DNA of 64,000 nucleotides, from positions 1 to 64,000 of the forward strand of contig NZ_AUGL01000014.1 of NCBI RefSeq assembly GCF_000422645.1, given 5' to 3'. Position numbers and translations under genes: made by a program. The notes beneath the pieces were generated by a model. It was not told the DNA's origin and did no database searches. It worked only from the letters and a program-made list of their open reading frames with translations. Each line of letters begins with the position of its first letter. Positions within the stretch are counted from its first letter, which is position 1. The stretch is from Ferrimonas futtsuensis DSM 18154 (lineage in GTDB: Bacteria > Pseudomonadota > Gammaproteobacteria > Enterobacterales > Shewanellaceae). Of this stretch, positions 1 through 64,000 are shown piece by piece.

Positions 1-260
1 TTTAATATCACCTTCTCTCGCTCAAGACGGTTAATCCGGGCCTCCAGCTCCTGAATCTTCTGCTGTTCTGGAGTCAGGGCTTTGTTTGTCGGTGTGGTGC
101 CGCCTCTCTCCTCCTCCAGCTGCTTAACCCAGCGCCTGAGGATGGTCTCACCGATATCGAGAGAGCGGCTGGCTTCGGGGACTGAGTATCCCTGGTCGAG
201 TACTAGACTGGCAGCCTCGAGCTTGAACTCGGGCGTGAAGGAACGACGTTTTCTGGTCAT
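1..260 (-). CDS. IS3-family transposase OrfA, partial (3' end off window)
   Basis: Reading from the ATG at 260 on the minus strand gives a protein starting MTRKRRSFTPEFKLEAASLV, followed by a helix-turn-helix region (YSVPEASRSLDIGETILRRW) and a coiled coil that begins around residue 65 (QELEARINRLEREK). This is the standard OrfA plan: an N-terminal HTH that binds the IS ends and a leucine-zipper-like tail for multimerisation. An orfB with a DDE integrase domain, normally reached by -1 frameshifting, would lie beyond position 1. The start is preceded by a GGTGTTCC stretch rather than a strong ribosome-binding site. Confidence 0.85.
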   Translation of the reverse strand, partial: MTRKRRSFTPEFKLEAASLVLDQGYSVPEASRSLDIGETILRRWVKQLEEERGGTTPTNKALTPEQQKIQELEARINRLEREKVIL

Positions 261-328
261 GGAACACCTCTTGTTACGGTGGTGACTTTACCACCTTAAG
301 TGGTGTCCGGGATCATTAGACCACTACA
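1..328 (-). mobile_element. IS3-family insertion sequence, one end only
   Basis: The 5' end of an IS3-type orfA reads leftward out of the window, preceded by about 70 bp of non-coding terminal sequence. The likely terminus is the TG-starting end on the minus strand near 328 (TGTAGTGGTCTAATGATCC); IS3-family ends normally begin with TG. The element has landed inside the integrase gene, whose reading frame runs into the IS end and stops at 316. The other end and any target duplication lie outside the window, so the exact boundary is an inference. Confidence 0.72.
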
Positions 329-1113
329 TCATTGTGATAGTCGATTTCTGACCACTCCATACTAAGCACACAGCTTTTCCTCTGTCCGGTCAGTAGCAGA
401 ATCATCACCACGTCCTGGTAGATTTGCGGCTCAGGTTTCATGGCCTCGAACAAGCGGTCCAGTTCCTCTCGATTAAGTACCCGATCCCGTTTAGTGCTGG
501 CTATCTTCTTAAGGCGCCTCAGTGGCTGGTGGTCCAAGTCGCTGAAGATGGACTTCATCAAGGTGAGGCATTTGTTGTAGATCCAAGGCGATTTCTTTGC
601 CATCAACGCCCTGAAGAACTGTCTCGCATGATCAGCGGTAAGCTCTTCCACCCTCACGTTTGCAAACCGAGCTCTCAGGTGGTTTTTCCAGATTGAGTGG
701 GCATCTTCTAACGACTTGAGTCTTCGCTGCCCTGCCCGAATCTTCAACTCGAACTCGACAACATAGGCCTCGAAGAGCTGGCCGATGGTCTCGGCCGATC
801 TCTCTTGTTCTCTCTCCTCACGTTTTCGCTTGTTGGGGTTCTGCCCCTGGCTGACTTCAGTCGCCAGATCCCGAGCAACGTGCCTAGCGGTGTCGATAGT
901 GGTTGCGGGGAACTGACCGATGGTTACTTCCAGGTCTCGACCCTTGAGCTTTCTGCGGTAACGAAACACCTTCTTGCCGTTGGTCAGCACTTCTATCATC
1001 AATCCGGGCAAAGACTCGTACCCGCCCCGGTCATAAACCCGGTATCGCCGCAGCTCTGGCAGCAGCAGCTCAAGTGCTCTCTTGGTGAAGTTGAAGTGTC
1101 TATTAGGCATCAT
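316..1113 (-). pseudogene. P4-type tyrosine integrase, 3' end removed by IS insertion
   Basis: The 265-residue product has the DUF4102-like N-terminal arm-binding domain (about residues 8-100, with GRDLEVTIGQFPATTIDTAR), a core-binding SAM-like domain (about 105-200), and the start of the catalytic domain with the first catalytic arginine in TGQRKS near residue 244. Full-length relatives have about 400 residues; the H-x-x-R and tyrosine motifs are missing. The frame ends in TAA inside the IS terminus. Two adjacent ATG codons (1113 and 1110) can start it. The protein should be inactive as a recombinase, so any island it mobilised is probably fixed. Confidence 0.85.
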
Positions 1114-1429
1114 TTCTGTCCCGCGCCAGTCCCGCCCTTGGCGGTAATTTTTAGCAAATTTCGCTAAGGCAGGTTAAACAACGTTTAGACAAATTTAGAC
1201 TTAAACCAATGAAACTTAAAGAGTATTAAGATTGGTTAAACTCGGTTAAATTAGATTTATTTGGCCAAACGGTGGCTCGTGGGGAGGCCACTTCAATTGC
1301 CCCTCCGATACGTTTACAAAAGCCACCTCCATCAAAAATGACGCTCCCCTTCGAGAGCGCCATGTGATACCGAATTCTGATTGAAGCTAAGCGCTGAGTC
1401 AGCTTAGCTCTGTTGGTACCTGTTCAGGC
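1114..1429. other. Non-coding region upstream of the integrase with repeated GGTTAAA motifs
   Basis: No gene is visible. Between about 1165 and 1255 the motif GGTTAAAC or close variants occurs several times in both orientations (GGTTAAAC, GGTTAAACTC, GGTTAAATTAG, and inverted GTTTAGAC and TTTAGAC forms). Short repeats like these next to an integrase start can be arm-type sites for integrase or excisionase; this is an inference. No tRNA end or obvious attachment core was seen. Confidence 0.4.
1386..1408 (-). terminator. Hairpin downstream of tetraheme cytochrome
   Basis: GCTAAGC at 1386-1392 pairs with GCTTAGC at 1402-1408, and an inner GCTGA/TCAGC pairing is possible. It lies just after the cytochrome stop codon on the minus strand. 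The following T-tract is weak, so it may be an inefficient or Rho-assisted terminator. Confidence 0.4.
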
Positions 1430-1792
1430 CTATGGCACCTGCAGGTCGAAGCGCAGGTGGCAGCTGCCACAGGCATTTTCAGACGGCTCATGTTGGTGGT
1501 GACAGGAGTTACAGTCGGTGGCTGTGCCGTTATGACGATGGTCATGGGGGTTGGTTTTGGTCACGCTGGGTGTAACCGCAGTGGCCTCGGCCAGATCTTC
1601 CACACTGTGGCATTCTTTACACTTGGACATGGCAACAGGCTGACGCTCGGCACCGGTGTGACAGTCGTTACAGGTCAGACCGATTCCCGCGTGGAACTCG
1701 TCCAGTTGAGTCGCGTCTTTGGCCATTACGCTGCCCGCACCTACTGTCAGTGCAAACGCCAGCACGATTTTATGTAAGCTGTTCATTTTCAT
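1430..1792 (-). CDS. Small periplasmic tetraheme cytochrome c
   Basis: A secreted protein of about 120 residues with an N-terminal signal peptide (KIVLAFALTVGAGSVMA) and four CxxCH haem-binding motifs (CNDCH, CKECH, CNSCH, CGSCH), with extra histidines that can act as distal ligands. The pattern resembles the tetraheme N-terminal domain of flavocytochrome c3 fumarate reductase, here as a separate protein. It follows the Tat flavoprotein gene on the same strand, so it very likely brings electrons from the inner-membrane quinol-dehydrogenase pool to that reductase. I chose the ATG at 1792 because GGGA lies 6 bases upstream; ATGs at 1804 and 1786 are alternatives. Confidence 0.88.
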   Translation of the reverse strand: MKMNSLHKIVLAFALTVGAGSVMAKDATQLDEFHAGIGLTCNDCHTGAERQPVAMSKCKECHSVEDLAEATAVTPSVTKTNPHDHRHNGTATDCNSCHHQHEPSENACGSCHLRFDLQVP

Positions 1793-1865
1793 TTTATATC
1801 CCATTAATTGAATCTATTCAGAGTCGCTATGGGCGTGTTCGTCTACGCCCCAAAACAGTGATGCC

Positions 1866-3533
1866 TTACAGCTTGGCGACGTACTTGCCCGCCAGATAAC
1901 CGAAGGTGTAGCAGCGACCCAGGGACAGACCGAATACGGTCAGTGGGTAGTCCACGCCACCGTAGAAACCGGCCGCCATATTGCCAACGATGAACAAACC
2001 GTCGATCTCCTTGCCTTCGGAGTTCAGTGCCTGGTGATGCTTATTCACCAGCATGCCGGAACACAGTGTGGAGATGCGCATGCGGCGGTGGATGCCGTAG
2101 AACGGGGGCTTGAGCACCGGCACCATCTTGTCTTTTGGCTTACCGAAGTCGACATCCTTACCGGTTTTGCACAGCTCGTTGTAGCGCTTCACGTTGGCCA
2201 CAAAGGTCTTGGGATCGCACTCCAACATCACCGCCAGCTCCTCTAAGGAGTTAGCCACGTGGGTGTTGGTCTGGGATGGGTAAACGCCCTTCTTCGGGGA
2301 GGGGTCGTTCGGCATGTAGTGCTTCAGCTTCTCAGGGCTGTAGAGGCGGCCAGGCCAGTCCTTCGCCTGCTCCATGTAGTTGGAATCGAACACCTGGGAG
2401 TAGTGGCCGGCGTTGTGCTCGTCACGCAGATAGTTGTTCATCAGGGACATGGCCACGGTTTCGTTGACGAAACGCTCACCCTTACGGTTCACCGCCAGGA
2501 ACGGCATGTCACACATGGCGGCGGGGCCGGCGTCGAAGTCGTGCAGCATTTTGGTGTGACCGACGGGCTCGATGACACCGCCAGCCCAGTAGGCCATGGC
2601 AAAACCGTCACCGGTGCGATCCATCTGCTTACGCTCGAAGTTCTTCAGATCTGGGATGAAGAAGTTACACATGGCTTCGTTGTTCTGGTAATCACCGGAG
2701 GCCAGAATCACGCCTTTCTTGGCGATGAACTTGTGGTACTTGCCTTCGGCGTCCTTAGCAATCACTCCGGTCACCCGACCGGACGCATCCTGAATCAGCT
2801 GCTCAGCAGGAGTATTGAAGAAGTACTGAACCCCCTGCTCCTGGGAGTATTTCGCCAGGGCACGCATGCCATCGCCGGTGGTGTAGGGCTTGGGACCGCA
2901 GTAGGAGGTCACAAAGTTTAGCGGATACTCGGTGATACCGTGAATGCCGTGCTGAGGGCCGGTGCCCTGATCAACGATCTGCGCACCGCCTTTCTTGGCG
3001 CGGTTGATTACCCAGTTGATCGCCTCACCGGAGTTGTAGGCCCACTCGCGCAGCAAGTCAGGGCTGCAGCGGTGAGCGCTGTCGGCCATCAGGCGGTTTA
3101 CCAGCGCTTCAACGCCGGCCTTGTCGCTCTTCTTCAGGTCCAGACCGGAGCCGGTGTTGCCCTGAGAGACCGGGATGGACTGCTTCTGCAGTACCGCCAC
3201 CTTGGCGCCATTTTCATGGGCAGACAGCGCCGCAGGCACACCGGAGGCACCGGCACCCACCACGACAACGTCAAAGGTTTTGGTGGAGGCGATTTGCGAG
3301 TCGGCAATGTTCTTAGGCTTGGGCATAAAGTCCAGGCTGGCACCACCGACCTGCGCTACCTCTGCCGCCGTGGCCGGAGAAGCCTCGGCAGCGCCACTTA
3401 GGCCAGACACCGCCATGGCACCGGTGCCAATCGCGGCACGGGACAGGAAGCTACGACGAGAGATGCCGTTTTGCAAAACACCCGCGGTGTATTGATCAAC
3501 GGCTTGTTGGTCCTTTGACTTGTCTTTACTCAT
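1866..3533 (-). CDS. Tat-exported FAD-dependent reductase (fumarate reductase flavoprotein-like), substrate unknown
   Basis: A 555-residue flavoprotein. A twin-arginine signal (SRRSFLSR, arginines at 26-27) indicates export of the folded, FAD-loaded enzyme. The Rossmann motif GAGASG (93-98) and a GNTGSG segment (about 125-130) bind FAD; the conserved GERFVNE segment near residue 355 holds an arginine equivalent to the proton donor of flavocytochrome c fumarate reductases. The C-terminal active-site segment is not canonical: instead of GG-x-HG-x-x-R it reads GGVDYPLTVFGLSLGR, so the histidine is replaced. The substrate is probably not fumarate. It sits upstream of the tetraheme cytochrome, and a GntR operator-like site lies about 170 bp before its start. 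3-ketosteroid-dehydrogenase-like enzymes are another possible relative. Confidence 0.85.
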   Translation of the reverse strand: MSKDKSKDQQAVDQYTAGVLQNGISRRSFLSRAAIGTGAMAVSGLSGAAEASPATAAEVAQVGGASLDFMPKPKNIADSQIASTKTFDVVVVGAGASGVPAALSAHENGAKVAVLQKQSIPVSQGNTGSGLDLKKSDKAGVEALVNRLMADSAHRCSPDLLREWAYNSGEAINWVINRAKKGGAQIVDQGTGPQHGIHGITEYPLNFVTSYCGPKPYTTGDGMRALAKYSQEQGVQYFFNTPAEQLIQDASGRVTGVIAKDAEGKYHKFIAKKGVILASGDYQNNEAMCNFFIPDLKNFERKQMDRTGDGFAMAYWAGGVIEPVGHTKMLHDFDAGPAAMCDMPFLAVNRKGERFVNETVAMSLMNNYLRDEHNAGHYSQVFDSNYMEQAKDWPGRLYSPEKLKHYMPNDPSPKKGVYPSQTNTHVANSLEELAVMLECDPKTFVANVKRYNELCKTGKDVDFGKPKDKMVPVLKPPFYGIHRRMRISTLCSGMLVNKHHQALNSEGKEIDGLFIVGNMAAGFYGGVDYPLTVFGLSLGRCYTFGYLAGKYVAKL

Positions 3534-4212
3534 TTTCTACTCCTTTTGCTTTGCCGCCGTCATGACGAGCTCTGCGCAGAACCCGATGTCGGCGCTGATC
3601 ATCATGGCGGCCAGTAAGCGCCTTTGGTTGGTTATCTGTCCGCGGACGAGCGTGCGTTTCCTTAAGAGATGTTTAAGCGCGCCCGACCTCGATAGGTCAA
3701 ATGTATGACATATAACAAATGAGCAAAAGGCGATCTTTTCAGATGCTTGGGGCGGCTCACGAGACGCCTGGCAATTGAGATTCTCTGTGCAAAACCCACA
3801 CGGAGTGGCTAAAAAGTTTCATTTTTGGAACCGGGGCATCCCTGATCCAGGGGCAAAATAGAGGAAAAAGTGGGAAGGGGATCAATCGCTTTTGTGCGGT
3901 GCAAATCGAAGAAATAGACGACTCAATAGATTCAGCGCATCACCTCAGTCACGAGACTGCGTTACCCGGCATGGACTATCGATTTGGCCAAATCACTATG
4001 GCATGCACGCAGCTCTATGGGCATGACAGAAAAAAAATGATTGAGCAGTTGCTTGAGGTTATTCGGTGTAAAAGCTCACTGTCATCCAGCCCGCAGGTGG
4101 ACACCAGGCGAGTCTGATGAGCTGGCATTTTGGTAGGAGAGATAGTACGAGGCTGAGCTTGGTAACACGGCCATCGGGCAACCAAGCTGCAGCTCTTTGA
4201 AGAGGGTGAGAA
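3534..4212. other. Intergenic region between the flavoprotein gene and gntR
   Basis: This 680-bp stretch holds the promoter region of the flavoprotein gene, including the operator-like site at 3700-3713. A 72-codon frame with a GTG start occurs at 3899-4117 on the plus strand; it has no family I recognise and no clear ribosome-binding site, so I do not call it a gene. Confidence 0.5.
3700..3713. promoter_or_regulatory. Putative GntR operator upstream of flavoprotein gene
   Basis: The sequence AATGTATGACATAT contains the dyad ATGT-ATG-ACAT. It matches the TGT-N3-ACA pattern typical of FCD-subfamily GntR operators. The same 14 bases occur in inverted orientation at 5136-5149, in the gntR-porin divergent region. 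No other copy was noticed in the window by eye. Confidence 0.65.
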
Positions 4213-4932
4213 TCAGGAGTTGGATTTGCGGTAATCGTTTTCTACGTTCTGCAACAGTTCGAGGAAGGTTCCCAGGTGCTCCTTCATGGCCGCTTCCGCC
4301 GCATCTTCATCACGAGCGATAACCGCCTCGACAATCCGCTTATGCAGGCCAGGAGGATGAATCTCGTTAGTATCAGGCTCAAACTTAAAGGTGATGTTTG
4401 AAACCAGGTCCAACATCGACTTTGCCATCGCTCCTAGTAAGCGGTTCTCACAGGCATCTGCCAGAATCACATGCACTTTTTGTCGTGCATGAACGGTTTC
4501 CGGATACTGCAGCACCTCGGCCTCTTCGGCTTCTGCCGCCAATAGTTGCTCAGCAATCTCTGGGGTGCAGTGACGAGCAGCCAACCTGGCCACCTGAGGC
4601 TCGATCACGAATCGAGTTTCACAGATCTCATCAAACGACATCCGGCCCAGAAAGAACAAGTCGTGACAGGCGGAGCTGACCACTTCGAAATTCATCTCTT
4701 TAACGAACGCCCCGCCGGTAGCACCCTGCTTAATCTGCACCAATCCAGATGCTTCCAGTCCCTTGACGGCTTCCCGCACCACGGTGCGGCTAACTTGGAA
4801 GGATTCGATCAACTCGCGCTCAGAAGGCAACTTGTCTCCGACCACAAATTTTCCATCAAAGATGGCCAGGCGAAGTTGCTCGAAAACCTCTTCCGAGGCT
4901 TTTTTTTGCTTAATGGGCTTGAAGCTAGACAC
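4213..4932 (-). CDS. GntR-family (FCD subfamily) transcriptional regulator
   Basis: The 239-residue product has an N-terminal winged helix-turn-helix (residues 10-75, GDKLPSERELIESFQVSRTV) and a C-terminal all-helical FCD ligand-binding domain (about 90-230) with the metal- or ligand-binding histidines typical of the group. FCD regulators usually sense carboxylic acids and often repress neighbouring uptake and metabolism genes. It lies between the flavoprotein/cytochrome pair and the divergent porin gene, and the paired 14-bp dyads at 3700 and 5136 are natural targets. The effector is unknown; the reductase substrate or product is the obvious candidate. Confidence 0.9.
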   Translation of the reverse strand: MSSFKPIKQKKASEEVFEQLRLAIFDGKFVVGDKLPSERELIESFQVSRTVVREAVKGLEASGLVQIKQGATGGAFVKEMNFEVVSSACHDLFFLGRMSFDEICETRFVIEPQVARLAARHCTPEIAEQLLAAEAEEAEVLQYPETVHARQKVHVILADACENRLLGAMAKSMLDLVSNITFKFEPDTNEIHPPGLHKRIVEAVIARDEDAAEAAMKEHLGTFLELLQNVENDYRKSNS

Positions 4933-5135
4933 TCTGTTTTATGCTCGTTCCTGTATCCAAGTTTGCAGATTGTATCACGACTACCCCAACCATTGGCGGT
5001 CACCATTCTCACTCAAAAGGCGAAAAGTTGTGACGTCACTTGAGTTTGAAGCACTTTCTCCATCCCCATCCCATTTTTTCTGAGTCTGTGAAAGGCAACA
5101 AAAATCAAACATTAGGCACTTTTTGATCAAATGCC

Positions 5136-5149
5136 ATATGTCATACATT
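5136..5149. promoter_or_regulatory. Putative GntR operator between gntR and porin
   Basis: ATATGTCATACATT is the exact reverse complement of the 14-bp element at 3700-3713. It lies about 205 bp before the gntR start and about 160 bp before the porin start, so it could give autoregulation and porin control at once. Confidence 0.65.
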
Positions 5150-5309
5150 AAACGTATCACTTAACAATTATGAGAAGTGAAGCCTCAGTTCAGGAGACGC
5201 CTCAATGGCTCGGCTGATGGCAGAAAGAGCGGCATTGAACCGGTGGAAAACACCGACCGCACCTTGAATGTATAACTCCGGAACGATATTGATTCGTAGG
5301 GACATAGTG

Positions 5310-6548
5310 ATGAAAAAAAGCCTGATTCACCTCGCCACCTTGTGCTGCATTGCAGCACCCAGCTTTGCTGCAGACTCCGTCGGCAACATGTTTTCAGAGG
5401 GCACCCTGAAGGGGCAGTTCCAGCTGTTCGACTTCCAGCGTGACTTCGACGACGCAACAGCCGATCGTCACGACACCTCTTTCGGCGGGCTGTTCTACTA
5501 CCGTTCTGGCGAAGCCAAAGGCATTACCTTCGGTGGCTCCTTCGCCTCTGCAAATCCAATCTGGGAAACCAACGATGCGGTGTACGGCCTGGTCGGAGGC
5601 CCGGTAGGCAGAGAGGGTGACCGTACCGCGGTCAACCGTTTGCAGGAGTACTTTGTCACCGGAAACTGGTTCGACACCAAGATCACCCTGGGTGCACAAC
5701 AACTCTACACGCCGATGATGAGCATCTTCCCGCTACGTGCGATTCCGTTTACCTATCGCGGTGCCAGTGTGCAGAACACCTCCATCGACAACCTGCGCAT
5801 CACCGGCCTTTACATCGAAGACTTCATGGGCTGGACCAACAACGAGTTTGCCGATGTGGCCGATGGCGTTGCCGGTGAGTTTGCTCGTCGCGGCATCAGC
5901 GTCGACGTCGAGGACAACCCCATGTACGCCCTGGGACTGGACTACGCCATCCCGACCGAGGCGGTGAAGGCAAAAGCCAGCCTGTGGCACTACACCATGG
6001 AAGATGTGTACAACCAAACCTATGTGAAACTGAACGTCAGCGGCGACATTGGTGGGGCCAACTGGTACTTCAAACCCTCCTACTTGAAACAGGACTCCAT
6101 CGGTTCAGAGTCCGCAAGCAGCTTTGGTACCTACCAGGCCGGTTTCCACCTGGGCATGAAGTGGAACGGCTTCGATGCGGTGGTCAAGTACGTCGAAACC
6201 GGCGATGACAACATCGTGGCCCCATTTGGCGATGAGAAGGTGATCATCCAGCAGGTCATTCAGTCTGGCCGAGCCAATGAAAGTGCTTACGGCGCCCAGC
6301 TGGCCTACCGCTTCGCCGAGGACTCTGCCCTCAGCGGCATGAGCACCTACGTCAACTACGCCACCTATGAGGTCGACGGCAACAGCAACGCCGACATCAA
6401 CGAAACCGACTTCTCGGTTCGCTACAACATGAACAAATGGGTGGACGGACTGAGCCTGCGCGCCCGCTACGCCATTGTTGACCAGGACAGCGGTGATGAC
6501 CTGACCGACATGCGCTTCTACGTCTACTACAAATTCAAGATTGGCTAA
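5310..6548 (+). CDS. Outer-membrane porin (OprD-like beta-barrel)
   Basis: A 412-residue secreted protein with a signal peptide (MKKSLIHLATLCCIAAPSFA) and alternating hydrophobic and aromatic beta strands throughout, ending YVYYKFKIG. The layout resembles the OprD family of substrate-specific porins. The ATG at 5310 has GTAGGGA upstream; an upstream in-frame start at 5268 would put 14 extra residues before a clear signal peptide and is less likely. Its place opposite gntR and the shared operator suggest it admits the substrate of the nearby reductase. Specificity cannot be read from the sequence. Confidence 0.85.
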   Translation: MKKSLIHLATLCCIAAPSFAADSVGNMFSEGTLKGQFQLFDFQRDFDDATADRHDTSFGGLFYYRSGEAKGITFGGSFASANPIWETNDAVYGLVGGPVGREGDRTAVNRLQEYFVTGNWFDTKITLGAQQLYTPMMSIFPLRAIPFTYRGASVQNTSIDNLRITGLYIEDFMGWTNNEFADVADGVAGEFARRGISVDVEDNPMYALGLDYAIPTEAVKAKASLWHYTMEDVYNQTYVKLNVSGDIGGANWYFKPSYLKQDSIGSESASSFGTYQAGFHLGMKWNGFDAVVKYVETGDDNIVAPFGDEKVIIQQVIQSGRANESAYGAQLAYRFAEDSALSGMSTYVNYATYEVDGNSNADINETDFSVRYNMNKWVDGLSLRARYAIVDQDSGDDLTDMRFYVYYKFKIG

Positions 6549-6588
6549 TCATCATCAACTCACACTCCTGACACTTGAGTGATGCCAA

Positions 6589-6620
6589 GGGCCTGCAGAA
6601 CGTTTTGCAGGCCCTTTTTT
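6589..6620 (+). terminator. Rho-independent terminator after porin
   Basis: GGGCCTGCA (6589-6597) and TGCAGGCCC (6606-6614) form a 9-bp stem with an 8-base loop, followed by TTTTTT. Confidence 0.92.
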
Positions 6621-6752
6621 GCCTAAGACATCGAGCCCCGCGCCCATCCTTTCTACGATTAAACTACTCTAAGGAGGCTTTTGTCGGGTAAATAGCTAGC
6701 CTAAGCCCCGCTGGGCTTTTCATCGACTGAGCATCGAAAACTCAGGCACAAC

Positions 6753-8630
6753 TTAAATTTCTGTCTCCCTCATCATTGCCTCCTCCTCCAGCTCATCATC
6801 CATGGAGGTGTCCAGGGCAAAGTGGCGCGTCTGCCAGCGCCCGAGAACCCAAGCTTCCAGCGCTTGGCGGCGATGATTGAGAGACTCCAGAGTCCAGTCG
6901 TCGTAGGTGGCCAGTTTGCGCTCCTGCTTGATGCAGGAGTCGCTGTAACTGGGGCTGACGCCGGGGGCGCCCTTCTTTCGCTCAAAATCGAAGTTAGAGT
7001 AGCTGGCGTTGTCCTTGGTCAGCACCAGATTGCCCAGATCATGCAGGTAGGTGGCGCGCTCCTCGTCACTCCACACCTTAAGCCAATGGGAGTCTTCCGC
7101 CGGAGTCTGGGGCAGGATGTGTTCGATGGTGGAGTCCTTGGCCAGCTCCTGCCAGGTGATTTTCGGCTTGCTGCCCTTGCCCTCTTTGTCCATCAGGTGG
7201 TGCTCGTATTCAAACAGGGTGTATTTGAGCAGCCTGCGCCAGTGGTACCACTTACCCGGCTCCTTCAATTGCACCGCAAAGGCGCTGTCACTGGCGTAAT
7301 AGCGAATCAAGTCATGAACCTTGGCGATTATGGCCTCCAAATCCAGCTGACTTTGATTAAACAGCTCGTGGCCCCAACGATACAGAGTGGAGCTGCCCGA
7401 GTTGCTGCGCTTGCCCTCGAACAGGAAGACCCGATAGGCGTAGCACTCCAGCGCCTGCAGCAATTCAATGTACTGGGCTTCGGTCACCTCGCTGGCCTGC
7501 CAGCGGCTTCGGGCCGCGACCAACAGCGGCAGGAAGTTAGCGATGTTGCCGGTGTTGTTGATTCGCTCCAGCCAGGCCAGTTCGGCGGCGGAGTCGGTGT
7601 TCTGCGAATTGGGGCTGATAACCGCTTGGTAATGCCGCGCCACTTCAGGCAGCCCCTTAACAAACTTCAGCATAAAGGCACGGGTTTCGGCCTTGGTTTT
7701 AGTGCCCTTTCCAGGCTGTCCGTCGGGGGCAAAGTCCCTCAGCGGAATGTATTGAGGTTGCTTGAAGCCATCATAACCCTTCCAGTTTTTCGGCAAATGA
7801 TGACAGTAGAGTGTCCACGCCAGGCGCAGACATTGAGACTCGCTGCCACCTGAGTCGCCCACAAAGCCATAGGTGTCACGCCAGGCGAGGTTCACCCGGC
7901 TGGTCAGTTCCTCACGCTCCTCGGGTGCACCATTACGGGCAATCCAGTGCATCAGGTAGTTCTTCAGTAGCTCCAGCACCGACAGCTCTTTGCCCCGGGA
8001 ATTCATCAGCTCGAAGGTCATGCCAATCTCGCACTCCTCCTCGATGGTGTAGGAGGTGAACACTAACTTACCGGTGATCGCCTCAAACAGCTGGATCAGG
8101 TACTCCACGCCCTTGGCATCGTCAGCCAGCAGCTGGGACACATGCGCTTGAAAGTAGGCGGTGGCATCGTACAGGCGGCGCTGATGTGGGGTGGTGGGTA
8201 GCTTGAGTGGTCGCCCCTCTGACAACAGCCGATGGAACAGCTCGGCGGTGTCGTTATTCAGGGTGAGCTTGCAGCGCAAGCCGTCGTAGAGAAAGTCGGC
8301 GATGTCCCGCTCATACTCGGTCCGTCCCTTGGCTATCAGGGCATTGATGATCACCGACAGATACAAGCACGTCGTCGTCAGCCGCTGCTGACCATCCACC
8401 ACATCGACCACCTTGGCCGGTCGGCGCCCATAGGTGGCGGTAGGGTGACTGGCCTGATAGGTCACCACGGTGCCGGTGTAGTGGTAGTGAACATTGTCGT
8501 CGGTGACTAAGGCATCCAGATCCTCAACGAAATCCCGCCACTGCTTCTTCTCCCAGGCGTAACCCCGCTGATAGTCGGGAATGTGGAACAGGGTGCTGGA
8601 GAAAAGGTCGGTAAGCGATTGCTTGTTCAT
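6753..8630 (-). CDS. GmrSD-like DUF262/DUF1524 nuclease
   Basis: A 625-residue protein that carries both halves of the GmrSD type IV restriction system in one chain. The N-terminal DUF262 (ParB/sulfiredoxin-like) domain has the DGQQR motif near residue 78, used for nucleotide binding or hydrolysis, and the C-terminal DUF1524 domain has the HNH-type EHILPQ segment near residue 510 followed by LGNLVLT. Family members restrict glucosylated or otherwise modified phage DNA; others are of unknown use. The gene stands alone between convergent neighbours. It may be a phage defence gene. Confidence 0.85.
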   Translation of the reverse strand: MNKQSLTDLFSSTLFHIPDYQRGYAWEKKQWRDFVEDLDALVTDDNVHYHYTGTVVTYQASHPTATYGRRPAKVVDVVDGQQRLTTTCLYLSVIINALIAKGRTEYERDIADFLYDGLRCKLTLNNDTAELFHRLLSEGRPLKLPTTPHQRRLYDATAYFQAHVSQLLADDAKGVEYLIQLFEAITGKLVFTSYTIEEECEIGMTFELMNSRGKELSVLELLKNYLMHWIARNGAPEEREELTSRVNLAWRDTYGFVGDSGGSESQCLRLAWTLYCHHLPKNWKGYDGFKQPQYIPLRDFAPDGQPGKGTKTKAETRAFMLKFVKGLPEVARHYQAVISPNSQNTDSAAELAWLERINNTGNIANFLPLLVAARSRWQASEVTEAQYIELLQALECYAYRVFLFEGKRSNSGSSTLYRWGHELFNQSQLDLEAIIAKVHDLIRYYASDSAFAVQLKEPGKWYHWRRLLKYTLFEYEHHLMDKEGKGSKPKITWQELAKDSTIEHILPQTPAEDSHWLKVWSDEERATYLHDLGNLVLTKDNASYSNFDFERKKGAPGVSPSYSDSCIKQERKLATYDDWTLESLNHRRQALEAWVLGRWQTRHFALDTSMDDELEEEAMMRETEI

Positions 8631-8769
8631 TGAGTGGTTCCTGACTCATCAAGGGTGTGCCAAAGACCGCCTCTGACATCACAACAAAACCTTATACCAC
8701 GGTGACTTATGCTTTGAGTAGTGAACAGCTCACGGCAGGAGGAATGGAGCTGAACCAGAGGGCAGAAGG

Positions 8770-8806
8770 AAAAACCCCGCCACCAGCCCGGAGGCCGATG
8801 ACGGGG
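8770..8806 (-). terminator. Terminator after hydF
   Basis: On the minus strand CCCCG pairs with CGGGG around an inner AGCC/GGCT-type stem and is followed by a T-tract (the AAAA at 8771-8774 on the plus strand). It ends the hydGXEF unit. Confidence 0.7.
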
Positions 8807-8813
8807 AGGTCGA

Positions 8814-10055
8814 TTACTGGTTGGGCATCAGTGGGGCGATGACCCGGGGCAGAACGCCCTGAAGCTTGGAGATGGCCACGCCGTAGTTGGTGATGGGCAC
8901 GCCGCGACGCTGACATTCGCGCACCCGGCGCAGCATCTCGGTGCGGTTGAACATGCAGGCGCCACAGTGGATCACCAGGGCGTACTCCTCCAGGTTGTCC
9001 GGGAAGTCGTGGCCTGAGACCACATCGAACTGCAGGCTCTTGCCGGTGTACTTGCGAATCCAGTTGGGCAGCTTCACTCGGCCAATGTCATCCTCCTGCA
9101 CATTGTGGCTGCAGGCCTCGGCGATCAGCACCTTGTCGCCCTCCTCCAGGCTGTCGAATCGCTCGGCCCCCGCCACCATGGGCGGCAGGTCGCCCTTGAA
9201 ACGGGCAAACAGGCTGGAAAAAGTGGTCAGGGGAATGGTCTTGGGTACCACCTGGTCGACGAACTTGATCACCTGGGCGTCGGTGACCACCAGTTTGGGC
9301 GGTGTGGTGAAACGCTTCAGCGCATCAGCCAGTTCGGTCTCCTTGACCACCATGGCCATGGCGCTTCGGTCCAGGGCTTCGCGCAACACCTGCACCTGGG
9401 GCAGGATAAGACGCCCCTTGGGGGCAGCGGTATCGATGGGCGCCACACACAGCACCACATCGCCGCTGCGGTAGAGGTCCCCGGCCAGTACCGGCTCGGC
9501 TTTGAGCTCCTCCGGTGCCAGCTCAAACAGCCGCTGTTTCAGCGCCGCGATGTTGCTGCCGGTGGTGGCGGAGACGCAGATATGCGCCAGGCTGCGTTCC
9601 AGGCAGAAGGCCAGGTCATCCCGAGAGGGTTGCTGGCTGTCGCCCTTATTGAACACCACCAGAAACGGCAGCTCGAGAGACTCCATCTGCTCAATCAGCG
9701 CCAGTTCATACTCCCCCAGCCCCTGTTCATCGGCGATGAGCACCGCCATGTCGGCGCGGCACAGCACCTTGTGGGTCGCCCCCACCCGCAGGGTGCCCAG
9801 GTCGCCCTCGTCGTCGATGCCGGCGGTGTCGAAGATGGTCACCGGCCCCAGGGGCAACAATTCATAGGGTTTGGCTACCGCGTCTGTGGTGGTGCCCTTG
9901 GTCTCGGAGACGATGGAGATCTGCTGGCCGGTCATGGCGTTCAGCAGGGAGGATTTGCCCACGTTGCGGCGGCCCACCAGGGCTATCTGGTAGCGCATGC
10001 CCCGGGGGGTGGCCTGGGCCGAACCCTCGGCGGCGTTTTGCATTCCGGTACACAT
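8814..10055 (-). CDS. hydF: [FeFe] hydrogenase maturation GTPase HydF
   Basis: HydF is the scaffold on which the 2Fe subcluster of the H-cluster is assembled before transfer to HydA. The 413-residue protein has a G domain (P-loop GRRNVGKSS, DTAG, NKGD), a dimerisation domain, and the C-terminal [4Fe-4S] ligands as C-x-H in EACSHN and CGAC near residue 380. I chose the ATG at 10055 because AGGAG lies 8 bases upstream and the gene then starts 1 base after the hydE stop codon; the longer frame has no ribosome-binding site of its own. It is the last gene of hydG-hydX-hydE-hydF. Confidence 0.95.
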   Translation of the reverse strand: MCTGMQNAAEGSAQATPRGMRYQIALVGRRNVGKSSLLNAMTGQQISIVSETKGTTTDAVAKPYELLPLGPVTIFDTAGIDDEGDLGTLRVGATHKVLCRADMAVLIADEQGLGEYELALIEQMESLELPFLVVFNKGDSQQPSRDDLAFCLERSLAHICVSATTGSNIAALKQRLFELAPEELKAEPVLAGDLYRSGDVVLCVAPIDTAAPKGRLILPQVQVLREALDRSAMAMVVKETELADALKRFTTPPKLVVTDAQVIKFVDQVVPKTIPLTTFSSLFARFKGDLPPMVAGAERFDSLEEGDKVLIAEACSHNVQEDDIGRVKLPNWIRKYTGKSLQFDVVSGHDFPDNLEEYALVIHCGACMFNRTEMLRRVRECQRRGVPITNYGVAISKLQGVLPRVIAPLMPNQ

Positions 10056-10056
10056 A

Positions 10057-11073
10057 TCAATGACTCCTGGAATCACCACGGGCACTGGAGGGCTCCAGGC
10101 CGTGCTGTCTTATCTGGTTGCGCACGACCTCAAGCCGCTGGCGCAGGAACGCCTTGGTGGCATTCTTGCCGGGGTAGATGTCGTACTTGGAAAACACGTT
10201 CTGCGGGGTGAAGGAGGGCATCACCACGTTGCAGCCCCGCAACAGGGCCAGGGCGCGGCCGCCGGGCTCCAGCGCCTCCAACGAGCTGGTGGCGGGGATG
10301 TTGGCCCCGGGGTTCATCAGCCTAAGGATGGCGCTGACCCTGTGGCTCTTGAGCACGCTGCCGCTGTTGCAGCTCGCCATGGGAGTCTGGGGGTGGGCCA
10401 CAAAGGGGCCACAGGCGATCATGTCCAGCTTGAGGCGGGTCAGTTCGATGATGTCCTGGGCCAGGATATCGTCGGTCATGCCCGGAAGATCGGTGATGAT
10501 GCCTGAGCCGGTCTGATACCCCAGGGCCTGAATAGCCTTAAGCTTGTCCAGGCGCTCATCGAAGTTGGCCCTGGGACGGGACTCGGCGAACAGCCTGCGA
10601 TTGAAGGTCTCCATCTTCAACAGGTAGCGGTCGGCCCCCGCCAGCCGCCAGGCTTTGAGCTCCTTCAGGCTGCGATCCCCCAAGGAGAGGGTGATCGCCA
10701 GTTTGTATCTGGCCTTGATCTGATGAATCAACTGACTGATGTCATCACCGCGAAACTTATTGTCGTCACCGGATTGCAGCACCAGGGTACCCATGCCAAA
10801 GCTGGCCACCTGAGCCACGGCGTCGAGGATCTGGCTGTCATTGAGGCGATAGCGGCCCACCTCCCGGTTGCCACTGCGCAGGCCGCAGTAGTGGCAATCG
10901 TTGCGGCAGTGGTTGGAGAACTCGACGATGCCGCGCATAAACACCTGGTCACCAAAGGCCAGCTCTGTTGCCAGCCGGGCACGGCTGAACAGCCAGTCGT
11001 CGTCGCTGCCGCCAAGCAGCTCCAGCACCTGCTGCCGATTGAGCGGCATCTGCGCTGCCAAAGCGGGGCTCAT
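10057..11073 (-). CDS. hydE: [FeFe] hydrogenase maturation radical SAM protein HydE
   Basis: A 338-residue radical SAM enzyme with the CRNDCHYCG cluster motif (CxxxCxxC) near residue 50 and a TIM-barrel fold. HydE acts on the HydG-derived Fe(CO)2(CN)-cysteine synthon while building the 2Fe subcluster of the H-cluster. The ATG at 11073 overlaps the hydX stop by 4 bases (ATGA), with GGAG just upstream, which indicates translational coupling. A longer frame reaching 11121 is less likely. Confidence 0.95.
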   Translation of the reverse strand: MSPALAAQMPLNRQQVLELLGGSDDDWLFSRARLATELAFGDQVFMRGIVEFSNHCRNDCHYCGLRSGNREVGRYRLNDSQILDAVAQVASFGMGTLVLQSGDDNKFRGDDISQLIHQIKARYKLAITLSLGDRSLKELKAWRLAGADRYLLKMETFNRRLFAESRPRANFDERLDKLKAIQALGYQTGSGIITDLPGMTDDILAQDIIELTRLKLDMIACGPFVAHPQTPMASCNSGSVLKSHRVSAILRLMNPGANIPATSSLEALEPGGRALALLRGCNVVMPSFTPQNVFSKYDIYPGKNATKAFLRQRLEVVRNQIRQHGLEPSSARGDSRSH

Positions 11074-11684
11074 GACTGACACTCCCCGGCTCTGGGGCTC
11101 ACCCTGGTGGCGGCGATGCACTCCTGCACATAGCGGCCCAGGGCGATGGCCCAGGGCTCACTCTGCGCCGGCACCTGGCCCAGGTTGAACCACTGAATCA
11201 AACTGCCCGGCGCCAGGCCCAGGGCGCAGGCATCCAGTTGCAGCCACAGGCCCAAGGCCGAGGGCTGGCTGCTGTGGGCATAGTGACCCACAAACAGGGT
11301 GTCGCCCACCAACAGCTGGGGCTGAAGCGGCAGGGCGCTGGTGAGCACTAACTTCACCTGTTCGGGAAACGCCTCGGCCAGGTCGTTACACCACTGACGC
11401 GAGGCGGCGTACACCCGGGAGATCTGTCCAGGGGTCATCCCCTGGCGCAGCACCTGAGAGAACTCCTGACGCCAGCATTTGGGCGGCAGCACCGACAGTA
11501 TGGTCAGGCGCTTGAGGCTGCCGTCAGCCAGGCGGCGACGCAACATCGCCTCCACCGGCGAGCCGGCGAAGTTGTCATAGATAGCGGCATGCAGCACCAC
11601 CTCACTGGCCTCCTCCAGAGCCGCCAGCAGGGCGCCTCTGTCCAGGCCGGGGCTGGGGCGCACGCCCCGTTGCGAAACACTCAT
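11070..11684 (-). CDS. hydX: HydX, conserved protein of unknown function in the hydGXEF operon
   Basis: A 204-residue protein between hydG and hydE, overlapping both (TGATG with hydG, ATGA with hydE). Shewanella oneidensis has an uncharacterised gene in the same position, usually called hydX. I recognise no catalytic motif. It is soluble, with no signal peptide, and has a few cysteines without a clear cluster motif. Segments such as VVLHAAIYDNFAG and LLVGDTLFVGHYAHS recall phospholipase-D-like or DUF-type folds, but that is not firm. Coupling to maturation genes suggests an accessory role in H-cluster assembly. Confidence 0.8.
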   Translation of the reverse strand: MSVSQRGVRPSPGLDRGALLAALEEASEVVLHAAIYDNFAGSPVEAMLRRRLADGSLKRLTILSVLPPKCWRQEFSQVLRQGMTPGQISRVYAASRQWCNDLAEAFPEQVKLVLTSALPLQPQLLVGDTLFVGHYAHSSQPSALGLWLQLDACALGLAPGSLIQWFNLGQVPAQSEPWAIALGRYVQECIAATRVSPRAGECQS

Positions 11685-13120
11685 CACAGGTAGATGTCCC
11701 GTTCGCCGCCGTCGGTCTTGGCCAGGCAGGTGCGCACGTTACGCTCCCGGGCCGGGCTCATGCTGGCCAGCTCAGACTCAATCAGGGCATTGCCCGCTTC
11801 GCGGGTACGCTCGCTGGCGTAGTCGTTGAGGTACTCGCGGAAGGTGATCAGCGCATTGGGCTGGCAGAACTTGCCGATGAACTGCTGCTTGGCCAGGCCG
11901 ATAAAGTGGTCGCCGGTGCGGCCCTTGCGGTAGCAGCCGGTGCAGAAGGAGGGCACAGACTTAGAGTCGGTCACCAGCTCGTAGATGATCTCGTCCATGG
12001 GGCGATGATCCCCCAGGGAGAACTGCTCGGCGTCATGCTGCTGTTCCAGGGCCTTCTGGTAGCCGCCGGGGGCGGTGCTGGAGCCGGCGCTGATCTGGGA
12101 GACCCCCAGTGCCAGCAGCTCCTTGCGCATTGCGGCGCTTTCGCGGGTGCTCATAATCAGGCCGGTATAGGGCACCGCCAGCCGGGTGATGGCGACGATG
12201 CGCTTGAAGCAGTCGTCGTTGACCTCATAGGGGGGGCGCTCACTGAGCTCGGAGCCGTGGGCGGGCTCGATGCGCGGGAAGGAGATGGTGTGGGGGCCGA
12301 CGCCGCAGTTTTGTTCCAGCTCCTGCACATGGGCCAGCATCGCCAGCAACTCGAACCTGTGGTCGTACAGGCCAAACAGCACGCCGATGCCCACGTCATC
12401 GATGCCCGCTTCCATGGCGCGGTGCATGGCGTAGAGGCGGTAGTTGAACCCCTTCTTCTTGCCCTTGAGGTGAACCTTCTCATAGGTGGCCTTGTGGTAG
12501 GTCTCCTGGAAGCACTGGTAGGTGCCGATGGCGGCCCCCTTAAGGACACGGAAATCTTCCACGCTCATGGGGGCGCAGTTGACGTTGATGCGGCGAATCT
12601 CGCCGCCGTCGCCATGTTTGACGTCGTACATGGTCTTGATGCTGTCGACGATGGCATTGACGCTGTTGCGCGGGTGCTCGCCGTAGACCGCCAGAATTCG
12701 CTTGTGGCCCATATCCTGAAGGATTTCCACCTCCCGGCGAAGCTCGTCGGTGCTGAGGGTTTTGCGCTTGAGCTGATGGTTGTCCGCATTGAAACCACAG
12801 TAGCTGCAGCTGTTGGCGCAGTGGTTGGACACATACAGCGGGGCAAACAGCACGATGCGGTTGCCGTAGATGGTGTCCTTGATCTCCCTGGCCACCGCAA
12901 ACAGCTCCTCATCCAGTTCCGGGTGGGGGTTCTGCAGCAGGACCGCGGTCTCCTCCAGGGTCAGCCCCTGGCATTGGCGGGCCTTCTCCAGCACCGCCCT
13001 CACCTGCTCGACGCTGGGGTCGGCGCACTGGTCGATGATGGCCCACAGGCCGTCGTCGTAGATAAAGCTGGTTTGAGGATCGTAGACAGGCTGCTTCAGT
13101 GGATGGTGATGTGTGCTCAT
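11684..13120 (-). CDS. hydG: [FeFe] hydrogenase maturation radical SAM tyrosine lyase HydG
   Basis: HydG splits tyrosine to p-cresol and dehydroglycine, giving the CO and cyanide ligands of the H-cluster. The 478-residue protein has the radical SAM motif CANSCSYCG near residue 96 and the C-terminal auxiliary cluster motif CTGCYRKGRTG near residue 395. It is the first gene of a tightly overlapping four-gene unit. A terminator between it and the upstream cytochrome b gene suggests its own promoter in 13121-13150 or partial read-through from hydAB. Confidence 0.96.
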   Translation of the reverse strand: MSTHHHPLKQPVYDPQTSFIYDDGLWAIIDQCADPSVEQVRAVLEKARQCQGLTLEETAVLLQNPHPELDEELFAVAREIKDTIYGNRIVLFAPLYVSNHCANSCSYCGFNADNHQLKRKTLSTDELRREVEILQDMGHKRILAVYGEHPRNSVNAIVDSIKTMYDVKHGDGGEIRRINVNCAPMSVEDFRVLKGAAIGTYQCFQETYHKATYEKVHLKGKKKGFNYRLYAMHRAMEAGIDDVGIGVLFGLYDHRFELLAMLAHVQELEQNCGVGPHTISFPRIEPAHGSELSERPPYEVNDDCFKRIVAITRLAVPYTGLIMSTRESAAMRKELLALGVSQISAGSSTAPGGYQKALEQQHDAEQFSLGDHRPMDEIIYELVTDSKSVPSFCTGCYRKGRTGDHFIGLAKQQFIGKFCQPNALITFREYLNDYASERTREAGNALIESELASMSPARERNVRTCLAKTDGGERDIYL

Positions 13121-13150
13121 GTCGGGTCCAAGTCGGGTGATGTCAGACGT

Positions 13151-13178
13151 TAAAAGCAGCCCCCTTGCGAGGGCTGCT
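13151..13178 (-). terminator. Terminator between hydAB-cytochrome b and hydG
   Basis: AGCAGCCC (13155-13162) and GGGCTGCT (13171-13178) form the stem, with TTTTAA following on the minus strand. It sits between the structural and maturation genes and may set their ratio. Confidence 0.8.
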
Positions 13179-13207
13179 TGTGTTTGAGTTAAGGGGTAAG
13201 CGAGGGC

Positions 13208-13894
13208 TTACTTCTGGGTCAGTTCGTCACCGCTGGTGGCCACCGGGGCGATCTCCTGCTCCACCCACAGAGGGGTGTACTCCGCGGCGTCGTGATAAGG
13301 CACGTTGCCGTGGATCATCATCGCCTTGAAGTCGTCGAAGCGGTACACCGCCAGGAACAGGTGAACCGGCAAAAACGCGGTCAGCAGCAGGCCACTGGCC
13401 AGGTGAGCCATGCCCAAAAACCACACCAGATCGCGGGGAGCGGCGTGGGGGATCAGCCACAGCACCAGGCCGGAGAGGATCAGCGCGGTGCCGCCAATCA
13501 GCACGCAGGCGCCGAACAGCTTCTGGCCGGAGTTGTACTTGTTCATCGGTGGCACAGGCACCTTCTTGCCCAGCAAGAACTTCTGCGGGTAACCGCCGAG
13601 AACCATAAACCACTTCACGTCGCGCTCAGACAGGCTGAACACCCGGGCCACGAACAGCACCACCCGGTCGAAGGCCATCACGGTGAAAGCCACGGCGTCC
13701 AGGGTCATCACCACACCGGCGATGATGTGGATATTGTAAGTCAGTTGCATGCCCTGGTCGGTCAGCGGCTTAAAGAACAGCAGCAGGCCGGTGGCGGCCA
13801 GGGGCAGGAAGCTCATCAGCAGGATGTAGTGGAACACCCGTACGTTCAGGGGGTGCTTGAGGATGGGCCTCATGTCATGTTGGTCATGATGCAT
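13208..13894 (-). CDS. Diheme cytochrome b membrane subunit (formate dehydrogenase gamma/FdnI-like)
   Basis: A 228-residue integral membrane protein with four predicted helices (about residues 20-42, 52-75, 125-148, 158-182) and histidines in or next to them (HYILL, HIIAG, HLASG, HLFLA) that fit b-haem ligation, as in FdnI and NiFe-hydrogenase cytochrome b subunits. It follows hydA and hydB by 13 bases. It most likely links the periplasmic hydrogenase to the quinone pool. In Shewanella the gene in this position is named fdhC. GGGAGAG lies before the ATG. Confidence 0.88.
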   Translation of the reverse strand: MHHDQHDMRPILKHPLNVRVFHYILLMSFLPLAATGLLLFFKPLTDQGMQLTYNIHIIAGVVMTLDAVAFTVMAFDRVVLFVARVFSLSERDVKWFMVLGGYPQKFLLGKKVPVPPMNKYNSGQKLFGACVLIGGTALILSGLVLWLIPHAAPRDLVWFLGMAHLASGLLLTAFLPVHLFLAVYRFDDFKAMMIHGNVPYHDAAEYTPLWVEQEIAPVATSGDELTQK

Positions 13895-13907
13895 AGTCGT
13901 CTCTCCC

Positions 13908-14225
13908 TTAGCTCAGCTTGGTGCGGTCAACGAAGTGGGTGTGCAACAGCTCATGGGAGATGTGGCCCAGAGGCTCGCCGCCGAAGTCGCTGTAGTACTT
14001 CTCGATGGCCGGGTTGCGGTGGCTGACGCGCACCTTGGCAATGGCGTCGTCCTGATACAGGCCGGCACTGCGGGCCTTGATGTAGTCGTTCCGGCGGGCC
14101 AGCTTGTTGGCGAACCAGCCCACGGGGATGGCCATGGCGGCCACGAAGGCGGCGCCCACAGCCATGAACTTACGACGAGACAGGAAGAAGCTGTCTTCGG
14201 CGAACAGATGGGTCTTCTTGGTCAT
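13908..14225 (-). CDS. hydB: Periplasmic [FeFe] hydrogenase small subunit with Tat signal
   Basis: A 105-residue small subunit. The Tat motif LSRRKFMAVG lies near residue 17, followed by a hydrophobic stretch (AAFVAAMAIPVGW). The mature part matches the small subunit that wraps around HydA in dimeric periplasmic enzymes. HydA has no signal of its own, so this subunit should carry the complex out through the Tat system. The ATG at 14225 has AAGGAGA just upstream and is preferred to the longer frame. Confidence 0.9.
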   Translation of the reverse strand: MTKKTHLFAEDSFFLSRRKFMAVGAAFVAAMAIPVGWFANKLARRNDYIKARSAGLYQDDAIAKVRVSHRNPAIEKYYSDFGGEPLGHISHELLHTHFVDRTKLS

Positions 14226-14235
14226 GAGAGTCTCC

Positions 14236-15471
14236 TTATCCGATGTTGCCAATCCAGGATGAACCGCCGCCCTGTACGGGCTGACCGCCGCCGTTCACAC
14301 AGCCGCCGGCGCAGTTCATCACCTCGATGAAGTGGTAGGGAGAGGTGCCCGCCGCCACGTCACGCAGAATGGGTTCGATGTTGTTGCCCATGTCATGAAC
14401 CACCGCCACCTTGACGGTGACCTCCTGGCCCAACTGTTTGTCGAACAGGGTGACATCGGCTTCCTTGACCCCTTCGAGGCCACGTACCGGCTCCAGGTCC
14501 AGCTTGGCCATCTCGGTGTCGGTCAGCACCTTGTGGGCGGTCCGCAGGGCCGCTTCCATCACCCCGCCAGTGGTGCCGAAGATGGTGCCGGCGCCGGTGT
14601 ACTGGGCAAACAGGCTGTCGCCCTCGTAGGCCGGGGTGGTGGCCAGATCGATCTTCAGCAGCTTGAGCAGCTGAGCCATCTCGCGGGTGGTCAGCACCGC
14701 GTCCACATCCGGGTACTCGGCAGCGTGGGCGCCATGCTCATGGTTGTAGTGCCAGGCGGAGTTGAACTCGGGACGGGAGGCCTCCACCTTCTTGGCGGTG
14801 CAGGGCATCACGGCGATGGTGAAGATCTTCTCCGGCTCCATGTCGTAAACCTTGGCGCCGTAGGTCTTGGCCACGGTACCGGCCATCTGCTGAGGCGACT
14901 TGGCGGTGGACAGGTTAGGCAGCAACGAGGGGAAGTTACCCTCCAGGTAACGGACCCAGGCGGGACAGCAGGAGGTGAACTGAGGCAGGGCGCCGGCGTG
15001 CTCCTCGCCCTTCACGGTGGCGTGCAGGCGATGGATGAATTCACTGCCCTCCTCCATGATGGTGAGGTCGGCGGCGAAGTTACAGTCGAAGATCTTAAAT
15101 CCGGCCTTGTTCATGGCACCGTACAGCTTGCCGGTCACCAGCTCACCGGTGCCCAGGCCAAACTCTTCGCCGATGGCCACGCGGACCGCAGGGGCGATGA
15201 TGCCCACCACAGTGGTGTCTTTGTCCGCCAGTTTGCGGATCACCGTGTCCAGCGCACTGTGGGTCTCTTTGATGGCACCGAAGGGACAGTTGATCATGCA
15301 CTGGCCGCAGCTCAGGCAGCGATCCTTGTCGATGGAGTGAGCGGCACCGGAGGCGCCAACAATGGCCTGAGTGGGACAGAACTTCTTGCAGGCATCACAG
15401 CCTTTGCACTTGGAAGCGTCGATCTCAATCAGCCCCTGGATTTCACCGGCTTGATAGGTGGTAGCAGTCAT
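14236..15471 (-). CDS. hydA: [FeFe] hydrogenase large (catalytic) subunit HydA
   Basis: A 411-residue catalytic subunit that interconverts protons and H2. An N-terminal ferredoxin domain carries two [4Fe-4S] motifs (CKGCDACKKFCP near 21 and CLSCGQCMINCP near 53). The H-cluster signatures L1 (TSCCPAWVRYLEGNFP), L2 (MPCTAKKVEASRP) and L3 (MNCAGGCVNGGGQP) are all present. The domain plan is that of the dimeric periplasmic enzymes of Desulfovibrio and Shewanella. It is first in the operon hydA-hydB-cytochrome b. An FNR-like box lies about 130 bp upstream of the start. Confidence 0.97.
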   Translation of the reverse strand: MTATTYQAGEIQGLIEIDASKCKGCDACKKFCPTQAIVGASGAAHSIDKDRCLSCGQCMINCPFGAIKETHSALDTVIRKLADKDTTVVGIIAPAVRVAIGEEFGLGTGELVTGKLYGAMNKAGFKIFDCNFAADLTIMEEGSEFIHRLHATVKGEEHAGALPQFTSCCPAWVRYLEGNFPSLLPNLSTAKSPQQMAGTVAKTYGAKVYDMEPEKIFTIAVMPCTAKKVEASRPEFNSAWHYNHEHGAHAAEYPDVDAVLTTREMAQLLKLLKIDLATTPAYEGDSLFAQYTGAGTIFGTTGGVMEAALRTAHKVLTDTEMAKLDLEPVRGLEGVKEADVTLFDKQLGQEVTVKVAVVHDMGNNIEPILRDVAAGTSPYHFIEVMNCAGGCVNGGGQPVQGGGSSWIGNIG

Positions 15472-16297
15472 AGGGAGTTGCGTTCCTTGTTAACGGCTTT
15501 CGACAACGGAGTTAATCGCTCTGGTTATGCTGTTTTCGATTGCCGTGAGTCGTAGTTCTTAAAAAAGCGGCGGGGAATATAGAGAAAAGCACGCAGTGGA
15601 AATTTGCTTTAAATCAAGTTCAGAAATAAAGACGACACAGATCTCACATCTTTTATTGAAAGTTATGATCTAAATCGTCTATTGCAGAGAGTGAAATTTC
15701 AAATGCCACGATAAGCTAATTGCACCCAGCGCAATGAACCGGCATCGATTGCGTCTCAGTCAGTTCAGTTTGATCGGAAATATTTAAATCATCACCAAAT
15801 AGTTAACAAGAGGCATTCTGCTTTCAGCTGAAACAGCAGGAAATATAAGATACTTTTATTCTGCAGCATTTATTTATTGACCATCACCATTACTGAACCG
15901 TTATCGGTCTATTTCAGGACCTTATGACTTCAGCTCACCAGGCCCGCCACAGGCCAAAAACCCTGTTGTATCAAGGCCCGCCGAGGGACGGCACTCACCG
16001 ACGCCAGGCCGACCACCTTATCTTTCTATCGTTAACTGCTTGAAAGAAAGAGTAATTGACAGAGCAATACAGCACTGCAACCTCCGCATTTATCGAGCCA
16101 GAACCAAACAGGAAAGATACATTGTGATTCACCCATGGGTGTTGGCTGTCGATATCGAAGACCTATAAAGCCGATGGTATTAATACATCAGCAGAACAAC
16201 AAATCAATAGTTTAAGTTAGTCAATTGAATAAAAAACAGACCATAGACATTATTTGGTCTAACCAATTATCCAATTAAAATATCTACTCTTGAAAGC
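15472..16297. other. Long AT-rich intergenic region upstream of hydA
   Basis: About 830 bp with no convincing gene on either strand, and distinctly more AT-rich than the coding DNA around it. It holds the hydA promoter region (FNR-like box at 15604) and, at the far end, the azurin terminator. Short regulatory RNAs cannot be excluded; no strong terminator hairpin was seen inside. Confidence 0.6.
15604..15617. promoter_or_regulatory. FNR/EtrA-like box upstream of hydA
   Basis: TTGCTTTAAATCAA matches the FNR consensus TTGAT-N4-ATCAA at 9 of 10 fixed positions. It is 133-146 bp upstream of the hydA start codon. Anaerobic activation of a hydrogenase by an FNR homologue would be expected. The call rests on one motif match. 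Confidence 0.5.
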
Positions 16298-16323
16298 AAA
16301 AAAAGGGGCAAGCCAGTTGCCCC
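16298..16323 (-). terminator. Terminator after azurin gene
   Basis: GGGGCAA and TTGCCCC form a 7-bp stem with a 5-base loop; a run of seven T follows on the minus strand. Confidence 0.88.
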
Positions 16324-16350
16324 TCGCCGCTTAATATTTCGCCTGCAGTT

Positions 16351-16800
16351 TTATTTAAACTCGAATTTACCCTGCATAATGGCCCAGTGGCCGGGGAAGC
16401 TGCAGAAGAAGGTGTAATCGCCGCCGGCGGTCAGCTTTTCGGTGCTGAAAGTCAGAGTGACCGACTCACCGCCACCGATCACCTTGGAGGCGGCATACAC
16501 CCGCTCATCGCCAGGCTTCACATAGTGGTTATCGAACCCGGCGGCCATGCCGTCGGTGCCCACCGCTTGCACATTGGCGGTGTCGGTGATCACCAGGTTA
16601 TGGCCCATGGCCTGGGCGGGAAGAGTGCCTGTGTGCGTCAGGGTGATGCTCACCTCCTTGCAACTGGCGGGCACACTCAGCAGCTTGGTATTGAACTGCA
16701 TCATGTCGTTGGCCTCCAGGTTGAGCTCGCACTCGGTGGCGGTGGCGCCAAAGCTCAGACCCAGCATCAAGGCTGCAGCGGCCAAAATTCGATTTGTCAT
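16351..16800 (-). CDS. Azurin, periplasmic blue copper protein
   Basis: A 149-residue type I copper protein. A signal peptide ends at GATA; the mature protein of about 128 residues starts ECELNLEANDMMQFNTK, as in azurins. Copper ligands are the histidine of MGHNLV and the Cys, His and Met of CSFPGHWAIMQG. It shuttles single electrons in the periplasm, for instance to or from cytochrome c peroxidase, cytochrome oxidase or nitrite reductase. It is a single gene with its own terminator. The ATG at 16800 has GGAGAATC upstream. Confidence 0.96.
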   Translation of the reverse strand: MTNRILAAAALMLGLSFGATATECELNLEANDMMQFNTKLLSVPASCKEVSITLTHTGTLPAQAMGHNLVITDTANVQAVGTDGMAAGFDNHYVKPGDERVYAASKVIGGGESVTLTFSTEKLTAGGDYTFFCSFPGHWAIMQGKFEFK

Positions 16801-16905
16801 GGTGATTCTCCGTGTCATTAAGGGTGTTATGTTGTTTTCGCTATCAAAAAGAGATACGTATCAGGCGCTCTCCTGGATGAGTCCCACCCGCAGGCGGGAC
16901 CCGGA

Positions 16906-18285
<1,380 letters not shown>

Positions 18286-18295
18286 GCCGATCTCC

Positions 18296-18679
18296 TTATG
18301 TGGTGTCGCACTCGCTCTGATAACCGTAGAAGGTTGGCAGGAAAATGCGGGTGGTAATGGTCAGCTCCCGCTGCAGAGCCTGGACATGCAACTGCTCCCT
18401 TTCGTTGCCGGCCAACCGCTTTAGCTGAAACAGCGGCCGGTAGATCTGATTAAGACAGGCCTCGCGCCAGCAGCTGGGCAGCAGCTCATCCAAAGCGGTA
18501 TCCAGCAGCAGGCGGAACTGGGTCTCATAGTGGTGTCTCTGGCGCTGCACCGGACAGCACTCACATCGCCCGCAGGCGTTCTTGAGGTGTCGGCAGGGCT
18601 CCTGCCCCAGCCAACACTCAATGAGATCATGGTTATCAGGCTCAGTGGCCCGCCGAATCTGTCTGGCTAATGCATCCAT
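18296..18679 (-). CDS. fagA: FagA-like iron-regulated small protein
   Basis: A 127-residue soluble protein with segments IRRATEPDNHDLIECWL and FRLLLDTALDELLPSCWRE that resemble FagA, encoded upstream of fumC in the iron-regulated fagA-fumC-orfX-sodA operon of Pseudomonas. Its function is not established. An inserted cysteine-rich segment, CGRCECC around residues 36-42, could bind metal. I take the ATG at 18679; a GTG at 18691 is the alternative. It shares a transcript with fumC. Confidence 0.75.
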   Translation of the reverse strand: MDALARQIRRATEPDNHDLIECWLGQEPCRHLKNACGRCECCPVQRQRHHYETQFRLLLDTALDELLPSCWREACLNQIYRPLFQLKRLAGNEREQLHVQALQRELTITTRIFLPTFYGYQSECDTT

Positions 18680-18740
18680 AGACGCAGGCACCCTCTGTTC
18701 TGGAACTTAGACATTGTTCAACTTCATCACTCACCCAAAT

Positions 18741-18759
18741 AATAACGATTCTCATTAAC
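18741..18759. promoter_or_regulatory. Fur box upstream of fagA-fumC
   Basis: AATAACGATTCTCATTAAC matches the 19-bp Fur consensus at 14 of 19 positions. It lies 62 bp before the fagA start, where it would overlap the promoter. This supports iron repression of fagA-fumC. Confidence 0.72.
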
Positions 18760-18871
18760 ACTTTGCAACCGCCATAGTGACGCCGTTGCCAGTCACGCAC
18801 CGACCCGACAGGTCACTCATTTGCAACCATACTTAGGGAAAGAAACTCCCCATTTATAAAAGGAGACCAGA

Positions 18872-19420
18872 ATGTTGGAGAAATCGAGGTGCGGTTTACT
18901 GGTGGTGGATATTCAAGGGTCGCTTGCCCGGCAGGTGGTAGACAGTGATAAGGTGATTGCCAACGCCAGGTTGATGATTCAGGCGGCGGAGATCCTGGAG
19001 ATGCCGGTGATCACCCTGGAGCAGTATCCCAGGGGACTGGGTCCCACAGTGGATGAACTGCAGCAGCAACTGTTCGAAGAGCCCAAGCGCAAGACCAGCT
19101 TCAACGGCATTCAGCATGAGGTGATCGAACAGGCATTATTGGATACCGACCGCAGGCAATGGCTGGTGTGCGGCATTGAATCCCACATCTGTGTGTATCA
19201 GACCACCATGGGGCTGCTGGATGCCGGGTTCGAAGCGGAAGTGGTCATCGACGCCATCTCCTCGCGGCATCCCCTGGATACCCAGGTGGCCATCGATAAG
19301 TGTCGGAGCCTGGGCGCAGGCATTACCACAGTAGAGATGTGTCTCTATGAGCTGATGGCAACCTCCCTGAATGAGCATTTCAAGGAGATCCTGCCCCTGA
19401 TCAAGGCGCATACCGGCTGA
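18872..19420 (+). CDS. Isochorismatase-family cysteine hydrolase
   Basis: A 182-residue member of the isochorismatase-like superfamily with the catalytic triad visible: Asp in VVDIQG (residue 13), Lys in KRKTSF (near 75) and Cys in GIESHICVYQT (near 110). The family hydrolyses amides and vinyl ethers; this short type resembles YcaC and MARD1-like proteins whose substrates are mostly unknown. AGGAG stands before the ATG. The gene is divergent from fagA. Confidence 0.88.
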   Translation: MLEKSRCGLLVVDIQGSLARQVVDSDKVIANARLMIQAAEILEMPVITLEQYPRGLGPTVDELQQQLFEEPKRKTSFNGIQHEVIEQALLDTDRRQWLVCGIESHICVYQTTMGLLDAGFEAEVVIDAISSRHPLDTQVAIDKCRSLGAGITTVEMCLYELMATSLNEHFKEILPLIKAHTG

Positions 19421-19494
19421 TCCGCCTTGTCGGGGTGCCGTCGACTCAGAATACTGTTACGGTAAGGAACGGTATGGATGACTGAGGCGGTGCA

Positions 19495-20256
19495 ATGAAG
19501 CAATTGGTGCTCTATCTGGGCCTGGGGTATCTGCTGCTGTGCCTGGGGCTGTTTGTCCTGCAACGACGGATGCAGTACTTCCCGACCCCGCCCCTGCAGA
19601 TAAAGGGGGCCCAGGCGGTCAGCTTTGAGCACCAGGAGATCACCTTGCGAGGTTGGCTGGCCAACCCGGATCAGGAGAATGCCCTGCTCTATTTCGGCGG
19701 CAATGGCGAACAGATTGAGCAGAACCTGGCGCAGTTTCGTCTCTGGTTCCCCCACCACAGCGTCTACCTCATCCCCTATCGCGGCTATGGCAACAGTGAC
19801 GGCACGCCGACGGAAACCGGCATCGTCGGCGATGCCCTATACCTGTTTGATCAATTAAGCCAAACCCACCCCAAGGTCACTGTTATGGGCCGAAGTCTGG
19901 GTTCCAGCGTCGCCGTACAGGTGGCGGCTAACCGGCCGGTCGACAGGGTGGTGCTGATCACCCCCTTTGACAGTGCCCTGGCCGTTGCCCGAGATCTCTA
20001 CTGGATGTTTCCCCTGTCTCTGCTGATGAAGGATCCCTATCGCTCGGATCTGCTGGCCCCGAGAATTGAAGCCCCCAGCTATGTGGTGATCGCCGCCGAG
20101 GATGAGGTGATTCCAATGAAACGAACCCAGGCGCTGATCACCGCACTGGCCCCCAGCCTGCAGTGGAGCCGAAAGATCGACGACGCAGGCCACAACACCC
20201 TGTCGATGTATTCCGAGTATGGCCACGCCCTGAAACAGGCGGTGCTAGGGCCCTAA
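19495..20256 (+). CDS. Alpha/beta hydrolase, membrane-anchored (BEM46/ABHD13-like)
   Basis: A 253-residue serine hydrolase with one N-terminal transmembrane helix (residues 3-20). The nucleophile elbow is GRSLGS (serine near 134), the acid is in AAEDEVIP (near 200) and the histidine is in DAGHNTLS (near 226). The oxyanion segment YFGGNGE and the PYRGYGNSDG segment are typical of the BEM46/ABHD13 group. The substrate is unknown. Its stop codon overlaps the convergent nitrilase stop. Confidence 0.85.
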   Translation: MKQLVLYLGLGYLLLCLGLFVLQRRMQYFPTPPLQIKGAQAVSFEHQEITLRGWLANPDQENALLYFGGNGEQIEQNLAQFRLWFPHHSVYLIPYRGYGNSDGTPTETGIVGDALYLFDQLSQTHPKVTVMGRSLGSSVAVQVAANRPVDRVVLITPFDSALAVARDLYWMFPLSLLMKDPYRSDLLAPRIEAPSYVVIAAEDEVIPMKRTQALITALAPSLQWSRKIDDAGHNTLSMYSEYGHALKQAVLGP

Positions 20257-21197
20257 TCGTCGTCCCGCAACGACAGCGCGGGCAGGCTTCGCCTGTCAAC
20301 CTCCAGGTGAAACAGATCGGGGCGATGATAGTGACCGCTGACATCCAGTGCCTTGCGGGAATCGGCCGCCGCCTGGATATCGATGCTGGCGTAGAGAATG
20401 CCCTTCTCACGATGCAGTGGTCCGGCATGAAGCCCGCCGAACGGCTTAACGATGACGGCGTCACCACTGTTGATCCACTCGTCGTCCTTGAACAACCGAT
20501 CGCGCTCGGGAAACTCCTGCGGGACATCCTTACCTTCGATGGCCGTGGCGGTACTCATCACCCAACAGCCCCCCTCCCGGGCAATGTGATTCATCGAAGC
20601 GTGCCAGGTTTCACCGCCATCCCAGGTGGGGGCCAGGTAGATATCCAGCCCCTGGGCATAAAGAGCAAAGCGCGCCAGGGGCATGTAGCTCTCCCAACAG
20701 ATCAGACAACCAATCCGGCCCACGGCAGTCTGTACCACCTTGAGGCCACTGGCGTCTCCACAGCCCCATACCATCCGCTCCGGGTTGGTCGGCATCAGCT
20801 TACGATGACGGTTCACTATGGTGCCGTCGGCATCAATGATGACGACGGTGTTGAACAGGGTTGAACCACTGAACTCGGCGTCCAGTTCGTTCATCCCCAT
20901 GACCACCACCATGTTATGTTTGGCTGCCGCCTTACAGATGGGGTCCAGATCGCCGGCAGCAATATCCACCGAATTTTGCCTCAGCAGACTGTGGATACGG
21001 TTTCCCACCGCCATATCTCCGCCGGGACGCAGACGCCATATCCAGGTGGGGTAACCGGGCAAATAAGCTTCGGGAAACAGCAGCAGGCGGGTCCCGGAAG
21101 CCGCCGCCTCCTCGATGGTTGCTAGGGCACGGTCGATGGAGGTTTGCAGGTTCAATAACGCTGGGGGCCTTTGGGAAATTCCGACGCGAATACTCAT
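20253..21197 (-). CDS. Nitrilase (carbon-nitrogen hydrolase superfamily)
   Basis: A 314-residue enzyme with the Glu-Lys-Cys triad: Glu in FPEAYLPGYP (near 46), Lys in HRKLMPT (near 131) and Cys in LICWESYMPLARFA (near 165). The CWE segment and MPT after the lysine are those of true nitrilases (branch 1), which turn nitriles into carboxylic acids and ammonia, rather than amidases. The usual length is 310-370. The substrate is not predictable. Confidence 0.9.
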   Translation of the reverse strand: MSIRVGISQRPPALLNLQTSIDRALATIEEAAASGTRLLLFPEAYLPGYPTWIWRLRPGGDMAVGNRIHSLLRQNSVDIAAGDLDPICKAAAKHNMVVVMGMNELDAEFSGSTLFNTVVIIDADGTIVNRHRKLMPTNPERMVWGCGDASGLKVVQTAVGRIGCLICWESYMPLARFALYAQGLDIYLAPTWDGGETWHASMNHIAREGGCWVMSTATAIEGKDVPQEFPERDRLFKDDEWINSGDAVIVKPFGGLHAGPLHREKGILYASIDIQAAADSRKALDVSGHYHRPDLFHLEVDRRSLPALSLRDDD

Positions 21198-21432
21198 GGC
21201 AACCTCGGTCTGGCTACAAACAAGCCTTAACCCTAGTTCAAAGTAGACGGACTACAACCCGGGACGAGCCTGAACGGCTCAGACGCATAACCGCCCCTGC
21301 ATCAGAGAGTGATCAAGGGAAAATAATCCATGGATATCGAGCCATTAATAAAATCACATACACGACAATGAACGGTGTACAAGCTCTGGACAGCAACAGT
21401 AGGATGGGGGGGTCGTTAAACCTCGGGCAGTA

Positions 21433-21813
21433 ATGATGATCTATCATCTAGCGGCGGACGCCGTACTGGTGATTCACCTGACCTTTATCTTGTTCGCTCT
21501 GTTTGGCGCCCTGCTGGGGCTGAGGCAGCGCTGGATACTCTGGCTGCACCTTCCGGCCGCCATCTGGGCCATTGTCGTGGGGTTCATGGGGTGGATCTGT
21601 CCTTTAACCCCCCTGGAAAACTTCCTGCGCACCGCCGCGGGTGATCAAGGCTACAGTGGCGGCTTCATAGAGCACTACCTGCTGCCCATTATCTATCCTC
21701 AGGGCGTCACCCTGGATCTGCAGATGTTGTTTGGCCTTATTGCACTAACAATCAATATAGTGATCTATTATTGGGTCATACGAAAACTCTACTTTTCCAG
21801 CAAAGAGGTTTAA
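21433..21813 (+). CDS. DUF2784 family inner-membrane protein
   Basis: A 126-residue protein with about four transmembrane helices (residues 8-28, 36-54, 82-90 short, 98-117). The segment WICPLTPLENFLR is the hallmark of DUF2784. The function is unknown. Two ATGs (21433, 21436) lie together without a strong ribosome-binding site. It stands alone. Confidence 0.85.
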   Translation: MMIYHLAADAVLVIHLTFILFALFGALLGLRQRWILWLHLPAAIWAIVVGFMGWICPLTPLENFLRTAAGDQGYSGGFIEHYLLPIIYPQGVTLDLQMLFGLIALTINIVIYYWVIRKLYFSSKEV

Positions 21814-22103
21814 CAAAATAAACCAAAATACCAGCAATGATTATGGATTCAATAAGCCCGAGAAAGAAAGTACACTCTGACGAATATAACCACCTTATTT
21901 AAAATCAGTCATTCCAGATTCAGCAAGTCGTTACAAATCATCAACTTGCAATGAATAGATGCATTGTCAATGCAATTCAAGAATATTGAATGTAAGTATC
22001 CAAATCTCATTTATTGACCCTCGTCAACGACTCCGTCCCTGAGTGTTATAGAGTTGTAACTCCGCCCTGTGGTTTCACGCATATTTAATGCAAAGGAGTT
22101 GCC

Positions 22104-22754
22104 ATGGATAAACCCGTGAAATGCATCTGCTTTTATCGACCGGATAAACTGCAGTCGCCCTTGCCCGCTTTATGTCAGGGGCTTGAATGTCAGGTTGTGG
22201 AGCTGACAAGAGAGCAGGAGCTTGCCGTCTACGGCCAGTGCAGTGATCCCATCCTGTTTTTGGTTGCTGCCCAGTTATTGCCCAAGATCAATGGCAGTCT
22301 GCCCAATTGGCTGGATAACCTGTTGGAGCATCACCTGGTTGCCATCTATGACGCCAGCGAGCTTCACTACAATCCCATCAACCTTATTCACCACGGTTTG
22401 CGCGGTGTGCTTTACCATGGAAGCAAGCTGGATCAATCTCTTACCGGCATTCAAACCATGCTTCAGGGCAACCTTTGGTTTAAACGCATCCATATGGAGC
22501 AAGCCCTGAGTGAGCTGATAAAGGAGCACCAGCAGCACCAAACCCCATCCGACGGTCGCAGCCTGGACAAGTTGACCGAACGGGAGATTGGCATCGTTCG
22601 CCTGGTGGCACTGGGCTCCAGCAACAAAGAGATCGCCCGCCAGCTGTTCATCAGCGAATACACGGTTAAAGCGCATCTTGCCTCCGTCTTTCGGAAGACC
22701 GAAACCCACACCCGTGCAGAGCTGGTTGGCAAACTGGCTCCGACCCAGCAATAA
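22104..22754 (+). CDS. csgD: LuxR-type regulator of curli genes, CsgD-like
   Basis: A 216-residue protein with a degenerate receiver-like N-terminal domain (1-130) and a LuxR HTH at the C-terminus (about 153-210, LTEREIGIVRLVALGSSNKE then YTVKAHLASVFRKT). The length and plan match CsgD, the master activator of curli. AAGGAG lies 7 bases before the ATG. It is convergent with the curli subunit genes; in E. coli csgD instead heads the csgDEFG operon. Confidence 0.88.
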   Translation: MDKPVKCICFYRPDKLQSPLPALCQGLECQVVELTREQELAVYGQCSDPILFLVAAQLLPKINGSLPNWLDNLLEHHLVAIYDASELHYNPINLIHHGLRGVLYHGSKLDQSLTGIQTMLQGNLWFKRIHMEQALSELIKEHQQHQTPSDGRSLDKLTEREIGIVRLVALGSSNKEIARQLFISEYTVKAHLASVFRKTETHTRAELVGKLAPTQQ

Positions 22755-22779
22755 AAAGCCCCCGCCCGAGAGCGGGGGC
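22751..22779 (-). terminator. Terminator shared by csgD and the curlin operon
   Basis: GCCCCCGC and GCGGGGGC form an 8-bp stem with loop CCGAGA. A T-rich tail (TTTTTAT) follows on the minus strand, so it mainly ends csgBA. It also overlaps the csgD stop codon. Confidence 0.85.
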
Positions 22780-22800
22780 AAACCTCAGGGAACAAGCCAA

Positions 22801-24645
22801 TCAGAACTGACTGATAGAGATGACGTTGCCTGTGCCCTGTTGCGCGAAGTCAGCGACGTTTCCGTAAGAGGTCTGACGGAAGGTAATGACGTTGCCTTCC
22901 CCCTTCTGGCTGGCAGTCAGCGTGTTACCACCGGAGGCTTGATCACCGGACAGCTTGTTGCCAGTACCGTTCTGAGTAATGTCGAGCTCATTGCCAACCA
23001 CACCAGAGTTGGTTTTAATATCCACCCAGTTGTTCTGCCCTCGCTGGTCAAATTCAGCCAGCAGGTTGGCGGAGGTAGAAAGCAGGTTGATAGTGTTAAG
23101 GCTTCCCTTCTGGAACAGATCTACATTGATACCTTGACCCTTGCCATTCAAGTTCAACGTTGCCCGGTTGCGCTCACCCTTTTGTTTGGTGCGGATGTCA
23201 GCTTGATCTACATCAGTCACATCGACATTCAGGCGCTGTCCTTCTCCTCTCTGACGAGTCACCATCTTCAGGCTTTCACCTTCACCATGAACCCACAACT
23301 TGGCATAGTGACCTTCACCCCGCTGATTAGATTTAATCTTACTGCTTCGGATTCCATCCACATCCAGGTCCAGGTTATGGCTTTGGCCAAATTGCTCAGC
23401 TACCAACCTGGAGCGTTCGGCATTGGTGATGTCCGCGGTTAATCGGTGTTCATCACCTTTCTGCATTGTGGACACATCAGCCTTCTTGAAGGTAGGGCCA
23501 TAGAGATTAAAAGTTGCCGTGTTTTCATGCCCCTTCTGCACACTGTCAATATTGCTCTTCTCTACACCATCGATGGCGAAAGTAAGCCGGTTCTCGTGGC
23601 CGCGTTGCTCAGAATTGACACTGGACTTGATCGCATTGGTTACGTCGGCATTAATCCAGTTACCGTTACCAAATTGTTCAGTATTCACCTCAGCACGCTT
23701 AAATGTTGGCCCATAAAGATTCAACGTGGCATTGTTATTGTGGCCATGCTGTTCGGCGCTTATGTCACTTTGCTTAACCTTGGTTACATCGGCGGTAATC
23801 CGGTTGCTCTGACCATGCTGTGACGCTTCTACCGTGGAGGACTTCGCCAAGGCTATGTTGGCCTTGAGAACATTTTCCTGGCCATGCTGCTTCAAGCCCA
23901 CTTTGGCATCCATGGCACTACCGTCACCAGTCAGATTCAAGACACTGACGTTACGCTGACCATGTTGATCCATTCCGACTTCACTGCTTTCAACATCCAC
24001 CAGGTGGGCAGACATGCGGTTATCACGACCTTTCTGCTTAGCCTCTACCAAAGTATTGTTGGTTTGTTCACCCAGGTAAGTAAAGCTATCACCTGAACCA
24101 TATTGCTTAACCTTGTACTCATTAAAATTGGAGGCAAAAGTCGTCAGGCTAACCCTATGGCCGGCCGCATCGGGACCAATACCTGAGGTCTGCTTGGCGC
24201 GCACGGTCTCGGAGTTCCCCTCCATCTCCAACTTGATCAGGTGACCTGCACCCTCAACACTTCTTTGCCTTAAAACCATATCAAAATCACTGCCAGTGAC
24301 CGCTTCGTTACCGAGGTTAAAGCGAATACGGTTATCAAATCCCTTTTGATCCATTTTAATTTGGTGCCCATCCGCATTCTCGACGAAATCAGCCTGAACA
24401 ATGGAATTATTCACCCCATTTTGAGAATACTGCAGGTCGTTGTTTATGCTCTGCACGTCTGCAGCCTTAATGACGTTGTAATCACCTTTCTGCGAGAAGT
24501 TAGCGCTATTGTCGCCCCAACTCCGATATTCAGCGCTGTTCTGAATACCGTGCTGGTCAACTGTCACTTCATCAGTGGCATTGGCGCAAAAGCCCACACC
24601 CAACAGGGCCAGGGTAATAACTGATAGGTTGAATCCACGTTTCAT
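22801..24645 (-). CDS. csgA: Very long curlin-repeat protein, CsgA-like major subunit
   Basis: A secreted protein of 614 residues with a signal peptide (LSVITLALLGVGFCANA). The rest is curlin repeats of the Q-x-G-x-x-N type: about 28 strand positions, most with the glutamine kept, for example DQHGIQN, SQKGDYN, EQRGHEN and AQQGTGN. E. coli CsgA has 151 residues and five repeats. In the middle (residues 228-513) strands come in threes, giving a period of about 71 residues with the insert NLYGPTFK seen twice. It should form extracellular amyloid through CsgB nucleation and the CsgG pore. The ATG at 24645 fits AAGGAG with 6-base spacing; 24648 is also possible. It lies 19 bp after csgB. Confidence 0.9.
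   Translation of the reverse strand: MKRGFNLSVITLALLGVGFCANATDEVTVDQHGIQNSAEYRSWGDNSANFSQKGDYNVIKAADVQSINNDLQYSQNGVNNSIVQADFVENADGHQIKMDQKGFDNRIRFNLGNEAVTGSDFDMVLRQRSVEGAGHLIKLEMEGNSETVRAKQTSGIGPDAAGHRVSLTTFASNFNEYKVKQYGSGDSFTYLGEQTNNTLVEAKQKGRDNRMSAHLVDVESSEVGMDQHGQRNVSVLNLTGDGSAMDAKVGLKQHGQENVLKANIALAKSSTVEASQHGQSNRITADVTKVKQSDISAEQHGHNNNATLNLYGPTFKRAEVNTEQFGNGNWINADVTNAIKSSVNSEQRGHENRLTFAIDGVEKSNIDSVQKGHENTATFNLYGPTFKKADVSTMQKGDEHRLTADITNAERSRLVAEQFGQSHNLDLDVDGIRSSKIKSNQRGEGHYAKLWVHGEGESLKMVTRQRGEGQRLNVDVTDVDQADIRTKQKGERNRATLNLNGKGQGINVDLFQKGSLNTINLLSTSANLLAEFDQRGQNNWVDIKTNSGVVGNELDITQNGTGNKLSGDQASGGNTLTASQKGEGNVITFRQTSYGNVADFAQQGTGNVISISQF
23325..23967 (-). repeat. Higher-order curlin repeat: three blocks of about 213 bp
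   Basis: In the csgA-like gene the conserved glutamines fall at residues 228, 254, 277, 300, 325, 348, 371, 396, 419 and 442: steps of 26-23-23, 25-23-23, 25-23-23. Each triplet begins with a longer strand. The two segments NLYGPTFKRAEV and NLYGPTFKKADV are 71 residues apart. This points to duplication of a three-strand block. Confidence 0.8.
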
Positions 24646-24664
24646 CATCTACTCCTTCACCACT

Positions 24665-25159
24665 TCAATAGTGGTTGATTGTTACCGTGCGAAAACTGCC
24701 GGTTTGATTAATTTGTCGTGAGAGTGAGTCACCACTGCGGGAATAGTCGTAGACCACCGCCCGGTTGTGGTGCCCCACCTGGTGAATGCCGATGGCACTG
24801 TTGTCTGTCGCCTGATGGGTGATCGCCAGGTTTCCCTGCCCTTTCTGGGCAATGCTGGCCTGGTTGTGGTTGCCCTCCTGGGCCACCAGGGCGGTATTGC
24901 CTCTGCCCTGTTGGCTGACGGTGGCTTTCTGCATCCACCCCTGTTGGGTGAGTACCACCAGGTTGGCTGAACCGCCGCCCTGTATCAGCTGCGCTTCGTT
25001 GGCGATCCCCTGTTGGCGGACAACGGCGGCATTTCCAATGGTCTGCTCCATCAGCTGGGCCACGGTGGGCTGCTCAATCAGCCTCTGCAGCGGCAGAGAC
25101 AATTCAAGCGCCTGGGCCGGTAGCCCTACCATCAAGAGCAATGTGAGTAAGTGCTTCAT
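24665..25159 (-). CDS. csgB: Curlin minor subunit/nucleator, CsgB-like
   Basis: A 164-residue secreted protein (signal MKHLLTLLLMVGLPAQA) with about five curlin repeats (RQQGIANEA, TQQGWMQKA, QQGRGNTAL, AQEGNHNQA, AQKGQGNLA) and a charged, non-repeat C-terminus (SFRTVTINHY), as in CsgB, where it anchors the nucleator to the cell surface. It is first in the csgBA operon; the promoter should be in 25160-25393, where no other gene is seen. Confidence 0.88.
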   Translation of the reverse strand: MKHLLTLLLMVGLPAQALELSLPLQRLIEQPTVAQLMEQTIGNAAVVRQQGIANEAQLIQGGGSANLVVLTQQGWMQKATVSQQGRGNTALVAQEGNHNQASIAQKGQGNLAITHQATDNSAIGIHQVGHHNRAVVYDYSRSGDSLSRQINQTGSFRTVTINHY

Positions 25160-25393
25160 GCCGTTCCCCTGTTATCACAGGCAAGTTCATCTTATGGGGG
25201 AAGTCCGGGGTGGCGGAATCACCCAGACAGGCATAAATCAAAAAAACATTACCCATTGATTATTAAAGAATTTCACTAATGGCGGACGAACTAGAACGTT
25301 AAGGCTAATCGGCGCGATAGGACTAGCCCTACCCTGGCCAGCAAGTGGGCCAGAGCAGAGAGTTTGTGTCTGGCATGTAAAAGAAGCGGGCAT

Positions 25394-25420
25394 AAAAAAA
25401 ACGGCCACCGAAGTGGCCGT
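25394..25420 (-). terminator. Terminator after csgG
   Basis: ACGGCCAC and GTGGCCGT form an 8-bp stem with a 4-base loop, followed by a run of T on the minus strand. It separates csgEFG from csgBA. Confidence 0.93.
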
Positions 25421-25437
25421 CGTGCGGATCGGGGACA

Positions 25438-26196
25438 CTAGCCCGCACTCCAATAACCTTTTGCCATGCCCTTTTCGATGATGGCGATCACCGCCGCCTC
25501 CATCGCCTGGCGCACACAAAGCTGCACCGGCTCATTGGTGCTGTAGCCACCTTCCGCTTCCGCCAGACGGTTCAGGCTGACATAACGGAAGAAGCCCGCC
25601 CGCAACTCCTGAGAAAAGATCTGCTTGGTGGAGGAGACGGAGATCAGCACCTTGCCGGTCATCACATCGACAGCGCGGAGATAAAGAGTGACCTGATCCT
25701 TGCGGTAGAGTTCGGACGCACCGATGCCGTAATACTCCATGCCGATGCCACCGGTTTCGATATCGGTGTCATAGGCGGTAATGCCTCCTTCAAACAGCAG
25801 CCTGGCGTCGGCCAGAGTGCCCATGGCATCGGCCTGATCACCCAAGCGCTGTCGAATGATCTTGCGCTCAGTAAGGAGGTTCTGAAGCCCTTCCCGCTCC
25901 ACGGGGTCAAACCAGGCGCTGTCGAGCAGTGTCTGAACCAGCATGGAGGTGGCACCCTGGGTGACCGCGGTGGAGAAGGAGCTGACGTTGGCCTGAGGCT
26001 TATACTGGCCGGTCTGGTCCCGGAAGGCGTACACCGCCACCGGTATGGGGTACTCCGGCGCCGGCTCCTGCTGGAGCACAAGCATCGCTTCACTCACCGG
26101 ATCGATGCGGGCAGGTTCAACAAAGAGCTCAGGCTTACCTAAGGCCGCACAGCCGCTGAGCATCAGCATTCCGGCCAGGATCAGGATACGTTTCAT
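25438..26196 (-). CDS. csgG: Curli secretion channel lipoprotein CsgG
   Basis: CsgG is the nonameric outer-membrane pore through which curlins leave the cell. The 252-residue protein has a lipoprotein signal with lipobox LSGC (Cys 16), the AVYAFRDQTGQYK core, and segments SSFSTAVTQGA and FEGGITAYD typical of CsgG. The length is close to the 277 of E. coli CsgG. Its start overlaps the csgF stop (TGATG), so the two are co-translated. Confidence 0.95.
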   Translation of the reverse strand: MKRILILAGMLMLSGCAALGKPELFVEPARIDPVSEAMLVLQQEPAPEYPIPVAVYAFRDQTGQYKPQANVSSFSTAVTQGATSMLVQTLLDSAWFDPVEREGLQNLLTERKIIRQRLGDQADAMGTLADARLLFEGGITAYDTDIETGGIGMEYYGIGASELYRKDQVTLYLRAVDVMTGKVLISVSSTKQIFSQELRAGFFRYVSLNRLAEAEGGYSTNEPVQLCVRQAMEAAVIAIIEKGMAKGYWSAG

Positions 26197-26576
26197 CAGT
26201 AGCTCAACTTAGGCAGAACGATCTCGGTGATCTCGCCGGTAGCCAGGTCGGTAATCAACACATGGATGTTGTTGGGATCATCATCCCGGACATCGATGAT
26301 GTACTCGCCGGTATTGTAAGTTCCGGCAGTAAAGTCGCCTCGGGTGATGTCACTGGTGAGGCTGTAGAGCAGGTTGCGCTCCAGAGCATCCTGAAACTGC
26401 TCAACGAAGCTGGCCTCCTCATAGGACTTGGTGTGATCGTTCTGCGACTGAGCCTTGCTGAGCAGGAAAGAGCCGTTCAGCGGGTTGCCACCAAAACTGG
26501 GGTTGACCGGTTGATAGGTTAACTGGGTTGCCGCCGCCGGCAGGCTGAACGCCAGCAGCAAGATCGTTTTTCTCAT
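26196..26576 (-). CDS. csgF: Curli assembly protein CsgF
   Basis: A 126-residue secreted protein (signal MRKTILLLAFSLPAAA). The mature start TQLTYQPVNPSFGGNP is the conserved N-terminus of CsgF that inserts into the CsgG pore and forms a second constriction. It helps CsgB reach the cell surface. It lies between csgE and csgG in the usual order. Confidence 0.95.
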   Translation of the reverse strand: MRKTILLLAFSLPAAATQLTYQPVNPSFGGNPLNGSFLLSKAQSQNDHTKSYEEASFVEQFQDALERNLLYSLTSDITRGDFTAGTYNTGEYIIDVRDDDPNNIHVLITDLATGEITEIVLPKLSY

Positions 26577-26596
26577 GATGCCTCCACGGACAAGCC

Positions 26597-26980
26597 CTAC
26601 CAGGGCTCATCCTTCTGTCCCAGAATGATGTTGGCCTTGACCCGCGCCACATGATCTATGGTGGTGCGCATGGCGTCGTCAGCCCGCTCCTTGATGTTGT
26701 TGTAGCGGCGTCCGAAGTAGGTGATGTACACCTGCTCCTGGTTGACGGTGATCCACAGCTTGGTGCCCGCCTGGGGATAGACCGTTTCATGGACGGTCAC
26801 GGTAAACCCCTGGGTTCCAGGGAGGTCGCGCCAGTATCCGGCATAGTAATAAAGAAAATCCCTGCCAAAGCGGGTGACAGTGCGATCAATCAGCAGCCCA
26901 TCGAGCTCAATCTCTGCGCTAATCACAGGCGCAGGCAGAAGCCACAACAACAGGCCGAGAATCAGAGTTCTTCTGTGCAT
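26597..26980 (-). CDS. csgE: Curli assembly protein CsgE
   Basis: A 127-residue periplasmic protein with a signal peptide (LILGLLLWLLPAPVISA) and the CsgE core (IDRTVTRFGRDFLYYYAGYW). CsgE caps the CsgG channel from the periplasm and gates it for curlins. The ATG at 26980 has GGAGGGAGAG directly upstream; a much longer in-frame extension upstream has no signal peptide at its front and is rejected. It is first in csgEFG and divergent from the phosphatase-like gene. Confidence 0.93.
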   Translation of the reverse strand: MHRRTLILGLLLWLLPAPVISAEIELDGLLIDRTVTRFGRDFLYYYAGYWRDLPGTQGFTVTVHETVYPQAGTKLWITVNQEQVYITYFGRRYNNIKERADDAMRTTIDHVARVKANIILGQKDEPW

Positions 26981-27154
26981 CTCTCCCTCCACCTCAGCCC
27001 AATCTGCCCCGAGGATAACGCCACCCATCATGGCAGCGGCATCCCCCGTTTGGGCGTAATCCTTCCGGGTCCTGGCAAAAGGACTAGTCCATGACACTGA
27101 CTGGTTGTTTCGGTACTCTGTGAAGCTATCTCTCGAAAAAATCAGGATGTTTTC

Positions 27155-29995
27155 ATGAAGTCGGCGCTCATTGCGTCCCTGATGCTCAGCGCATCTGTGG
27201 CCGCCAACCCAGTCAGTCAGATCCCCGGTCTGGGCGGGGCTTATCACGCCACTCAGGTACTGAAAGAGGAGATCCTGAGCGCCGGCACCCTGGCGGTAAC
27301 CGCTTCCCGTGATGCCGCCCTGTTTACCATCGGCGGAACCACCCTGGACGCCTACATCCTGACTCTGCCCCTGGACGGCGCCACCAAGGCTCGGGTGATC
27401 AAACGCCTGGCCAACCCCATGTACGCCATCCAACTGGGTCACTTTCTCTACATGTTCAAGGAGCGCTACGCGGGTTACGATGGTAAAGATCAGTTCAAGC
27501 AGCACTTGCTCAAACACTACTCCCAGACCTGGCTCACCCGATACCAGCACTCGCTGTTTACCCTGGAAACCGCAGACTCTGATGAATCACAGGCAGAATC
27601 CAAGCCACTGATTGACGACCAGTTCATTGCGACTCTGGTGTCCATGTACGACGCCCTGTTCAACAACGATGAGTGGGTTCTGGGCCGTCACCTGCCGGAC
27701 CACTACCAGTATCTGGGCGAATCCGATGCCGACAGGACCCTCATCGCCCGCATTCAGCCTTTGGTCATCAGCCTGCTGGAGCGCGTGGAGGCGGGCATGG
27801 AGCCCGGGGAGTTCAAAAACGCCGTCAAAGAGATCATCGCCGACAATGCGCCGGAGCAGAAAGGCAAGGTGAACAACAAGGCGGAGGCGATCACCATCAC
27901 CTTGATCGACTTCGTTCGCTACAACGTGCTGAAGAGCTACCGCCAGTTTGTCTGGGAGGAGAGCCGGGCCAAGGCTCAGGCCAGCTGGATGACCCAACAA
28001 CTTGAGGAAAATCCCAAAGCCCTGGTGGACTACCTGACCAGCCGCGACCAACGCCGGTTTGCGGTGCAGGTGACCGTGGACGGTTTGCAGCAGGGGCTGA
28101 TGGCCGCCCTGATTGCCCCTGAGCACTCCCCCTTCCTGCGCCAGGCCCTGACCATGCACAACAACCGGGAGAGCTTAAAGCCAGAGGGCGAAAGAACCGC
28201 CCAACCGGAACATCAGCAGCGGCTCAGCTATCTGACCCAACTGGTCGAGGCGCCCCAACAGGATGAGCACTACCTGCCCTTCTTCAAGACCCTCTATGCC
28301 CAGCCCGAGGGAATCGTCCAGCATGGGGTGTCCACCACCCCCACCATCAGCGTGCGCAACCTGCCGATCATCAAGACCGGCGCCGACGTTGCCGGCAAGG
28401 GTGGAACCGGCATCCCCAACTTCCACTTTGTCGACCGACTCCAGGACCGGGCCTACTACTTCTATGGCAACGACGCCCTGCAACTGGAGCGGCTGTTCGA
28501 GCAGCGCGGGGCCAGGACCATGTTTGACCGCCTGGACCACCTGAAAACCATGAGCTGCAATGCTCAGTACGACTGGAACAGTCAGGTGGGCTATGACGCC
28601 CTGGTGAATCTGGGCCTGGGTGAAGTGGTGCGAGACTTTGGTGAGCGCCGCTGTGCCGGTGAGCTGGCTCGCCGTGCCAAGGTGCATCCGCAGTTGCAGT
28701 CGGCCCGGACCGAGCTGCTTGGTCTGATTGCCGATTATCAGGCCACCAGTTGGCTGCTGCCTCTGAGCAAGGCCTCTCAGAAACGTCACCTCGAGCAGAA
28801 GATTGAGCAGCTGGCGCAACTGTCCGAACAGGGGATGCCGGATTACCTGCTGATCTACAACCCCTGGCCGGATCATTTCGCCCACTTCAAAGGCCCCTTC
28901 AGCGACGAGGTCATCGCCCCCACCGGAGAGCTGAACCGCCTGGATTATTGGCTGGGAGAGTACGACGGCTACTACCAACAGGCTGGCATCAGCCCGCGCA
29001 CCCTTTGGGGCATGGCGGGGGACCACGGTCTTACCCCAATCTACTGGGCGGTCAATCCGCAGGAGCAGGCGTTGCAGCCTCTGGCGCAAGAGCTGGGTTA
29101 CCCGCTGATGGTCAGGAAGATCTCCTCGGATGAGGGTGAGGGCCCCAAGATCACCCATGCCCACCACTTCCCCAGCAACAGGGAGTTGGATCTGGTGATC
29201 GCCTCCACCGCAGGCGGCAACTTTATGCTGGACCTGTTCAATTCCCACAGCGGCTGGCAGACCCAACCCCTTTACCGGGAGCTGACCCAGTGGCAGCCCA
29301 ACCAGGCTCCCGAGGGCAGCAAGGTGGATCTGATTGACGAGCTGACCACCCGGCTCGCCTCCAGCCTGGATTACCTGGCAGTAAGGGAAATCCCCTGCAC
29401 CAACAGGATGTGCACCTTGAGAGTGGTGGCCCGGCGCGATGGGCAGCGCCGGGATGAACTGATACAACGCCATGGCGACAGGCTGCACTACCGCAGTGCC
29501 GATGGCAAAACCTCACCGGTACTGCTGCAACTGACCGAAGCCAACCCTTGGGAAGCGCCCCTGGACCAGGCACGTCAGCAGGAGAAAGCACGGTTGTTGG
29601 CCACCTGCCTCAATGCCCCCCTGACTGAGCCTGGCCAGTGGTGCACCAGCGCTCAGTGGCGACAACTGACCCGGCTGACCCCGAGGCCGGATTCGGTGAA
29701 TCAGCTGGCCCACCTCTATGACGATGACAGGGCCGGTACCATCAACTTGTTCCCCACCGAGGGGGTGGGTTACAACACCCTGGTGCCCGGGCGCCATGCC
29801 GGCGAACACTACCTGGAAAAGGACGCGTTCCTGGGGTTCTGGGGCACGCCGGTGAAGACGAGCACCCAGGTGCCCACCGCCATCAATGGTTCACTGGCCC
29901 CGACTTTGTATGAGTATCTGACCGGTGAGCCGGTGGTGCCCGGTGACAATGGCTGGGGTTTCCCCTCGCTGTGGCCCCAGTTGAGGGGGCACTGA
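27155..29995 (+). CDS. Secreted alkaline-phosphatase-superfamily protein with long N-terminal extension
   Basis: A 946-residue protein with a signal peptide (SALIASLMLSASVAA). Residues 1-380 form a helical region I do not recognise. From about 385 the metal-dependent phosphodiesterase/phosphatase fold is visible: STTPTIS (likely Thr nucleophile), NPWPDHFAHFKG (metal Asp and His, near 570), GDHGLTPI (metal Asp-His, near 625) and PGRHAGEH near 880 (third metal histidine). It belongs near the type I phosphodiesterase/nucleotide pyrophosphatase group. The substrate is unknown. It has no operon partner. Confidence 0.75.
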   Translation: MKSALIASLMLSASVAANPVSQIPGLGGAYHATQVLKEEILSAGTLAVTASRDAALFTIGGTTLDAYILTLPLDGATKARVIKRLANPMYAIQLGHFLYMFKERYAGYDGKDQFKQHLLKHYSQTWLTRYQHSLFTLETADSDESQAESKPLIDDQFIATLVSMYDALFNNDEWVLGRHLPDHYQYLGESDADRTLIARIQPLVISLLERVEAGMEPGEFKNAVKEIIADNAPEQKGKVNNKAEAITITLIDFVRYNVLKSYRQFVWEESRAKAQASWMTQQLEENPKALVDYLTSRDQRRFAVQVTVDGLQQGLMAALIAPEHSPFLRQALTMHNNRESLKPEGERTAQPEHQQRLSYLTQLVEAPQQDEHYLPFFKTLYAQPEGIVQHGVSTTPTISVRNLPIIKTGADVAGKGGTGIPNFHFVDRLQDRAYYFYGNDALQLERLFEQRGARTMFDRLDHLKTMSCNAQYDWNSQVGYDALVNLGLGEVVRDFGERRCAGELARRAKVHPQLQSARTELLGLIADYQATSWLLPLSKASQKRHLEQKIEQLAQLSEQGMPDYLLIYNPWPDHFAHFKGPFSDEVIAPTGELNRLDYWLGEYDGYYQQAGISPRTLWGMAGDHGLTPIYWAVNPQEQALQPLAQELGYPLMVRKISSDEGEGPKITHAHHFPSNRELDLVIASTAGGNFMLDLFNSHSGWQTQPLYRELTQWQPNQAPEGSKVDLIDELTTRLASSLDYLAVREIPCTNRMCTLRVVARRDGQRRDELIQRHGDRLHYRSADGKTSPVLLQLTEANPWEAPLDQARQQEKARLLATCLNAPLTEPGQWCTSAQWRQLTRLTPRPDSVNQLAHLYDDDRAGTINLFPTEGVGYNTLVPGRHAGEHYLEKDAFLGFWGTPVKTSTQVPTAINGSLAPTLYEYLTGEPVVPGDNGWGFPSLWPQLRGH

Positions 29996-30443
29996 GACCG
30001 AACCGGCGCCTGGGCTGGGGGTGACGTTCAGGTCGCTCTTCAGAGACAGGCGCCGGCCACCACCGGACTCAGGCCTTCGAACAGGGAGCCGCCTCACTGG
30101 CCCCTGGCCTCTTAGGCTCCCCGGCACAAGCCATGACACCCTGGAATCTCCCCCTCCGCCACCTCCCCTCACGCCACACTTTCATAAGACATCGACAAAA
30201 TTAACATCTCAACAACACCCTCAAGCCAGTCAATCCAGTCAACTAACTGACACATATAGGTCATATTGACTGGTATTGAGTTCCAACTCGCGTACCAGCT
30301 CCCAATTCTTGAGCTGTGGACCCGGATATTATTGTCTTTTGCCAGACCCGTTGGTACCCTGTCGGCCCCTCTCGGCAGGGCCAGACGGGGGTTCACGGCG
30401 GCATTTGGCCGTGATTTCGGATTTGAGAGTTGGAGAGTCACAG
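29996..30443. other. Intergenic region upstream of ribA
   Basis: Holds an inverted repeat at 30003-30056 and the ribA promoter region. I looked for the FMN riboswitch core pattern and did not see it. A GC-rich imperfect hairpin (CCCTG with CAGGG, about 30357-30380) lies 65-85 bp before the ribA start. No gene is supported. Confidence 0.5.
30003..30056. repeat. 10-bp perfect inverted repeat after the phosphatase-like gene
   Basis: CCGGCGCCTG (30003-30012) and CAGGCGCCGG (30047-30056) can form a stem around a 34-base loop just after the stop at 29995. No T-tract follows, so it is not a classic terminator. Confidence 0.5.
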
Positions 30444-31040
30444 ATGATTAAGGTTAGGCAAACGGTTCCACTGAAAGTGGGCAGGTCACAGGTGGAAGCG
30501 GAGCTCAGCTCTTTTCACGGCCTGGAATCAGGCAAGGAGCATGTGGCCATGCGCTTCGCCGGAACCGGTCCCGCCAGCGGCGCCCCCCTGGTAAGGATGC
30601 ACTCCGAGTGCCTGACCGGAGACGTTTTCCACTCCTCCCGCTGCGACTGTGGCGAGCAGCTCAATGAAGCCATCGAACGCCTGCACGTCTCAGGCGGCGT
30701 ACTGCTTTACCTGCGCCAGGAAGGGCGCGGTATCGGTTTGTACAACAAACTGGATGCCTATGCTCTGCAGGACACCGGCCTGAACACCTACGAAGCCAAC
30801 GTCAAACTGGGTTTCGGTGAAGACCAGCGTGACTTCGCCGAAGCCGCGGGCATGCTCAAAGCGATGGGCATCGACCGCATCCGCCTGATCACCAACAACC
30901 CCCGCAAGGTGAAGCAACTGACCGACTATGGCATCGAAGTGGAATCCATGGTCAACACCTCGGTGCACATGAAGCCGGGTAACGAGTCCTACCTGAAGGC
31001 GAAGAAAAGCCACGGTAACCACCACCTGGCCATCGACTGA
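30444..31040 (+). CDS. ribA: GTP cyclohydrolase II
   Basis: The 198-residue enzyme opens GTP to the first riboflavin precursor. The zinc-binding [18 protein letters not shown] segment, the GTP-binding RQEGRGIGL and the LITNNPRK segment are all present. It is the short monofunctional form, as in E. coli RibA. I take the ATG at 30444, with GGAGAG 8 bases upstream; a longer frame from 30276 is not conserved. Flavin supply is relevant in a genome with several flavoprotein reductases. Confidence 0.96.
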
Positions 31041-31055
31041 GTTTCTTTGGGGTTG

Positions 31056-31082
31056 GCGCCGGTCTCAGATGAGGACCGGCGC
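31056..31082 (+). terminator. Hairpin after ribA
   Basis: GCGCCGGTC (31056-31064) and GACCGGCGC (31074-31082) form a perfect 9-bp stem with a 9-base loop, 15 bases after the stop. There is no clear T-tract, so the strength is uncertain. Confidence 0.5.
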
Positions 31083-31295
31083 ACACTGACATCATCGGCA
31101 ACCCCGCGCCGAAGCCCATTGCTGCCCATCGTTTGACCCCTTTCTCACCGACTCCATTGTTCTGGGTCATCTTTTTTTTAAAAGGGCAAAATTTCCCTGT
31201 TCCCGTCACACGCTTTTGGATAGAATCGCCGCCCAATAAATTTTCATAAGTGCTTTCAGCGACGCTCTTCGCTGTCTTATCGAGGTTATTGGATC

Positions 31296-31751
31296 ATGAG
31301 TAACAAGTTCATCATTACCTGGGACAACATGCAGATGTACTCCCGCCAGTTGGCCGAGCGCCTGCTGCCCGCTGACCAGTGGAAGGGGATCATCGCCGTC
31401 AGCCGAGGTGGACTTGTGCCCTCCGCCATTCTTGCCCGTGAACTGGGCATCCGCCACGTCGATACCGTGTGCATCTCCAGCTACGATCACAATCACCAAA
31501 GAGACCTGACCATCCTGAAGAAAGCCCCGGGTGATGGCGATGGCTTTATCGTCATCGATGATCTGGTGGACACCGGCGGCACTGCCGAAGTGATTCGCGA
31601 ACTCTACCCCAAGGCCAAGTTTGTCACCGTATGCGCCAAACCTGCCGGCAAGCACTTGGTGGACGACTATGTGGTGGACATTCCTCAGGACACCTGGATT
31701 GAACAGCCCTGGGATATGGCGGTGACCTTCGTGGAGCCACTGTCCAAATAA
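31296..31751 (+). CDS. gpt: Xanthine-guanine phosphoribosyltransferase
   Basis: A 151-residue purine salvage enzyme that turns xanthine, guanine and hypoxanthine into their nucleotides with PRPP. The PRPP motif [14 protein letters not shown] lies near residue 88 and the hallmark [19 protein letters not shown] near 36. The length matches E. coli Gpt (152). It is a single gene with a hairpin terminator downstream. Confidence 0.95.
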
Positions 31752-31780
31752 GCGTTGTCACCTCCGAAGGTCACACTGCG

Positions 31781-31811
31781 AAGGCGGGAGTCTGCTTCCC
31801 GCCTTAACTCT
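31781..31811 (+). terminator. Terminator after gpt
   Basis: AAGGCGGGA and TCCCGCCTT form a 9-bp stem with a 7-base loop; the tail AACTCTCTAA is only weakly T-rich. Confidence 0.6.
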
Positions 31812-32003
31812 CTAATCTGTATTCATTTTTTCCTTCAGCAGCCCCCAAAGCCAGTCAGATCATCCAGATCTACGATATATCCAATCTGTTTATTCCATCA
31901 TTAAACGTTGGTGCAACGGTTTTCCCTTAACTACCTTTTGCTGATATGGCCGCGCCCATTGCGCGCGACCGGCGTCCCTATCTCAACGCAAGAGGATCAG
32001 CAG

Positions 32004-32423
32004 ATGTCACTGAAAGGATCAAAAACCGAACAGAATCTGAAAGACGCCTTCGCCGGTGAATCCCAAGCCAACCGTCGCTACCTCTACTTCGCTGCCAAGG
32101 CCGACGTGGAAGGCTACAACGATGTGGCCGCCGTTTTCCGCTCCACTGCGGAGGGGGAAACCGGTCACGCCCATGGTCATCTGGAGTACCTGGAGGAGGT
32201 GGGCGATCCCGCCACCGGCCTGCCCATAGGCGGTACCTCAGACAACCTCAAAGCCGCCATCGCCGGTGAAACCCATGAGTACACCGATATGTACCCGGGC
32301 ATGGCAAAAACCGCCCGGGATGAAGGCTTTGATGAGGTCGCCGACTGGTTTGAAACCCTGGCAAAGGCGGAGCGCAGCCACGCCAACCGATTCCAGAAGG
32401 CCCTGGATAACCTGGACGACTGA
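32004..32423 (+). CDS. Rubrerythrin-like diiron protein without rubredoxin domain
   Basis: A 139-residue ferritin-like four-helix protein with diiron ligands in [11 protein letters not shown] (near 17), [10 protein letters not shown] (near 51), [11 protein letters not shown] (near 92) and [10 protein letters not shown] (near 125). The C-terminal rubredoxin domain of classical rubrerythrin is absent. It starts a three-gene operon with a two-[4Fe-4S] protein and a DUF3501 protein. A peroxide-reducing role with electrons from the partner Fe-S protein is a reasonable inference. I take the ATG at 32004 (AGAGGA upstream), not the longer frame from 31908. Confidence 0.9.
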
Positions 32424-32437
32424 CAGGGAGTGGCACC

Positions 32438-33766
32438 ATGGCCCATAGGGAAGGAAGTCTGGAAGCGCCGACGCGCCACCCTCTGGAGTGGCGCAAGCCG
32501 GAGTTTTACGACAGAGACGCCCTCAATCTTGAGCTGGCGAGGGTGTTCGACGTCTGTCACGGCTGCAGGCGCTGCGTCAGCCTGTGCCACGCCTTCCCGA
32601 CCCTGTTTGATCTGGTGGATGAATCGGACACCATGGAGGTCGACGGGGTCGACAAGGCCGAGTATGTTCAGGTGGTGGATCACTGCTACCTGTGTGATCT
32701 GTGCTATCTGACCAAGTGCCCCTATGTGCCGCCCCACGAATGGAACATCGATTTTCCCCACCTGATGCTGCGGGCCAAGGCGGTGAAATTCAAAGAGAGC
32801 GGTGCCCGCTTCAGGGACAGACTGCTCACCAGTACCACCACCGTCGGCCGGCTGGCGTCTCTGCCCGGGGTGGATTCCTTAGTTAATGCCCTCAACAACA
32901 CCGCAAGCTTTCGCAACCAACTGGAATCCGCTCTGGGCGTTCACCATCAGGCCCCTTTGCCCAAATACCACAGCAAAACCATTCGCCACAGAACCCGTCC
33001 GCTGCAGGAGGTACTGGAGCCTGTGCCAGCCGGAGAAACCACCGGCAAGGTGGCCCTGTTCTCCACCTGTTACGGCAACTTCAACGCCCCTCATCTGGGT
33101 GAGGATCTCTACAAGGTGTTTCAGCACAATGGCATCCACATCGAATTGGTGCCGGGCAACCTCTGCTGTGGCATGCCCAAGCTGGAACTGGGGGACCTGG
33201 AGTCGGTTCAGGCGCTGATGGAGAAGAGCCTGCCCGTGCTGACTGAGATGGTGGACGAGGGGTTCGACATCATCGCACCGGTGCCCTCCTGCGTGCTGAT
33301 GTTCAAACAGGAACTTCCGTTGATGTTCCCGGAGAATCACGCCCTGGCACGGGTACAACGCGCCTTTTTCGACCCATTTGAGTATCTGGCCATGCGCCAC
33401 AAGGCCGGACTGCTCAACACCGAGTTCCCCGAACCTCTGGGCAAGGTTGCCTATCAGGTGGCCTGCCACCAGCGCGTGCAGCGCATCGGCATGAAAACCA
33501 GGGAGGTGCTCAGCCTGATCCCGGGCAGTGAGGTAACCGCCATCGAGCGATGCTCAGGTCACGACGGCACCTACGCGGTCAAGGAGGAAACCCATGCCAA
33601 CGCGGTGAAAATCGCCCGGCCAGTGGTACGAAAACTGGACCAGTTACAGGGGGACCACCTGGTGAGCGACTGCCCCATGGCCGCCACCCATCTGGCCAAC
33701 CTGGCCGAGGGTGAGGCGCAGCCCACCCACCCCATCACCCTGCTGCGGCAGGCCTACGGACTATAG
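32438..33766 (+). CDS. Heterodisulfide-reductase/GlpC-like Fe-S oxidoreductase
   Basis: A 442-residue protein with two N-terminal [4Fe-4S] motifs ([11 protein letters not shown] near 40; [12 protein letters not shown] near 83) and two cysteine-rich CCG-type domains, the first with [14 protein letters not shown] (near 243) and the second with [11 protein letters not shown] (near 370). This is the plan of GlpC, HdrD and LutA proteins. It has no FAD domain or membrane helix, so it probably passes electrons between a soluble donor and a partner. It sits 14 bp after the rubrerythrin gene and 8 bp before the DUF3501 gene. Confidence 0.88.
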
Positions 33767-33774
33767 GAGTGCCC

Positions 33775-34374
33775 ATGAGCAAGCTGACCCGACACCGGCT
33801 TTGGTCCCTGGAGGAGTACGCCGAGCAGCGCCCGGCCTTTCGCCACCAGGTGATGGAACACAAGAGATTCAGACAACTGATGCTCGGAGAACACCTGAGG
33901 CTGACCTTCGAAGATGAGATGACCATTCGCTACCAGGTTCAGGAGATGCTGCGCATCGAACGCATCTTTGAGGGTCCAGCCATTCAGGAGGAGCTGGACG
34001 CCTATAACCCCCTGATTCCCGATGGCACCAACCTTAAGGCCACCATGATGCTGGAGTACCCCAATGCCACCGAACGACGGGAGCGTCTGGCGCAGCTGAC
34101 GGGCATTGAGCACAAGATCTGGCTGCAGGTGGGGGACGACTGGTGCTGTTATGGCATCGCCGATGAAGACCTGGATCGCAGCGATGAACACAAAACCTCC
34201 AGCGTCCACTTCCTGCGCTTCGAGCTGACACCGGAAGCCATTTTGGACCTGAAGCAGGGCGCCGCCCTGGTCATTGGGGTCGATCACCCACAGATGGATA
34301 CCGGCCCCATTCCAGTGCCGGACGCAGTGCGGGATGCCCTGGCCGAGGATCTCTCCATTACCTACGCCAGCTGA
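33775..34374 (+). CDS. DUF3501 family protein
   Basis: A 199-residue soluble protein of the DUF3501 family, with no known function. From memory of other proteobacterial genomes, the family recurs next to a rubrerythrin and a GlpC-like Fe-S protein, as here. AGGAG lies before the ATG at 33775. It starts 8 bases after the Fe-S gene and is probably translated from the same mRNA. Its 3' end overlaps the convergent bufC gene by 13 bases. Confidence 0.82.
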   Translation: MSKLTRHRLWSLEEYAEQRPAFRHQVMEHKRFRQLMLGEHLRLTFEDEMTIRYQVQEMLRIERIFEGPAIQEELDAYNPLIPDGTNLKATMMLEYPNATERRERLAQLTGIEHKIWLQVGDDWCCYGIADEDLDRSDEHKTSSVHFLRFELTPEAILDLKQGAALVIGVDHPQMDTGPIPVPDAVRDALAEDLSITYAS

Positions 34375-35090
34375 CCCCGGCTGACCAGCCACTGCCTCAC
34401 CATCAGCGTTGCCAGGTGGTGAGGCTCCAACGCCAGGGCCCGGTAGGGATGACGCACTGAGGTCAGAGCCAGTCTGAGTGACGGGGTCACCTCCTCCCAG
34501 GACAGGTCCCTCTCAGTTGGCCAGATGGCCCACAGGCTCTGGGACTGCTGAGTCAGTTCCAGCTCTCGCTCTTCATCGCGGCTGAGTGCCATCAGCGTCT
34601 GCCAGATATCATCGATGGGATAAGCACTGGCCACCAGGGTTAGTCCCGGGTTCATCTGCCAGGGTACGGGACCGCCATGTTCCAGCCAAAGGGCACACTC
34701 CTCAGAGGTAACCGGAAGCTGACGATGGGCATAGTAGGCTTTGTGAACGCCCCATTCCCAGCGCATCAGGGCACTTAAGAAGGGAAAGTCTCGCCACAGG
34801 CCGCCGGCTCTGGGCTGGGCCTGCAACCAGAAAAGCAAGTCTGCCCCGGCCCAATCCAGGGAGTCCTCTGACCGCCACTGGACGGCGAACTCACGCACCA
34901 TCGCCAGAAACAGGGTCTCTCCCAGCAATTGCTCCGTGGCAGGGTAGCTCTTACGGATGGCGGAGATGGCAGCCCCGAGACGGTTCTGACGATACACCGC
35001 CAAGGCATCCTCCAGAGGGGACAGGGTCACTTTAAAGCCGCCGCTGCCATGGTGTTGATAGAAGTTGAGTGGATCCCTGACTCCTTTCAT
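34362..35090 (-). CDS. bufC: BufC/HvfC-type DUF2063 protein, partner of the DUF692 enzyme
   Basis: A 242-residue protein with an N-terminal DUF2063 domain (residues 1-95, VYRQNRLGAAISAIRKSYP) and a C-terminal alpha-beta part. DUF2063 proteins pair with DUF692 multinuclear iron enzymes and act as the precursor-recognition partner for peptide modification. Start ATG at 35090 overlaps the bufB stop (TGATG). It is the last gene of bufABC. Confidence 0.87.
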   Translation of the reverse strand: MKGVRDPLNFYQHHGSGGFKVTLSPLEDALAVYRQNRLGAAISAIRKSYPATEQLLGETLFLAMVREFAVQWRSEDSLDWAGADLLFWLQAQPRAGGLWRDFPFLSALMRWEWGVHKAYYAHRQLPVTSEECALWLEHGGPVPWQMNPGLTLVASAYPIDDIWQTLMALSRDEERELELTQQSQSLWAIWPTERDLSWEEVTPSLRLALTSVRHPYRALALEPHHLATLMVRQWLVSRGQLA

Positions 35091-35914
35091 CAGGCTACCC
35101 TCCCTTGCATCATGGTTGCCGCCCGCGCCGCTTCCTCCAGCAGAACCGGCAGCTGTGGAATGGCATTGTCCCACTCGATCACCAAGGGCCTGGGCCCCAT
35201 GCGCACCAACACCTGCTCCAGCAGTTGCCAGACCTGGGGGGATACCCGACTGCCGTGGGTGTCCACCAGCAGGCGATTTCGCTGTTCATACCCGGCAAGA
35301 TGACAATAGTCCACCGCCTCCAGCGGGAAGGACTCCAGCAAGACCAGAGGGTCCTGATCCAGATTCCGGGCGGTCACATAGAGGTTGTTGACGTCCAGCA
35401 GCACCCCGGCACCGGTACGACGATGCATCTCACTGAGCATCTCTCCCTCATCCAGACAGTCGTCCCGGTAAGCGAGATAACGGGAGATGTTCTCCACTGC
35501 CATCGGCAGACCCAGAGTCTGCTGAACCCGGTCAACCTGCTGGCACAGCCGCTCCAGGGTGTCGGAAGAGTAGCTGACCGGCAGCAGATCGTGAATATGA
35601 CCGTCGGGCAGACGGCACACCGCCAGATGATCGGACAAACCGATGGCACCCAGCTCTTCCGCCATGACCTTCAGACGCTGCAGATAACCCTCATCCGGGC
35701 CGGATGAGGCCAGGGACAAACCGACACAGTGGAGAATCACCGGATAGCGCTCGGCAACCTGACGAAGCAGATGGTAGTGAGGCCCGCGCAGGGCCATGAA
35801 GTTGTCCGCCAGGATCTCAACGAAAGGCAGCGGCTCACGCCGCTGCAGCAGTTGTGCCATATGCCCTTCGCGCAAGCTGATGCCAGCGTCCGTGGGGGCC
35901 AGGCCAGGGATCAT
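35090..35914 (-). CDS. bufB: DUF692 multinuclear non-heme iron oxidase, BufB-like
   Basis: A 274-residue TIM-barrel enzyme of the MNIO (DUF692) family. The metal-binding residues lie in segments such as [45 protein letters not shown] and DTHGSRV. MNIO enzymes oxidise cysteines in a precursor peptide, for example to thiooxazole or oxazolone groups. The neighbours are a DUF2282 precursor and a DUF2063 partner, which defines a bufferin-type operon. It overlaps bufA by 4 bases (ATGA). Confidence 0.92.
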
Positions 35915-36210
35915 GACTTCTTCATTCCCTTGGCAGGCTTCACCTTGGCGACCTTGCCACCCAATTTCTTACAGGTCCCCTGGGGGACATAAACCCACTC
36001 GTTGGGGCTGTTGTCTGACTTAGCCTGTCCGGCACAACCATGACTGCCATCGAGCGCACCACAGTCATTCATCCCTTTCTTAGCTACCCCGGCGCACTTT
36101 TCCCAAGCTTCAGGCTGGTCGGGAACGGCGTTGGCCTGGCCAGACGCCAACAGGAATCCAGCAGACACCATGCCGGCCAGGGTTGCTTTCAGAGTGTTGT
36201 GCTTTTCCAT
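35911..36210 (-). CDS. bufA1: Bufferin-type precursor peptide, DUF2282 (BufA1)
   Basis: A 99-residue secreted precursor with a signal peptide (residues 1-28, ending SGQANA) and four conserved cysteines at 39, 50, 59 and 80 ([30 protein letters not shown]). This is the DUF2282 pattern. Bufferins are modified on cysteines by the MNIO enzyme and bind copper in the periplasm, protecting the cell from excess copper. The C-terminus is lysine-rich ([14 protein letters not shown]). I take the ATG at 36210 with GGAGAAAGG upstream. No DoxX gene (bufD) follows, unlike many buf operons. Confidence 0.9.
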
Positions 36211-36325
36211 TGCCTTTCTCCAGTTGCTCACGAAGTGTTCAACTAGAAGATAGGTGTTTGAGCGGAAGTATTTCCTCACACCTCATAACATTAAGGTGCA
36301 GGAATAGTCCAAAAAAGAATATGGT

Positions 36326-36964
36326 TCAGGCGGCTTCGCGCATCTGGGTCAGCCACAGACCCAGTTCATCCCGGCTGGGAATGCGCTTATCGGAGTGGCC
36401 CATCAGTTGAGTCAGGGCATAGCAGTACTGGTGATACACCCCCAGGTCACAACACTCGGTGTCACCATCGTCGATGTTGATCAGACTGCCACGAACAAAG
36501 CTGCGCACCAGGGCGCCGCGGTCATAGCCTTCGACAGGACCGATGGCGTCCATCACCCGCTGGTTCCAATCGTTGTAGTCGGCGAAGGCCTTGTTAAAGG
36601 CGGCACGGTAGAACTCTCCGGCCTGCTCCAGCACGTCGGTGTTGGGCATCACCCGGGAGATCACGAAGCGGTCATTGCACAGCACTTCGCGCATGCGCCA
36701 GCAATGATGGTAGAGGAAGAGATGAAGGGGATTCGCATGCACCTTCTGATCTGCCTGAGCCTGGGCCAGGAAATCTCGGAATTCGGCGGTAGCCACGGCC
36801 ACCACCAGGTCCGCCTCAGAGGGGAAATGGTTGTAGACAGTACCCTTGGAGATCTGGCTGGCCTTGACCAGATGAGAGCGGCAAAGACCGAAGGTCTTGT
36901 GCCCCTTTAAACAGCGCTGCGCCACGGTTACCAGGTAATTTGCCCTTTGTTCCCAGCTGCTCAT
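36326..36964 (-). CDS. TetR-family regulator (TetR1)
   Basis: A 212-residue regulator. The HTH covers about residues 8-58 (KASQISKGTVYNHFPSEADL); the rest is a helical ligand domain. It is 115 bp upstream of bufA on the same strand and 110 bp from a divergent LysR gene, so it could control either. It aligns along its whole length with the protein at 38000-38665 (shared YNHFPSEADL/ERVFFSDDDL, FADYNDW/LANYNDY, IPSRDELGLWL/RPSREELTQWL). ATG at 36964 with GGAG 6 bases upstream. Confidence 0.87.
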   Translation of the reverse strand: MSSWEQRANYLVTVAQRCLKGHKTFGLCRSHLVKASQISKGTVYNHFPSEADLVVAVATAEFRDFLAQAQADQKVHANPLHLFLYHHCWRMREVLCNDRFVISRVMPNTDVLEQAGEFYRAAFNKAFADYNDWNQRVMDAIGPVEGYDRGALVRSFVRGSLINIDDGDTECCDLGVYHQYCYALTQLMGHSDKRIPSRDELGLWLTQMREAA

Positions 36965-37074
36965 CACAGACTCCAAAATCTCTGTTGTATGAATTCACAG
37001 TCTCAAGGTATCAGCCTTTGGTGCAAGCGGATATTGAGTAATACTTGGGGCACCATTAGCGGAGTGAATACCCC

Positions 37075-37935
37075 ATGCTCAAAGTCGAACTTTTGGAGAG
37101 TTTCATCGCCGTTGCCGAGTGCGGCAACATGTCCAAGGCGGCCGAAAAGGTGTGCCGGACCCAGTCGGCGCTGAGCTTGCAGATTAAGAAGCTCGAAGAG
37201 AGTGTCGGTCAGATGCTGTTGGACAGAGATAACCGCGGCGTTACCCTCACCGAAGCCGGTGAAAAGCTGTTGAACTACGCCTACAAAATGGTGCAGCTCA
37301 ATATGCAGGCGTTGGACGATCTCAAAGAGGAAACCAAGCAGATCATCCGCCTCGGTGTGCCCACGGATTACGTGAAGTGGTATCTGGAGTCCGGCCTGAT
37401 TGAGTTCATTCGCGAGTTCACCAACCTGCAACTGGTGATCGATACTGACGTGTCCGGCAACCTGTTCAAGCGCCTGGGCAATGGCGAATTTGACGCCATC
37501 ATCGCCACTCACTGGCACCCCCAGGCCCACGGCGAACTGCTGTTTGAGCGCCGCTTCGTCTGGGCCGCCGCCAAAAACGGCAACTCCCACCAACGCAGCA
37601 CCATCCCCATGGCACTGTACCCGGAGAACTGCCCCATCCGTGCCCAGGTGTTTGCCAACCACAACATCTCCATGCGCCCCATCAACGTGCTGCTCTCCAC
37701 CCCCTCTCCCCAGGCTCTGTGCATGGCGGTAGAGGATGATCTCTGCATCGCCCCCATCGCCGAGTTCCGGATCAGCGACAAGATGCAGGTACTGGATGCC
37801 GAGGAGCATAAGCTGCCCAAATTGCCGATGTTCAATGAGTCCTTCTATGTGAATCCGTCGGCAGAATCCAAGGCATTGGAGCAGTTACGTGGCCTGCTGA
37901 AGGCCAACCTCAGCAAGATGGTGATTCAGCACTGA
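37075..37935 (+). CDS. LysR-family transcriptional regulator (LysR1)
   Basis: A 286-residue LysR regulator with an N-terminal winged HTH (AECGNMSKAAEKVCRTQSAL, residues 13-32, then LDRDNRGVTLTEAGEKLLNY) and a periplasmic-binding-protein-like effector domain from about 90. GGAG precedes the ATG. It has its own terminator and lies between the two tetR paralogues. The target is unknown. Confidence 0.92.
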   Translation: MLKVELLESFIAVAECGNMSKAAEKVCRTQSALSLQIKKLEESVGQMLLDRDNRGVTLTEAGEKLLNYAYKMVQLNMQALDDLKEETKQIIRLGVPTDYVKWYLESGLIEFIREFTNLQLVIDTDVSGNLFKRLGNGEFDAIIATHWHPQAHGELLFERRFVWAAAKNGNSHQRSTIPMALYPENCPIRAQVFANHNISMRPINVLLSTPSPQALCMAVEDDLCIAPIAEFRISDKMQVLDAEEHKLPKLPMFNESFYVNPSAESKALEQLRGLLKANLSKMVIQH

Positions 37936-37950
37936 ATTCAATGTTAAGAA

Positions 37951-37977
37951 AGGCCGGTGGAGACACCGGCCTTTTTC
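37951..37977 (+). terminator. Terminator after LysR1
   Basis: AGGCCGGTG and CACCGGCCT form a 9-bp stem with a GAGA tetraloop, followed by TTTTT. Confidence 0.95.
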
Positions 37978-37999
37978 GTTGAATCTGACAAACCGCGAG

Positions 38000-38665
38000 C
38001 TACTGACCAACGGCCAGGGTGCTCTCGTAGGGATCTGCCGCAGAGAATTCACTGACAAGCCACTGGGTCAGCTCCTCTCTGGAAGGGCGTACTTCGGCTT
38101 CCAACTCCAACAAGCTAGCCACAGACTCAACCAGCGACACGTACCCTTCCAGCGCCTCCAGGCTTCGGCTGCTATCCGGTAGATGATGGTCATTGGCTAT
38201 CCATTTATACAGTTCCAACATGCCCGCCAGTTTGGGCGAAATCAGCATCTTCAGCAGATAGGTCAGGTAATCGTTGTAGTTGGCCAAGGAGCGCAGATAG
38301 CGCCTGGATGTTTCCGCCGAGGCAGAAAAGATCAGCGCGTCACCGGGCACCAGCTGGTGCAGAGGAAAACGGCCCATCACCTGAGCTTCATAGGCCACCC
38401 AACAGGCATGATAGAGCAGCGCCCTGGCTGGCTGACGATGCAGGCGATAGGAGTACTCCAAGTGCTTGAAGTGGGAGTAGAGTTCGCTGTCGGCGATGGA
38501 AAGACGCAGGTCGTCATCACTGAAGAAGACACGCTCGACCCGATGCTCACAAACATCCGGCTGGGCAGCCAGAATGGAACGACTGAGGCGATACGCCTCC
38601 TGTCCCTGAATCAGCTCACGGGCGACGGCGCACAGCGCCCTTCTCTCTCGGAGTCCAGACAACAT
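38000..38665 (-). CDS. Diverged TetR-family paralogue (TetR2)
   Basis: A 221-residue protein with no obvious HTH by eye, but it can be aligned end to end with the TetR at 36326-36964: VERVFFSDDDLRLSIADSEL with VYNHFPSEADLVVAVATAEF, LLYHACWVAYEAQVMGRF with FLYHHCWRMREVLCNDRF, SLANYNDYLTYLL with AFADYNDWNQRVM, and RPSREELTQWL with IPSRDELGLWL. The recognition-helix region has changed strongly, so its DNA target must differ or be lost. I choose the ATG at 38665 (AGAGG upstream); a GTG at 38746 gives 248 residues. A GGAA-N4-TTCC site lies about 90 bp upstream. Confidence 0.72.
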   Translation of the reverse strand: MLSGLRERRALCAVARELIQGQEAYRLSRSILAAQPDVCEHRVERVFFSDDDLRLSIADSELYSHFKHLEYSYRLHRQPARALLYHACWVAYEAQVMGRFPLHQLVPGDALIFSASAETSRRYLRSLANYNDYLTYLLKMLISPKLAGMLELYKWIANDHHLPDSSRSLEALEGYVSLVESVASLLELEAEVRPSREELTQWLVSEFSAADPYESTLAVGQ

Positions 38666-38755
38666 ACCCACCTCTTGGCAAAGGGAAATGGCACTCCATG
38701 CGTTAACCAGGGTTCGCTCCGGGACCCCCAAGACAATGCCGCTCACCTTACCCGA

Positions 38756-38767
38756 GGAATCGTTTCC
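38756..38767. promoter_or_regulatory. GGAA-N4-TTCC site 1
   Basis: GGAATCGTTTCC, followed by a run of A. It is about 90 bp upstream of the tetR2 start and is one of four such dyads in the dddY region; probable operator of a local TetR or LysR protein. Confidence 0.5.
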
Positions 38768-38820
38768 AAAAAAAAATCGCAGCCACGTTTTGGCTCATTG
38801 ATCCCAGATGGCCGGTACAT

Positions 38821-38931
38821 AAAAAAGCCCCCACAACTGTGGGGGCCACCTAAGCAAATAGACACGAAACCTCATAGTCAATTAGCAGGGAGACGATGAT
38901 GAAACCTTGGCCTCGTGTCCGTTTCCGAGGC
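38821..38931 (-). ncRNA. Possible small RNA, unit 1
   Basis: On the minus strand a 110-base stretch begins at a small hairpin (GCCTCG/CGAGGC) and ends in GCCCCCACAACTGTGGGGGC plus six T, an excellent intrinsic terminator. It encodes no protein. A second copy with the same ends lies at 39058-39170. This is the look of tandem sRNA genes or 3'-UTR-derived RNAs; no promoter was identified with confidence. Confidence 0.4.
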
Positions 38932-38997
38932 GCGCAGGAGCACCCCGAAAACCCTCAAAAACTTTATTCAAACGACAATCATGACCAGCTTACCTAA

Positions 38998-39009
38998 GGA
39001 ACCGATTCC
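38998..39009. promoter_or_regulatory. GGAA-N4-TTCC site 2
   Basis: GGAACCGATTCC followed by a run of A, at the same place in repeat copy 2 as site 1 in copy 1. Confidence 0.5.
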
Positions 39010-39057
39010 AAAAAAAAGTGGGGGCCACGTTTTGGCTCATTGAGCACCAGTAAACAA

Positions 39058-39170
39058 CAAAAAAGCCCCCACAATTGTGGGGGCCACCTAAGCAGAAAGA
39101 CACGATGCCTTACAGTCAATAAGCAAAGAGATGATGATGAAACCATGGCCTCGTGTCTGTTTCCGGGGCG
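39058..39170 (-). ncRNA. Possible small RNA, unit 2, also porin terminator
   Basis: Second copy of the terminator-ending unit, starting about 25 bases after the porin stop codon. It ends in the perfect palindrome GCCCCCACAATTGTGGGGGC plus six T on the minus strand. It may be only the long 3' UTR and terminator of the porin mRNA, or be processed into a stable RNA. Confidence 0.42.
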
Positions 39171-39190
39171 GTTCAAAGCCGCCCCGGAAA
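39160..39190 (-). terminator. 12-bp perfect hairpin after porin stop codon
   Basis: TTTCCGGGGCGG (39160-39171) pairs fully with CCGCCCCGGAAA (39179-39190) around a 7-base loop, starting 5 bases after the porin stop. No T-tract follows, so it may protect the mRNA 3' end rather than terminate. Confidence 0.55.
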
Positions 39191-39194
39191 ACTC

Positions 39195-40310
39195 TTAGAA
39201 GTAGTATCCAAAGTTGATGTTGATGCGGTTGTCCCAACCGCTGTCGGTCTGAGCCAGACCCACGTGATCGTTCACCCCGGCGGCGTACATATTTTCGCCG
39301 GCAATAAAGTCGATGTAGGTGTAGGTGGCACCGGCGGAGATCGCCATACCGGTAACGTTCATCAGACTGTCGTCGTAGCTGGCATCATCGGTGTCCGGTG
39401 TCAGCATGCCGAAGTCGTTGTAGACGGTGATGCTGCCCCAGGAGGTGGGGAAGCTCTTGGCCAGGTTGACGGAGTAGATCTGAGCCTTGGAGGCCACTTC
39501 GTACTGCCAGGCGTAGGCAGATACGGCAATCTTGTTGGCATCGGCCGGGCTGTCGGCGTCGTACTCATACTGCATCGCCTGCAGCTGAAGCTTCCAGTCA
39601 CCGAACTTGGCGTCCATGTGCAAGGCAACGGCATAGCGATCGCCATTGTCACCGGTCTTGCTGTTGTAGATCTGACCCCACTCCAGAGAGCCACCCAGGG
39701 TTGCGCTGCCACCGTCATAATCCATGACGTACACCTGACGCAGGTTGATCTGGTTGGTCTCTTCGTTGTTGTACTCGGTGCCGTTCACCGTACCCTTGTA
39801 CAGATCGGTGGAGTAACGCTCGTTGCGAGAGGCGCTGTACTCGGCGTTCTTGAACAGGCCGATGTCGGTCTTCCACTGGCCGCCGTTGTAGTGGAAGGTG
39901 GCGCCCATGTCGTAGTCATCTTCAAAGCCCAGGTAGTAAGGCAGACCGAACCAGAAGCTGTTGGAGATGTAGCCCGGGTTACCGAAAGGCACGTTGGTCA
40001 GACCGAAGCGGCCCTGCCATTGATCATTGAAATCATAGTAGGCGTAGGCATAACGCAGGCTTTCCCAGCCATCGAAGAAACGGTACTCGGACGCCAGGCC
40101 AATGCCGTTGATCTCACCGTTGAATTTCAGGGCCAGCATGTCGAACTTGAAGTCGCCCATCTTGTCTTCAGAGGCGTCGCTGTAGCTCTTGTACTGGTAG
40201 TTGGCGCGAACGGTGCCGCCCACATCAATACCATCTTCCGCCATTGCCGCAGCGGAGCTGCCGGCCATCATGGCCGCAACGGCCATAGTCAACGCAGTAT
40301 TATATTTCAT
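39195..40310 (-). CDS. Outer-membrane porin of the DMSP/acrylate cluster
   Basis: A 371-residue beta-barrel protein with a signal peptide (MKYNTALTMAVAAMMAGSSA then AAMA) and a C-terminal aromatic residue (FGYYF*), the outer-membrane sorting signal. Strands alternate over the whole length, with many acidic and tyrosine residues, as in general or substrate-specific porins of Shewanella. It lies 143 bp after dddY on the same strand. A role in DMSP or acrylate entry is inferred from context only. Confidence 0.85.
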   Translation of the reverse strand: MKYNTALTMAVAAMMAGSSAAAMAEDGIDVGGTVRANYQYKSYSDASEDKMGDFKFDMLALKFNGEINGIGLASEYRFFDGWESLRYAYAYYDFNDQWQGRFGLTNVPFGNPGYISNSFWFGLPYYLGFEDDYDMGATFHYNGGQWKTDIGLFKNAEYSASRNERYSTDLYKGTVNGTEYNNEETNQINLRQVYVMDYDGGSATLGGSLEWGQIYNSKTGDNGDRYAVALHMDAKFGDWKLQLQAMQYEYDADSPADANKIAVSAYAWQYEVASKAQIYSVNLAKSFPTSWGSITVYNDFGMLTPDTDDASYDDSLMNVTGMAISAGATYTYIDFIAGENMYAAGVNDHVGLAQTDSGWDNRININFGYYF

Positions 40311-40415
40311 CGTTTCCTGTCCTATTTAATATCAGCAGGACACAGCTACCCCTGCCCTCTGCGGGGCATGTAAGTCAACTGGTCCGGAGTTTGGCCGCCA
40401 AAGCGGCCGAGATAT

Positions 40416-40441
40416 GGGCCGGTCTGGCGCCGGCCCTTTTT
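40416..40441 (+). terminator. Terminator-like hairpin between dddY and porin, T-tract on the plus strand
   Basis: GGGCCGG (40416-40422) and CCGGCCC (40430-40436) with TTTTT after it on the plus strand. The genes here run on the minus strand, so its T-tract faces the wrong way; it may block antisense transcripts or act as an mRNA-stabilising hairpin for dddY. Confidence 0.5.
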
Positions 40442-40453
40442 ATCAGCTGGTTA

Positions 40454-41713
40454 TCAGTACTTGGTCTTGGTCAGATCGCAGCGGAACTTCTCACCACGCA
40501 TGGCTGGCGTGTTGGGACGTTCGGAGGACTCACACAGACGGGTCGTACCATAGTCATTACGCTTGTCGTGGGCGTTGGAGCGAGCCCAGACAGTCACGAT
40601 CGCCTTCTCTTCAGGCTTGGCGTGACAGTTGGCACCGTTGTAGTTAAACGCATGGATGGTGTTCTGGTGGAAGTAGGCCAGATCATCATGCTTGGGCGAG
40701 GTGTTGGCCCAGAACCAGGGCTCATTCGGCATGCCGGCGTCAAACTCCACCTCACGAATGGTCTCGTTCTCGCTGATGGTTTTCACCAGGGGGCTGTCCT
40801 CACGCACGGCGAAGTTCTGGAACTCGTCGGCACAGGCTGGCTCACGCATGGTGTAGTAGATCTCGGAGATCGCATGGTTGTGATAGGGGTAGAAGGAGTC
40901 GATGCGCTGGGTCACCATGCCCACTTCGGCACCCACCTTCTCATTGTTGATCTCGTCGATGCGCAACAGGCCCCAGTGGCCGAACACCTCGGCGTAGGCG
41001 TAGTTGCCACGAGTCTTGGTGAAGTTCCGCTTGTTACGCTCGCTGTCTTCGGCGTACATGGGGAACCATCCCACGGAGGCCCACAGGTTTGGCAGGGCGT
41101 TGGCGCTGATATCGAATGGGAAGGCATCAGGCAGTTTGATGTCGTCTCCGGTCACCATCTTGGAGAAGTTCTTGGTGAACTCGCGACCGTACTCCTTCAC
41201 CTCTTTGTTGGTGACCTTCTTGTCGAAGAACTCCTGGAAGGTGGTGCGTTTCAGCCACTTGGCCACGGGAGAGTTTTTCTCCAGCTCGCCACCCGGGCTG
41301 TAGATCCAGTTGACGTCCTCGCGGGCGCCGAAACAGGCTTTGGCCTTATCCGGATTGTTGATCACCGCGTAGATGTGCTTGACCATCAGTTTCATGTCAC
41401 GACGGTCCATGATGCACATGTACTGCGGCCCTTCCAGATCCTGAGTGTTGGTCTGGAACATGCTGCGATCAGAGTTGCGGCAATTACCGTCGCTGGTACT
41501 CAGTGCTACCGCGTAACCCTCGAGATATTTCAGGGTTTCGTCCCACAACATGTCGACGTATTTTTGATCTTTCTTGGAATAAGTGGCGGTTTCGCCAAGA
41601 CATTTGAACTCGGCGTTCATAATTTCTTCTTTATCCAGAAAATCGGGAATGTTAGCAGCCATAGCTGAATTGGCAACCAACAACCCAGCAATCAAAGCAG
41701 AGTTTTTCATCAT
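40454..41713 (-). CDS. dddY: Periplasmic DMSP lyase DddY
   Basis: A 419-residue secreted protein (signal peptide ending NSAMA) that matches DddY in length and active site. DddY cleaves dimethylsulfoniopropionate to dimethyl sulfide and acrylate in the periplasm. The motif YPYHNHAISEIYY (residues 275-287) carries the metal ligands His280 and Glu284 and the catalytic-base candidate Tyr286; the third metal histidine is His354 in NTIHAFNYNG. The spacing equals that of characterised DddY (His265, Glu269, Tyr271, His338 in an Acinetobacter enzyme, from memory). Six or more cysteines suggest disulfides. It sits between a tetraheme cytochrome and a porin, downstream of a flavoprotein reductase. Confidence 0.88.
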   Translation of the reverse strand: MMKNSALIAGLLVANSAMAANIPDFLDKEEIMNAEFKCLGETATYSKKDQKYVDMLWDETLKYLEGYAVALSTSDGNCRNSDRSMFQTNTQDLEGPQYMCIMDRRDMKLMVKHIYAVINNPDKAKACFGAREDVNWIYSPGGELEKNSPVAKWLKRTTFQEFFDKKVTNKEVKEYGREFTKNFSKMVTGDDIKLPDAFPFDISANALPNLWASVGWFPMYAEDSERNKRNFTKTRGNYAYAEVFGHWGLLRIDEINNEKVGAEVGMVTQRIDSFYPYHNHAISEIYYTMREPACADEFQNFAVREDSPLVKTISENETIREVEFDAGMPNEPWFWANTSPKHDDLAYFHQNTIHAFNYNGANCHAKPEEKAIVTVWARSNAHDKRNDYGTTRLCESSERPNTPAMRGEKFRCDLTKTKY

Positions 41714-41747
41714 TTATGTCCAGAGATGGTTTTAATCTTTTAAAATA

Positions 41748-41804
41748 AAGCGGGCAGAATCGGTGGGAAAATGACTTGGAAGTCCGTTTTGATTCTGCCC
41801 GCTT
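41748..41804 (-). terminator. Long 14-bp hairpin between cytochrome and dddY
   Basis: AAGCGGGCAGAATC (41748-41761) pairs fully with GATTCTGCCCGCTT (41791-41804), with TATTTT following on the minus strand. The 29-base loop is unusually long for a simple terminator. It could partly end the reductase-cytochrome message or stabilise its 3' end, giving dddY a different level. Confidence 0.65.
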
Positions 41805-41840
41805 AATAGGCTTTATTATATTTTTAATTAAGCAGCTTTT

Positions 41841-42242
41841 TTACTGCTTATGCTTGGTAAACTTGAAAGTGTGACAGTCGTTACACAGTGGCTGTTTGGC
41901 TTCGTGCTCACCGTGGCACACGGTGCAAGGCGTCTCTTTGCCGTAGTGCAGGTTGTTGTGAGGGTTCTGCCACAGCTCCTCCTGATCCTTACGAGCGGTC
42001 TTCTTCGCCAGCTTGTCCACCTTGTGGCACTTCAGGCAGGCGTCATCCGCAGGACGAACCGAGGGCGCGTTGGTGCCGTGACACACCTTACAGTTGTCCT
42101 TCTTGTAGAACTTCTGGTGGTAGGTGCGACCGTCCATCATACCTTGATCGGTCAGGGAAGCATCAGCCTTGATCTCAGCAGCAACGTGAGTACTTGCCAG
42201 CAGAGCAGCAACAGCGGCCAGGGTCATTAACTTTTTCATCAT
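41841..42242 (-). CDS. Small periplasmic tetraheme cytochrome c of the DMSP/acrylate cluster
   Basis: A 133-residue secreted protein (signal KLMTLAAVAALLASTHVAA) with four haem motifs, CKVCH, CLKCH, CTVCH and CNDCH, and additional histidines for bis-His ligation. It resembles the tetraheme domain of flavocytochrome c3 and the partner cytochrome of methacrylate reductase. It is 27 bp after the flavoprotein gene and should be its electron donor, fed by a CymA-like quinol dehydrogenase. Confidence 0.92.
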   Translation of the reverse strand: MMKKLMTLAAVAALLASTHVAAEIKADASLTDQGMMDGRTYHQKFYKKDNCKVCHGTNAPSVRPADDACLKCHKVDKLAKKTARKDQEELWQNPHNNLHYGKETPCTVCHGEHEAKQPLCNDCHTFKFTKHKQ

Positions 42243-42269
42243 CTAATCCTCATTAATTCCGTTATTGAC

Positions 42270-43793
42270 TCAGGCGCCCATGATGCTGCGAGCAGCAGTC
42301 ATGCCCATCACCATACAATCTGGAATGGAGCAGCTACCCAGACGGCTCACACCGTGCATACCACCGGCCACTTCGCCCGCGGCATACAGACCTTCGATGC
42401 GCTGACCGGTGAAGGAGTCTTTCACCTCGGCCTTGGTGTTGATCTGAACACCGCCCTGGCAGTAGTGAACCTTGGGCCACAGACGAACCACGGTGAAGGG
42501 CGCTTTCAGGTACTTACCTTTGGCTTTGCCCATGTTCTTACCGAACTGCTCGTCGTTACCGCTCTTCACATAGCCGTTGTACTCTTCAATCTGCTCCTGC
42601 AGAGGCTTCAGAGGCACGTCGAAGTGCTTGGCCAGAGCTTCCAGAGAGTCGAACTTCCAGCCTACGCCGTACTTCAGTACCTTCTTACAGTTGGGGTGCT
42701 GCTTGGCGTGCTCGTAGCTGGTGATCATGATCGGAGGCAGAGGCTTGCCTTCAGCATCACGACAGGCCAGTTCGGCGTCGGCACGGGTCTTACGGTCAGC
42801 GATTTCGTTCATGAAACGCTTACCGGTCATGCGGTTAACCGCAATGGAGTGGGGGAAGTTGAAGATGGAGTAGTTGGACACATAGCCGAAACCACCCTCA
42901 TCCGGGGACGCCCAGGGACCGGACTGGATGTGCGCCATGTGCACAGGGATGGCACCCAGACGGAACATCTCGAACATGCCTTCACCGGTGGCACCCTTGG
43001 CGTTGGTACAACCCACTTCGGCGGTCAGAGTCGGATCCTGAGCCATACGCAGGTCGACGTTCTGAGCGAAACCACCGGTGGCCATGATCACACCGCGGGT
43101 GGCGCGAACGTTGATCTCTTTCTCCACACCGGCATCTTCATCTTCGAAGTAGTACCCCTGGTTCAGGCGCACACCGACAACCTTGCCAGCGTCATCCAGG
43201 ATGAAACCGTTGAACTTGGTGCGAGGCACCATGTTCACGCCCATCTTGCGGCACTCATGCAGCAGAGGCTGGGTAATACCGGCGCCACAGCTGACGGTGG
43301 TCTGGTAGGTACGAGGTACGGAGTGGCCACCCAGCTGCTGCAGGTAGGGGTGGAACACGGCACCGGCGTCGATGGTCATCTGCAGCGCTTCCATGGCGTG
43401 AGACGCCACGTGACGCAGCAGAGCTTCATCGGCAATACCACGACCGGCTTTCAACTGGTCATTCACCATGCGTTCTACTGAATCTTCAACGCCCTTCTCT
43501 TTCTGCATGGGCGTTTGAGGCGCAGCGAACAGACCACCGTTAATGGCGGAGTTACCGCCGAAAACAGGCATCTTTTCGAAGATGGTGACTGACTTACAGC
43601 CTTGACGGGCCGCTTCGATGCCTGCGGCCAGGCCGGCGAAACCGGAGCCGATGATGGCGATTTCTACAGTCTCATCCCACTTCACACCTTTGGCGCTGAC
43701 AGACGTTGCCATGGCAGGCGCGGCCATTACGGCACCGGCTGCACCCAGCCCCTTAATGAAATTACGACGTCCGAGCAGATTAACTTTACTCAT
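42270..43793 (-). CDS. Tat-exported flavoprotein reductase, probable acrylate (2-enoate) reductase
   Basis: A 507-residue periplasmic flavoprotein. The Tat motif GRRNFIKG has its arginines at 9-10; FAD is bound by GSGFAG (49-54) and GGNSAINGG (79-87). Active-site elements of flavocytochrome c fumarate reductase are present: GKRFMNE (Arg326, the proton-donor position), HYCQGG (His443) and GGMHGVSRLG (His480, Arg484). So it should reduce an activated C=C bond. Neighbouring dddY makes acrylate in the same compartment, and periplasmic acrylate and methacrylate reductases of this family are known, so acrylate is the best guess; fumarate, urocanate or cinnamates remain possible. It heads the minus-strand series reductase-cytochrome-dddY-porin. 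Confidence 0.85.
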   Translation of the reverse strand: MSKVNLLGRRNFIKGLGAAGAVMAAPAMATSVSAKGVKWDETVEIAIIGSGFAGLAAGIEAARQGCKSVTIFEKMPVFGGNSAINGGLFAAPQTPMQKEKGVEDSVERMVNDQLKAGRGIADEALLRHVASHAMEALQMTIDAGAVFHPYLQQLGGHSVPRTYQTTVSCGAGITQPLLHECRKMGVNMVPRTKFNGFILDDAGKVVGVRLNQGYYFEDEDAGVEKEINVRATRGVIMATGGFAQNVDLRMAQDPTLTAEVGCTNAKGATGEGMFEMFRLGAIPVHMAHIQSGPWASPDEGGFGYVSNYSIFNFPHSIAVNRMTGKRFMNEIADRKTRADAELACRDAEGKPLPPIMITSYEHAKQHPNCKKVLKYGVGWKFDSLEALAKHFDVPLKPLQEQIEEYNGYVKSGNDEQFGKNMGKAKGKYLKAPFTVVRLWPKVHYCQGGVQINTKAEVKDSFTGQRIEGLYAAGEVAGGMHGVSRLGSCSIPDCMVMGMTAARSIMGA

Positions 43794-43837
43794 CTGGTTC
43801 TCACCCTTGTTTGGTTATCTCGGGGCCAGTGTAAAAG

Positions 43838-43851
43838 TGGAACCAGTTCCA
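43838..43851. promoter_or_regulatory. GGAA-N4-TTCC site 3, perfect dyad before reductase
   Basis: TGGAACCAGTTCCA is a perfect 6+2+6 palindrome. It lies 45 bp upstream of the reductase start codon, where it would overlap the promoter or the early transcript. Likely repressor site. Confidence 0.62.
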
Positions 43852-43951
43852 AAACGGGAGGATCTGTCATTTCTTAATAAAAGAGTTTGAACCTTTTGAA
43901 AAATAGAGAGACCAATCAAATTTATAAAAGGAATATATATATTTCATCGTC

Positions 43952-43971
43952 TTTTGGAAATCGTTCCAAAA
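43952..43971. promoter_or_regulatory. GGAA-N4-TTCC site 4, extended dyad between reductase and LysR2
   Basis: TTTTGGAA and TTCCAAAA flank ATCG, giving an 8+4+8 dyad. It lies about 160 bp before the reductase start and 95 bp before the divergent lysR gene. A TATATATAT stretch lies about 20 bp on the reductase side and could be the -10 region. A further inverted pair TCAGGT/ACCTGA follows at 43978-44000. Confidence 0.62.
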
Positions 43972-44065
43972 TGAATATCAGGTCATATTTCCCCACCTGA
44001 AAAGAATCATTACTTTCTATCGCCTGATATTGTGTCGTTAACAAGACTCAAAATAACGGAAGACA

Positions 44066-44992
44066 ATGGAACTAGAAGAGTTGTACCGGCGCGACCTCAG
44101 TCTGCTTGTCGCCCTTCAGGTACTGATTGAGGAGGGCAGCGTTACCCGGGCCGCCAAACGTCTGCATCTGAGTCAGTCCGCCACCAGCCGGGTGCTGGCC
44201 AGGCTAAGAGAGATGCTGGGGGATCCGCTGTTTACCCGGGTAGGCACCCGACTGCAGCCCACTCAATTTGCCCTGGATTGCCAGCATAAGTTGCAGGCGC
44301 CCATTACTGAGCTGAGTCATCTGCTCTCCCCCAGGGTATTCGACCCGGCGCAGTGCCGACAGACCTTTACCATTGCGGTGACCGACTTTGCCCTGCAGGC
44401 ACTGATGCCCGCCATCCTGGAAAAGCTCTACTCCCAGGCGCCGGGGGTAAACCTGGAGGTGCTGCCGGTCCAGCACCGGGATCTGAAAACCCAGCTAGGC
44501 AGTGAAGGGGTGGACCTGGCCATCTGCCGGGCTCCGGGGAAGAGCGCTCCGGTTATCAGCCGCAATTTGGGGCTGGTCGGTCTACGGGCAGTGGTGGCCA
44601 AGCAGCATCCCCTGGCCGATGCCGCTCTCGAACCTGAGCACTTCAGAGAATACCCGTCAGCCGTAGTGGCAGTGAGTGACGGCGTAAAGGCGTTGATGGA
44701 CGATGCCATGGCGGGCCTCGGCGGCCACAGAATGCTGCTGCGCACCCCAAGCCTGGGCAATGCCCTGGCACTGCTCAAACATCAGCCTTTGTTGCTGACC
44801 CTGCCCTCGGGGCTGGCCGAACAGGCGGGAGAACAACATGATCTGGTGGTCAAGCCCCTGCCCTTCCCCCTCCCCCCCATCGACTACCACCTGTTCTGGC
44901 ACTCCCGCACCGGTGAGGATCCGGCCCAGTGCTGGCTCAGAGAGCTGATCAGCGACGCCACCTCTCCCCTGCTGGATGGTCAGTTGAGTTAG
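44066..44992 (+). CDS. LysR-family regulator divergent from the reductase operon (LysR2)
   Basis: A 308-residue LysR regulator with an N-terminal HTH (SVTRAAKRLHLSQSATSRVL, residues 26-45) and an effector domain from about 95. Its place, divergent from the reductase-cytochrome-dddY operon with a 272-bp shared promoter region, is typical of a LysR activator of that operon. The co-inducer could be acrylate or DMSP; DddR-type regulators in other bacteria also use such signals. This link is inferred from position. Confidence 0.9.
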   Translation: MELEELYRRDLSLLVALQVLIEEGSVTRAAKRLHLSQSATSRVLARLREMLGDPLFTRVGTRLQPTQFALDCQHKLQAPITELSHLLSPRVFDPAQCRQTFTIAVTDFALQALMPAILEKLYSQAPGVNLEVLPVQHRDLKTQLGSEGVDLAICRAPGKSAPVISRNLGLVGLRAVVAKQHPLADAALEPEHFREYPSAVVAVSDGVKALMDDAMAGLGGHRMLLRTPSLGNALALLKHQPLLLTLPSGLAEQAGEQHDLVVKPLPFPLPPIDYHLFWHSRTGEDPAQCWLRELISDATSPLLDGQLS

Positions 44993-45098
44993 CCTTCACG
45001 GCGCTCCCTCCTCCCCAGCTGGGTCTTCCCCCAAGCTCCTTCCCCAGGCTCCTTCCCACAGGCCAAGCATTGGTTTGGTGGTTTTCCGGCACGGACAT

Positions 45099-45123
45099 AA
45101 AAAATCCGCCCCGAGGGGCGGAT
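45099..45123 (-). terminator. Terminator after the acuI-like gene
   Basis: ATCCGCC and GGCGGAT form the stem, with six T following on the minus strand, 26 bp after the stop codon. Confidence 0.9.
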
Positions 45124-45148
45124 CACGACCTCTGGACGGAGATCAAAA

Positions 45149-45922
45149 TCAGAGGGTAATGATCACCCGACCGGTTACCTGACCACGCACAATCTTATGG
45201 GCGTAATCGGCGACCTGTCCCAGGCCAATGCTATGACAAGCCTGCTCGTAGAAAGACTCAGGCAGAATATCCAGGGCCTTCTTCCACGCAGTCAGTCGCT
45301 GATCATAGGGGCAGGCTACGGAGTCCACTCCCTGAAGGCGCACATTGCGCAGGATGAATGGCATCACTGTAGTCGGCAACAGGTGACCACCAGCCAGACC
45401 ACAGATTGCGGCAGTGCCACCGTAGTTCACCTGGGACAGGGCGTGAGCCAGCACCTGGCTGCCCACGGTGTCCACGACACCGGCCCAACGCTGGCGCTCC
45501 AGCGGCCGGGCCTGAACACACAGCATGGCAGTCAGGCCGGCGGTACCGATCATCATCGCCTTGTTGGCATCGCAGTTGGCAGGCATGGGGACCAGCCAGT
45601 CCGCCTTCACGCGCGCACGCTCCGCCATGCCGCCCCAATGGCGTTCACCCACACCCCAGCCGGTCAAAATGACCTGATCACCCGCTTTGTAACGCTCGTC
45701 ACTGGACTCGATGACCCGACCAGCAAAATCGATACCCGGCACCATGGGGAAATCCCGAATGATTTTGCCGGTGCCAGTCACCGCCAGACCATCTTTGTAA
45801 TTGAGAGAAGATGCTTCCACCTCCACCAGTACATCACCTTCAGGCAGATCGCTCTCCTGCAGCTGTTGAATCTGGGCTTTCGTGGTTTTCTCCTCCTGGG
45901 TCAGGACAAGCGCATTAAACAT
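45149..45922 (-). CDS. acuI: AcuI/YhdH-type acryloyl-CoA reductase with internal 67-residue deletion
   Basis: AcuI reduces acryloyl-CoA to propionyl-CoA with NADPH and protects against acrylate. The 257-residue product matches the AcuI/YhdH family closely at both ends (SSLNYKDGLAVTGTGKIIRD; TTVMPFILRNVRLQGVDSV), but the family length is about 324-330. At residue 138 the sequence jumps from GTAGLTAMLCVQA straight to RPLERQRWAGVVDTVG. The missing stretch of about 67 residues contains the Rossmann VTGASGGVGS nucleotide-binding loop. The frame stays open, so this is an in-frame deletion of about 201 bp near 45508. The protein is probably inactive as a reductase. AAAGGA lies before the ATG, and a good terminator follows. 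Confidence 0.88.
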   Translation of the reverse strand: MFNALVLTQEEKTTKAQIQQLQESDLPEGDVLVEVEASSLNYKDGLAVTGTGKIIRDFPMVPGIDFAGRVIESSDERYKAGDQVILTGWGVGERHWGGMAERARVKADWLVPMPANCDANKAMMIGTAGLTAMLCVQARPLERQRWAGVVDTVGSQVLAHALSQVNYGGTAAICGLAGGHLLPTTVMPFILRNVRLQGVDSVACPYDQRLTAWKKALDILPESFYEQACHSIGLGQVADYAHKIVRGQVTGRVIITL

Positions 45923-46410
45923 ATTGGGATTCCTTTGAGAAATAAGATCGCTTAAGACGATGTTTGGATAAGCTTAAGACAGATATAGGTGCAAAAAAAC
46001 TGAATTCACTGCATATCTCCCATGCATATAACGCCAATCTTTCAGGTCGTGATCCCGATAGCAATGGGACTTTAGCCGCAGAGACATTGCTCACGGATTG
46101 AACCACATTCCATAACGCCGACTCACTCACACATCATAATCACCCGAGTTGAATCTGATTCCTTTCGTGCAGTTTCCGACCAGGCCCTCATCTTTTGTCC
46201 CCGGCCAGCGAGCATAGATGACAAGCGAAAGCCGCACCCTGTCTAGAAATCACACAGGATAAATGAATCACATAGCCAGGGGGTCGCCACAACGACTGTC
46301 ACATCAGGTTAAAATTTCTGTTGGTTAATCACGCTTTGCGGCACCCTGGACAGGCTAGGCGTTACCCAAGCCGATCAAGGTCTGGGCCACTGCTCGGCCG
46401 AGTTGCCAGT
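45923..46410. other. Intergenic region between acuI and the DUF885 gene
   Basis: About 490 bp without a supported gene. It contains the acuI promoter region (AT-rich, 45930-46030), with an inverted pair GCTTAAG/CTTAAG around 45950-45977. Nothing else is seen. Confidence 0.5.
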
Positions 46411-48243
46411 TCAGTTCGCCGCCAGCGCCCTTTCCCGGGCAATGTAGTCATTCACCAGGCGATCAAGAATGTCGAGCGGCAGGGCGCCATTACGGAGTAC
46501 CACGTCGTGGAACGCCGCCAGATTAAACTGCTCCCCCAGGGCCTGCTGAGCCCGATGGCGCAGCTCCAGAATCTTCATCATCCCCACCTTGTAGGCGGTG
46601 GCCTGACCGGGCATCACGATGTAACGCTCCACCTCGGCGATGACGTCAGACTCTGCCATGCCGGTGTTGGCCAGCATGTAGTCAATCGCCTGCTCCCGGG
46701 TCCAGCGCTTGGCGTGCAGACCGGTGTCCACCACCAGACGCACGGCGCGGAACAACTCGGCCTGCAGCCTGCCCAGGTTATCCAGAGGTTGCTGCTGAAA
46801 GCCCATCTCCCAGGCCAGTTGCTCAGCATAGAGGGCCCAGCCTTCCACATAGGCGGTAAAGGGAGAAACGCGGCGAAAGAAAGGCAGCCCTTCCAGTTCC
46901 ATGGCGATGGCGATCTGGAAGTGATGGCCGGGTATCCCTTCGTGGTATGCCAGGGTGCGCATGGAATAGGTGGGGGTGGCCTTGATGTCGTAAAGGTTGG
47001 CGTAGAAACGCCCGGGGCGGCTGCCATCCAGTGCCGGCTGCTCATAATAGGCTCCCGGTGAGGTCTTCTCCTTAAACGCCGGAATCCGCTTAACCTCCAT
47101 GCCCACCGCGGGGCGAAGGCTAAACGCCTGGGCAATGCCGGCATCGATCTCATCCAGAATGCGCTGGTATTCGTCGAGGATCTGCTGACGCCCCTGGTCG
47201 GTATCCGGGTAGTAGAAACGGGAATCGGATGAGAGTGCCTCCATGGCCGCGGCAAAGCCGGACTGGGTCTCTATCCCCTCTGCGGCCAGTATCGCCATCA
47301 TTCGCGACTGAATGCGATCCACCTCGGCCAAGCCCAGGTTATGAATCTCGTCGGCACTGTAATCTGTGGTGGTAAACAGCCTCAACGCCGCCTCATAGGC
47401 TTGCTCGCCCTGAGGCAGGCGCCACAATCCGGCGTCCTCTCCCGCCTTGGCATGAAGCTGCTCGAAGTAGGCGATAAAGCCCTGGTAAGCGGGGTACACC
47501 CGATTTTCAATTCGCTCCTCGGCCCCCGCCAGCAAGCCCTGTTTCTCCTCCTGTGGCAGCCCATCCACCTTGTCCAGTTTCTTGGCCAGGGAGGTGTACA
47601 GGATGTTCTCTGTGGCCGGGGTATCCACGAACCCGCGCATCTCGGTCAACACCCGGTCAATGACAAAGCGAGGGGGGATGATCCCCTTCTCCTCCCGCAG
47701 CTTCAGTCCCTCCAGATACTGAAGAAACTTCCGCTCCACCTGATCCAAACGGGCCAGGTAGTGTTCCGCATCTTCGCTGCTGGTTACCTGATGCTTTGAC
47801 TGCATGAAGCTCGGGAAAGCGCTCTGTACCCCAAACATCTGATTGACTGGGTAGTTATGGTGACGGAATGCCTTGGCTTCATCCATGAAGTTGAGCAGAT
47901 AGAGGGCCACCTCCTTGGAGAGGCGATCCTCCTCGCTCAGATCCGCATCTTCGTAGGTCATCAGCACCCGGCGGGCATCCAGCAGGGTATTCAGTTGCTC
48001 GTCGCTGCGGGCGGGGCTGGCGTCATCCAGTCTGGCATTGTGGCCATTGATTCCGGCGGACTCGAGGAAGCCAAGGGAGGTAAGGGTCTCCGGGCTGTCG
48101 AAGGCCATCTTGACCAGAGTACGGTCAACGAAGTTCCGAAAGAAAAAAGGCTTCTCTGCATACCATTCATGGGCGGCGAAGGCTCCGCCCAACACGGTGA
48201 TCGACAGCAGACCTACCCCGGCCCGCTTCAACATTTTTTTCAT
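46411..48243 (-). CDS. DUF885 family protein, membrane-anchored or secreted
   Basis: A 610-residue protein with an N-terminal signal anchor (KRAGVGLLSITVLGGAFAA) and the DUF885 fold, with HEGIPGHHFQIAIAMEL near residue 440 followed by EGWALYAEQLAWEMG. The HExxGHH-type pattern with a downstream Glu resembles zinc metallopeptidases, and some members act as carboxypeptidases. The natural substrate is unknown. ATG at 48243 chosen because the signal sequence starts there; a longer frame adds 14 residues without a signal. Confidence 0.87.
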   Translation of the reverse strand: MKKMLKRAGVGLLSITVLGGAFAAHEWYAEKPFFFRNFVDRTLVKMAFDSPETLTSLGFLESAGINGHNARLDDASPARSDEQLNTLLDARRVLMTYEDADLSEEDRLSKEVALYLLNFMDEAKAFRHHNYPVNQMFGVQSAFPSFMQSKHQVTSSEDAEHYLARLDQVERKFLQYLEGLKLREEKGIIPPRFVIDRVLTEMRGFVDTPATENILYTSLAKKLDKVDGLPQEEKQGLLAGAEERIENRVYPAYQGFIAYFEQLHAKAGEDAGLWRLPQGEQAYEAALRLFTTTDYSADEIHNLGLAEVDRIQSRMMAILAAEGIETQSGFAAAMEALSSDSRFYYPDTDQGRQQILDEYQRILDEIDAGIAQAFSLRPAVGMEVKRIPAFKEKTSPGAYYEQPALDGSRPGRFYANLYDIKATPTYSMRTLAYHEGIPGHHFQIAIAMELEGLPFFRRVSPFTAYVEGWALYAEQLAWEMGFQQQPLDNLGRLQAELFRAVRLVVDTGLHAKRWTREQAIDYMLANTGMAESDVIAEVERYIVMPGQATAYKVGMMKILELRHRAQQALGEQFNLAAFHDVVLRNGALPLDILDRLVNDYIARERALAAN

Positions 48244-48554
48244 CTCATCATCCCTGAACTGAACCGAATTTTGCTCAATCAGCAAGCTATCAGGCCAGAA
48301 GATTAGCTACAATTTGTTTACGTTTCAAAATGCTACAGCGCGTTATCAGCCAGTCCCGTTACAGAAGCGAACGCGGGTTCGCCAAAAGGTCTCTGAACAA
48401 CGCGCAAACGTCCGGAAAAGGCTGGGCAGCCACTTAAGGCCGAATCCTGGAATATCCATTGAAATAATAAGCGCTTAAGCTCTAGTATGGTTGTATATTC
48501 GCCAGCGAATTTGCCGGCGACACTCCAAAAACAAAACCTTTGCAGGATGCACTG
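48244..48554. other. Divergent promoter region, DUF885 gene and RND operon
   Basis: About 310 bp with no gene. A TAAGCGCTTA palindrome occurs near 48468. No regulator gene lies beside the RND operon, so its control is not visible here. Confidence 0.45.
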
Positions 48555-49778
48555 ATGGCTATTCGCTCCCCCCGTTCGCTGACGCTGCTCACTCTCGCGG
48601 CTCTCGCCCTGTCTGCCTGCCAGAAACCCGAGGTCACCATCGAACCCAAGCTGGTGGTCGTGGAGGAGGTGCAGACTGCCACGGTGCCGCTGTACGGTAA
48701 CTATGTGGGGGTAACCCGAGCCTCGCTGGACGTGGAGGTGCGGGCCCGGATCAATGGCTTCGTGGAGGAGCGCATCTTCGTAGAGGGCAGCGCCGTCAAG
48801 GCGGGGGATCCGCTCTACCAGATCGACGACAAACCCTACCTGGCGGTGGTCAACCGCCTCAAGGCCAAACTGGCGTCCCAGCGCAGCATTCTGGAAAAGG
48901 CCCAGCGTGACGCCGACCGCCTGCGTCCCCTCTATGAGCAGGATGCCGCCAGCCAGCTGGATTACGACAACGCCCTCTCCGCCCTCTCGCAGGCCAAATC
49001 CAACCTGGCCGCCTCCAAGGCAGAGCTGGAGGAGGCCGAACTGGAGCTGAGCTACACCAAGATCCAGGCCCCCATCGATGGCCTGGTAAGTCGCTCCGAG
49101 GTGGACATCGGCGCCCTGGTCGGCAGCCAGGGTCAGTCGCTGCTGACCCGGGTGCGCCAGGTGGACCCCATCTACGTCAACTTCAACATGTCGGCCCTGG
49201 ATTATCTCAACGCCCGGCGCCGCATCGTCAGTGAGCGGGCCAAACGGGAGGCGGAGACTGAAGGGAAAACCGTCGAAGGCTTCGTGCGCATCACCCTGCC
49301 GGACAACAGCGAATACCGCTACTGGGGGGACGTCAGCTTTACCGATCCCTCGGTCAACCCGGACACCGGCACCTTCGAGGTTCGGGCGGTGCTGCCCAAC
49401 CCGGACCGGGAACTGCTTCCCGGCCAGTACACCAACGCCCGCATAAAACTCTCCGAGCTGGAGAACGCCATCGTCATCCCTCAGAAGGCCACCCGGGTGG
49501 ACCAGGGGGGGGTCTACGTGATGGTGGTGCTGCCGGACAACAAGGTGGAGCGTCGCTTCATCGTCATCAAGCACCAGGGTGAGGAGGGCGTGGTGGTCAA
49601 GAGCGGCCTGCGCGCCGGCGAGCTGGTGATCATCGAGGGGATGCACCGGGTGCAGCATGGCCAGTTGGCCGAGCCGCTGACCGCCGAAGAGTACCAGTCC
49701 AGGGAGGACACCAAGGAGAAAGCCCAGGCGCTGGAACAGCAGCAGATTGAGCAGCAACAGGCACAGGAGCAGGAGTGA
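48555..49778 (+). CDS. RND efflux periplasmic adaptor (membrane fusion lipoprotein)
   Basis: A 407-residue adaptor with a lipoprotein signal (lipobox LSAC, Cys near 19), lipoyl/barrel-sandwich halves (VRARINGFVEERIFVEGSAV; YTKIQAPIDGLVSRSEVDIG), an alpha-helical hairpin between them (about 100-155) and a C-terminal glutamine-rich tail (QQQIEQQQAQEQE). It joins the inner-membrane pump to the outer-membrane channel. ATG at 48555, AGGA 7 bases upstream. It overlaps the pump gene by one base (TGATG). Confidence 0.94.
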   Translation: MAIRSPRSLTLLTLAALALSACQKPEVTIEPKLVVVEEVQTATVPLYGNYVGVTRASLDVEVRARINGFVEERIFVEGSAVKAGDPLYQIDDKPYLAVVNRLKAKLASQRSILEKAQRDADRLRPLYEQDAASQLDYDNALSALSQAKSNLAASKAELEEAELELSYTKIQAPIDGLVSRSEVDIGALVGSQGQSLLTRVRQVDPIYVNFNMSALDYLNARRRIVSERAKREAETEGKTVEGFVRITLPDNSEYRYWGDVSFTDPSVNPDTGTFEVRAVLPNPDRELLPGQYTNARIKLSELENAIVIPQKATRVDQGGVYVMVVLPDNKVERRFIVIKHQGEEGVVVKSGLRAGELVIIEGMHRVQHGQLAEPLTAEEYQSREDTKEKAQALEQQQIEQQQAQEQE

Positions 49779-52700
49779 TGGCCCAGTTCTTCGTCAATCG
49801 GCCGGTATTTGCCAGCGTCATCTCCATCGTCATCGTCCTGCTCGGACTGGTGGCCATGTTCCAGTTGCCCATCGATCAGTACCCCTACATCACCCCACCC
49901 CAGGTGAAGATCTCCGCCTCCTACCCGGGCGCCACCTCGGTGACCGCCGCCGAGTCGGTGGCGACGCCGCTGGAGCAGGAGGTCAACGGGGTGCCCAACA
50001 TGATCTACATGAGCTCAAAAAGCACCAACTCCGGCAGCACCAACGTCACCATCACCTTCGATGTGGGCACCAGCCCGGATCTGGCGGCGGTGGATGTGCA
50101 AAACGCCACCCAGCAGGCGTTCGGCAGCCTGCCCATCGACGTGCAGACCGAGGGCGTCTCGGTGTCCAAGGAAGCCTCGGTGGAGCTGCTGAAGCTGGCG
50201 CTGACCTCGGACGATGAGCGCTTCGATGAGATCTACCTGAGTAACTACGCCACCATCAACATCACCTCGGCGCTGAAACGGATCCCCGGGGTGGGCCGTA
50301 CCCGCAACACAGGGGCGCGCAGCTATTCCATGCGCATCTGGCTCAAGCCGGACATGATGGCCGGCTACGGACTGACCACTTCGGATGTCATCGGGGCCAT
50401 CAAGGCCCAGAACAAGGAGAGTCCGGCGGGCACCATAGGCACCCAGCCCAACAGCGATCAGCTGTCACTGACGCTGCCGATCACCGCCGCTGGCCGCCTC
50501 TCCAGCGTGCAACAATTCAACGAGATCATCGTCCGCGCCGACGCCGATGGCTCACTGATCCGACTGCGCGACATCGCCCGCGTCGAACTGGGCTCCTCCG
50601 CCTACACCCTGCAATCCCAGCTCAACGGCGCCAACGCCACCATCGTCCAGGTCTACCTGCTGCCCGGGGCCAACGCCCTGGAGGTGACCCGCAAGGTGAA
50701 GGAGACCATGGCAGAGCTGGCCACCAAGTTCCCTGCCGGGGTCCAGTGGCAGGTGTTCTATGACGCCTCGGAGTTTATCGAGGACTCCATCTCCGAAGTG
50801 GTCAAGACTTTGATAGAAGCCCTGATCCTGGTGGTGGCCGTGGTCTACCTGTTCCTGCAGAACTGGCGCGCCACCCTGATCCCCGCCATCGCCGTACCCG
50901 TCTCCCTGGTGGGCACTCTGGCGGCGATGCTGGCCTTTGGCTTTACCATCAACACCGTCAGCCTGCTGGCCCTGGTGCTGGCAATCGGTATCGTCGTGGA
51001 CGACGCCATTGTGGTGGTGGAGAACGTCGAGCGGTTGATGAAAGAGAAGGGACTGAGCGCCGCGGCGGCCACCCGGGTCGCCATGAAGGAGCTCTCCGGT
51101 GCCCTGGTGGCCACCAGCCTGGTGCTGGCGGCGGTGTTTGTGCCTGTCTCCTTCCTGGCGGGGATCACCGGCATCATGTACCGGGAGTTCGCCGTAGCCA
51201 TTACCGTTTCGGTGCTGATCTCCACCCTGGTGGCCCTGACCCTGAGTCCGGCCCTGTGCGCCATCCTGCTCACCCATGAGGAAAGCAAACCCAATGCCCT
51301 GTTCCGCTGGATCAATCGGGTACTGGACAGCGCCACCAACCGCTACGTCTCTCTGGTAGGGCTGACCCAGTCCCACGCCAAGCGCAGCTACCTGGCCTTC
51401 GCCATCATGGTGGGCGGGGTCTACCTAATCATGAATCAGCTGCCCGCCAGCTTTATGCCCGACGAAGACCAGGGGCGCTTCTTCATCGACATGACCCTGC
51501 CGGACGGCTCCACGGTCAACCGCACCCAGGAGGTGCTGAAAAAGGCGGAGCAGTATGTGATGGCCCACCCCGCGGTGGCCTACTCCTTTACCCTGGCGGG
51601 GGAGAACCGCCGCTCCGGCTCCAACCAGGCCAACGGCCAGTTTGAAGTGATCCTCACCCCCTGGGAGCAGCGCAAACCGGAGGGACATACGGTTAAGAAG
51701 GTGATGCATCAGCTGCAGAAAGATCTGCATCAGGTGCTGGAGGCGGAGTTCAGCCTCTACCTGCCGTCGGCGGTCCCGGGCCTCGGCAACGGCTCCGGGG
51801 TGGAGATGGAGCTGCAGGACACCTCCGGCACCAACTTCGAAGGGCTGATTGAGAACGCCAAGGAACTGGTGGAGCAGCTCAAGCGCCAGCCGGAAGTGTC
51901 CCGGGCCGGGCTCTCCCTGCAGTCGGCCATTCCTCAATTGAGACTGTCGGTGGATGAAGCCAAGGCGATGGCCATCGGCGTCACCGTGTCCGACATCTAC
52001 AGCACCATTAAGACCTTCACCGACTCCTCCACGGTCAACGACTTCAACCTGTTTGGCCGGGTGTACCGGGTGAAGATCCAGGCGGAGCAGGAGTACCGCC
52101 AGTTCCCCGACCAGATCAAGGATTTCTATGTCCGCTCCAGCAGCGGTGCCATGGTACCCATCGGCGTGCTGGCCGAATACGGCTACAGTGTGGGGCCGGC
52201 GTCGGTCACCCACTACAACATGTTCTCCAGCGCCTCCATCAACGTCACCCCGGCGCCGGGTTACGCCACCGGCGATGTGATCAAGGCGATCGAGCGCGTG
52301 GCCACGCCACTGCTGCCCAACACCTTCCGCTACGAGTGGAGCGGCCTCACCTACCAGGAGGTGCAATCCGCCAACCAGACCGGCATCGCCGTTACCCTGG
52401 CGCTGGTGTTTGTGTTCCTGTTCCTGGCCGCCCTCTACGAGAGCTGGACCATTCCGGTGGCGGTGCTGCTGATCGCCCCGGTGGCCATGCTGGGCGCCGC
52501 GTCCGCAACCATGGTCAGCGGCATGGAGAGCAACCTGTTTTTCCAAATCGCCTTTATCGCCCTCATCGGCATGGCCGCCAAGAACTCCATTTTGATTGTC
52601 GAGTTTGCCAACCAGCTGCATCAGCAGGGACGCTCCCGGGTGGATGCCGCCCTGGAGGCGGCGGCACTGAGGTTCCGCCCCATCCTGATGACCTCCATGG

Positions 52701-52918
52701 CCTTCATCCTCGGGGTGCTGCCCCTGGTGCTGTCAACAGGCCCGGGCGCCGTCAGCCGTCAGTCCATCGCCATCCCCATTCTCGGCGGCATGATTCTGGC
52801 CACCAGCGTCGGCATCGTGCTGGTGCCCCTGTTCTTCATCACCTGCGCCGGATGGCTGAAATCCCGTAACAAGCCGCCACTGCCAGAGCAGACCCAAACC
52901 GAGGAGGCACGCCCATGA
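49778..52918 (+). CDS. RND multidrug efflux pump, HAE1 family (AcrB-like)
   Basis: A 1046-residue inner-membrane proton antiporter with the N-terminal FFVNRPVFASVISIVIVLLG helix, the large periplasmic loops and the duplicated 12-helix plan. The proton-relay aspartates are in GIVVDDAIVVVENVERL (near 407); GIAVTLALVFVFLFLAALYE and MAAKNSILIVEFANQL are also typical. It works with the adaptor upstream and the channel downstream. GGAG precedes the ATG. Confidence 0.96.
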   Translation: MAQFFVNRPVFASVISIVIVLLGLVAMFQLPIDQYPYITPPQVKISASYPGATSVTAAESVATPLEQEVNGVPNMIYMSSKSTNSGSTNVTITFDVGTSPDLAAVDVQNATQQAFGSLPIDVQTEGVSVSKEASVELLKLALTSDDERFDEIYLSNYATINITSALKRIPGVGRTRNTGARSYSMRIWLKPDMMAGYGLTTSDVIGAIKAQNKESPAGTIGTQPNSDQLSLTLPITAAGRLSSVQQFNEIIVRADADGSLIRLRDIARVELGSSAYTLQSQLNGANATIVQVYLLPGANALEVTRKVKETMAELATKFPAGVQWQVFYDASEFIEDSISEVVKTLIEALILVVAVVYLFLQNWRATLIPAIAVPVSLVGTLAAMLAFGFTINTVSLLALVLAIGIVVDDAIVVVENVERLMKEKGLSAAAATRVAMKELSGALVATSLVLAAVFVPVSFLAGITGIMYREFAVAITVSVLISTLVALTLSPALCAILLTHEESKPNALFRWINRVLDSATNRYVSLVGLTQSHAKRSYLAFAIMVGGVYLIMNQLPASFMPDEDQGRFFIDMTLPDGSTVNRTQEVLKKAEQYVMAHPAVAYSFTLAGENRRSGSNQANGQFEVILTPWEQRKPEGHTVKKVMHQLQKDLHQVLEAEFSLYLPSAVPGLGNGSGVEMELQDTSGTNFEGLIENAKELVEQLKRQPEVSRAGLSLQSAIPQLRLSVDEAKAMAIGVTVSDIYSTIKTFTDSSTVNDFNLFGRVYRVKIQAEQEYRQFPDQIKDFYVRSSSGAMVPIGVLAEYGYSVGPASVTHYNMFSSASINVTPAPGYATGDVIKAIERVATPLLPNTFRYEWSGLTYQEVQSANQTGIAVTLALVFVFLFLAALYESWTIPVAVLLIAPVAMLGAASATMVSGMESNLFFQIAFIALIGMAAKNSILIVEFANQLHQQGRSRVDAALEAAALRFRPILMTSMAFILGVLPLVLSTGPGAVSRQSIAIPILGGMILATSVGIVLVPLFFITCAGWLKSRNKPPLPEQTQTEEARP

Positions 52919-54315
52919 GACTGCTGCCCCTGACTCTGGCCCTGATCCTCACCGGTTGCGCCGTCGGTCCTGACTACCAACGACCAGAGCAATCCCTGCC
53001 GGAGCACTTTGATGCCACCCCGGGGGTCAGTGCTCACCTGGGCACCCTGCCCTGGCGCCGGTTCTTCCTCGACCCTCAACTGCAAGGGCTGATAGAGCAG
53101 GCACTGACGGACAACCTCAGCCTGGAGGTCACCCGCTCCAGGCTCCAGGCTGCCCGGGAACAAACCAGGGTCACCGACGCCGCCCTCTACCCCGAACTCA
53201 GCCTGGGCCTGTCCGCCGAGCGCGAGAGCGACAGTGGGCTGACCAACAGTGATCCGGAGATCGCCGACACCTTCAATCTGGATGGCATGGTCAGTTGGGA
53301 GGTGGATCTCTGGGGCGCGAACCGCCGGCGCAGCGAAGCCAGCTACGCCCAGTTGCTCAGCAGCAAACAGCAGCTGAACCTGGCCACCCTGAGCCTTATC
53401 AGCGACGTGGCCAGCCGCTACTACGAGTGGCTGGACATAGAGCAGCGCTACCGCATCTCCAAAGACACCGCCAGGGTAAGGCTGGAAGAGTTGAAACTGG
53501 CGCGGCTTCGCAAGGAAAACGGGGTGATCTCCGGACTGGAGGTGCGTCAGGCCGAGGTAGAGTATCAGTCCGCCCGCACCACCCTGCCCGCCCTGGACTT
53601 TGATCGCCATCAGAAGCAGAACCAGCTGAAACTGCTGCTGGGAAGCTACGATTTGAACGCCCAGTACCAGCTGCCACAGGGGCTCACCGCCCTGGGGATC
53701 ACCGATGTGCTGGCCATCGGGGTGCCCTCAGACATGCTCAGCCAGCGACCCGATGTGGCGGTGGCCGAGCAGCAGCTTGTCGCCGCTAGCGCCTCCCTCG
53801 GCGTCGCCAAAGCAGCCCTGTTGCCCAGCTTTACTCTCAGCGGCAGTTACGGCATCGAAAGCGACAGACTGGGAGACATTCTCGACAGTGAAGGGGTGAC
53901 CTGGAGCCTGCTCGGCGGCCTGACCCAGCCTTTGTTCAACTCGGGTAAGCTCAAAGCCCAGGAGCGGATCGCCGCCGAAGAACTGAAACAGGCTGAGCTG
54001 AGCTATCGGGAAGCGATACTGACCGCCTACACCGAGGTCAGTGACGCCCTGGCCAGGGTGCGCCGCGCCCAGAGTGCCATGGAAGCCCAGCAACAACTGG
54101 TCAGCGCCTCTCAGGAGTATGTGCGTCTGGCCAGGCTCCGATATCAAAATGGCGTCGCCACCTCTCTGGATCTGCTGGACGCCCAACGTCAGCTGTTCAG
54201 TGCTCAGCTGGCCCTGAGTCAGTTGCAAAGGGACCAGTTGCTGGCCCACATCAGCCTCTATCGCGCCCTGGGAGGCGGCCTGGCCGCCGACCCGGAGCCC
54301 GCTCAGGCTGGCTGA
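52915..54315 (+). CDS. Outer-membrane efflux channel lipoprotein (NodT/OprM-like)
   Basis: A 466-residue TolC-like channel with lipobox LTGC (Cys near 15), the hallmark GCAVGPDYQRPE start and two repeated outer-membrane-efflux domains of long coiled coils. It completes the RND tripartite pump. Its start overlaps the pump stop by 4 bases. The last 13 bases overlap the convergent MFS gene. Confidence 0.95.
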   Translation: MRLLPLTLALILTGCAVGPDYQRPEQSLPEHFDATPGVSAHLGTLPWRRFFLDPQLQGLIEQALTDNLSLEVTRSRLQAAREQTRVTDAALYPELSLGLSAERESDSGLTNSDPEIADTFNLDGMVSWEVDLWGANRRRSEASYAQLLSSKQQLNLATLSLISDVASRYYEWLDIEQRYRISKDTARVRLEELKLARLRKENGVISGLEVRQAEVEYQSARTTLPALDFDRHQKQNQLKLLLGSYDLNAQYQLPQGLTALGITDVLAIGVPSDMLSQRPDVAVAEQQLVAASASLGVAKAALLPSFTLSGSYGIESDRLGDILDSEGVTWSLLGGLTQPLFNSGKLKAQERIAAEELKQAELSYREAILTAYTEVSDALARVRRAQSAMEAQQQLVSASQEYVRLARLRYQNGVATSLDLLDAQRQLFSAQLALSQLQRDQLLAHISLYRALGGGLAADPEPAQAG

Positions 54316-55514
54316 GGCTGCAACCTGGCCAGAGGGCGGGCGTCGATGGGCAGGTGCAACACAGCGGCCGCAAAGGCCAGCACCACGGTGCTCCACCAGA
54401 TCGGCTCATAGGTGCCGTAGTGGTCGTAGATGCGGCCACCGGCCCAGGCCCCCAGGAAGCTGCCCACCTGATGGGTAAAGAACACCAGCCCATAGAGGGT
54501 GGAGAGGTAGCGGGCACCAAAGATCTGTCTGACCAGACCTGAGGTCAGTGGCACTGTGCCCAGCCAACAGAAGCCGATGGCGGCACCGAACAGCGAGGCG
54601 CTGGCGTCGGTGACCGGCAGGGTCACGAAGCCGGTAATCACCGCGGTGCGCGTCAGATACAGCGTCGTCATCACGTAGCGCTTATCGAAGTGATCCCCCA
54701 TCAGGCCCCAGAAATAGGAGCCGAAGATATTGAAGATCCCCACATAGGCCAGGGCCAGCGCCGCCACCTGGGCCGACAGTCCCTTGTCCGCCAGGTAGCT
54801 GGGCAGGTGGGTGGCAATGAACATCACATGAAAGCCGCAAACGAAAAAACCCGCATGGATAAACCAGTAGCCGCGATGACGACACGCTTCTCCCAGGGCC
54901 TGCTTCAGGGTCTGGCTGTCCTCCCCTTGCGCCGCAGCGGAGTGCTCCTCTGAGGCTGGCTTAATGAAGGAGGCAAAGGCCACCATCAGGGTGCAGGCCA
55001 CGGCGAACAGCTCCATGGTGACCCGCCAGTCGAAATGGGTCAGCATCGCCTGGGCACCAGGGATCACCGCAAACATGCCGAAGGAGCCCGCCGCCGTGGT
55101 CAGGCCGAAGGCCTTGGCCGCGTGCTCCGCAGGCACCGCCCGGGCCACCGCCCCGAGGATGATCACATAGCTGGTGGCACTGAGTCCCAGCCCCACCAGA
55201 CCACCCAGGGAGAGATAGAGCCAGTCCGGCTGGGTGGTCAGAGCGGTCAGCAACAGGCCTGAGCCATAGGCGATAGAGCCCGCCACAATGATGCGACCCG
55301 GGCCGAAGCGGTCGGCCGCCATCCCCACAAAGGGCTGGAAAGCGCCAAACAGCAGATTCTGCAGGGCAATGGCGAAGGAGAAAAACTCCCGACCGGTACC
55401 AAAATCCATCACCATGGGGGAGAGGAAGATGCCAAACGACTGACGAATGCCCAGGCTGATGACCAGCACACCGATGCCCATCCACACCAACAGGGGGAAG
55501 CGGAAAATACTCAT
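54303..55514 (-). CDS. Major facilitator superfamily transporter
   Basis: A 403-residue membrane protein with 12 predicted helices and MFS-type features (GMAADRFGPGR between helices 2 and 3, with the conserved Asp and Arg). It resembles the oxalate/formate antiporter and monocarboxylate-transporter group (OFA/MCT-like: GIRQSFGIFLSPM). The substrate is unknown, perhaps a carboxylate. The ATG at 55514 has GGAGTAGAG upstream. It lies 7 bp after a small His-rich membrane protein. Confidence 0.9.
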   Translation of the reverse strand: MSIFRFPLLVWMGIGVLVISLGIRQSFGIFLSPMVMDFGTGREFFSFAIALQNLLFGAFQPFVGMAADRFGPGRIIVAGSIAYGSGLLLTALTTQPDWLYLSLGGLVGLGLSATSYVIILGAVARAVPAEHAAKAFGLTTAAGSFGMFAVIPGAQAMLTHFDWRVTMELFAVACTLMVAFASFIKPASEEHSAAAQGEDSQTLKQALGEACRHRGYWFIHAGFFVCGFHVMFIATHLPSYLADKGLSAQVAALALAYVGIFNIFGSYFWGLMGDHFDKRYVMTTLYLTRTAVITGFVTLPVTDASASLFGAAIGFCWLGTVPLTSGLVRQIFGARYLSTLYGLVFFTHQVGSFLGAWAGGRIYDHYGTYEPIWWSTVVLAFAAAVLHLPIDARPLARLQPQPA

Positions 55515-55521
55515 GGTGACT

Positions 55522-55713
55522 CTACTCCGGGAATTCTCGGTGGTGATGGTGCTTGGCATGATGACCGCTGCCACCGGTAGAGTGGCAACCAGAGCCCATC
55601 GCCTGACTGGCAAAGGCATCTAGCAGGGGATCGCACCGGTTAACCGCGATCAGCACAATGGCCAGTACCAGCCCGGTTCTCACAAGCTGCATCAGCAGTG
55701 ACTGGGAGCCCAT
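55522..55713 (-). CDS. Small His-rich single-span membrane protein
   Basis: A 63-residue frame with one hydrophobic segment (residues 9-24, QLVRTGLVLAIVLIAV) and a C-terminus with one cysteine and eight histidines (CHSTGGSGHHAKHHHH). It has a good ribosome-binding site (GAGGTGGGG) and is tightly linked to the MFS gene, which supports a real gene. The tail could bind metal. No family recognised. Confidence 0.55.
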   Translation of the reverse strand: MGSQSLLMQLVRTGLVLAIVLIAVNRCDPLLDAFASQAMGSGCHSTGGSGHHAKHHHHREFPE

Positions 55714-55913
55714 ACCCCACCTCGACCTAAAAAAGTGGACAAAGTCTACGCTTCATATTTGGAGGGAACCATAGGGGTAAGGGGTGAAGATTATGCAACT
55801 TCACTATGCGCCGCGCGCATGGTTGCCAAGGTGTTAATGCGCAGGTAGCAACATGGTTACCTAACTAACTGACTTTGTTAAACAAAAAGCTGAAAGCAAC
55901 GACTGAAATCACC

Positions 55914-57035
55914 TCAGTCCAGGCGCAGATCCAGCCACACCAGACGATGGTCTGAAGAGGCCCCCCGGCCACTGACCAGATACGCCTGATCACTGCTGGG
56001 CTCGGGCCAGAACACCCCGCCCTGTTCCACCTCAATGCCCGACCTGGACGGCAACACATAATCTACTCTGGCACGCCAGTCTGCAGTATGACTCTGTCCG
56101 TGAGGGTTCGCCTGTGAGTGCTGCGCGCCTCCCTGGCTGTTAGGCTCCAGCTCACTGTTCACCAGAGGGTGGCCCAGCAGCTGCTCGATGGCCCCGGGCA
56201 AGGATCGGCCCTCAACCGGTGAGGCATTGTAGTCACCGACGATGACAAAGGCCGCCTCCGGCGCCAATCCTCCGGCAACCCCCAGATCGTCCATCAGATA
56301 ACCGCTTCGGCTGGGATCCACATAATCGGCCCACAGCCGAATTTCATCGAAGTTACGGGCGGCATTGCGCCGCTCCGGCCCGTCAAACACCGGTGGCGTC
56401 GGGTGAGCCGCCAACAGATGCAGAGTCTGGCCCCGGATCTGAATGGGCAGATCCCAATGGCTCTTGGAAGAGAGCCTGAGCTGGCGCCAGGTCAGCTCGT
56501 CATAGAACGGGGAACCATCCGGGTGCATCGGCTCCCGGGCGCCGGGCATCTTGTGCCAGGGAAACAGCCGAAAGCTGCGCACCCGACTGCGCTCGATGGG
56601 AAAACGGGACAGCACCAGCATGCCGTACTGGCCAGGATAGTGGCCAAAACCCCAGGCGTCGCCGCCGCTGCCGGATGCCAGGCCATCACCGTCGATGTCC
56701 AGGGGACTGGGCTCTCCGCTGTTCACCGGAGCGGTATAGACGTGGCGATAGTGGATGGGACGCTGACCGTTCTGGGATACGGCCAGGTAACGACGCTGAA
56801 ACGCCAATGCCCCTCGGCGGGGATCCTTGATGTAATCAAACTCGTTGAGCAACAGAATATCGGGTCGCACCCGCTGAATGATCTCGGCGATATTGCAAAT
56901 CTGGCGGTTACGACCACTGCGCAACCGTCTCTCAAGGGCGCGGGGATCGCGCGCCTCGGCGCCGCGGCAGTAGTTGTCCGCCTCCATGCTGGCATTGAAA
57001 GTGGCCACCCTCAGGGTGGCCGGGTAAGACTTCAT
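55914..57035 (-). CDS. Endonuclease/exonuclease/phosphatase (EEP) family protein
   Basis: A 373-residue member of the EEP fold (DNase I/sphingomyelinase-like). The expected residues are visible: Asn in VATFNAS (near 14), Glu in LLLNEFDY (near 59), His in LLAAHPTPP (near 218), Asp and Asn in VGDYNASP (near 270), Asp in RVDYVLPS (near 335) and the final Asp-His in SSDHRLVWLD (near 362). No clear signal peptide, though the N-terminus is short and basic. Substrate unknown; may be a phosphodiesterase. Confidence 0.88.
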   Translation of the reverse strand: MKSYPATLRVATFNASMEADNYCRGAEARDPRALERRLRSGRNRQICNIAEIIQRVRPDILLLNEFDYIKDPRRGALAFQRRYLAVSQNGQRPIHYRHVYTAPVNSGEPSPLDIDGDGLASGSGGDAWGFGHYPGQYGMLVLSRFPIERSRVRSFRLFPWHKMPGAREPMHPDGSPFYDELTWRQLRLSSKSHWDLPIQIRGQTLHLLAAHPTPPVFDGPERRNAARNFDEIRLWADYVDPSRSGYLMDDLGVAGGLAPEAAFVIVGDYNASPVEGRSLPGAIEQLLGHPLVNSELEPNSQGGAQHSQANPHGQSHTADWRARVDYVLPSRSGIEVEQGGVFWPEPSSDQAYLVSGRGASSDHRLVWLDLRLD

Positions 57036-57097
57036 ACTCTGACTTCATAGGACAAGACTGCCGCCACTATATCAGATAGCCAATGCAGGGCCGCCGG

Positions 57098-57886
57098 TTA
57101 CTCCTCTTCAGAACATTGATGCTGATTTCTCAGGTTGCAGAAGCCATCCTCTTCGGTAAATGTCTGATTGCCGAAAGAGCCATCCGGCCGCCCTTCAATG
57201 GCACCCACCTCCACCTTGAGAGGGGTTCCTGGCGGCAATGATCGCAAGTAGGCTCGCGGCACCCGGACCTGATTAACCTCGGCAGGCACCCTGAGAGTGA
57301 CAGCAAATTGCGACAGCTCATCGTCGTCGGGCTCCACCACCACCTCATAAGCGATGATGGAACTCTCGGGTGCCACCCCAAATCCATCGGGCCAGGTGGT
57401 GCACTCTCCGAGGTCCTCGCCGTACTGCCAAGAGATCCACTTGCCGTCAAACTCGACCTCAGCCGGCGCTGCGGGAATCATATGGGTCAACATGGTACTG
57501 CCAGTCTGGTCGCCGCTGTCCAAGCTAAAACCGTAACTGCCGGCGGGAAATCGACTCAGAAACTCCGGCAGGGTCACGACCTCCTCATCAGGCTCCTCCG
57601 CCAACCCGGGTTCACACACGGGCTCGGCGCTCTCGAAGAAATTCTCGGTCAGGGTCTGATCCGACAAAGCGCCGGACAACTCGGTGTCCAGCAGCGGCGT
57701 GCCGTCCGGCCCGGTCATCTGAGCCGTCTCCCAGCCGTCACCATCGAACAGAGTATGGAAGCCGATGTCCCCGTCAATGGCATTGATCTCGATGTAGACC
57801 CGGCACTCCCCCAGATCCCCGCAGGGGGCATCCGCCCACGCAGGGGCGGCCAACAACAGAGCCATGGCGCTCAGTGCGTACCTCAT
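57098..57886 (-). CDS. Secreted acidic protein, unknown function
   Basis: A 262-residue protein with a signal peptide (MRYALSAMALLLAAPAWA), then a strongly acidic mature part with cysteines at both ends (PCGDLGEC near 22; CNLRNQHQC at the end) that could form disulfides. There is no family I recognise. I choose the ATG at 57886 (AGGTG upstream) over a GTG two codons earlier. Confidence 0.8.
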   Translation of the reverse strand: MRYALSAMALLLAAPAWADAPCGDLGECRVYIEINAIDGDIGFHTLFDGDGWETAQMTGPDGTPLLDTELSGALSDQTLTENFFESAEPVCEPGLAEEPDEEVVTLPEFLSRFPAGSYGFSLDSGDQTGSTMLTHMIPAAPAEVEFDGKWISWQYGEDLGECTTWPDGFGVAPESSIIAYEVVVEPDDDELSQFAVTLRVPAEVNQVRVPRAYLRSLPPGTPLKVEVGAIEGRPDGSFGNQTFTEEDGFCNLRNQHQCSEEE

Positions 57887-58109
57887 ACCCACCTCCCTTC
57901 AGCACAGTCTTCGGTTCCAATCCCGCGCCTGCGGCAAGAAACCATGGATTCGAGCCCAATAAGGATAGCAGCATAGACACATAAAAATTGTGGATACTGC
58001 CGCCCTCGGTCCTCGGCTGAACAGGACAGGATCGAACAACACTTGCACAGTGACGCTCTGACAGGTACCCTGCGGCGTTTTTTTAATTTCATACTGGGAA
58101 TGCAGCACC

Positions 58110-59705
58110 TTGATCATCGCCTCCAACATCACCATGCAGTTCGGGGATAAGCCCCTTTTCGAAGACATCAGCGCCAAGTTTGGCGGCGGCAATCGCTTTG
58201 GCCTGATCGGCGCCAATGGTGCCGGTAAGTCCACCTTTATGAAGATCCTCTCCGGTGAGCTGGAGCCCTCCGCCGGCAACGTCAGCCTGGAAGCCAACAC
58301 CCGCATGGCCAAGCTGGGGCAGGATCAGTGGGCCTTCGAAGAGTACACGGTGATCGACACGGTGATCATGGGTCACCAGGAGATGTGGAAGGTCAAGGCC
58401 GAACGTGATCGCATTTACAGCCTGCCGGAGATGAGTGAAGAGGAGGGGATGCTGGTTGCCGATCTGGAGGTGCAGTTTGCCGAAATGGATGGCTACAGCG
58501 CCGAAGCCCGTGCCGGAGAGCTGCTGCTGGGCCTGGGCATTCCTGAGGATCAACACTTTGGCCTGATGAGCGCCGTCGCCCCCGGCCTCAAGGTACGGGT
58601 TCTGCTGGCCCAGGTGCTGTTTGCCGACCCGGACATCATGCTGCTGGACGAGCCCACCAACAACTTGGATATCCACACCATCCACTGGCTGGAAGAGGTG
58701 CTCAACGGGCGCAACTGCACCATGATCATCATCTCCCACGACCGCCACTTCCTGAACTCGGTGTGCACCCACATGGCGGACATCGACTATGGCGAGCTGC
58801 GGATGTACCACGGCAACTACGACGAGTACATGACCGCTGCCGAACAGGCTCGTGAGCGGATGTTGGCGGACAACGCCAAGAAGAAGGCGCAGATCGCCGA
58901 GCTGCAGAACTTCGTCAGCCGCTTCTCCGCCAACGCCTCCAAGGCGCGCCAGGCCACCTCTCGTGCCAAGCAGATCGACAAGATCCAGCTGCAGGAGGTC
59001 AAAGCCTCCAGCCGCCAGTCTCCCTTCATCCGTTTCGAACAGGAGAAGAAACTGTTCCGAAACGCCCTGGAGGTGGAGAAGCTGTCCCAGGGCTTTGATG
59101 ACGGCCTGCTGTTTAACAACCTGGAGCTGCGGGTGGAAGTGGGTGAGCGCATCGCCATCATCGGTGAAAACGGCATCGGCAAATCCACCCTGCTCAACAC
59201 CCTGGTGGGCCGCATGGCGCCCAAATCCGGCACCGTGAAGTGGTCTGAAAACCACAACATCGGCTACTACGCCCAGGAGCATGCCGCCGACTTCGATACC
59301 GATCTGAACCTGTTCGACTGGATGGGACAATGGGCCACCGAAGGCGCCGACGAGCAGACCATCCGCTCCTTCCTGGGAAGAATGCTGTTCTCTCAGAATG
59401 AGATCAAAAAATCCACCCGGGTGATCTCCGGTGGTGAACAGGGACGGATGCTGTTCGGTAAGCTGATGATGCAAAAGCCCAACATTCTGGTGATGGATGA
59501 GCCGACCAACCACATGGACATGGAATCCATCGAGGCGCTCAACCTGGCCCTTGAGAACTACGCAGGCACCCTGCTGTTCGTCTCCCACGACCGTCAGTTT
59601 GTCTCCTCCGTGGCCACCCGCATCATCGAGCTGAAGGCGGACGGCATCACCGACTTCCACGGCACCTACGACGAGTACCTGCGCAGCCAGGGCGTCGAAG
59701 GCTGA
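58110..59705 (+). CDS. ybiT: ABC-F ATPase YbiT
   Basis: A 531-residue ABC-F protein, the same length as E. coli YbiT (530). Two ABC domains have Walker A motifs GANGAGKST (near 35) and GENGIGKST (near 352), DEPTNNLD and DEPTNHMD, and an [18 protein letters not shown] linker. The first domain has GLMSAVAPG in place of LSGG, as in YbiT. ABC-F proteins act on ribosomes, rescuing stalled elongation. The start codon is TTG (giving [12 protein letters not shown]); the weak GGGAATG site sits 8-14 bases upstream. Confidence 0.93.
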
Positions 59706-59713
59706 TCATCGCG

Positions 59714-59736
59714 GCCCGGGACTGCGTGTCCCGGGC
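59714..59736 (+). terminator. Hairpin after ybiT
   Basis: GCCCGGGAC and GTCCCGGGC form a perfect 9-bp stem with loop TGCGT, 9 bases after the stop. No T-tract follows. Confidence 0.5.
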
Positions 59737-59759
59737 TGGCCCTGCCAGCTAGGCGACTG

Positions 59760-60650
59760 TTACTCCAGCCCATCTCTAAGTAATCCCTTCAGTGCGTGCT
59801 TCAGCCAGTTCAGGGCTGGGCCGCTCTCCGCTCCCGGGCGAGTGACCAGGTCCACCGGCACCTGCCAAGCCTGGCTATCAAACTCTGGTTCCAGCGGCAA
59901 AAGCCGGGGGCCAAATACCGGGTCTTGGGTCAGGTGCTGCGGAATGTAACCCCAACCAAAACCTCGGCTGGCCAGCTCCGCCACCATGTAGAAGTTGTTT
60001 GTGCCCCAGCAGTTTGGACTGACCGCAGGGAAATCTCCCATCAGAGTTCCCGCCGTCCCCCTCACCAGAAGCTGCCGATGCAAACTCAACTGATCCAGGG
60101 TCAGGTTCTGCTCCTTCGCCAAGGGGTGCTTTGGAGACACCACCGCCACAAAGGGCAGACTGCCTATATAGCTAGTATCCAGTTCAGTTGGGTAGGGGAT
60201 TTGAGAAAACATCAGCCCCAAATGTACGCGGCCGCTATCAACCAGTTCCACCACATCCGGGCTGACCACGGTCAAAAACTCTAACGCGGTAGCAGGAAAG
60301 CGTTCGGCAAACTGAGTCAGGACCGCTTCCAGCCCCGGCATCATCAGGGCCTCATCCAGGGCAAACACCAACTGGCTCTCCTCTCCCAAACTCAAGCTTT
60401 GCGCACTGCTTTGCAGCCGCTGATGATGCAACATCAGCATCTGTGCCTGCTCGAACAGGGTCCGGCCGTGGGGAGTCAGCACAGGCGAACGACCGCTGCG
60501 GTCGAACAGGACAAGGTTCAGATCGATCTCCAGGTTGGCAATTCCCTGACTGACCACAGACTGCGCCTTGCCCAATCGCCGGGCGGCGGCTGAGAAGGAG
60601 CCTTGCTCCACCGCGGTGACAAACATGCGTAACTGTTCCAGGGTATACAT
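59760..60650 (-). CDS. LysR-family regulator divergent from the PACE efflux gene (LysR3)
   Basis: A 296-residue LysR regulator with an N-terminal HTH (GSFSAAARRLGKAQSVVSQG, residues 17-36) and an effector domain from 90. It lies 84 bp from the divergent PACE gene. In Acinetobacter the PACE pump AceI is activated by the divergent LysR protein AceR, so the same logic is likely. Confidence 0.92.
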   Translation of the reverse strand: MYTLEQLRMFVTAVEQGSFSAAARRLGKAQSVVSQGIANLEIDLNLVLFDRSGRSPVLTPHGRTLFEQAQMLMLHHQRLQSSAQSLSLGEESQLVFALDEALMMPGLEAVLTQFAERFPATALEFLTVVSPDVVELVDSGRVHLGLMFSQIPYPTELDTSYIGSLPFVAVVSPKHPLAKEQNLTLDQLSLHRQLLVRGTAGTLMGDFPAVSPNCWGTNNFYMVAELASRGFGWGYIPQHLTQDPVFGPRLLPLEPEFDSQAWQVPVDLVTRPGAESGPALNWLKHALKGLLRDGLE

Positions 60651-60734
60651 ATCTACAAAACCGATAGCTACTAACTTTCACCTATCATAATAAAAAATAG
60701 AATGGGCGCCATAAGCCAATTTAAGGAGCCCAAC

Positions 60735-61178
60735 ATGTCCACCAAAGAACGCATCCTCCATACCCTGCTGTTCGAGGCCTTCGCACTGATCATCATCGTC
60801 GGCATAGTGCCGCTGTTTTTGCAGGTGGCCACCCACACCATCGCTGGCATCTCCATCGCACTGTCGCTGATCGCCATGGGGTGGAACTACGCCTACAACC
60901 TGATGTTCGACAAGATGTTCGGCGAGGATCGCACCAGCCGCTCCCCTCTGATTCGTCTGGGTCATGGCCTGGGTTTTGAATTGGGACTGCTGCCTCTGAC
61001 TCTGCCGGTACTGATGTGGGCGCTCAACAAGAGCCTGTGGCAAGTACTGCTGCTGGATATCGGCTTTATCCTGTTCTTCCTGGTCTACGCCATCATCTTT
61101 AATTGGGGATACGACAAGGCACGCGCATCCCTGATGACCAGAAGCATCAACTGCGAAGCCGCTAAAGAGGTAAGTTAA
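60735..61178 (+). CDS. PACE family efflux transporter (AceI-like)
   Basis: A 147-residue membrane protein with four helices in two bacterial-transmembrane-pair (BTP) repeats. The N-terminal KERILHTLLFEAFAL carries the glutamate equivalent to Glu15 of AceI, the proton-coupling residue. RLGHGLGFELGLL repeats the pattern in the second half. The family exports biocides such as chlorhexidine and short-chain diamines. AAGGAG precedes the ATG at 60735. Confidence 0.93.
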   Translation: MSTKERILHTLLFEAFALIIIVGIVPLFLQVATHTIAGISIALSLIAMGWNYAYNLMFDKMFGEDRTSRSPLIRLGHGLGFELGLLPLTLPVLMWALNKSLWQVLLLDIGFILFFLVYAIIFNWGYDKARASLMTRSINCEAAKEVS

Positions 61179-61656
61179 GCGAAAGCGACCCGACCAGGTT
61201 CCCAACTTTGCCGCTCGACGTGAGCGGCATCACCCCACCTTCACAGATGTCAGAATGCGCCTCACAAGAACAGAAACTGACCAATTTTGGCCATTTTCTT
61301 TTGTTACTATCCCGTTGTCGTTGTCTGTTTCCAACGATTATGGGTGTCTGTAATGGATCAGGAATTCTAGGCCTGAGCCCATCGAATGACTCTCCCAGGG
61401 GCAAATGGAAGTCAGTGAGCCTGATGCCCCGGCACTTTGCCGACCACCATCCTATGTCGTAGGCCAACTTATCATCCACAGGCCGACTGCATACACCGGC
61501 AATCCCTTGTTGCTTAACGGCACAGGGGATTTTCTTTTTCTGGTTGCCACGTATCTGTGCACCGAAACTCAAAATTTCATCCGCGGCACCTCAGCCTCTC
61601 TTATTATTGTCGCATTTATGCAACAATCCTCTTTCACTCCGAAGCGACTCTGTTGG
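61179..61656. other. Intergenic region between PACE gene and CpcT-like gene
   Basis: About 480 bp. It has a hairpin GCCGCTC/GAGCGGC (61210-61228) soon after the PACE stop and a second hairpin with T-tract at 61501-61540. A reading frame in phase with the next gene extends back to 61405, but the added residues look non-coding and the signal peptide would be internal. Confidence 0.5.
61501..61540 (+). terminator. Terminator-like hairpin upstream of CpcT-like gene
   Basis: AATCCC (61501-61506) pairs with GGGATT (61526-61531), followed by TTTCTTTTTC. It could end a transcript from the PACE side or be an attenuator in the leader of the next gene. Confidence 0.5.
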
Positions 61657-62274
61657 ATGGCTATGAGGCTACTGACTTCTCTGTTTCTGCTGACTTATCT
61701 GATTCAACCGGCCCAAGCCATTGAAGCCAAAGAGCAATTGGCACAGTGGATGAACGGCAATTACTCCAGCAAAACCCAGTCGAAAGAGCTTCTCAATTAC
61801 TTTGACCTCAATCTGCACATTGTCCCGATCTGGACAGAGCGCAGTGATGGCCCCTGGCTCTACTCGGAGCATGCCTCTTCAAAAAGACCCGAGCGCCCAT
61901 TTCGTCAGCGGGTACTGCGCCTGGAGACCACCCCATCTGGGGTTCTGATCCACCTGTTTGAACTGCCCACACCCAGACACTTTGCCGGCGCCTGGCACTC
62001 CCAAACGCCGCTGGAGTCGCTATCCCCAGAGCAACTGCTCCCCAAACCCGGCTGCAACGTCGAGCTGGTCTATGACCCCAATACTCAGGGGTATAAGGGA
62101 CGAACCGGCGCAGACAGCTGCACCAACCGCATGTATGGTGCCAGCTATTCGCAAACCGATCTGGAGATCTACCCTGACCGCATCATTCGCTGGACCAAAG
62201 GGTACGACGACAATGGGCAGCAGCTATGGGGTGCCGCCCAGGGTGGCTATAGATTCGAAAAGAAAACCCATTGA
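61657..62274 (+). CDS. CpcT/CpeT-like secreted protein in a non-phototroph
   Basis: A 205-residue protein with a signal peptide (LLTSLFLLTYLIQPAQA) and the CpcT/CpeT (chromophore lyase-like) pattern: MNGNYSSKTQSKEL, YFDLNLHIVPIWTERSDGPW, RPFRQRVLRLE, HFAGAWHSQTPLESLSPEQL, then GCNVELVYDPN, GASYSQTDLEIYPDRIIRW, and WGAAQGGYRFEK. In cyanobacteria these attach bilins to phycobiliproteins; many non-photosynthetic bacteria carry secreted homologues of unknown role. The start ATG at 61657 is chosen because the signal peptide follows; 61663 or 61618 are possible. Confidence 0.8.
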   Translation: MAMRLLTSLFLLTYLIQPAQAIEAKEQLAQWMNGNYSSKTQSKELLNYFDLNLHIVPIWTERSDGPWLYSEHASSKRPERPFRQRVLRLETTPSGVLIHLFELPTPRHFAGAWHSQTPLESLSPEQLLPKPGCNVELVYDPNTQGYKGRTGADSCTNRMYGASYSQTDLEIYPDRIIRWTKGYDDNGQQLWGAAQGGYRFEKKTH

Positions 62275-62319
62275 ATGACAGCACCACCCAGAAGCGGTGT
62301 TGTTACGACACTTAAGCGA

Positions 62320-62937
62320 TCACGTTTTCTGATCGATAGAGTCAAGCAGCGAGGAGTACTTCAGCAGACCGGCCATGTTGCTGGCGTGCAGTTTCTTCAT
62401 CACGTTGGAACGATGCACTTCGATGGTGCGCACCGACACAAACAGAGTGTCTGCCATCTGCTTGTTGGTGTAACCGTTGATCACCAGGCGAAACACCTGC
62501 TGCTCACGTTCGGTGAGGTCCTGGAGCAGGGCCAGTTGATTCAGGTCGTGGTGGAGTTTGTCGCTGTGGGCCAGCCCGCGCTGCACCGCTTCGAACAGCT
62601 CCTTGCCCTGGACCGGCTTCTGAAAGAAATCGAACGCCCCGTTTTTCAGCGCTTCCACCGCCATCGGCACATCTCCATGGCCGGTGAGGAAGATCACCGC
62701 CAGTGGGCTGTTGGCCTCATTCAGCTTTTGGTGCAGCTCCTGGCCGGTCAGCTCGGGCATGCGGCTGTCGAGGATGACACAACCGGGTTGACCAAGATCC
62801 ACCGTCTCCAGGAAGGCCGCACCACCGCTGAAGGCATTGACCTTCAGGCCATACCCCTCCATCAGGAAGCTCAACGAGTCGAGAATCGCCTCATCATCGT
62901 CCACCAGATAGACCATCTCTCCCTGGTTCTGGGTCAT
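62320..62937 (-). CDS. ttrR: FixJ/NarL-type response regulator, TtrR-like
   Basis: A 205-residue regulator with a receiver domain (residues 8-122; acidic pocket VDDDE, phospho-Asp in VILDSRMP near 56, Lys in FFQKP near 107) and a C-terminal LuxR HTH (about 138-195, LTEREQQVFRLVINGYTNKQ). The FixJ-like plan and the divergent partner with a TtrS-like sensor identify it as TtrR, the tetrathionate-responsive activator of tetrathionate reductase. ATG at 62937 with GAGGAGAG upstream. Confidence 0.82.
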   Translation of the reverse strand: MTQNQGEMVYLVDDDEAILDSLSFLMEGYGLKVNAFSGGAAFLETVDLGQPGCVILDSRMPELTGQELHQKLNEANSPLAVIFLTGHGDVPMAVEALKNGAFDFFQKPVQGKELFEAVQRGLAHSDKLHHDLNQLALLQDLTEREQQVFRLVINGYTNKQMADTLFVSVRTIEVHRSNVMKKLHASNMAGLLKYSSLLDSIDQKT

Positions 62938-63067
62938 ACTCTCTCCTCGAATTAGTCTTTTCTCATAGAGTGATATCTCAGATCCGACCAATAAGCGATA
63001 GCAAAGTCCCTAACTTTGAGTCGCTTCACATTGAATCCGGCGCCGACTGGCTTATGTTAAAACCATC

Positions 63068-64000
63068 ATGAAATTGATTCTGGATCAAGCCGTGCGCATT
63101 GCCCCCCTGTGGATTGGACTACTGAGCCTGTTACTGCTGTTTTCCGGAGCACTGCGGGCGGCCGACAAGACTGAGCAGCACCTTAAGGTGGGAGTCCTGG
63201 CCAATTGGGGCTACCTGCAGGCAGAAAAGCGCTGGCAGCCGATGATGGACTACCTCACCGAGAAGGTGGACGGAGCCCGCTTCAGCGTACGCCCCGGCTC
63301 CTTCGAGGAGCTCAACGCCGCCCTGGAGGCTGGTGAGATTGAGTTTATCGTCACCAACCCGGGTCAATACCTCTACCTTTCCAATCAGTTTCCACTCTCC
63401 TGGCTGGCCACCATGCGCTCAGCCAAACACAATGGCGCAACCTACGCCATCGGCTCCACCATCATCGTCCGCGCCGACAGCGACTATCGCACCCTGTACG
63501 ACCTCAAGGACAAAGTGGTCGCCGCCAGTGGTCGTCACGCCCTCGGCGGTTACCAGGCCACCGTAGGGCTGATGCATAAGCTGGGCATGACTCCCGAAGA
63601 TTTCTTCAAGGAGGTGAAGTTTTTAGGCTTCCCCCTGGGGCCGCTGATCTTCCAGGTGCGAGACCGCAACATCGATGCCGCCATCACCCCCTTCTGTACT
63701 ATGGAAGAGATGGTCGAAAAAGGAGTAATCCGCACCGAAGACTTTCGGGTGATCAACCCGAGTCGTCCTCCCGGCTACGACTGTCAGGTCAGCACCCAGC
63801 TCTACCCCAACTGGTCTTTCGCCGCCAGCGAAGAGGTCAGCTACAACCTGACCAAACAGATCACCCGAGCCCTGTTTGAGCTCACCCCGGATCACCCCGC
63901 CGCCATCGAAGCTGGCACCCTAGGCTGGACCGCCCCCATCAGTCAGCTCAAGGTGATTCAACTGTTCTCCAACCTCCACTACCAGAAGCAGGAGGTCAGC
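63068..64000 (+). CDS. ttrS: TtrS-like sensor histidine kinase, 5' part (runs off window)
   Basis: The frame is open for 311 codons to the window end. It begins MKLILDQAVRIAPLWIGLLS, a signal anchor, then a periplasmic PhnD/substrate-binding-like domain (VGVLANWGYLQAEKRWQPM, near 40-58; EFIVTNPGQYLYL, near 93; SGRHALGGYQA, near 157). Two cysteines (TPFCTME near 216 and GYDCQVSTQLYP near 238) match the redox-type cysteines of TtrS sensors. The transmembrane, HisKA and ATPase domains would lie beyond 64000. It is divergent from ttrR, whereas the two are often in one operon. Confidence 0.82.
   Translation, partial: MKLILDQAVRIAPLWIGLLSLLLLFSGALRAADKTEQHLKVGVLANWGYLQAEKRWQPMMDYLTEKVDGARFSVRPGSFEELNAALEAGEIEFIVTNPGQYLYLSNQFPLSWLATMRSAKHNGATYAIGSTIIVRADSDYRTLYDLKDKVVAASGRHALGGYQATVGLMHKLGMTPEDFFKEVKFLGFPLGPLIFQVRDRNIDAAITPFCTMEEMVEKGVIRTEDFRVINPSRPPGYDCQVSTQLYPNWSFAASEEVSYNLTKQITRALFELTPDHPAAIEAGTLGWTAPISQLKVIQLFSNLHYQKQEVS

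Follow-up and report, generated by a model that had tools for sequence, protein, structure and literature searches.

A periplasmic DMSP lyase gene beside a respiratory enoate reductase cassette in Ferrimonas and a conserved palindrome as their putative shared operator

The window, by which we mean the whole 64,000-nucleotide stretch of the Ferrimonas genome that was analyzed, carries four minus-strand genes whose order and exact coordinates agree with the original prediction. These encode a 507-amino-acid periplasmic flavoprotein reductase of the flavocytochrome c superfamily with a Tat-type signal (here called red; 42270..43793), a 133-amino-acid tetraheme c-type cytochrome (41841..42242), the 419-amino-acid periplasmic DMSP lyase DddY (40454..41713), and an outer-membrane porin of 371 amino acids (39195..40310). 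The intergenic gaps are, in the same order, 27, 127, and 143 bp, and the four genes likely form one operon. Downstream of the porin, on the same strand, a terminator-like hairpin with a T run (39064..39085), recognized by a consensus match only, would likely mark the operon end. Two operator-like palindromes lie on the other side of the cluster: the proximal one, TGGAACCAGTTCCA (43838..43851), is 45 to 58 bp upstream of the red start codon, and the distal one, TGGAAATCGTTCCA (43955..43968), is 117 bp from the proximal one and 98 to 111 bp before a plus-strand gene for a LysR-type regulator (LysR1; 44066..44992). LysR1 is divergent from red and is found beside the cassette in many, not all, relatives. 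It is followed by a minus-strand gene for an AcuI-like acrylyl-CoA reductase (45149..45922). Beyond the porin lie a minus-strand regulator-like protein without a Pfam match (38000..38746), a second LysR-type regulator on the plus strand (LysR2; 37075..37935), and a minus-strand TetR-like regulator (TetR1; 36326..36976). LysR2 and TetR1 are near-constant companions of red; the regulator-like protein has counterparts between the porin and LysR2 only in the two nearest species, and one of these counterparts matches TetR1 weakly.

On the evidence of its sequence, the product of 40454..41713 is DddY, a periplasmic DMSP lyase. It passed the NCBIfam equivalog NF053571 (706.4 bits; cutoff, 650), did not reach the cutoff of 800 for a second DddY equivalog, NF043049 (282.2 bits), and matched the DddY structures 5xkx and 5y4k in the PDB with a best E value of 4e-73. 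The alignment with characterized DddY that had been proposed as a check thus gave a match to the solved enzyme with its active-site residues kept: Tyr275, His278, His280, Glu284, Tyr286, and His354 were invariant in 9/9 aligned sequences. Four of these (His280, Glu284, Tyr286, and His354) had been correctly named from the sequence beforehand, and we take them to be metal-binding, while Tyr275 is presumably the catalytic residue.

The reductase passed the flavocytochrome c superfamily profile TIGR01813 with 492.7 bits (cutoff, 285.45). The features predicted for red and its partner were all present: the motifs GKRFMNE, HYCQGG, and GGMHG-x-x-R (the last as GGMHGVSR), four CxxCH motifs in the cytochrome, and a Tat signal, seen as RRNFIK, although the TAT_signal profile reached 22.0 bits, just below its cutoff of 22.7. 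Red itself has no CxxCH; the hemes are on a separate gene, so there is no fused tetraheme domain as in FccA. The cytochrome belongs to PF14537, matches the heme domain at the N terminus of flavocytochrome c3 (FccA), and is the likely electron donor of red. Three NapC/NirT-family genes scored above the profile cutoff in this genome, which also contains a second, nearly identical reductase-cytochrome pair elsewhere.

The nearest solved structures to red are FccA and UrdA, as would be expected if red were a fumarate or urocanate reductase in a coincidental neighborhood. We consider this highly improbable and reject it on the basis of the tree and the active-site residues. Similarity was equal toward the two enzymes (217 bits for FccA and 216 bits for UrdA), and both fell outside the red branch, so that red was not firmly placed with fumarate or urocanate enzymes, the outcome named beforehand as counting against an acrylate role. 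The genome has separate FccA-like (L162) and UrdA-like (L161) genes that group with those references, UrdA joining L161 and not red. The tree was a quick one with no bootstrap, its FccA and UrdA root did not form one clean side, and several paralogues were long-branched; the split of the red branch from FccA and UrdA is the only feature on which we rely. In a HMMER alignment, Arg334, His443, and Arg484 of red, invariant in 21/21 aligned sequences, corresponded to FccA Arg402, His504, and Arg544/545, and the catalytic Arg and one-carboxylate residues are kept. In contrast, the position of FccA His365 is occupied by Gly292, that of Thr377 by Val305/Ser306 (with the alignment unsure by one position), and those of Glu378 and Arg381 by Ser309 and Asn312. 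We take His365 and Thr377 to be the second-carboxylate residues and Glu378/Arg381 to be the proton relay of FccA; the His and the relay are thus lost in red. A structure model of red (mean pLDDT, 67.6; mostly under 50 in the active-site loop, residues 286-312) served only to assess the fold.

The porin had no Pfam or NCBIfam match; its model is a beta-barrel (mean pLDDT, 78.3) with fold matches to general porins such as OmpT, Omp32, DcaP, and OprP. Reductase cassettes of other branches are also accompanied by related porins, and together with the fold matches this leaves a DMSP-specific porin unsupported.

Among 152 Shewanellaceae genomes, 66 had dddY and 64 of these 66 also had a red orthologue; the species are related, and the counts are therefore not independent. 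Sixty-three of the 67 dddY copies lay within 8 kb of a red orthologue, and the other four begin close to a contig start, at a distance of 4 to 1,470 bases. In two genomes (G033 and G160), dddY is at a contig end and no red orthologue was found on another contig. The distances among lyases and among reductases were correlated across 41 loci (r, 0.86), with none of 2,000 permutations as high. The dependence was not mutual: dddY was absent from 27 of the 91 genomes having a red orthologue, and a search of the 33 loci without an adjacent dddY gave no remnant of this gene next to red (best E value, 0.93). Outside Shewanellaceae, red was beside dddY at 0/24 loci, and a reductase-dddY link across phyla was rejected. 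The stable core would be the reductase cassette, with dddY as an optional addition. The cluster with its own porin and regulators had been put forward as a compact example; the gene set was as described, but it is family-wide and not special to this genome.

The palindrome TGGAA-N4-TTCCA was found upstream of 68/75 red-orthologue genes (ORF starts corrected) and of 28/43 Shewanellaceae dddY genes (starts uncorrected), and it topped the ranking of 1,024 palindromes of this form by a wide margin. With starts likewise uncorrected, it was found before none of 18 reductase paralogues and none of 22 dddY genes outside Shewanellaceae; red cassettes without dddY bear it as well. We propose this conserved palindrome as a putative control site common to the lyase and reductase genes. 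A wider reading, to which we give an even chance, is that it defines a dedicated Shewanellaceae acrylate regulon comprising red and DddY with the porin, joined in certain species by a DcaP porin and a dCache chemoreceptor. Under one regulator, cells would then detect acrylate, move toward it, import it, produce it, and respire it, with cytosolic AcuI left outside the regulon. Use of the palindrome to mark further genes genome-wide was not supported, the five sites in this genome being matched by five for a reversed control pattern.

The operator may be read by a TetR- or LysR-type neighbor. LysR1 is an unlikely reader, as it was present at only 6 of 27 dddY-less loci and LysR1-free loci such as L195 and L207 keep the site. 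TetR1 is a candidate, and one hint bearing on TetR1 versus LysR2 came from genome G018, where the sole red orthologue lacks the site and the TetR1 match consists of two partial stretches on different contigs. Autoregulation of LysR2/TetR1 through the palindrome was rejected, with 0/66 of their intergenic regions containing it; three sites near TetR1 from a loose count lie about 180 bp before TetR1 and, by coordinates, inside the start of LysR2.

Compared with its counterparts in the two nearest species, the AcuI-like protein lacks 69 residues owing to a 207-bp in-frame deletion, and the missing residues cover the nucleotide-binding motif. It scored below the cutoff of the equivalog NF051456 (325.6 bits; cutoff, 440) and passed the broader subfamily TIGR02823 (324.9 bits; cutoff, 297.25). 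This truncated AcuI is probably not functional and is the only one in the genome; therefore, acrylate removal before uptake would be useful. Along with a published proposal (PMC4427408) and the many red loci of relatives that acuI adjoins, this favors a role of red mainly in acrylate detoxification rather than in energy-conserving respiration. We regard detoxification as the main role as possible and on balance doubtful: the cytochrome partner and the quinol dehydrogenases fit a respiratory chain, and the operator preceded only 1/49 acuI genes, so cytosolic detoxification would not be under the same control. The two roles are compatible.

Our preferred explanation of the locus, which we consider likely, is an operon for periplasmic respiration of acrylate, controlled by a dedicated operator and having the DMSP lyase as an optional source of acrylate. 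DMSP cleavage to DMS and acrylate in the periplasm is known for the DddY family. Here, DMSP would enter through the outer-membrane porin and be cleaved by DddY, and the Tat-exported flavoprotein would reduce the acrylate to propionate with electrons from the tetraheme cytochrome, itself presumably receiving them from the quinol pool through a CymA/NapC-type enzyme. Transcription would be set by the palindromic operator, with acrylate as the likely inducer because this operator is also present at red cassettes that lack dddY. Of the complete route from DMSP to propionate in the original prediction, the pairing of a periplasmic DMSP lyase with a neighboring respiratory enoate reductase has good support, whereas acrylate is the substrate suggested by gene context and residues.

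It is rather unlikely, though less so than a fumarate or urocanate activity, that the substrate of red is a different 2-enoate, possibly a larger mono-acid or a dicarboxylate, and that dddY was recruited to an already existing anaerobic periplasmic regulon whose operator and porin suited it. The red genomes without dddY would agree with this, as would the Gly at the FccA His365 position, which would give room for a larger group. At some loci the cassette is flanked by a DcaP-type porin or by the C4-dicarboxylate transporter DcuA/DcuB (the latter at four loci with dddY and two without it), which would also fit a dicarboxylate. However, dddY hardly ever occurs without red and often has its own operator copy (the 28/43 loci above), and the second-carboxylate residues of FccA are not kept, with certainty for His365 and within one alignment position for Thr377.

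DMSP is an osmolyte of algae, and DMS ranks among the major sulfur gases of biological origin. Should DMSP cleavage in these bacteria be coupled to acrylate respiration, they would release DMS as a by-product of anaerobic respiration and not of carbon feeding, and the release would depend on oxygen being limiting. Because the distribution is nested and the operator shared, this idea can be tested directly in Ferrimonas and Shewanella strains that grow in culture; the operator also offers a starting point in the search for the regulator and for additional acrylate genes.

As the original prediction acknowledged, the acrylate idea is not new; gene order and acrylate were published earlier (PMC3338564, in the passages on which we draw, and PMC4427408), and what is fresh relative to print is the shared operator. 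Those passages of PMC3338564 draw fccA, fccB, dddY, and acuI together in Shewanella sp. MR4, and discuss neither an operator nor acrylate respiration for the cluster. The MR4 cluster as drawn there shares the flavoprotein, tetraheme cytochrome, dddY, and acuI with Ferrimonas, which differs in its truncated AcuI and its second reductase-cytochrome pair. The Acinetobacter DddY (PDB 5xkx and 5y4k) has the same family and active-site residues at 39% identity; unlike the red-linked Ferrimonas gene, none of the 24 non-Shewanellaceae dddY loci, Acinetobacter not being among them, had a reductase neighbor. FccA shares the fold, FAD domain, catalytic Arg, and heme module, but it is one fused chain, and red has not retained its residues for the second carboxylate and the proton relay. 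Such reductases have been proposed to have evolved for transforming lyase-made acrylate (PMC4427408), and Mrd/Mcc of Geobacter sulfurreducens AM-1 reduces acrylate at a rate comparable to that of methacrylate (PMC4427408). Mrd/Mcc belongs to a different lineage with no dddY linkage described (PMC4427408), Mcc has 231 amino acids versus 133 in the Ferrimonas cytochrome, and at the changed His position Mrd has Trp where red has Gly. Like the Ferrimonas pair, however, it combines a heme-free Tat flavoprotein with a separate Sec tetraheme cytochrome, the same three residues are kept in Mrd and red (PMC4427408), and the Gly292-Val305-Arg334 spacing of red (13 and 29) equals that of W311-V324-R353 in Mrd, as given by the residue numbers in PMC4427408.

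The predicted frames of the reductase (42270-43793), tetraheme cytochrome (41841-42242), dddY (40454-41713) and porin (39195-40310) were all recovered as open frames on the minus strand of this Ferrimonas genome (4.3 Mb, 39 contigs). The intergenic gaps measure 27, 127 and 143 bp, and 3' of the porin the minus strand carries a terminator-like hairpin (39085-39064), a layout that fits a single operon. This region, 38826-39085, holds two near-identical terminator-like hairpins about 240 bp apart. The lyase passed the NCBIfam equivalog NF053571 (706.4 bits, cutoff 650), did not reach the cutoff of a second DddY model, NF043049 (282.2 bits, cutoff 800), and matched solved DddY structures in a structure-database search. 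Tyr275, His278, His280, Glu284, Tyr286 and His354, which have catalytic roles in DddY, were invariant in an alignment of 9 sequences, among them the Acinetobacter enzyme; four of them (His280, Glu284, Tyr286 and His354) are the active-site residues named in the original prediction. One Shewanella fidelis locus (L096, 9962-12559) carries two differing tandem dddY genes, 66% and 45% identical to that of the window.

A profile search against NCBIfam placed the reductase in TIGR01813, of which the genome has eight members over cutoff in total. Its closest solved relatives, the flavocytochrome c3 fumarate reductase FccA (216.9 bits) and the urocanate reductase UrdA (216.0 bits), scored nearly equally, and in a quickly built tree with 97 rows it formed a branch separate from both, FccA pairing with L162 and UrdA with L161, two other genes of the same genome. 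Set against these enzymes, the reductase showed no firm grouping with either. Arg334, His443 and Arg484, invariant among 21 aligned orthologues, align with Arg402, His504 and Arg544/545 of FccA and match R353, H461 and R501 of Mrd, the methacrylate/acrylate reductase of Geobacter sulfurreducens AM-1, as reported in PMC4427408. At FccA His365 and Arg381 the same orthologues have invariant Gly292 and Asn312, and at Glu378 a nearly invariant Ser309, with the counterpart of Thr377 shifting between Val305 and Ser306 from one alignment to another. The paper also gives W311 and V324 at the fumarate-reductase His and Ser/Thr positions of Mrd; by its numbering the W311-V324-R353 spacings (13 and 29) equal those of Gly292-Val305-Arg334, whereas in FccA the equivalent positions stand 12 and 25 residues apart. 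In the cytochrome, four CxxCH motifs go with matches to PF14537 and to the flavocytochrome c3 N-terminal heme domain (E values 0.001 to 0.009), so the pair looks, by sequence, like a split flavocytochrome. Enzymes of the NapC/NirT family, with three genes over cutoff in the genome, could supply its electrons. Of the original prediction, a periplasmic DMSP lyase beside a respiratory enoate reductase finds good support; acrylate itself stays a putative substrate, and we consider an acrylate-respiration operon the probable reading of the four genes.

A DddY alignment, used to scan the genome collection, found 69 dddY loci, 45 of them in Shewanellaceae. The reductase and a four-heme cytochrome adjoin dddY at 41 of these 45, and at the other four (L093, L095, L103 and L108) the contig starts less than 1.5 kb before dddY. 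The 24 loci outside the family (Bacteroidota, Campylobacteraceae, Rhodocyclales and others), some with short flanks, contained no reductase match and no open frame with at least three CxxCH motifs; 15 had an AcuI relative. At five Bacteroidota loci (L106, L107, L109, L111 and L123) dddY is 57 to 62% identical and a porin-like gene 27 to 30% identical to the window porin lies directly 5', suggesting that the dddY-porin pair may have been transferred. Across 152 Shewanellaceae genomes, surveyed separately, the reductase orthologue (E of at most 1e-200) was present in 91, dddY in 66 and both in 64 (Fisher p 1.8e-18, uncorrected for kinship). Sixty-three of 67 dddY copies lie within 8 kb of the reductase, the other four begin 4 to 1,470 bases after the contig begins, and 27 genomes have the reductase alone. 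Thus, dddY practically implies the reductase, and the converse fails. In G033 and G160, two genomes with dddY near a contig start, the reductase was not found on other contigs either and is likely missing through contig truncation. Presence of dddY requires 17 changes on the reductase tree, with second copies scored as lacking it, and a search for dddY remnants found none at the 33 loci that lack an adjacent dddY, the 27 included. At E 1e-80 the reductase was matched in 4 of 398 sampled Pseudomonadota genomes, all four Shewanellaceae.

Two regulator genes, TetR1 (36326-36976, minus strand) and LysR2 (37075-37935, plus strand), are nearly constant companions of the reductase. Of the 91 reductase genomes, 90 had a match to TetR1 and 89 to LysR2, and both regulators stay with the reductase at 25 of the 27 dddY-less loci; the exceptions are L198, where TetR1 is not intact, and L215, on a 3.8-kb contig. 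A likely operator, the palindrome TGGAA-N4-TTCCA, occurs twice in the 272-bp gap before the reductase (43838-43851 and 43955-43968) and nowhere else in the window (0.09 expected). Upstream sequence was long enough for 75 reductase-branch genes from other loci (one further row was too short); 68 had a perfect copy 30 to 120 bp before the start, three a copy with one mismatch and four none, against a perfect copy in 1 of 3,750 shuffled control regions; 41 had two copies within 260 bp. With uncorrected starts and 350 bp, the motif ranked first of 1,024 palindromes of the same form (69 of 75; runner-up, 7). The four genes without it are L198 and three extra copies in genomes with another reductase gene (L060, L061 and L217). 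In G018, the genome of this operator-less L198 gene, TetR1 appears only as two partial matches on different contigs (L198, 1-650, and C133). Reductase paralogues had none upstream (0 of 18).

The palindrome also precedes 28 of the 43 dddY genes of Shewanellaceae whose upstream sequence was long enough, 27 of them at 50 to 74 bp from the ORF start, and none of 22 dddY genes elsewhere. Lyase and reductase thus have a common control element even where dddY has a separate promoter region. Ferrimonas dddY genes have no copy of their own, as expected if the reductase promoter drives them. The motif is not enriched across the window genome, which has five sites, as many as for a reversed control pattern; three are upstream of the two reductase copies, and the remaining two fall within long open frames belonging to other genes. 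In some Shewanella it precedes a DcaP porin (4 of 16) or a dCache chemoreceptor (2 of 5); it was found upstream of none of 7 DcuA/DcuB transporter genes, 1 of 49 acuI genes and none of 41 dddY-linked porins. A dCache-type chemoreceptor, its domains read from the L087 protein, lies between porin and LysR2 at L080 (12660-14579), L087 (12700-14613) and L124 (12846-14765), those of L080 and L124 carrying the palindrome; chemotaxis to acrylate or DMSP is possible. TetR1 and LysR2 are candidate regulators acting at the operator.

The window genome has a second reductase-cytochrome pair (L044, 6989-8941 on C4), 98.4 and 100% identical in protein, which has a DcaP-type porin beside it and no dddY. Within-genome copies are 96.6% identical in reductase DNA here, 98.3% in G011 and 99.1% in G005, and 98.8, 99.1 and 99.8% identical in the spacer and cytochrome, respectively. 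In all three genomes the flanking sequences differ between the two copies (compared in G005 on the downstream side only), and the flanks of the second copies are alike between the window genome and G011 (69.5 and 76.8%), where the second copy is split into two frames. The pattern suggests gene conversion confined to the pair, which in turn suggests that its function is the same at both places. The AcuI-like gene (45149-45922, minus strand) lacks an in-frame 207 bp over the glycine-rich nucleotide-binding motif compared with the two nearest species, where it is full length; either a genuine loss or an assembly error could account for this. A search of the genome gave no second AcuI; the nearest other relatives are 30 to 32% identical over part of the protein.

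Desulfovibrio acrylicus respires acrylate, and Wolinella has a periplasmic methacrylate reductase. The dddY-reductase link is, as the original prediction said, not new: PMC3338564 depicts fccA, fccB, dddY and acuI of Shewanella sp. MR4 as a cluster, puts acuI close to dddY in eight of nine Shewanella species and names Ferrimonas balearica as a dddY carrier. PMC4427408 proposes that such reductases arose to transform acrylate from DddY-type lyases, and PMC12596276 mentions respiration of DMSP-derived acrylate as possible in Arcobacteraceae. The available text of PMC3223726 gives inferred regulons of SO1415 and SO3627 for Shewanella flavocytochromes and names no DMSP, dddY or acrylate. No description of the operator turned up in the literature covered on DddY acrylate reductase or Shewanella acrylate/DMSP regulons, which lies mostly outside subscription journals and in the regulon case was judged by title and start of abstract. 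Overall, the locus is functionally coherent and ordinary for its family; with the Shewanella gene cluster and the acrylate proposal already published, it is another case of a known arrangement, and what is added lies in the operator, in the nested distribution and in the concerted copies.
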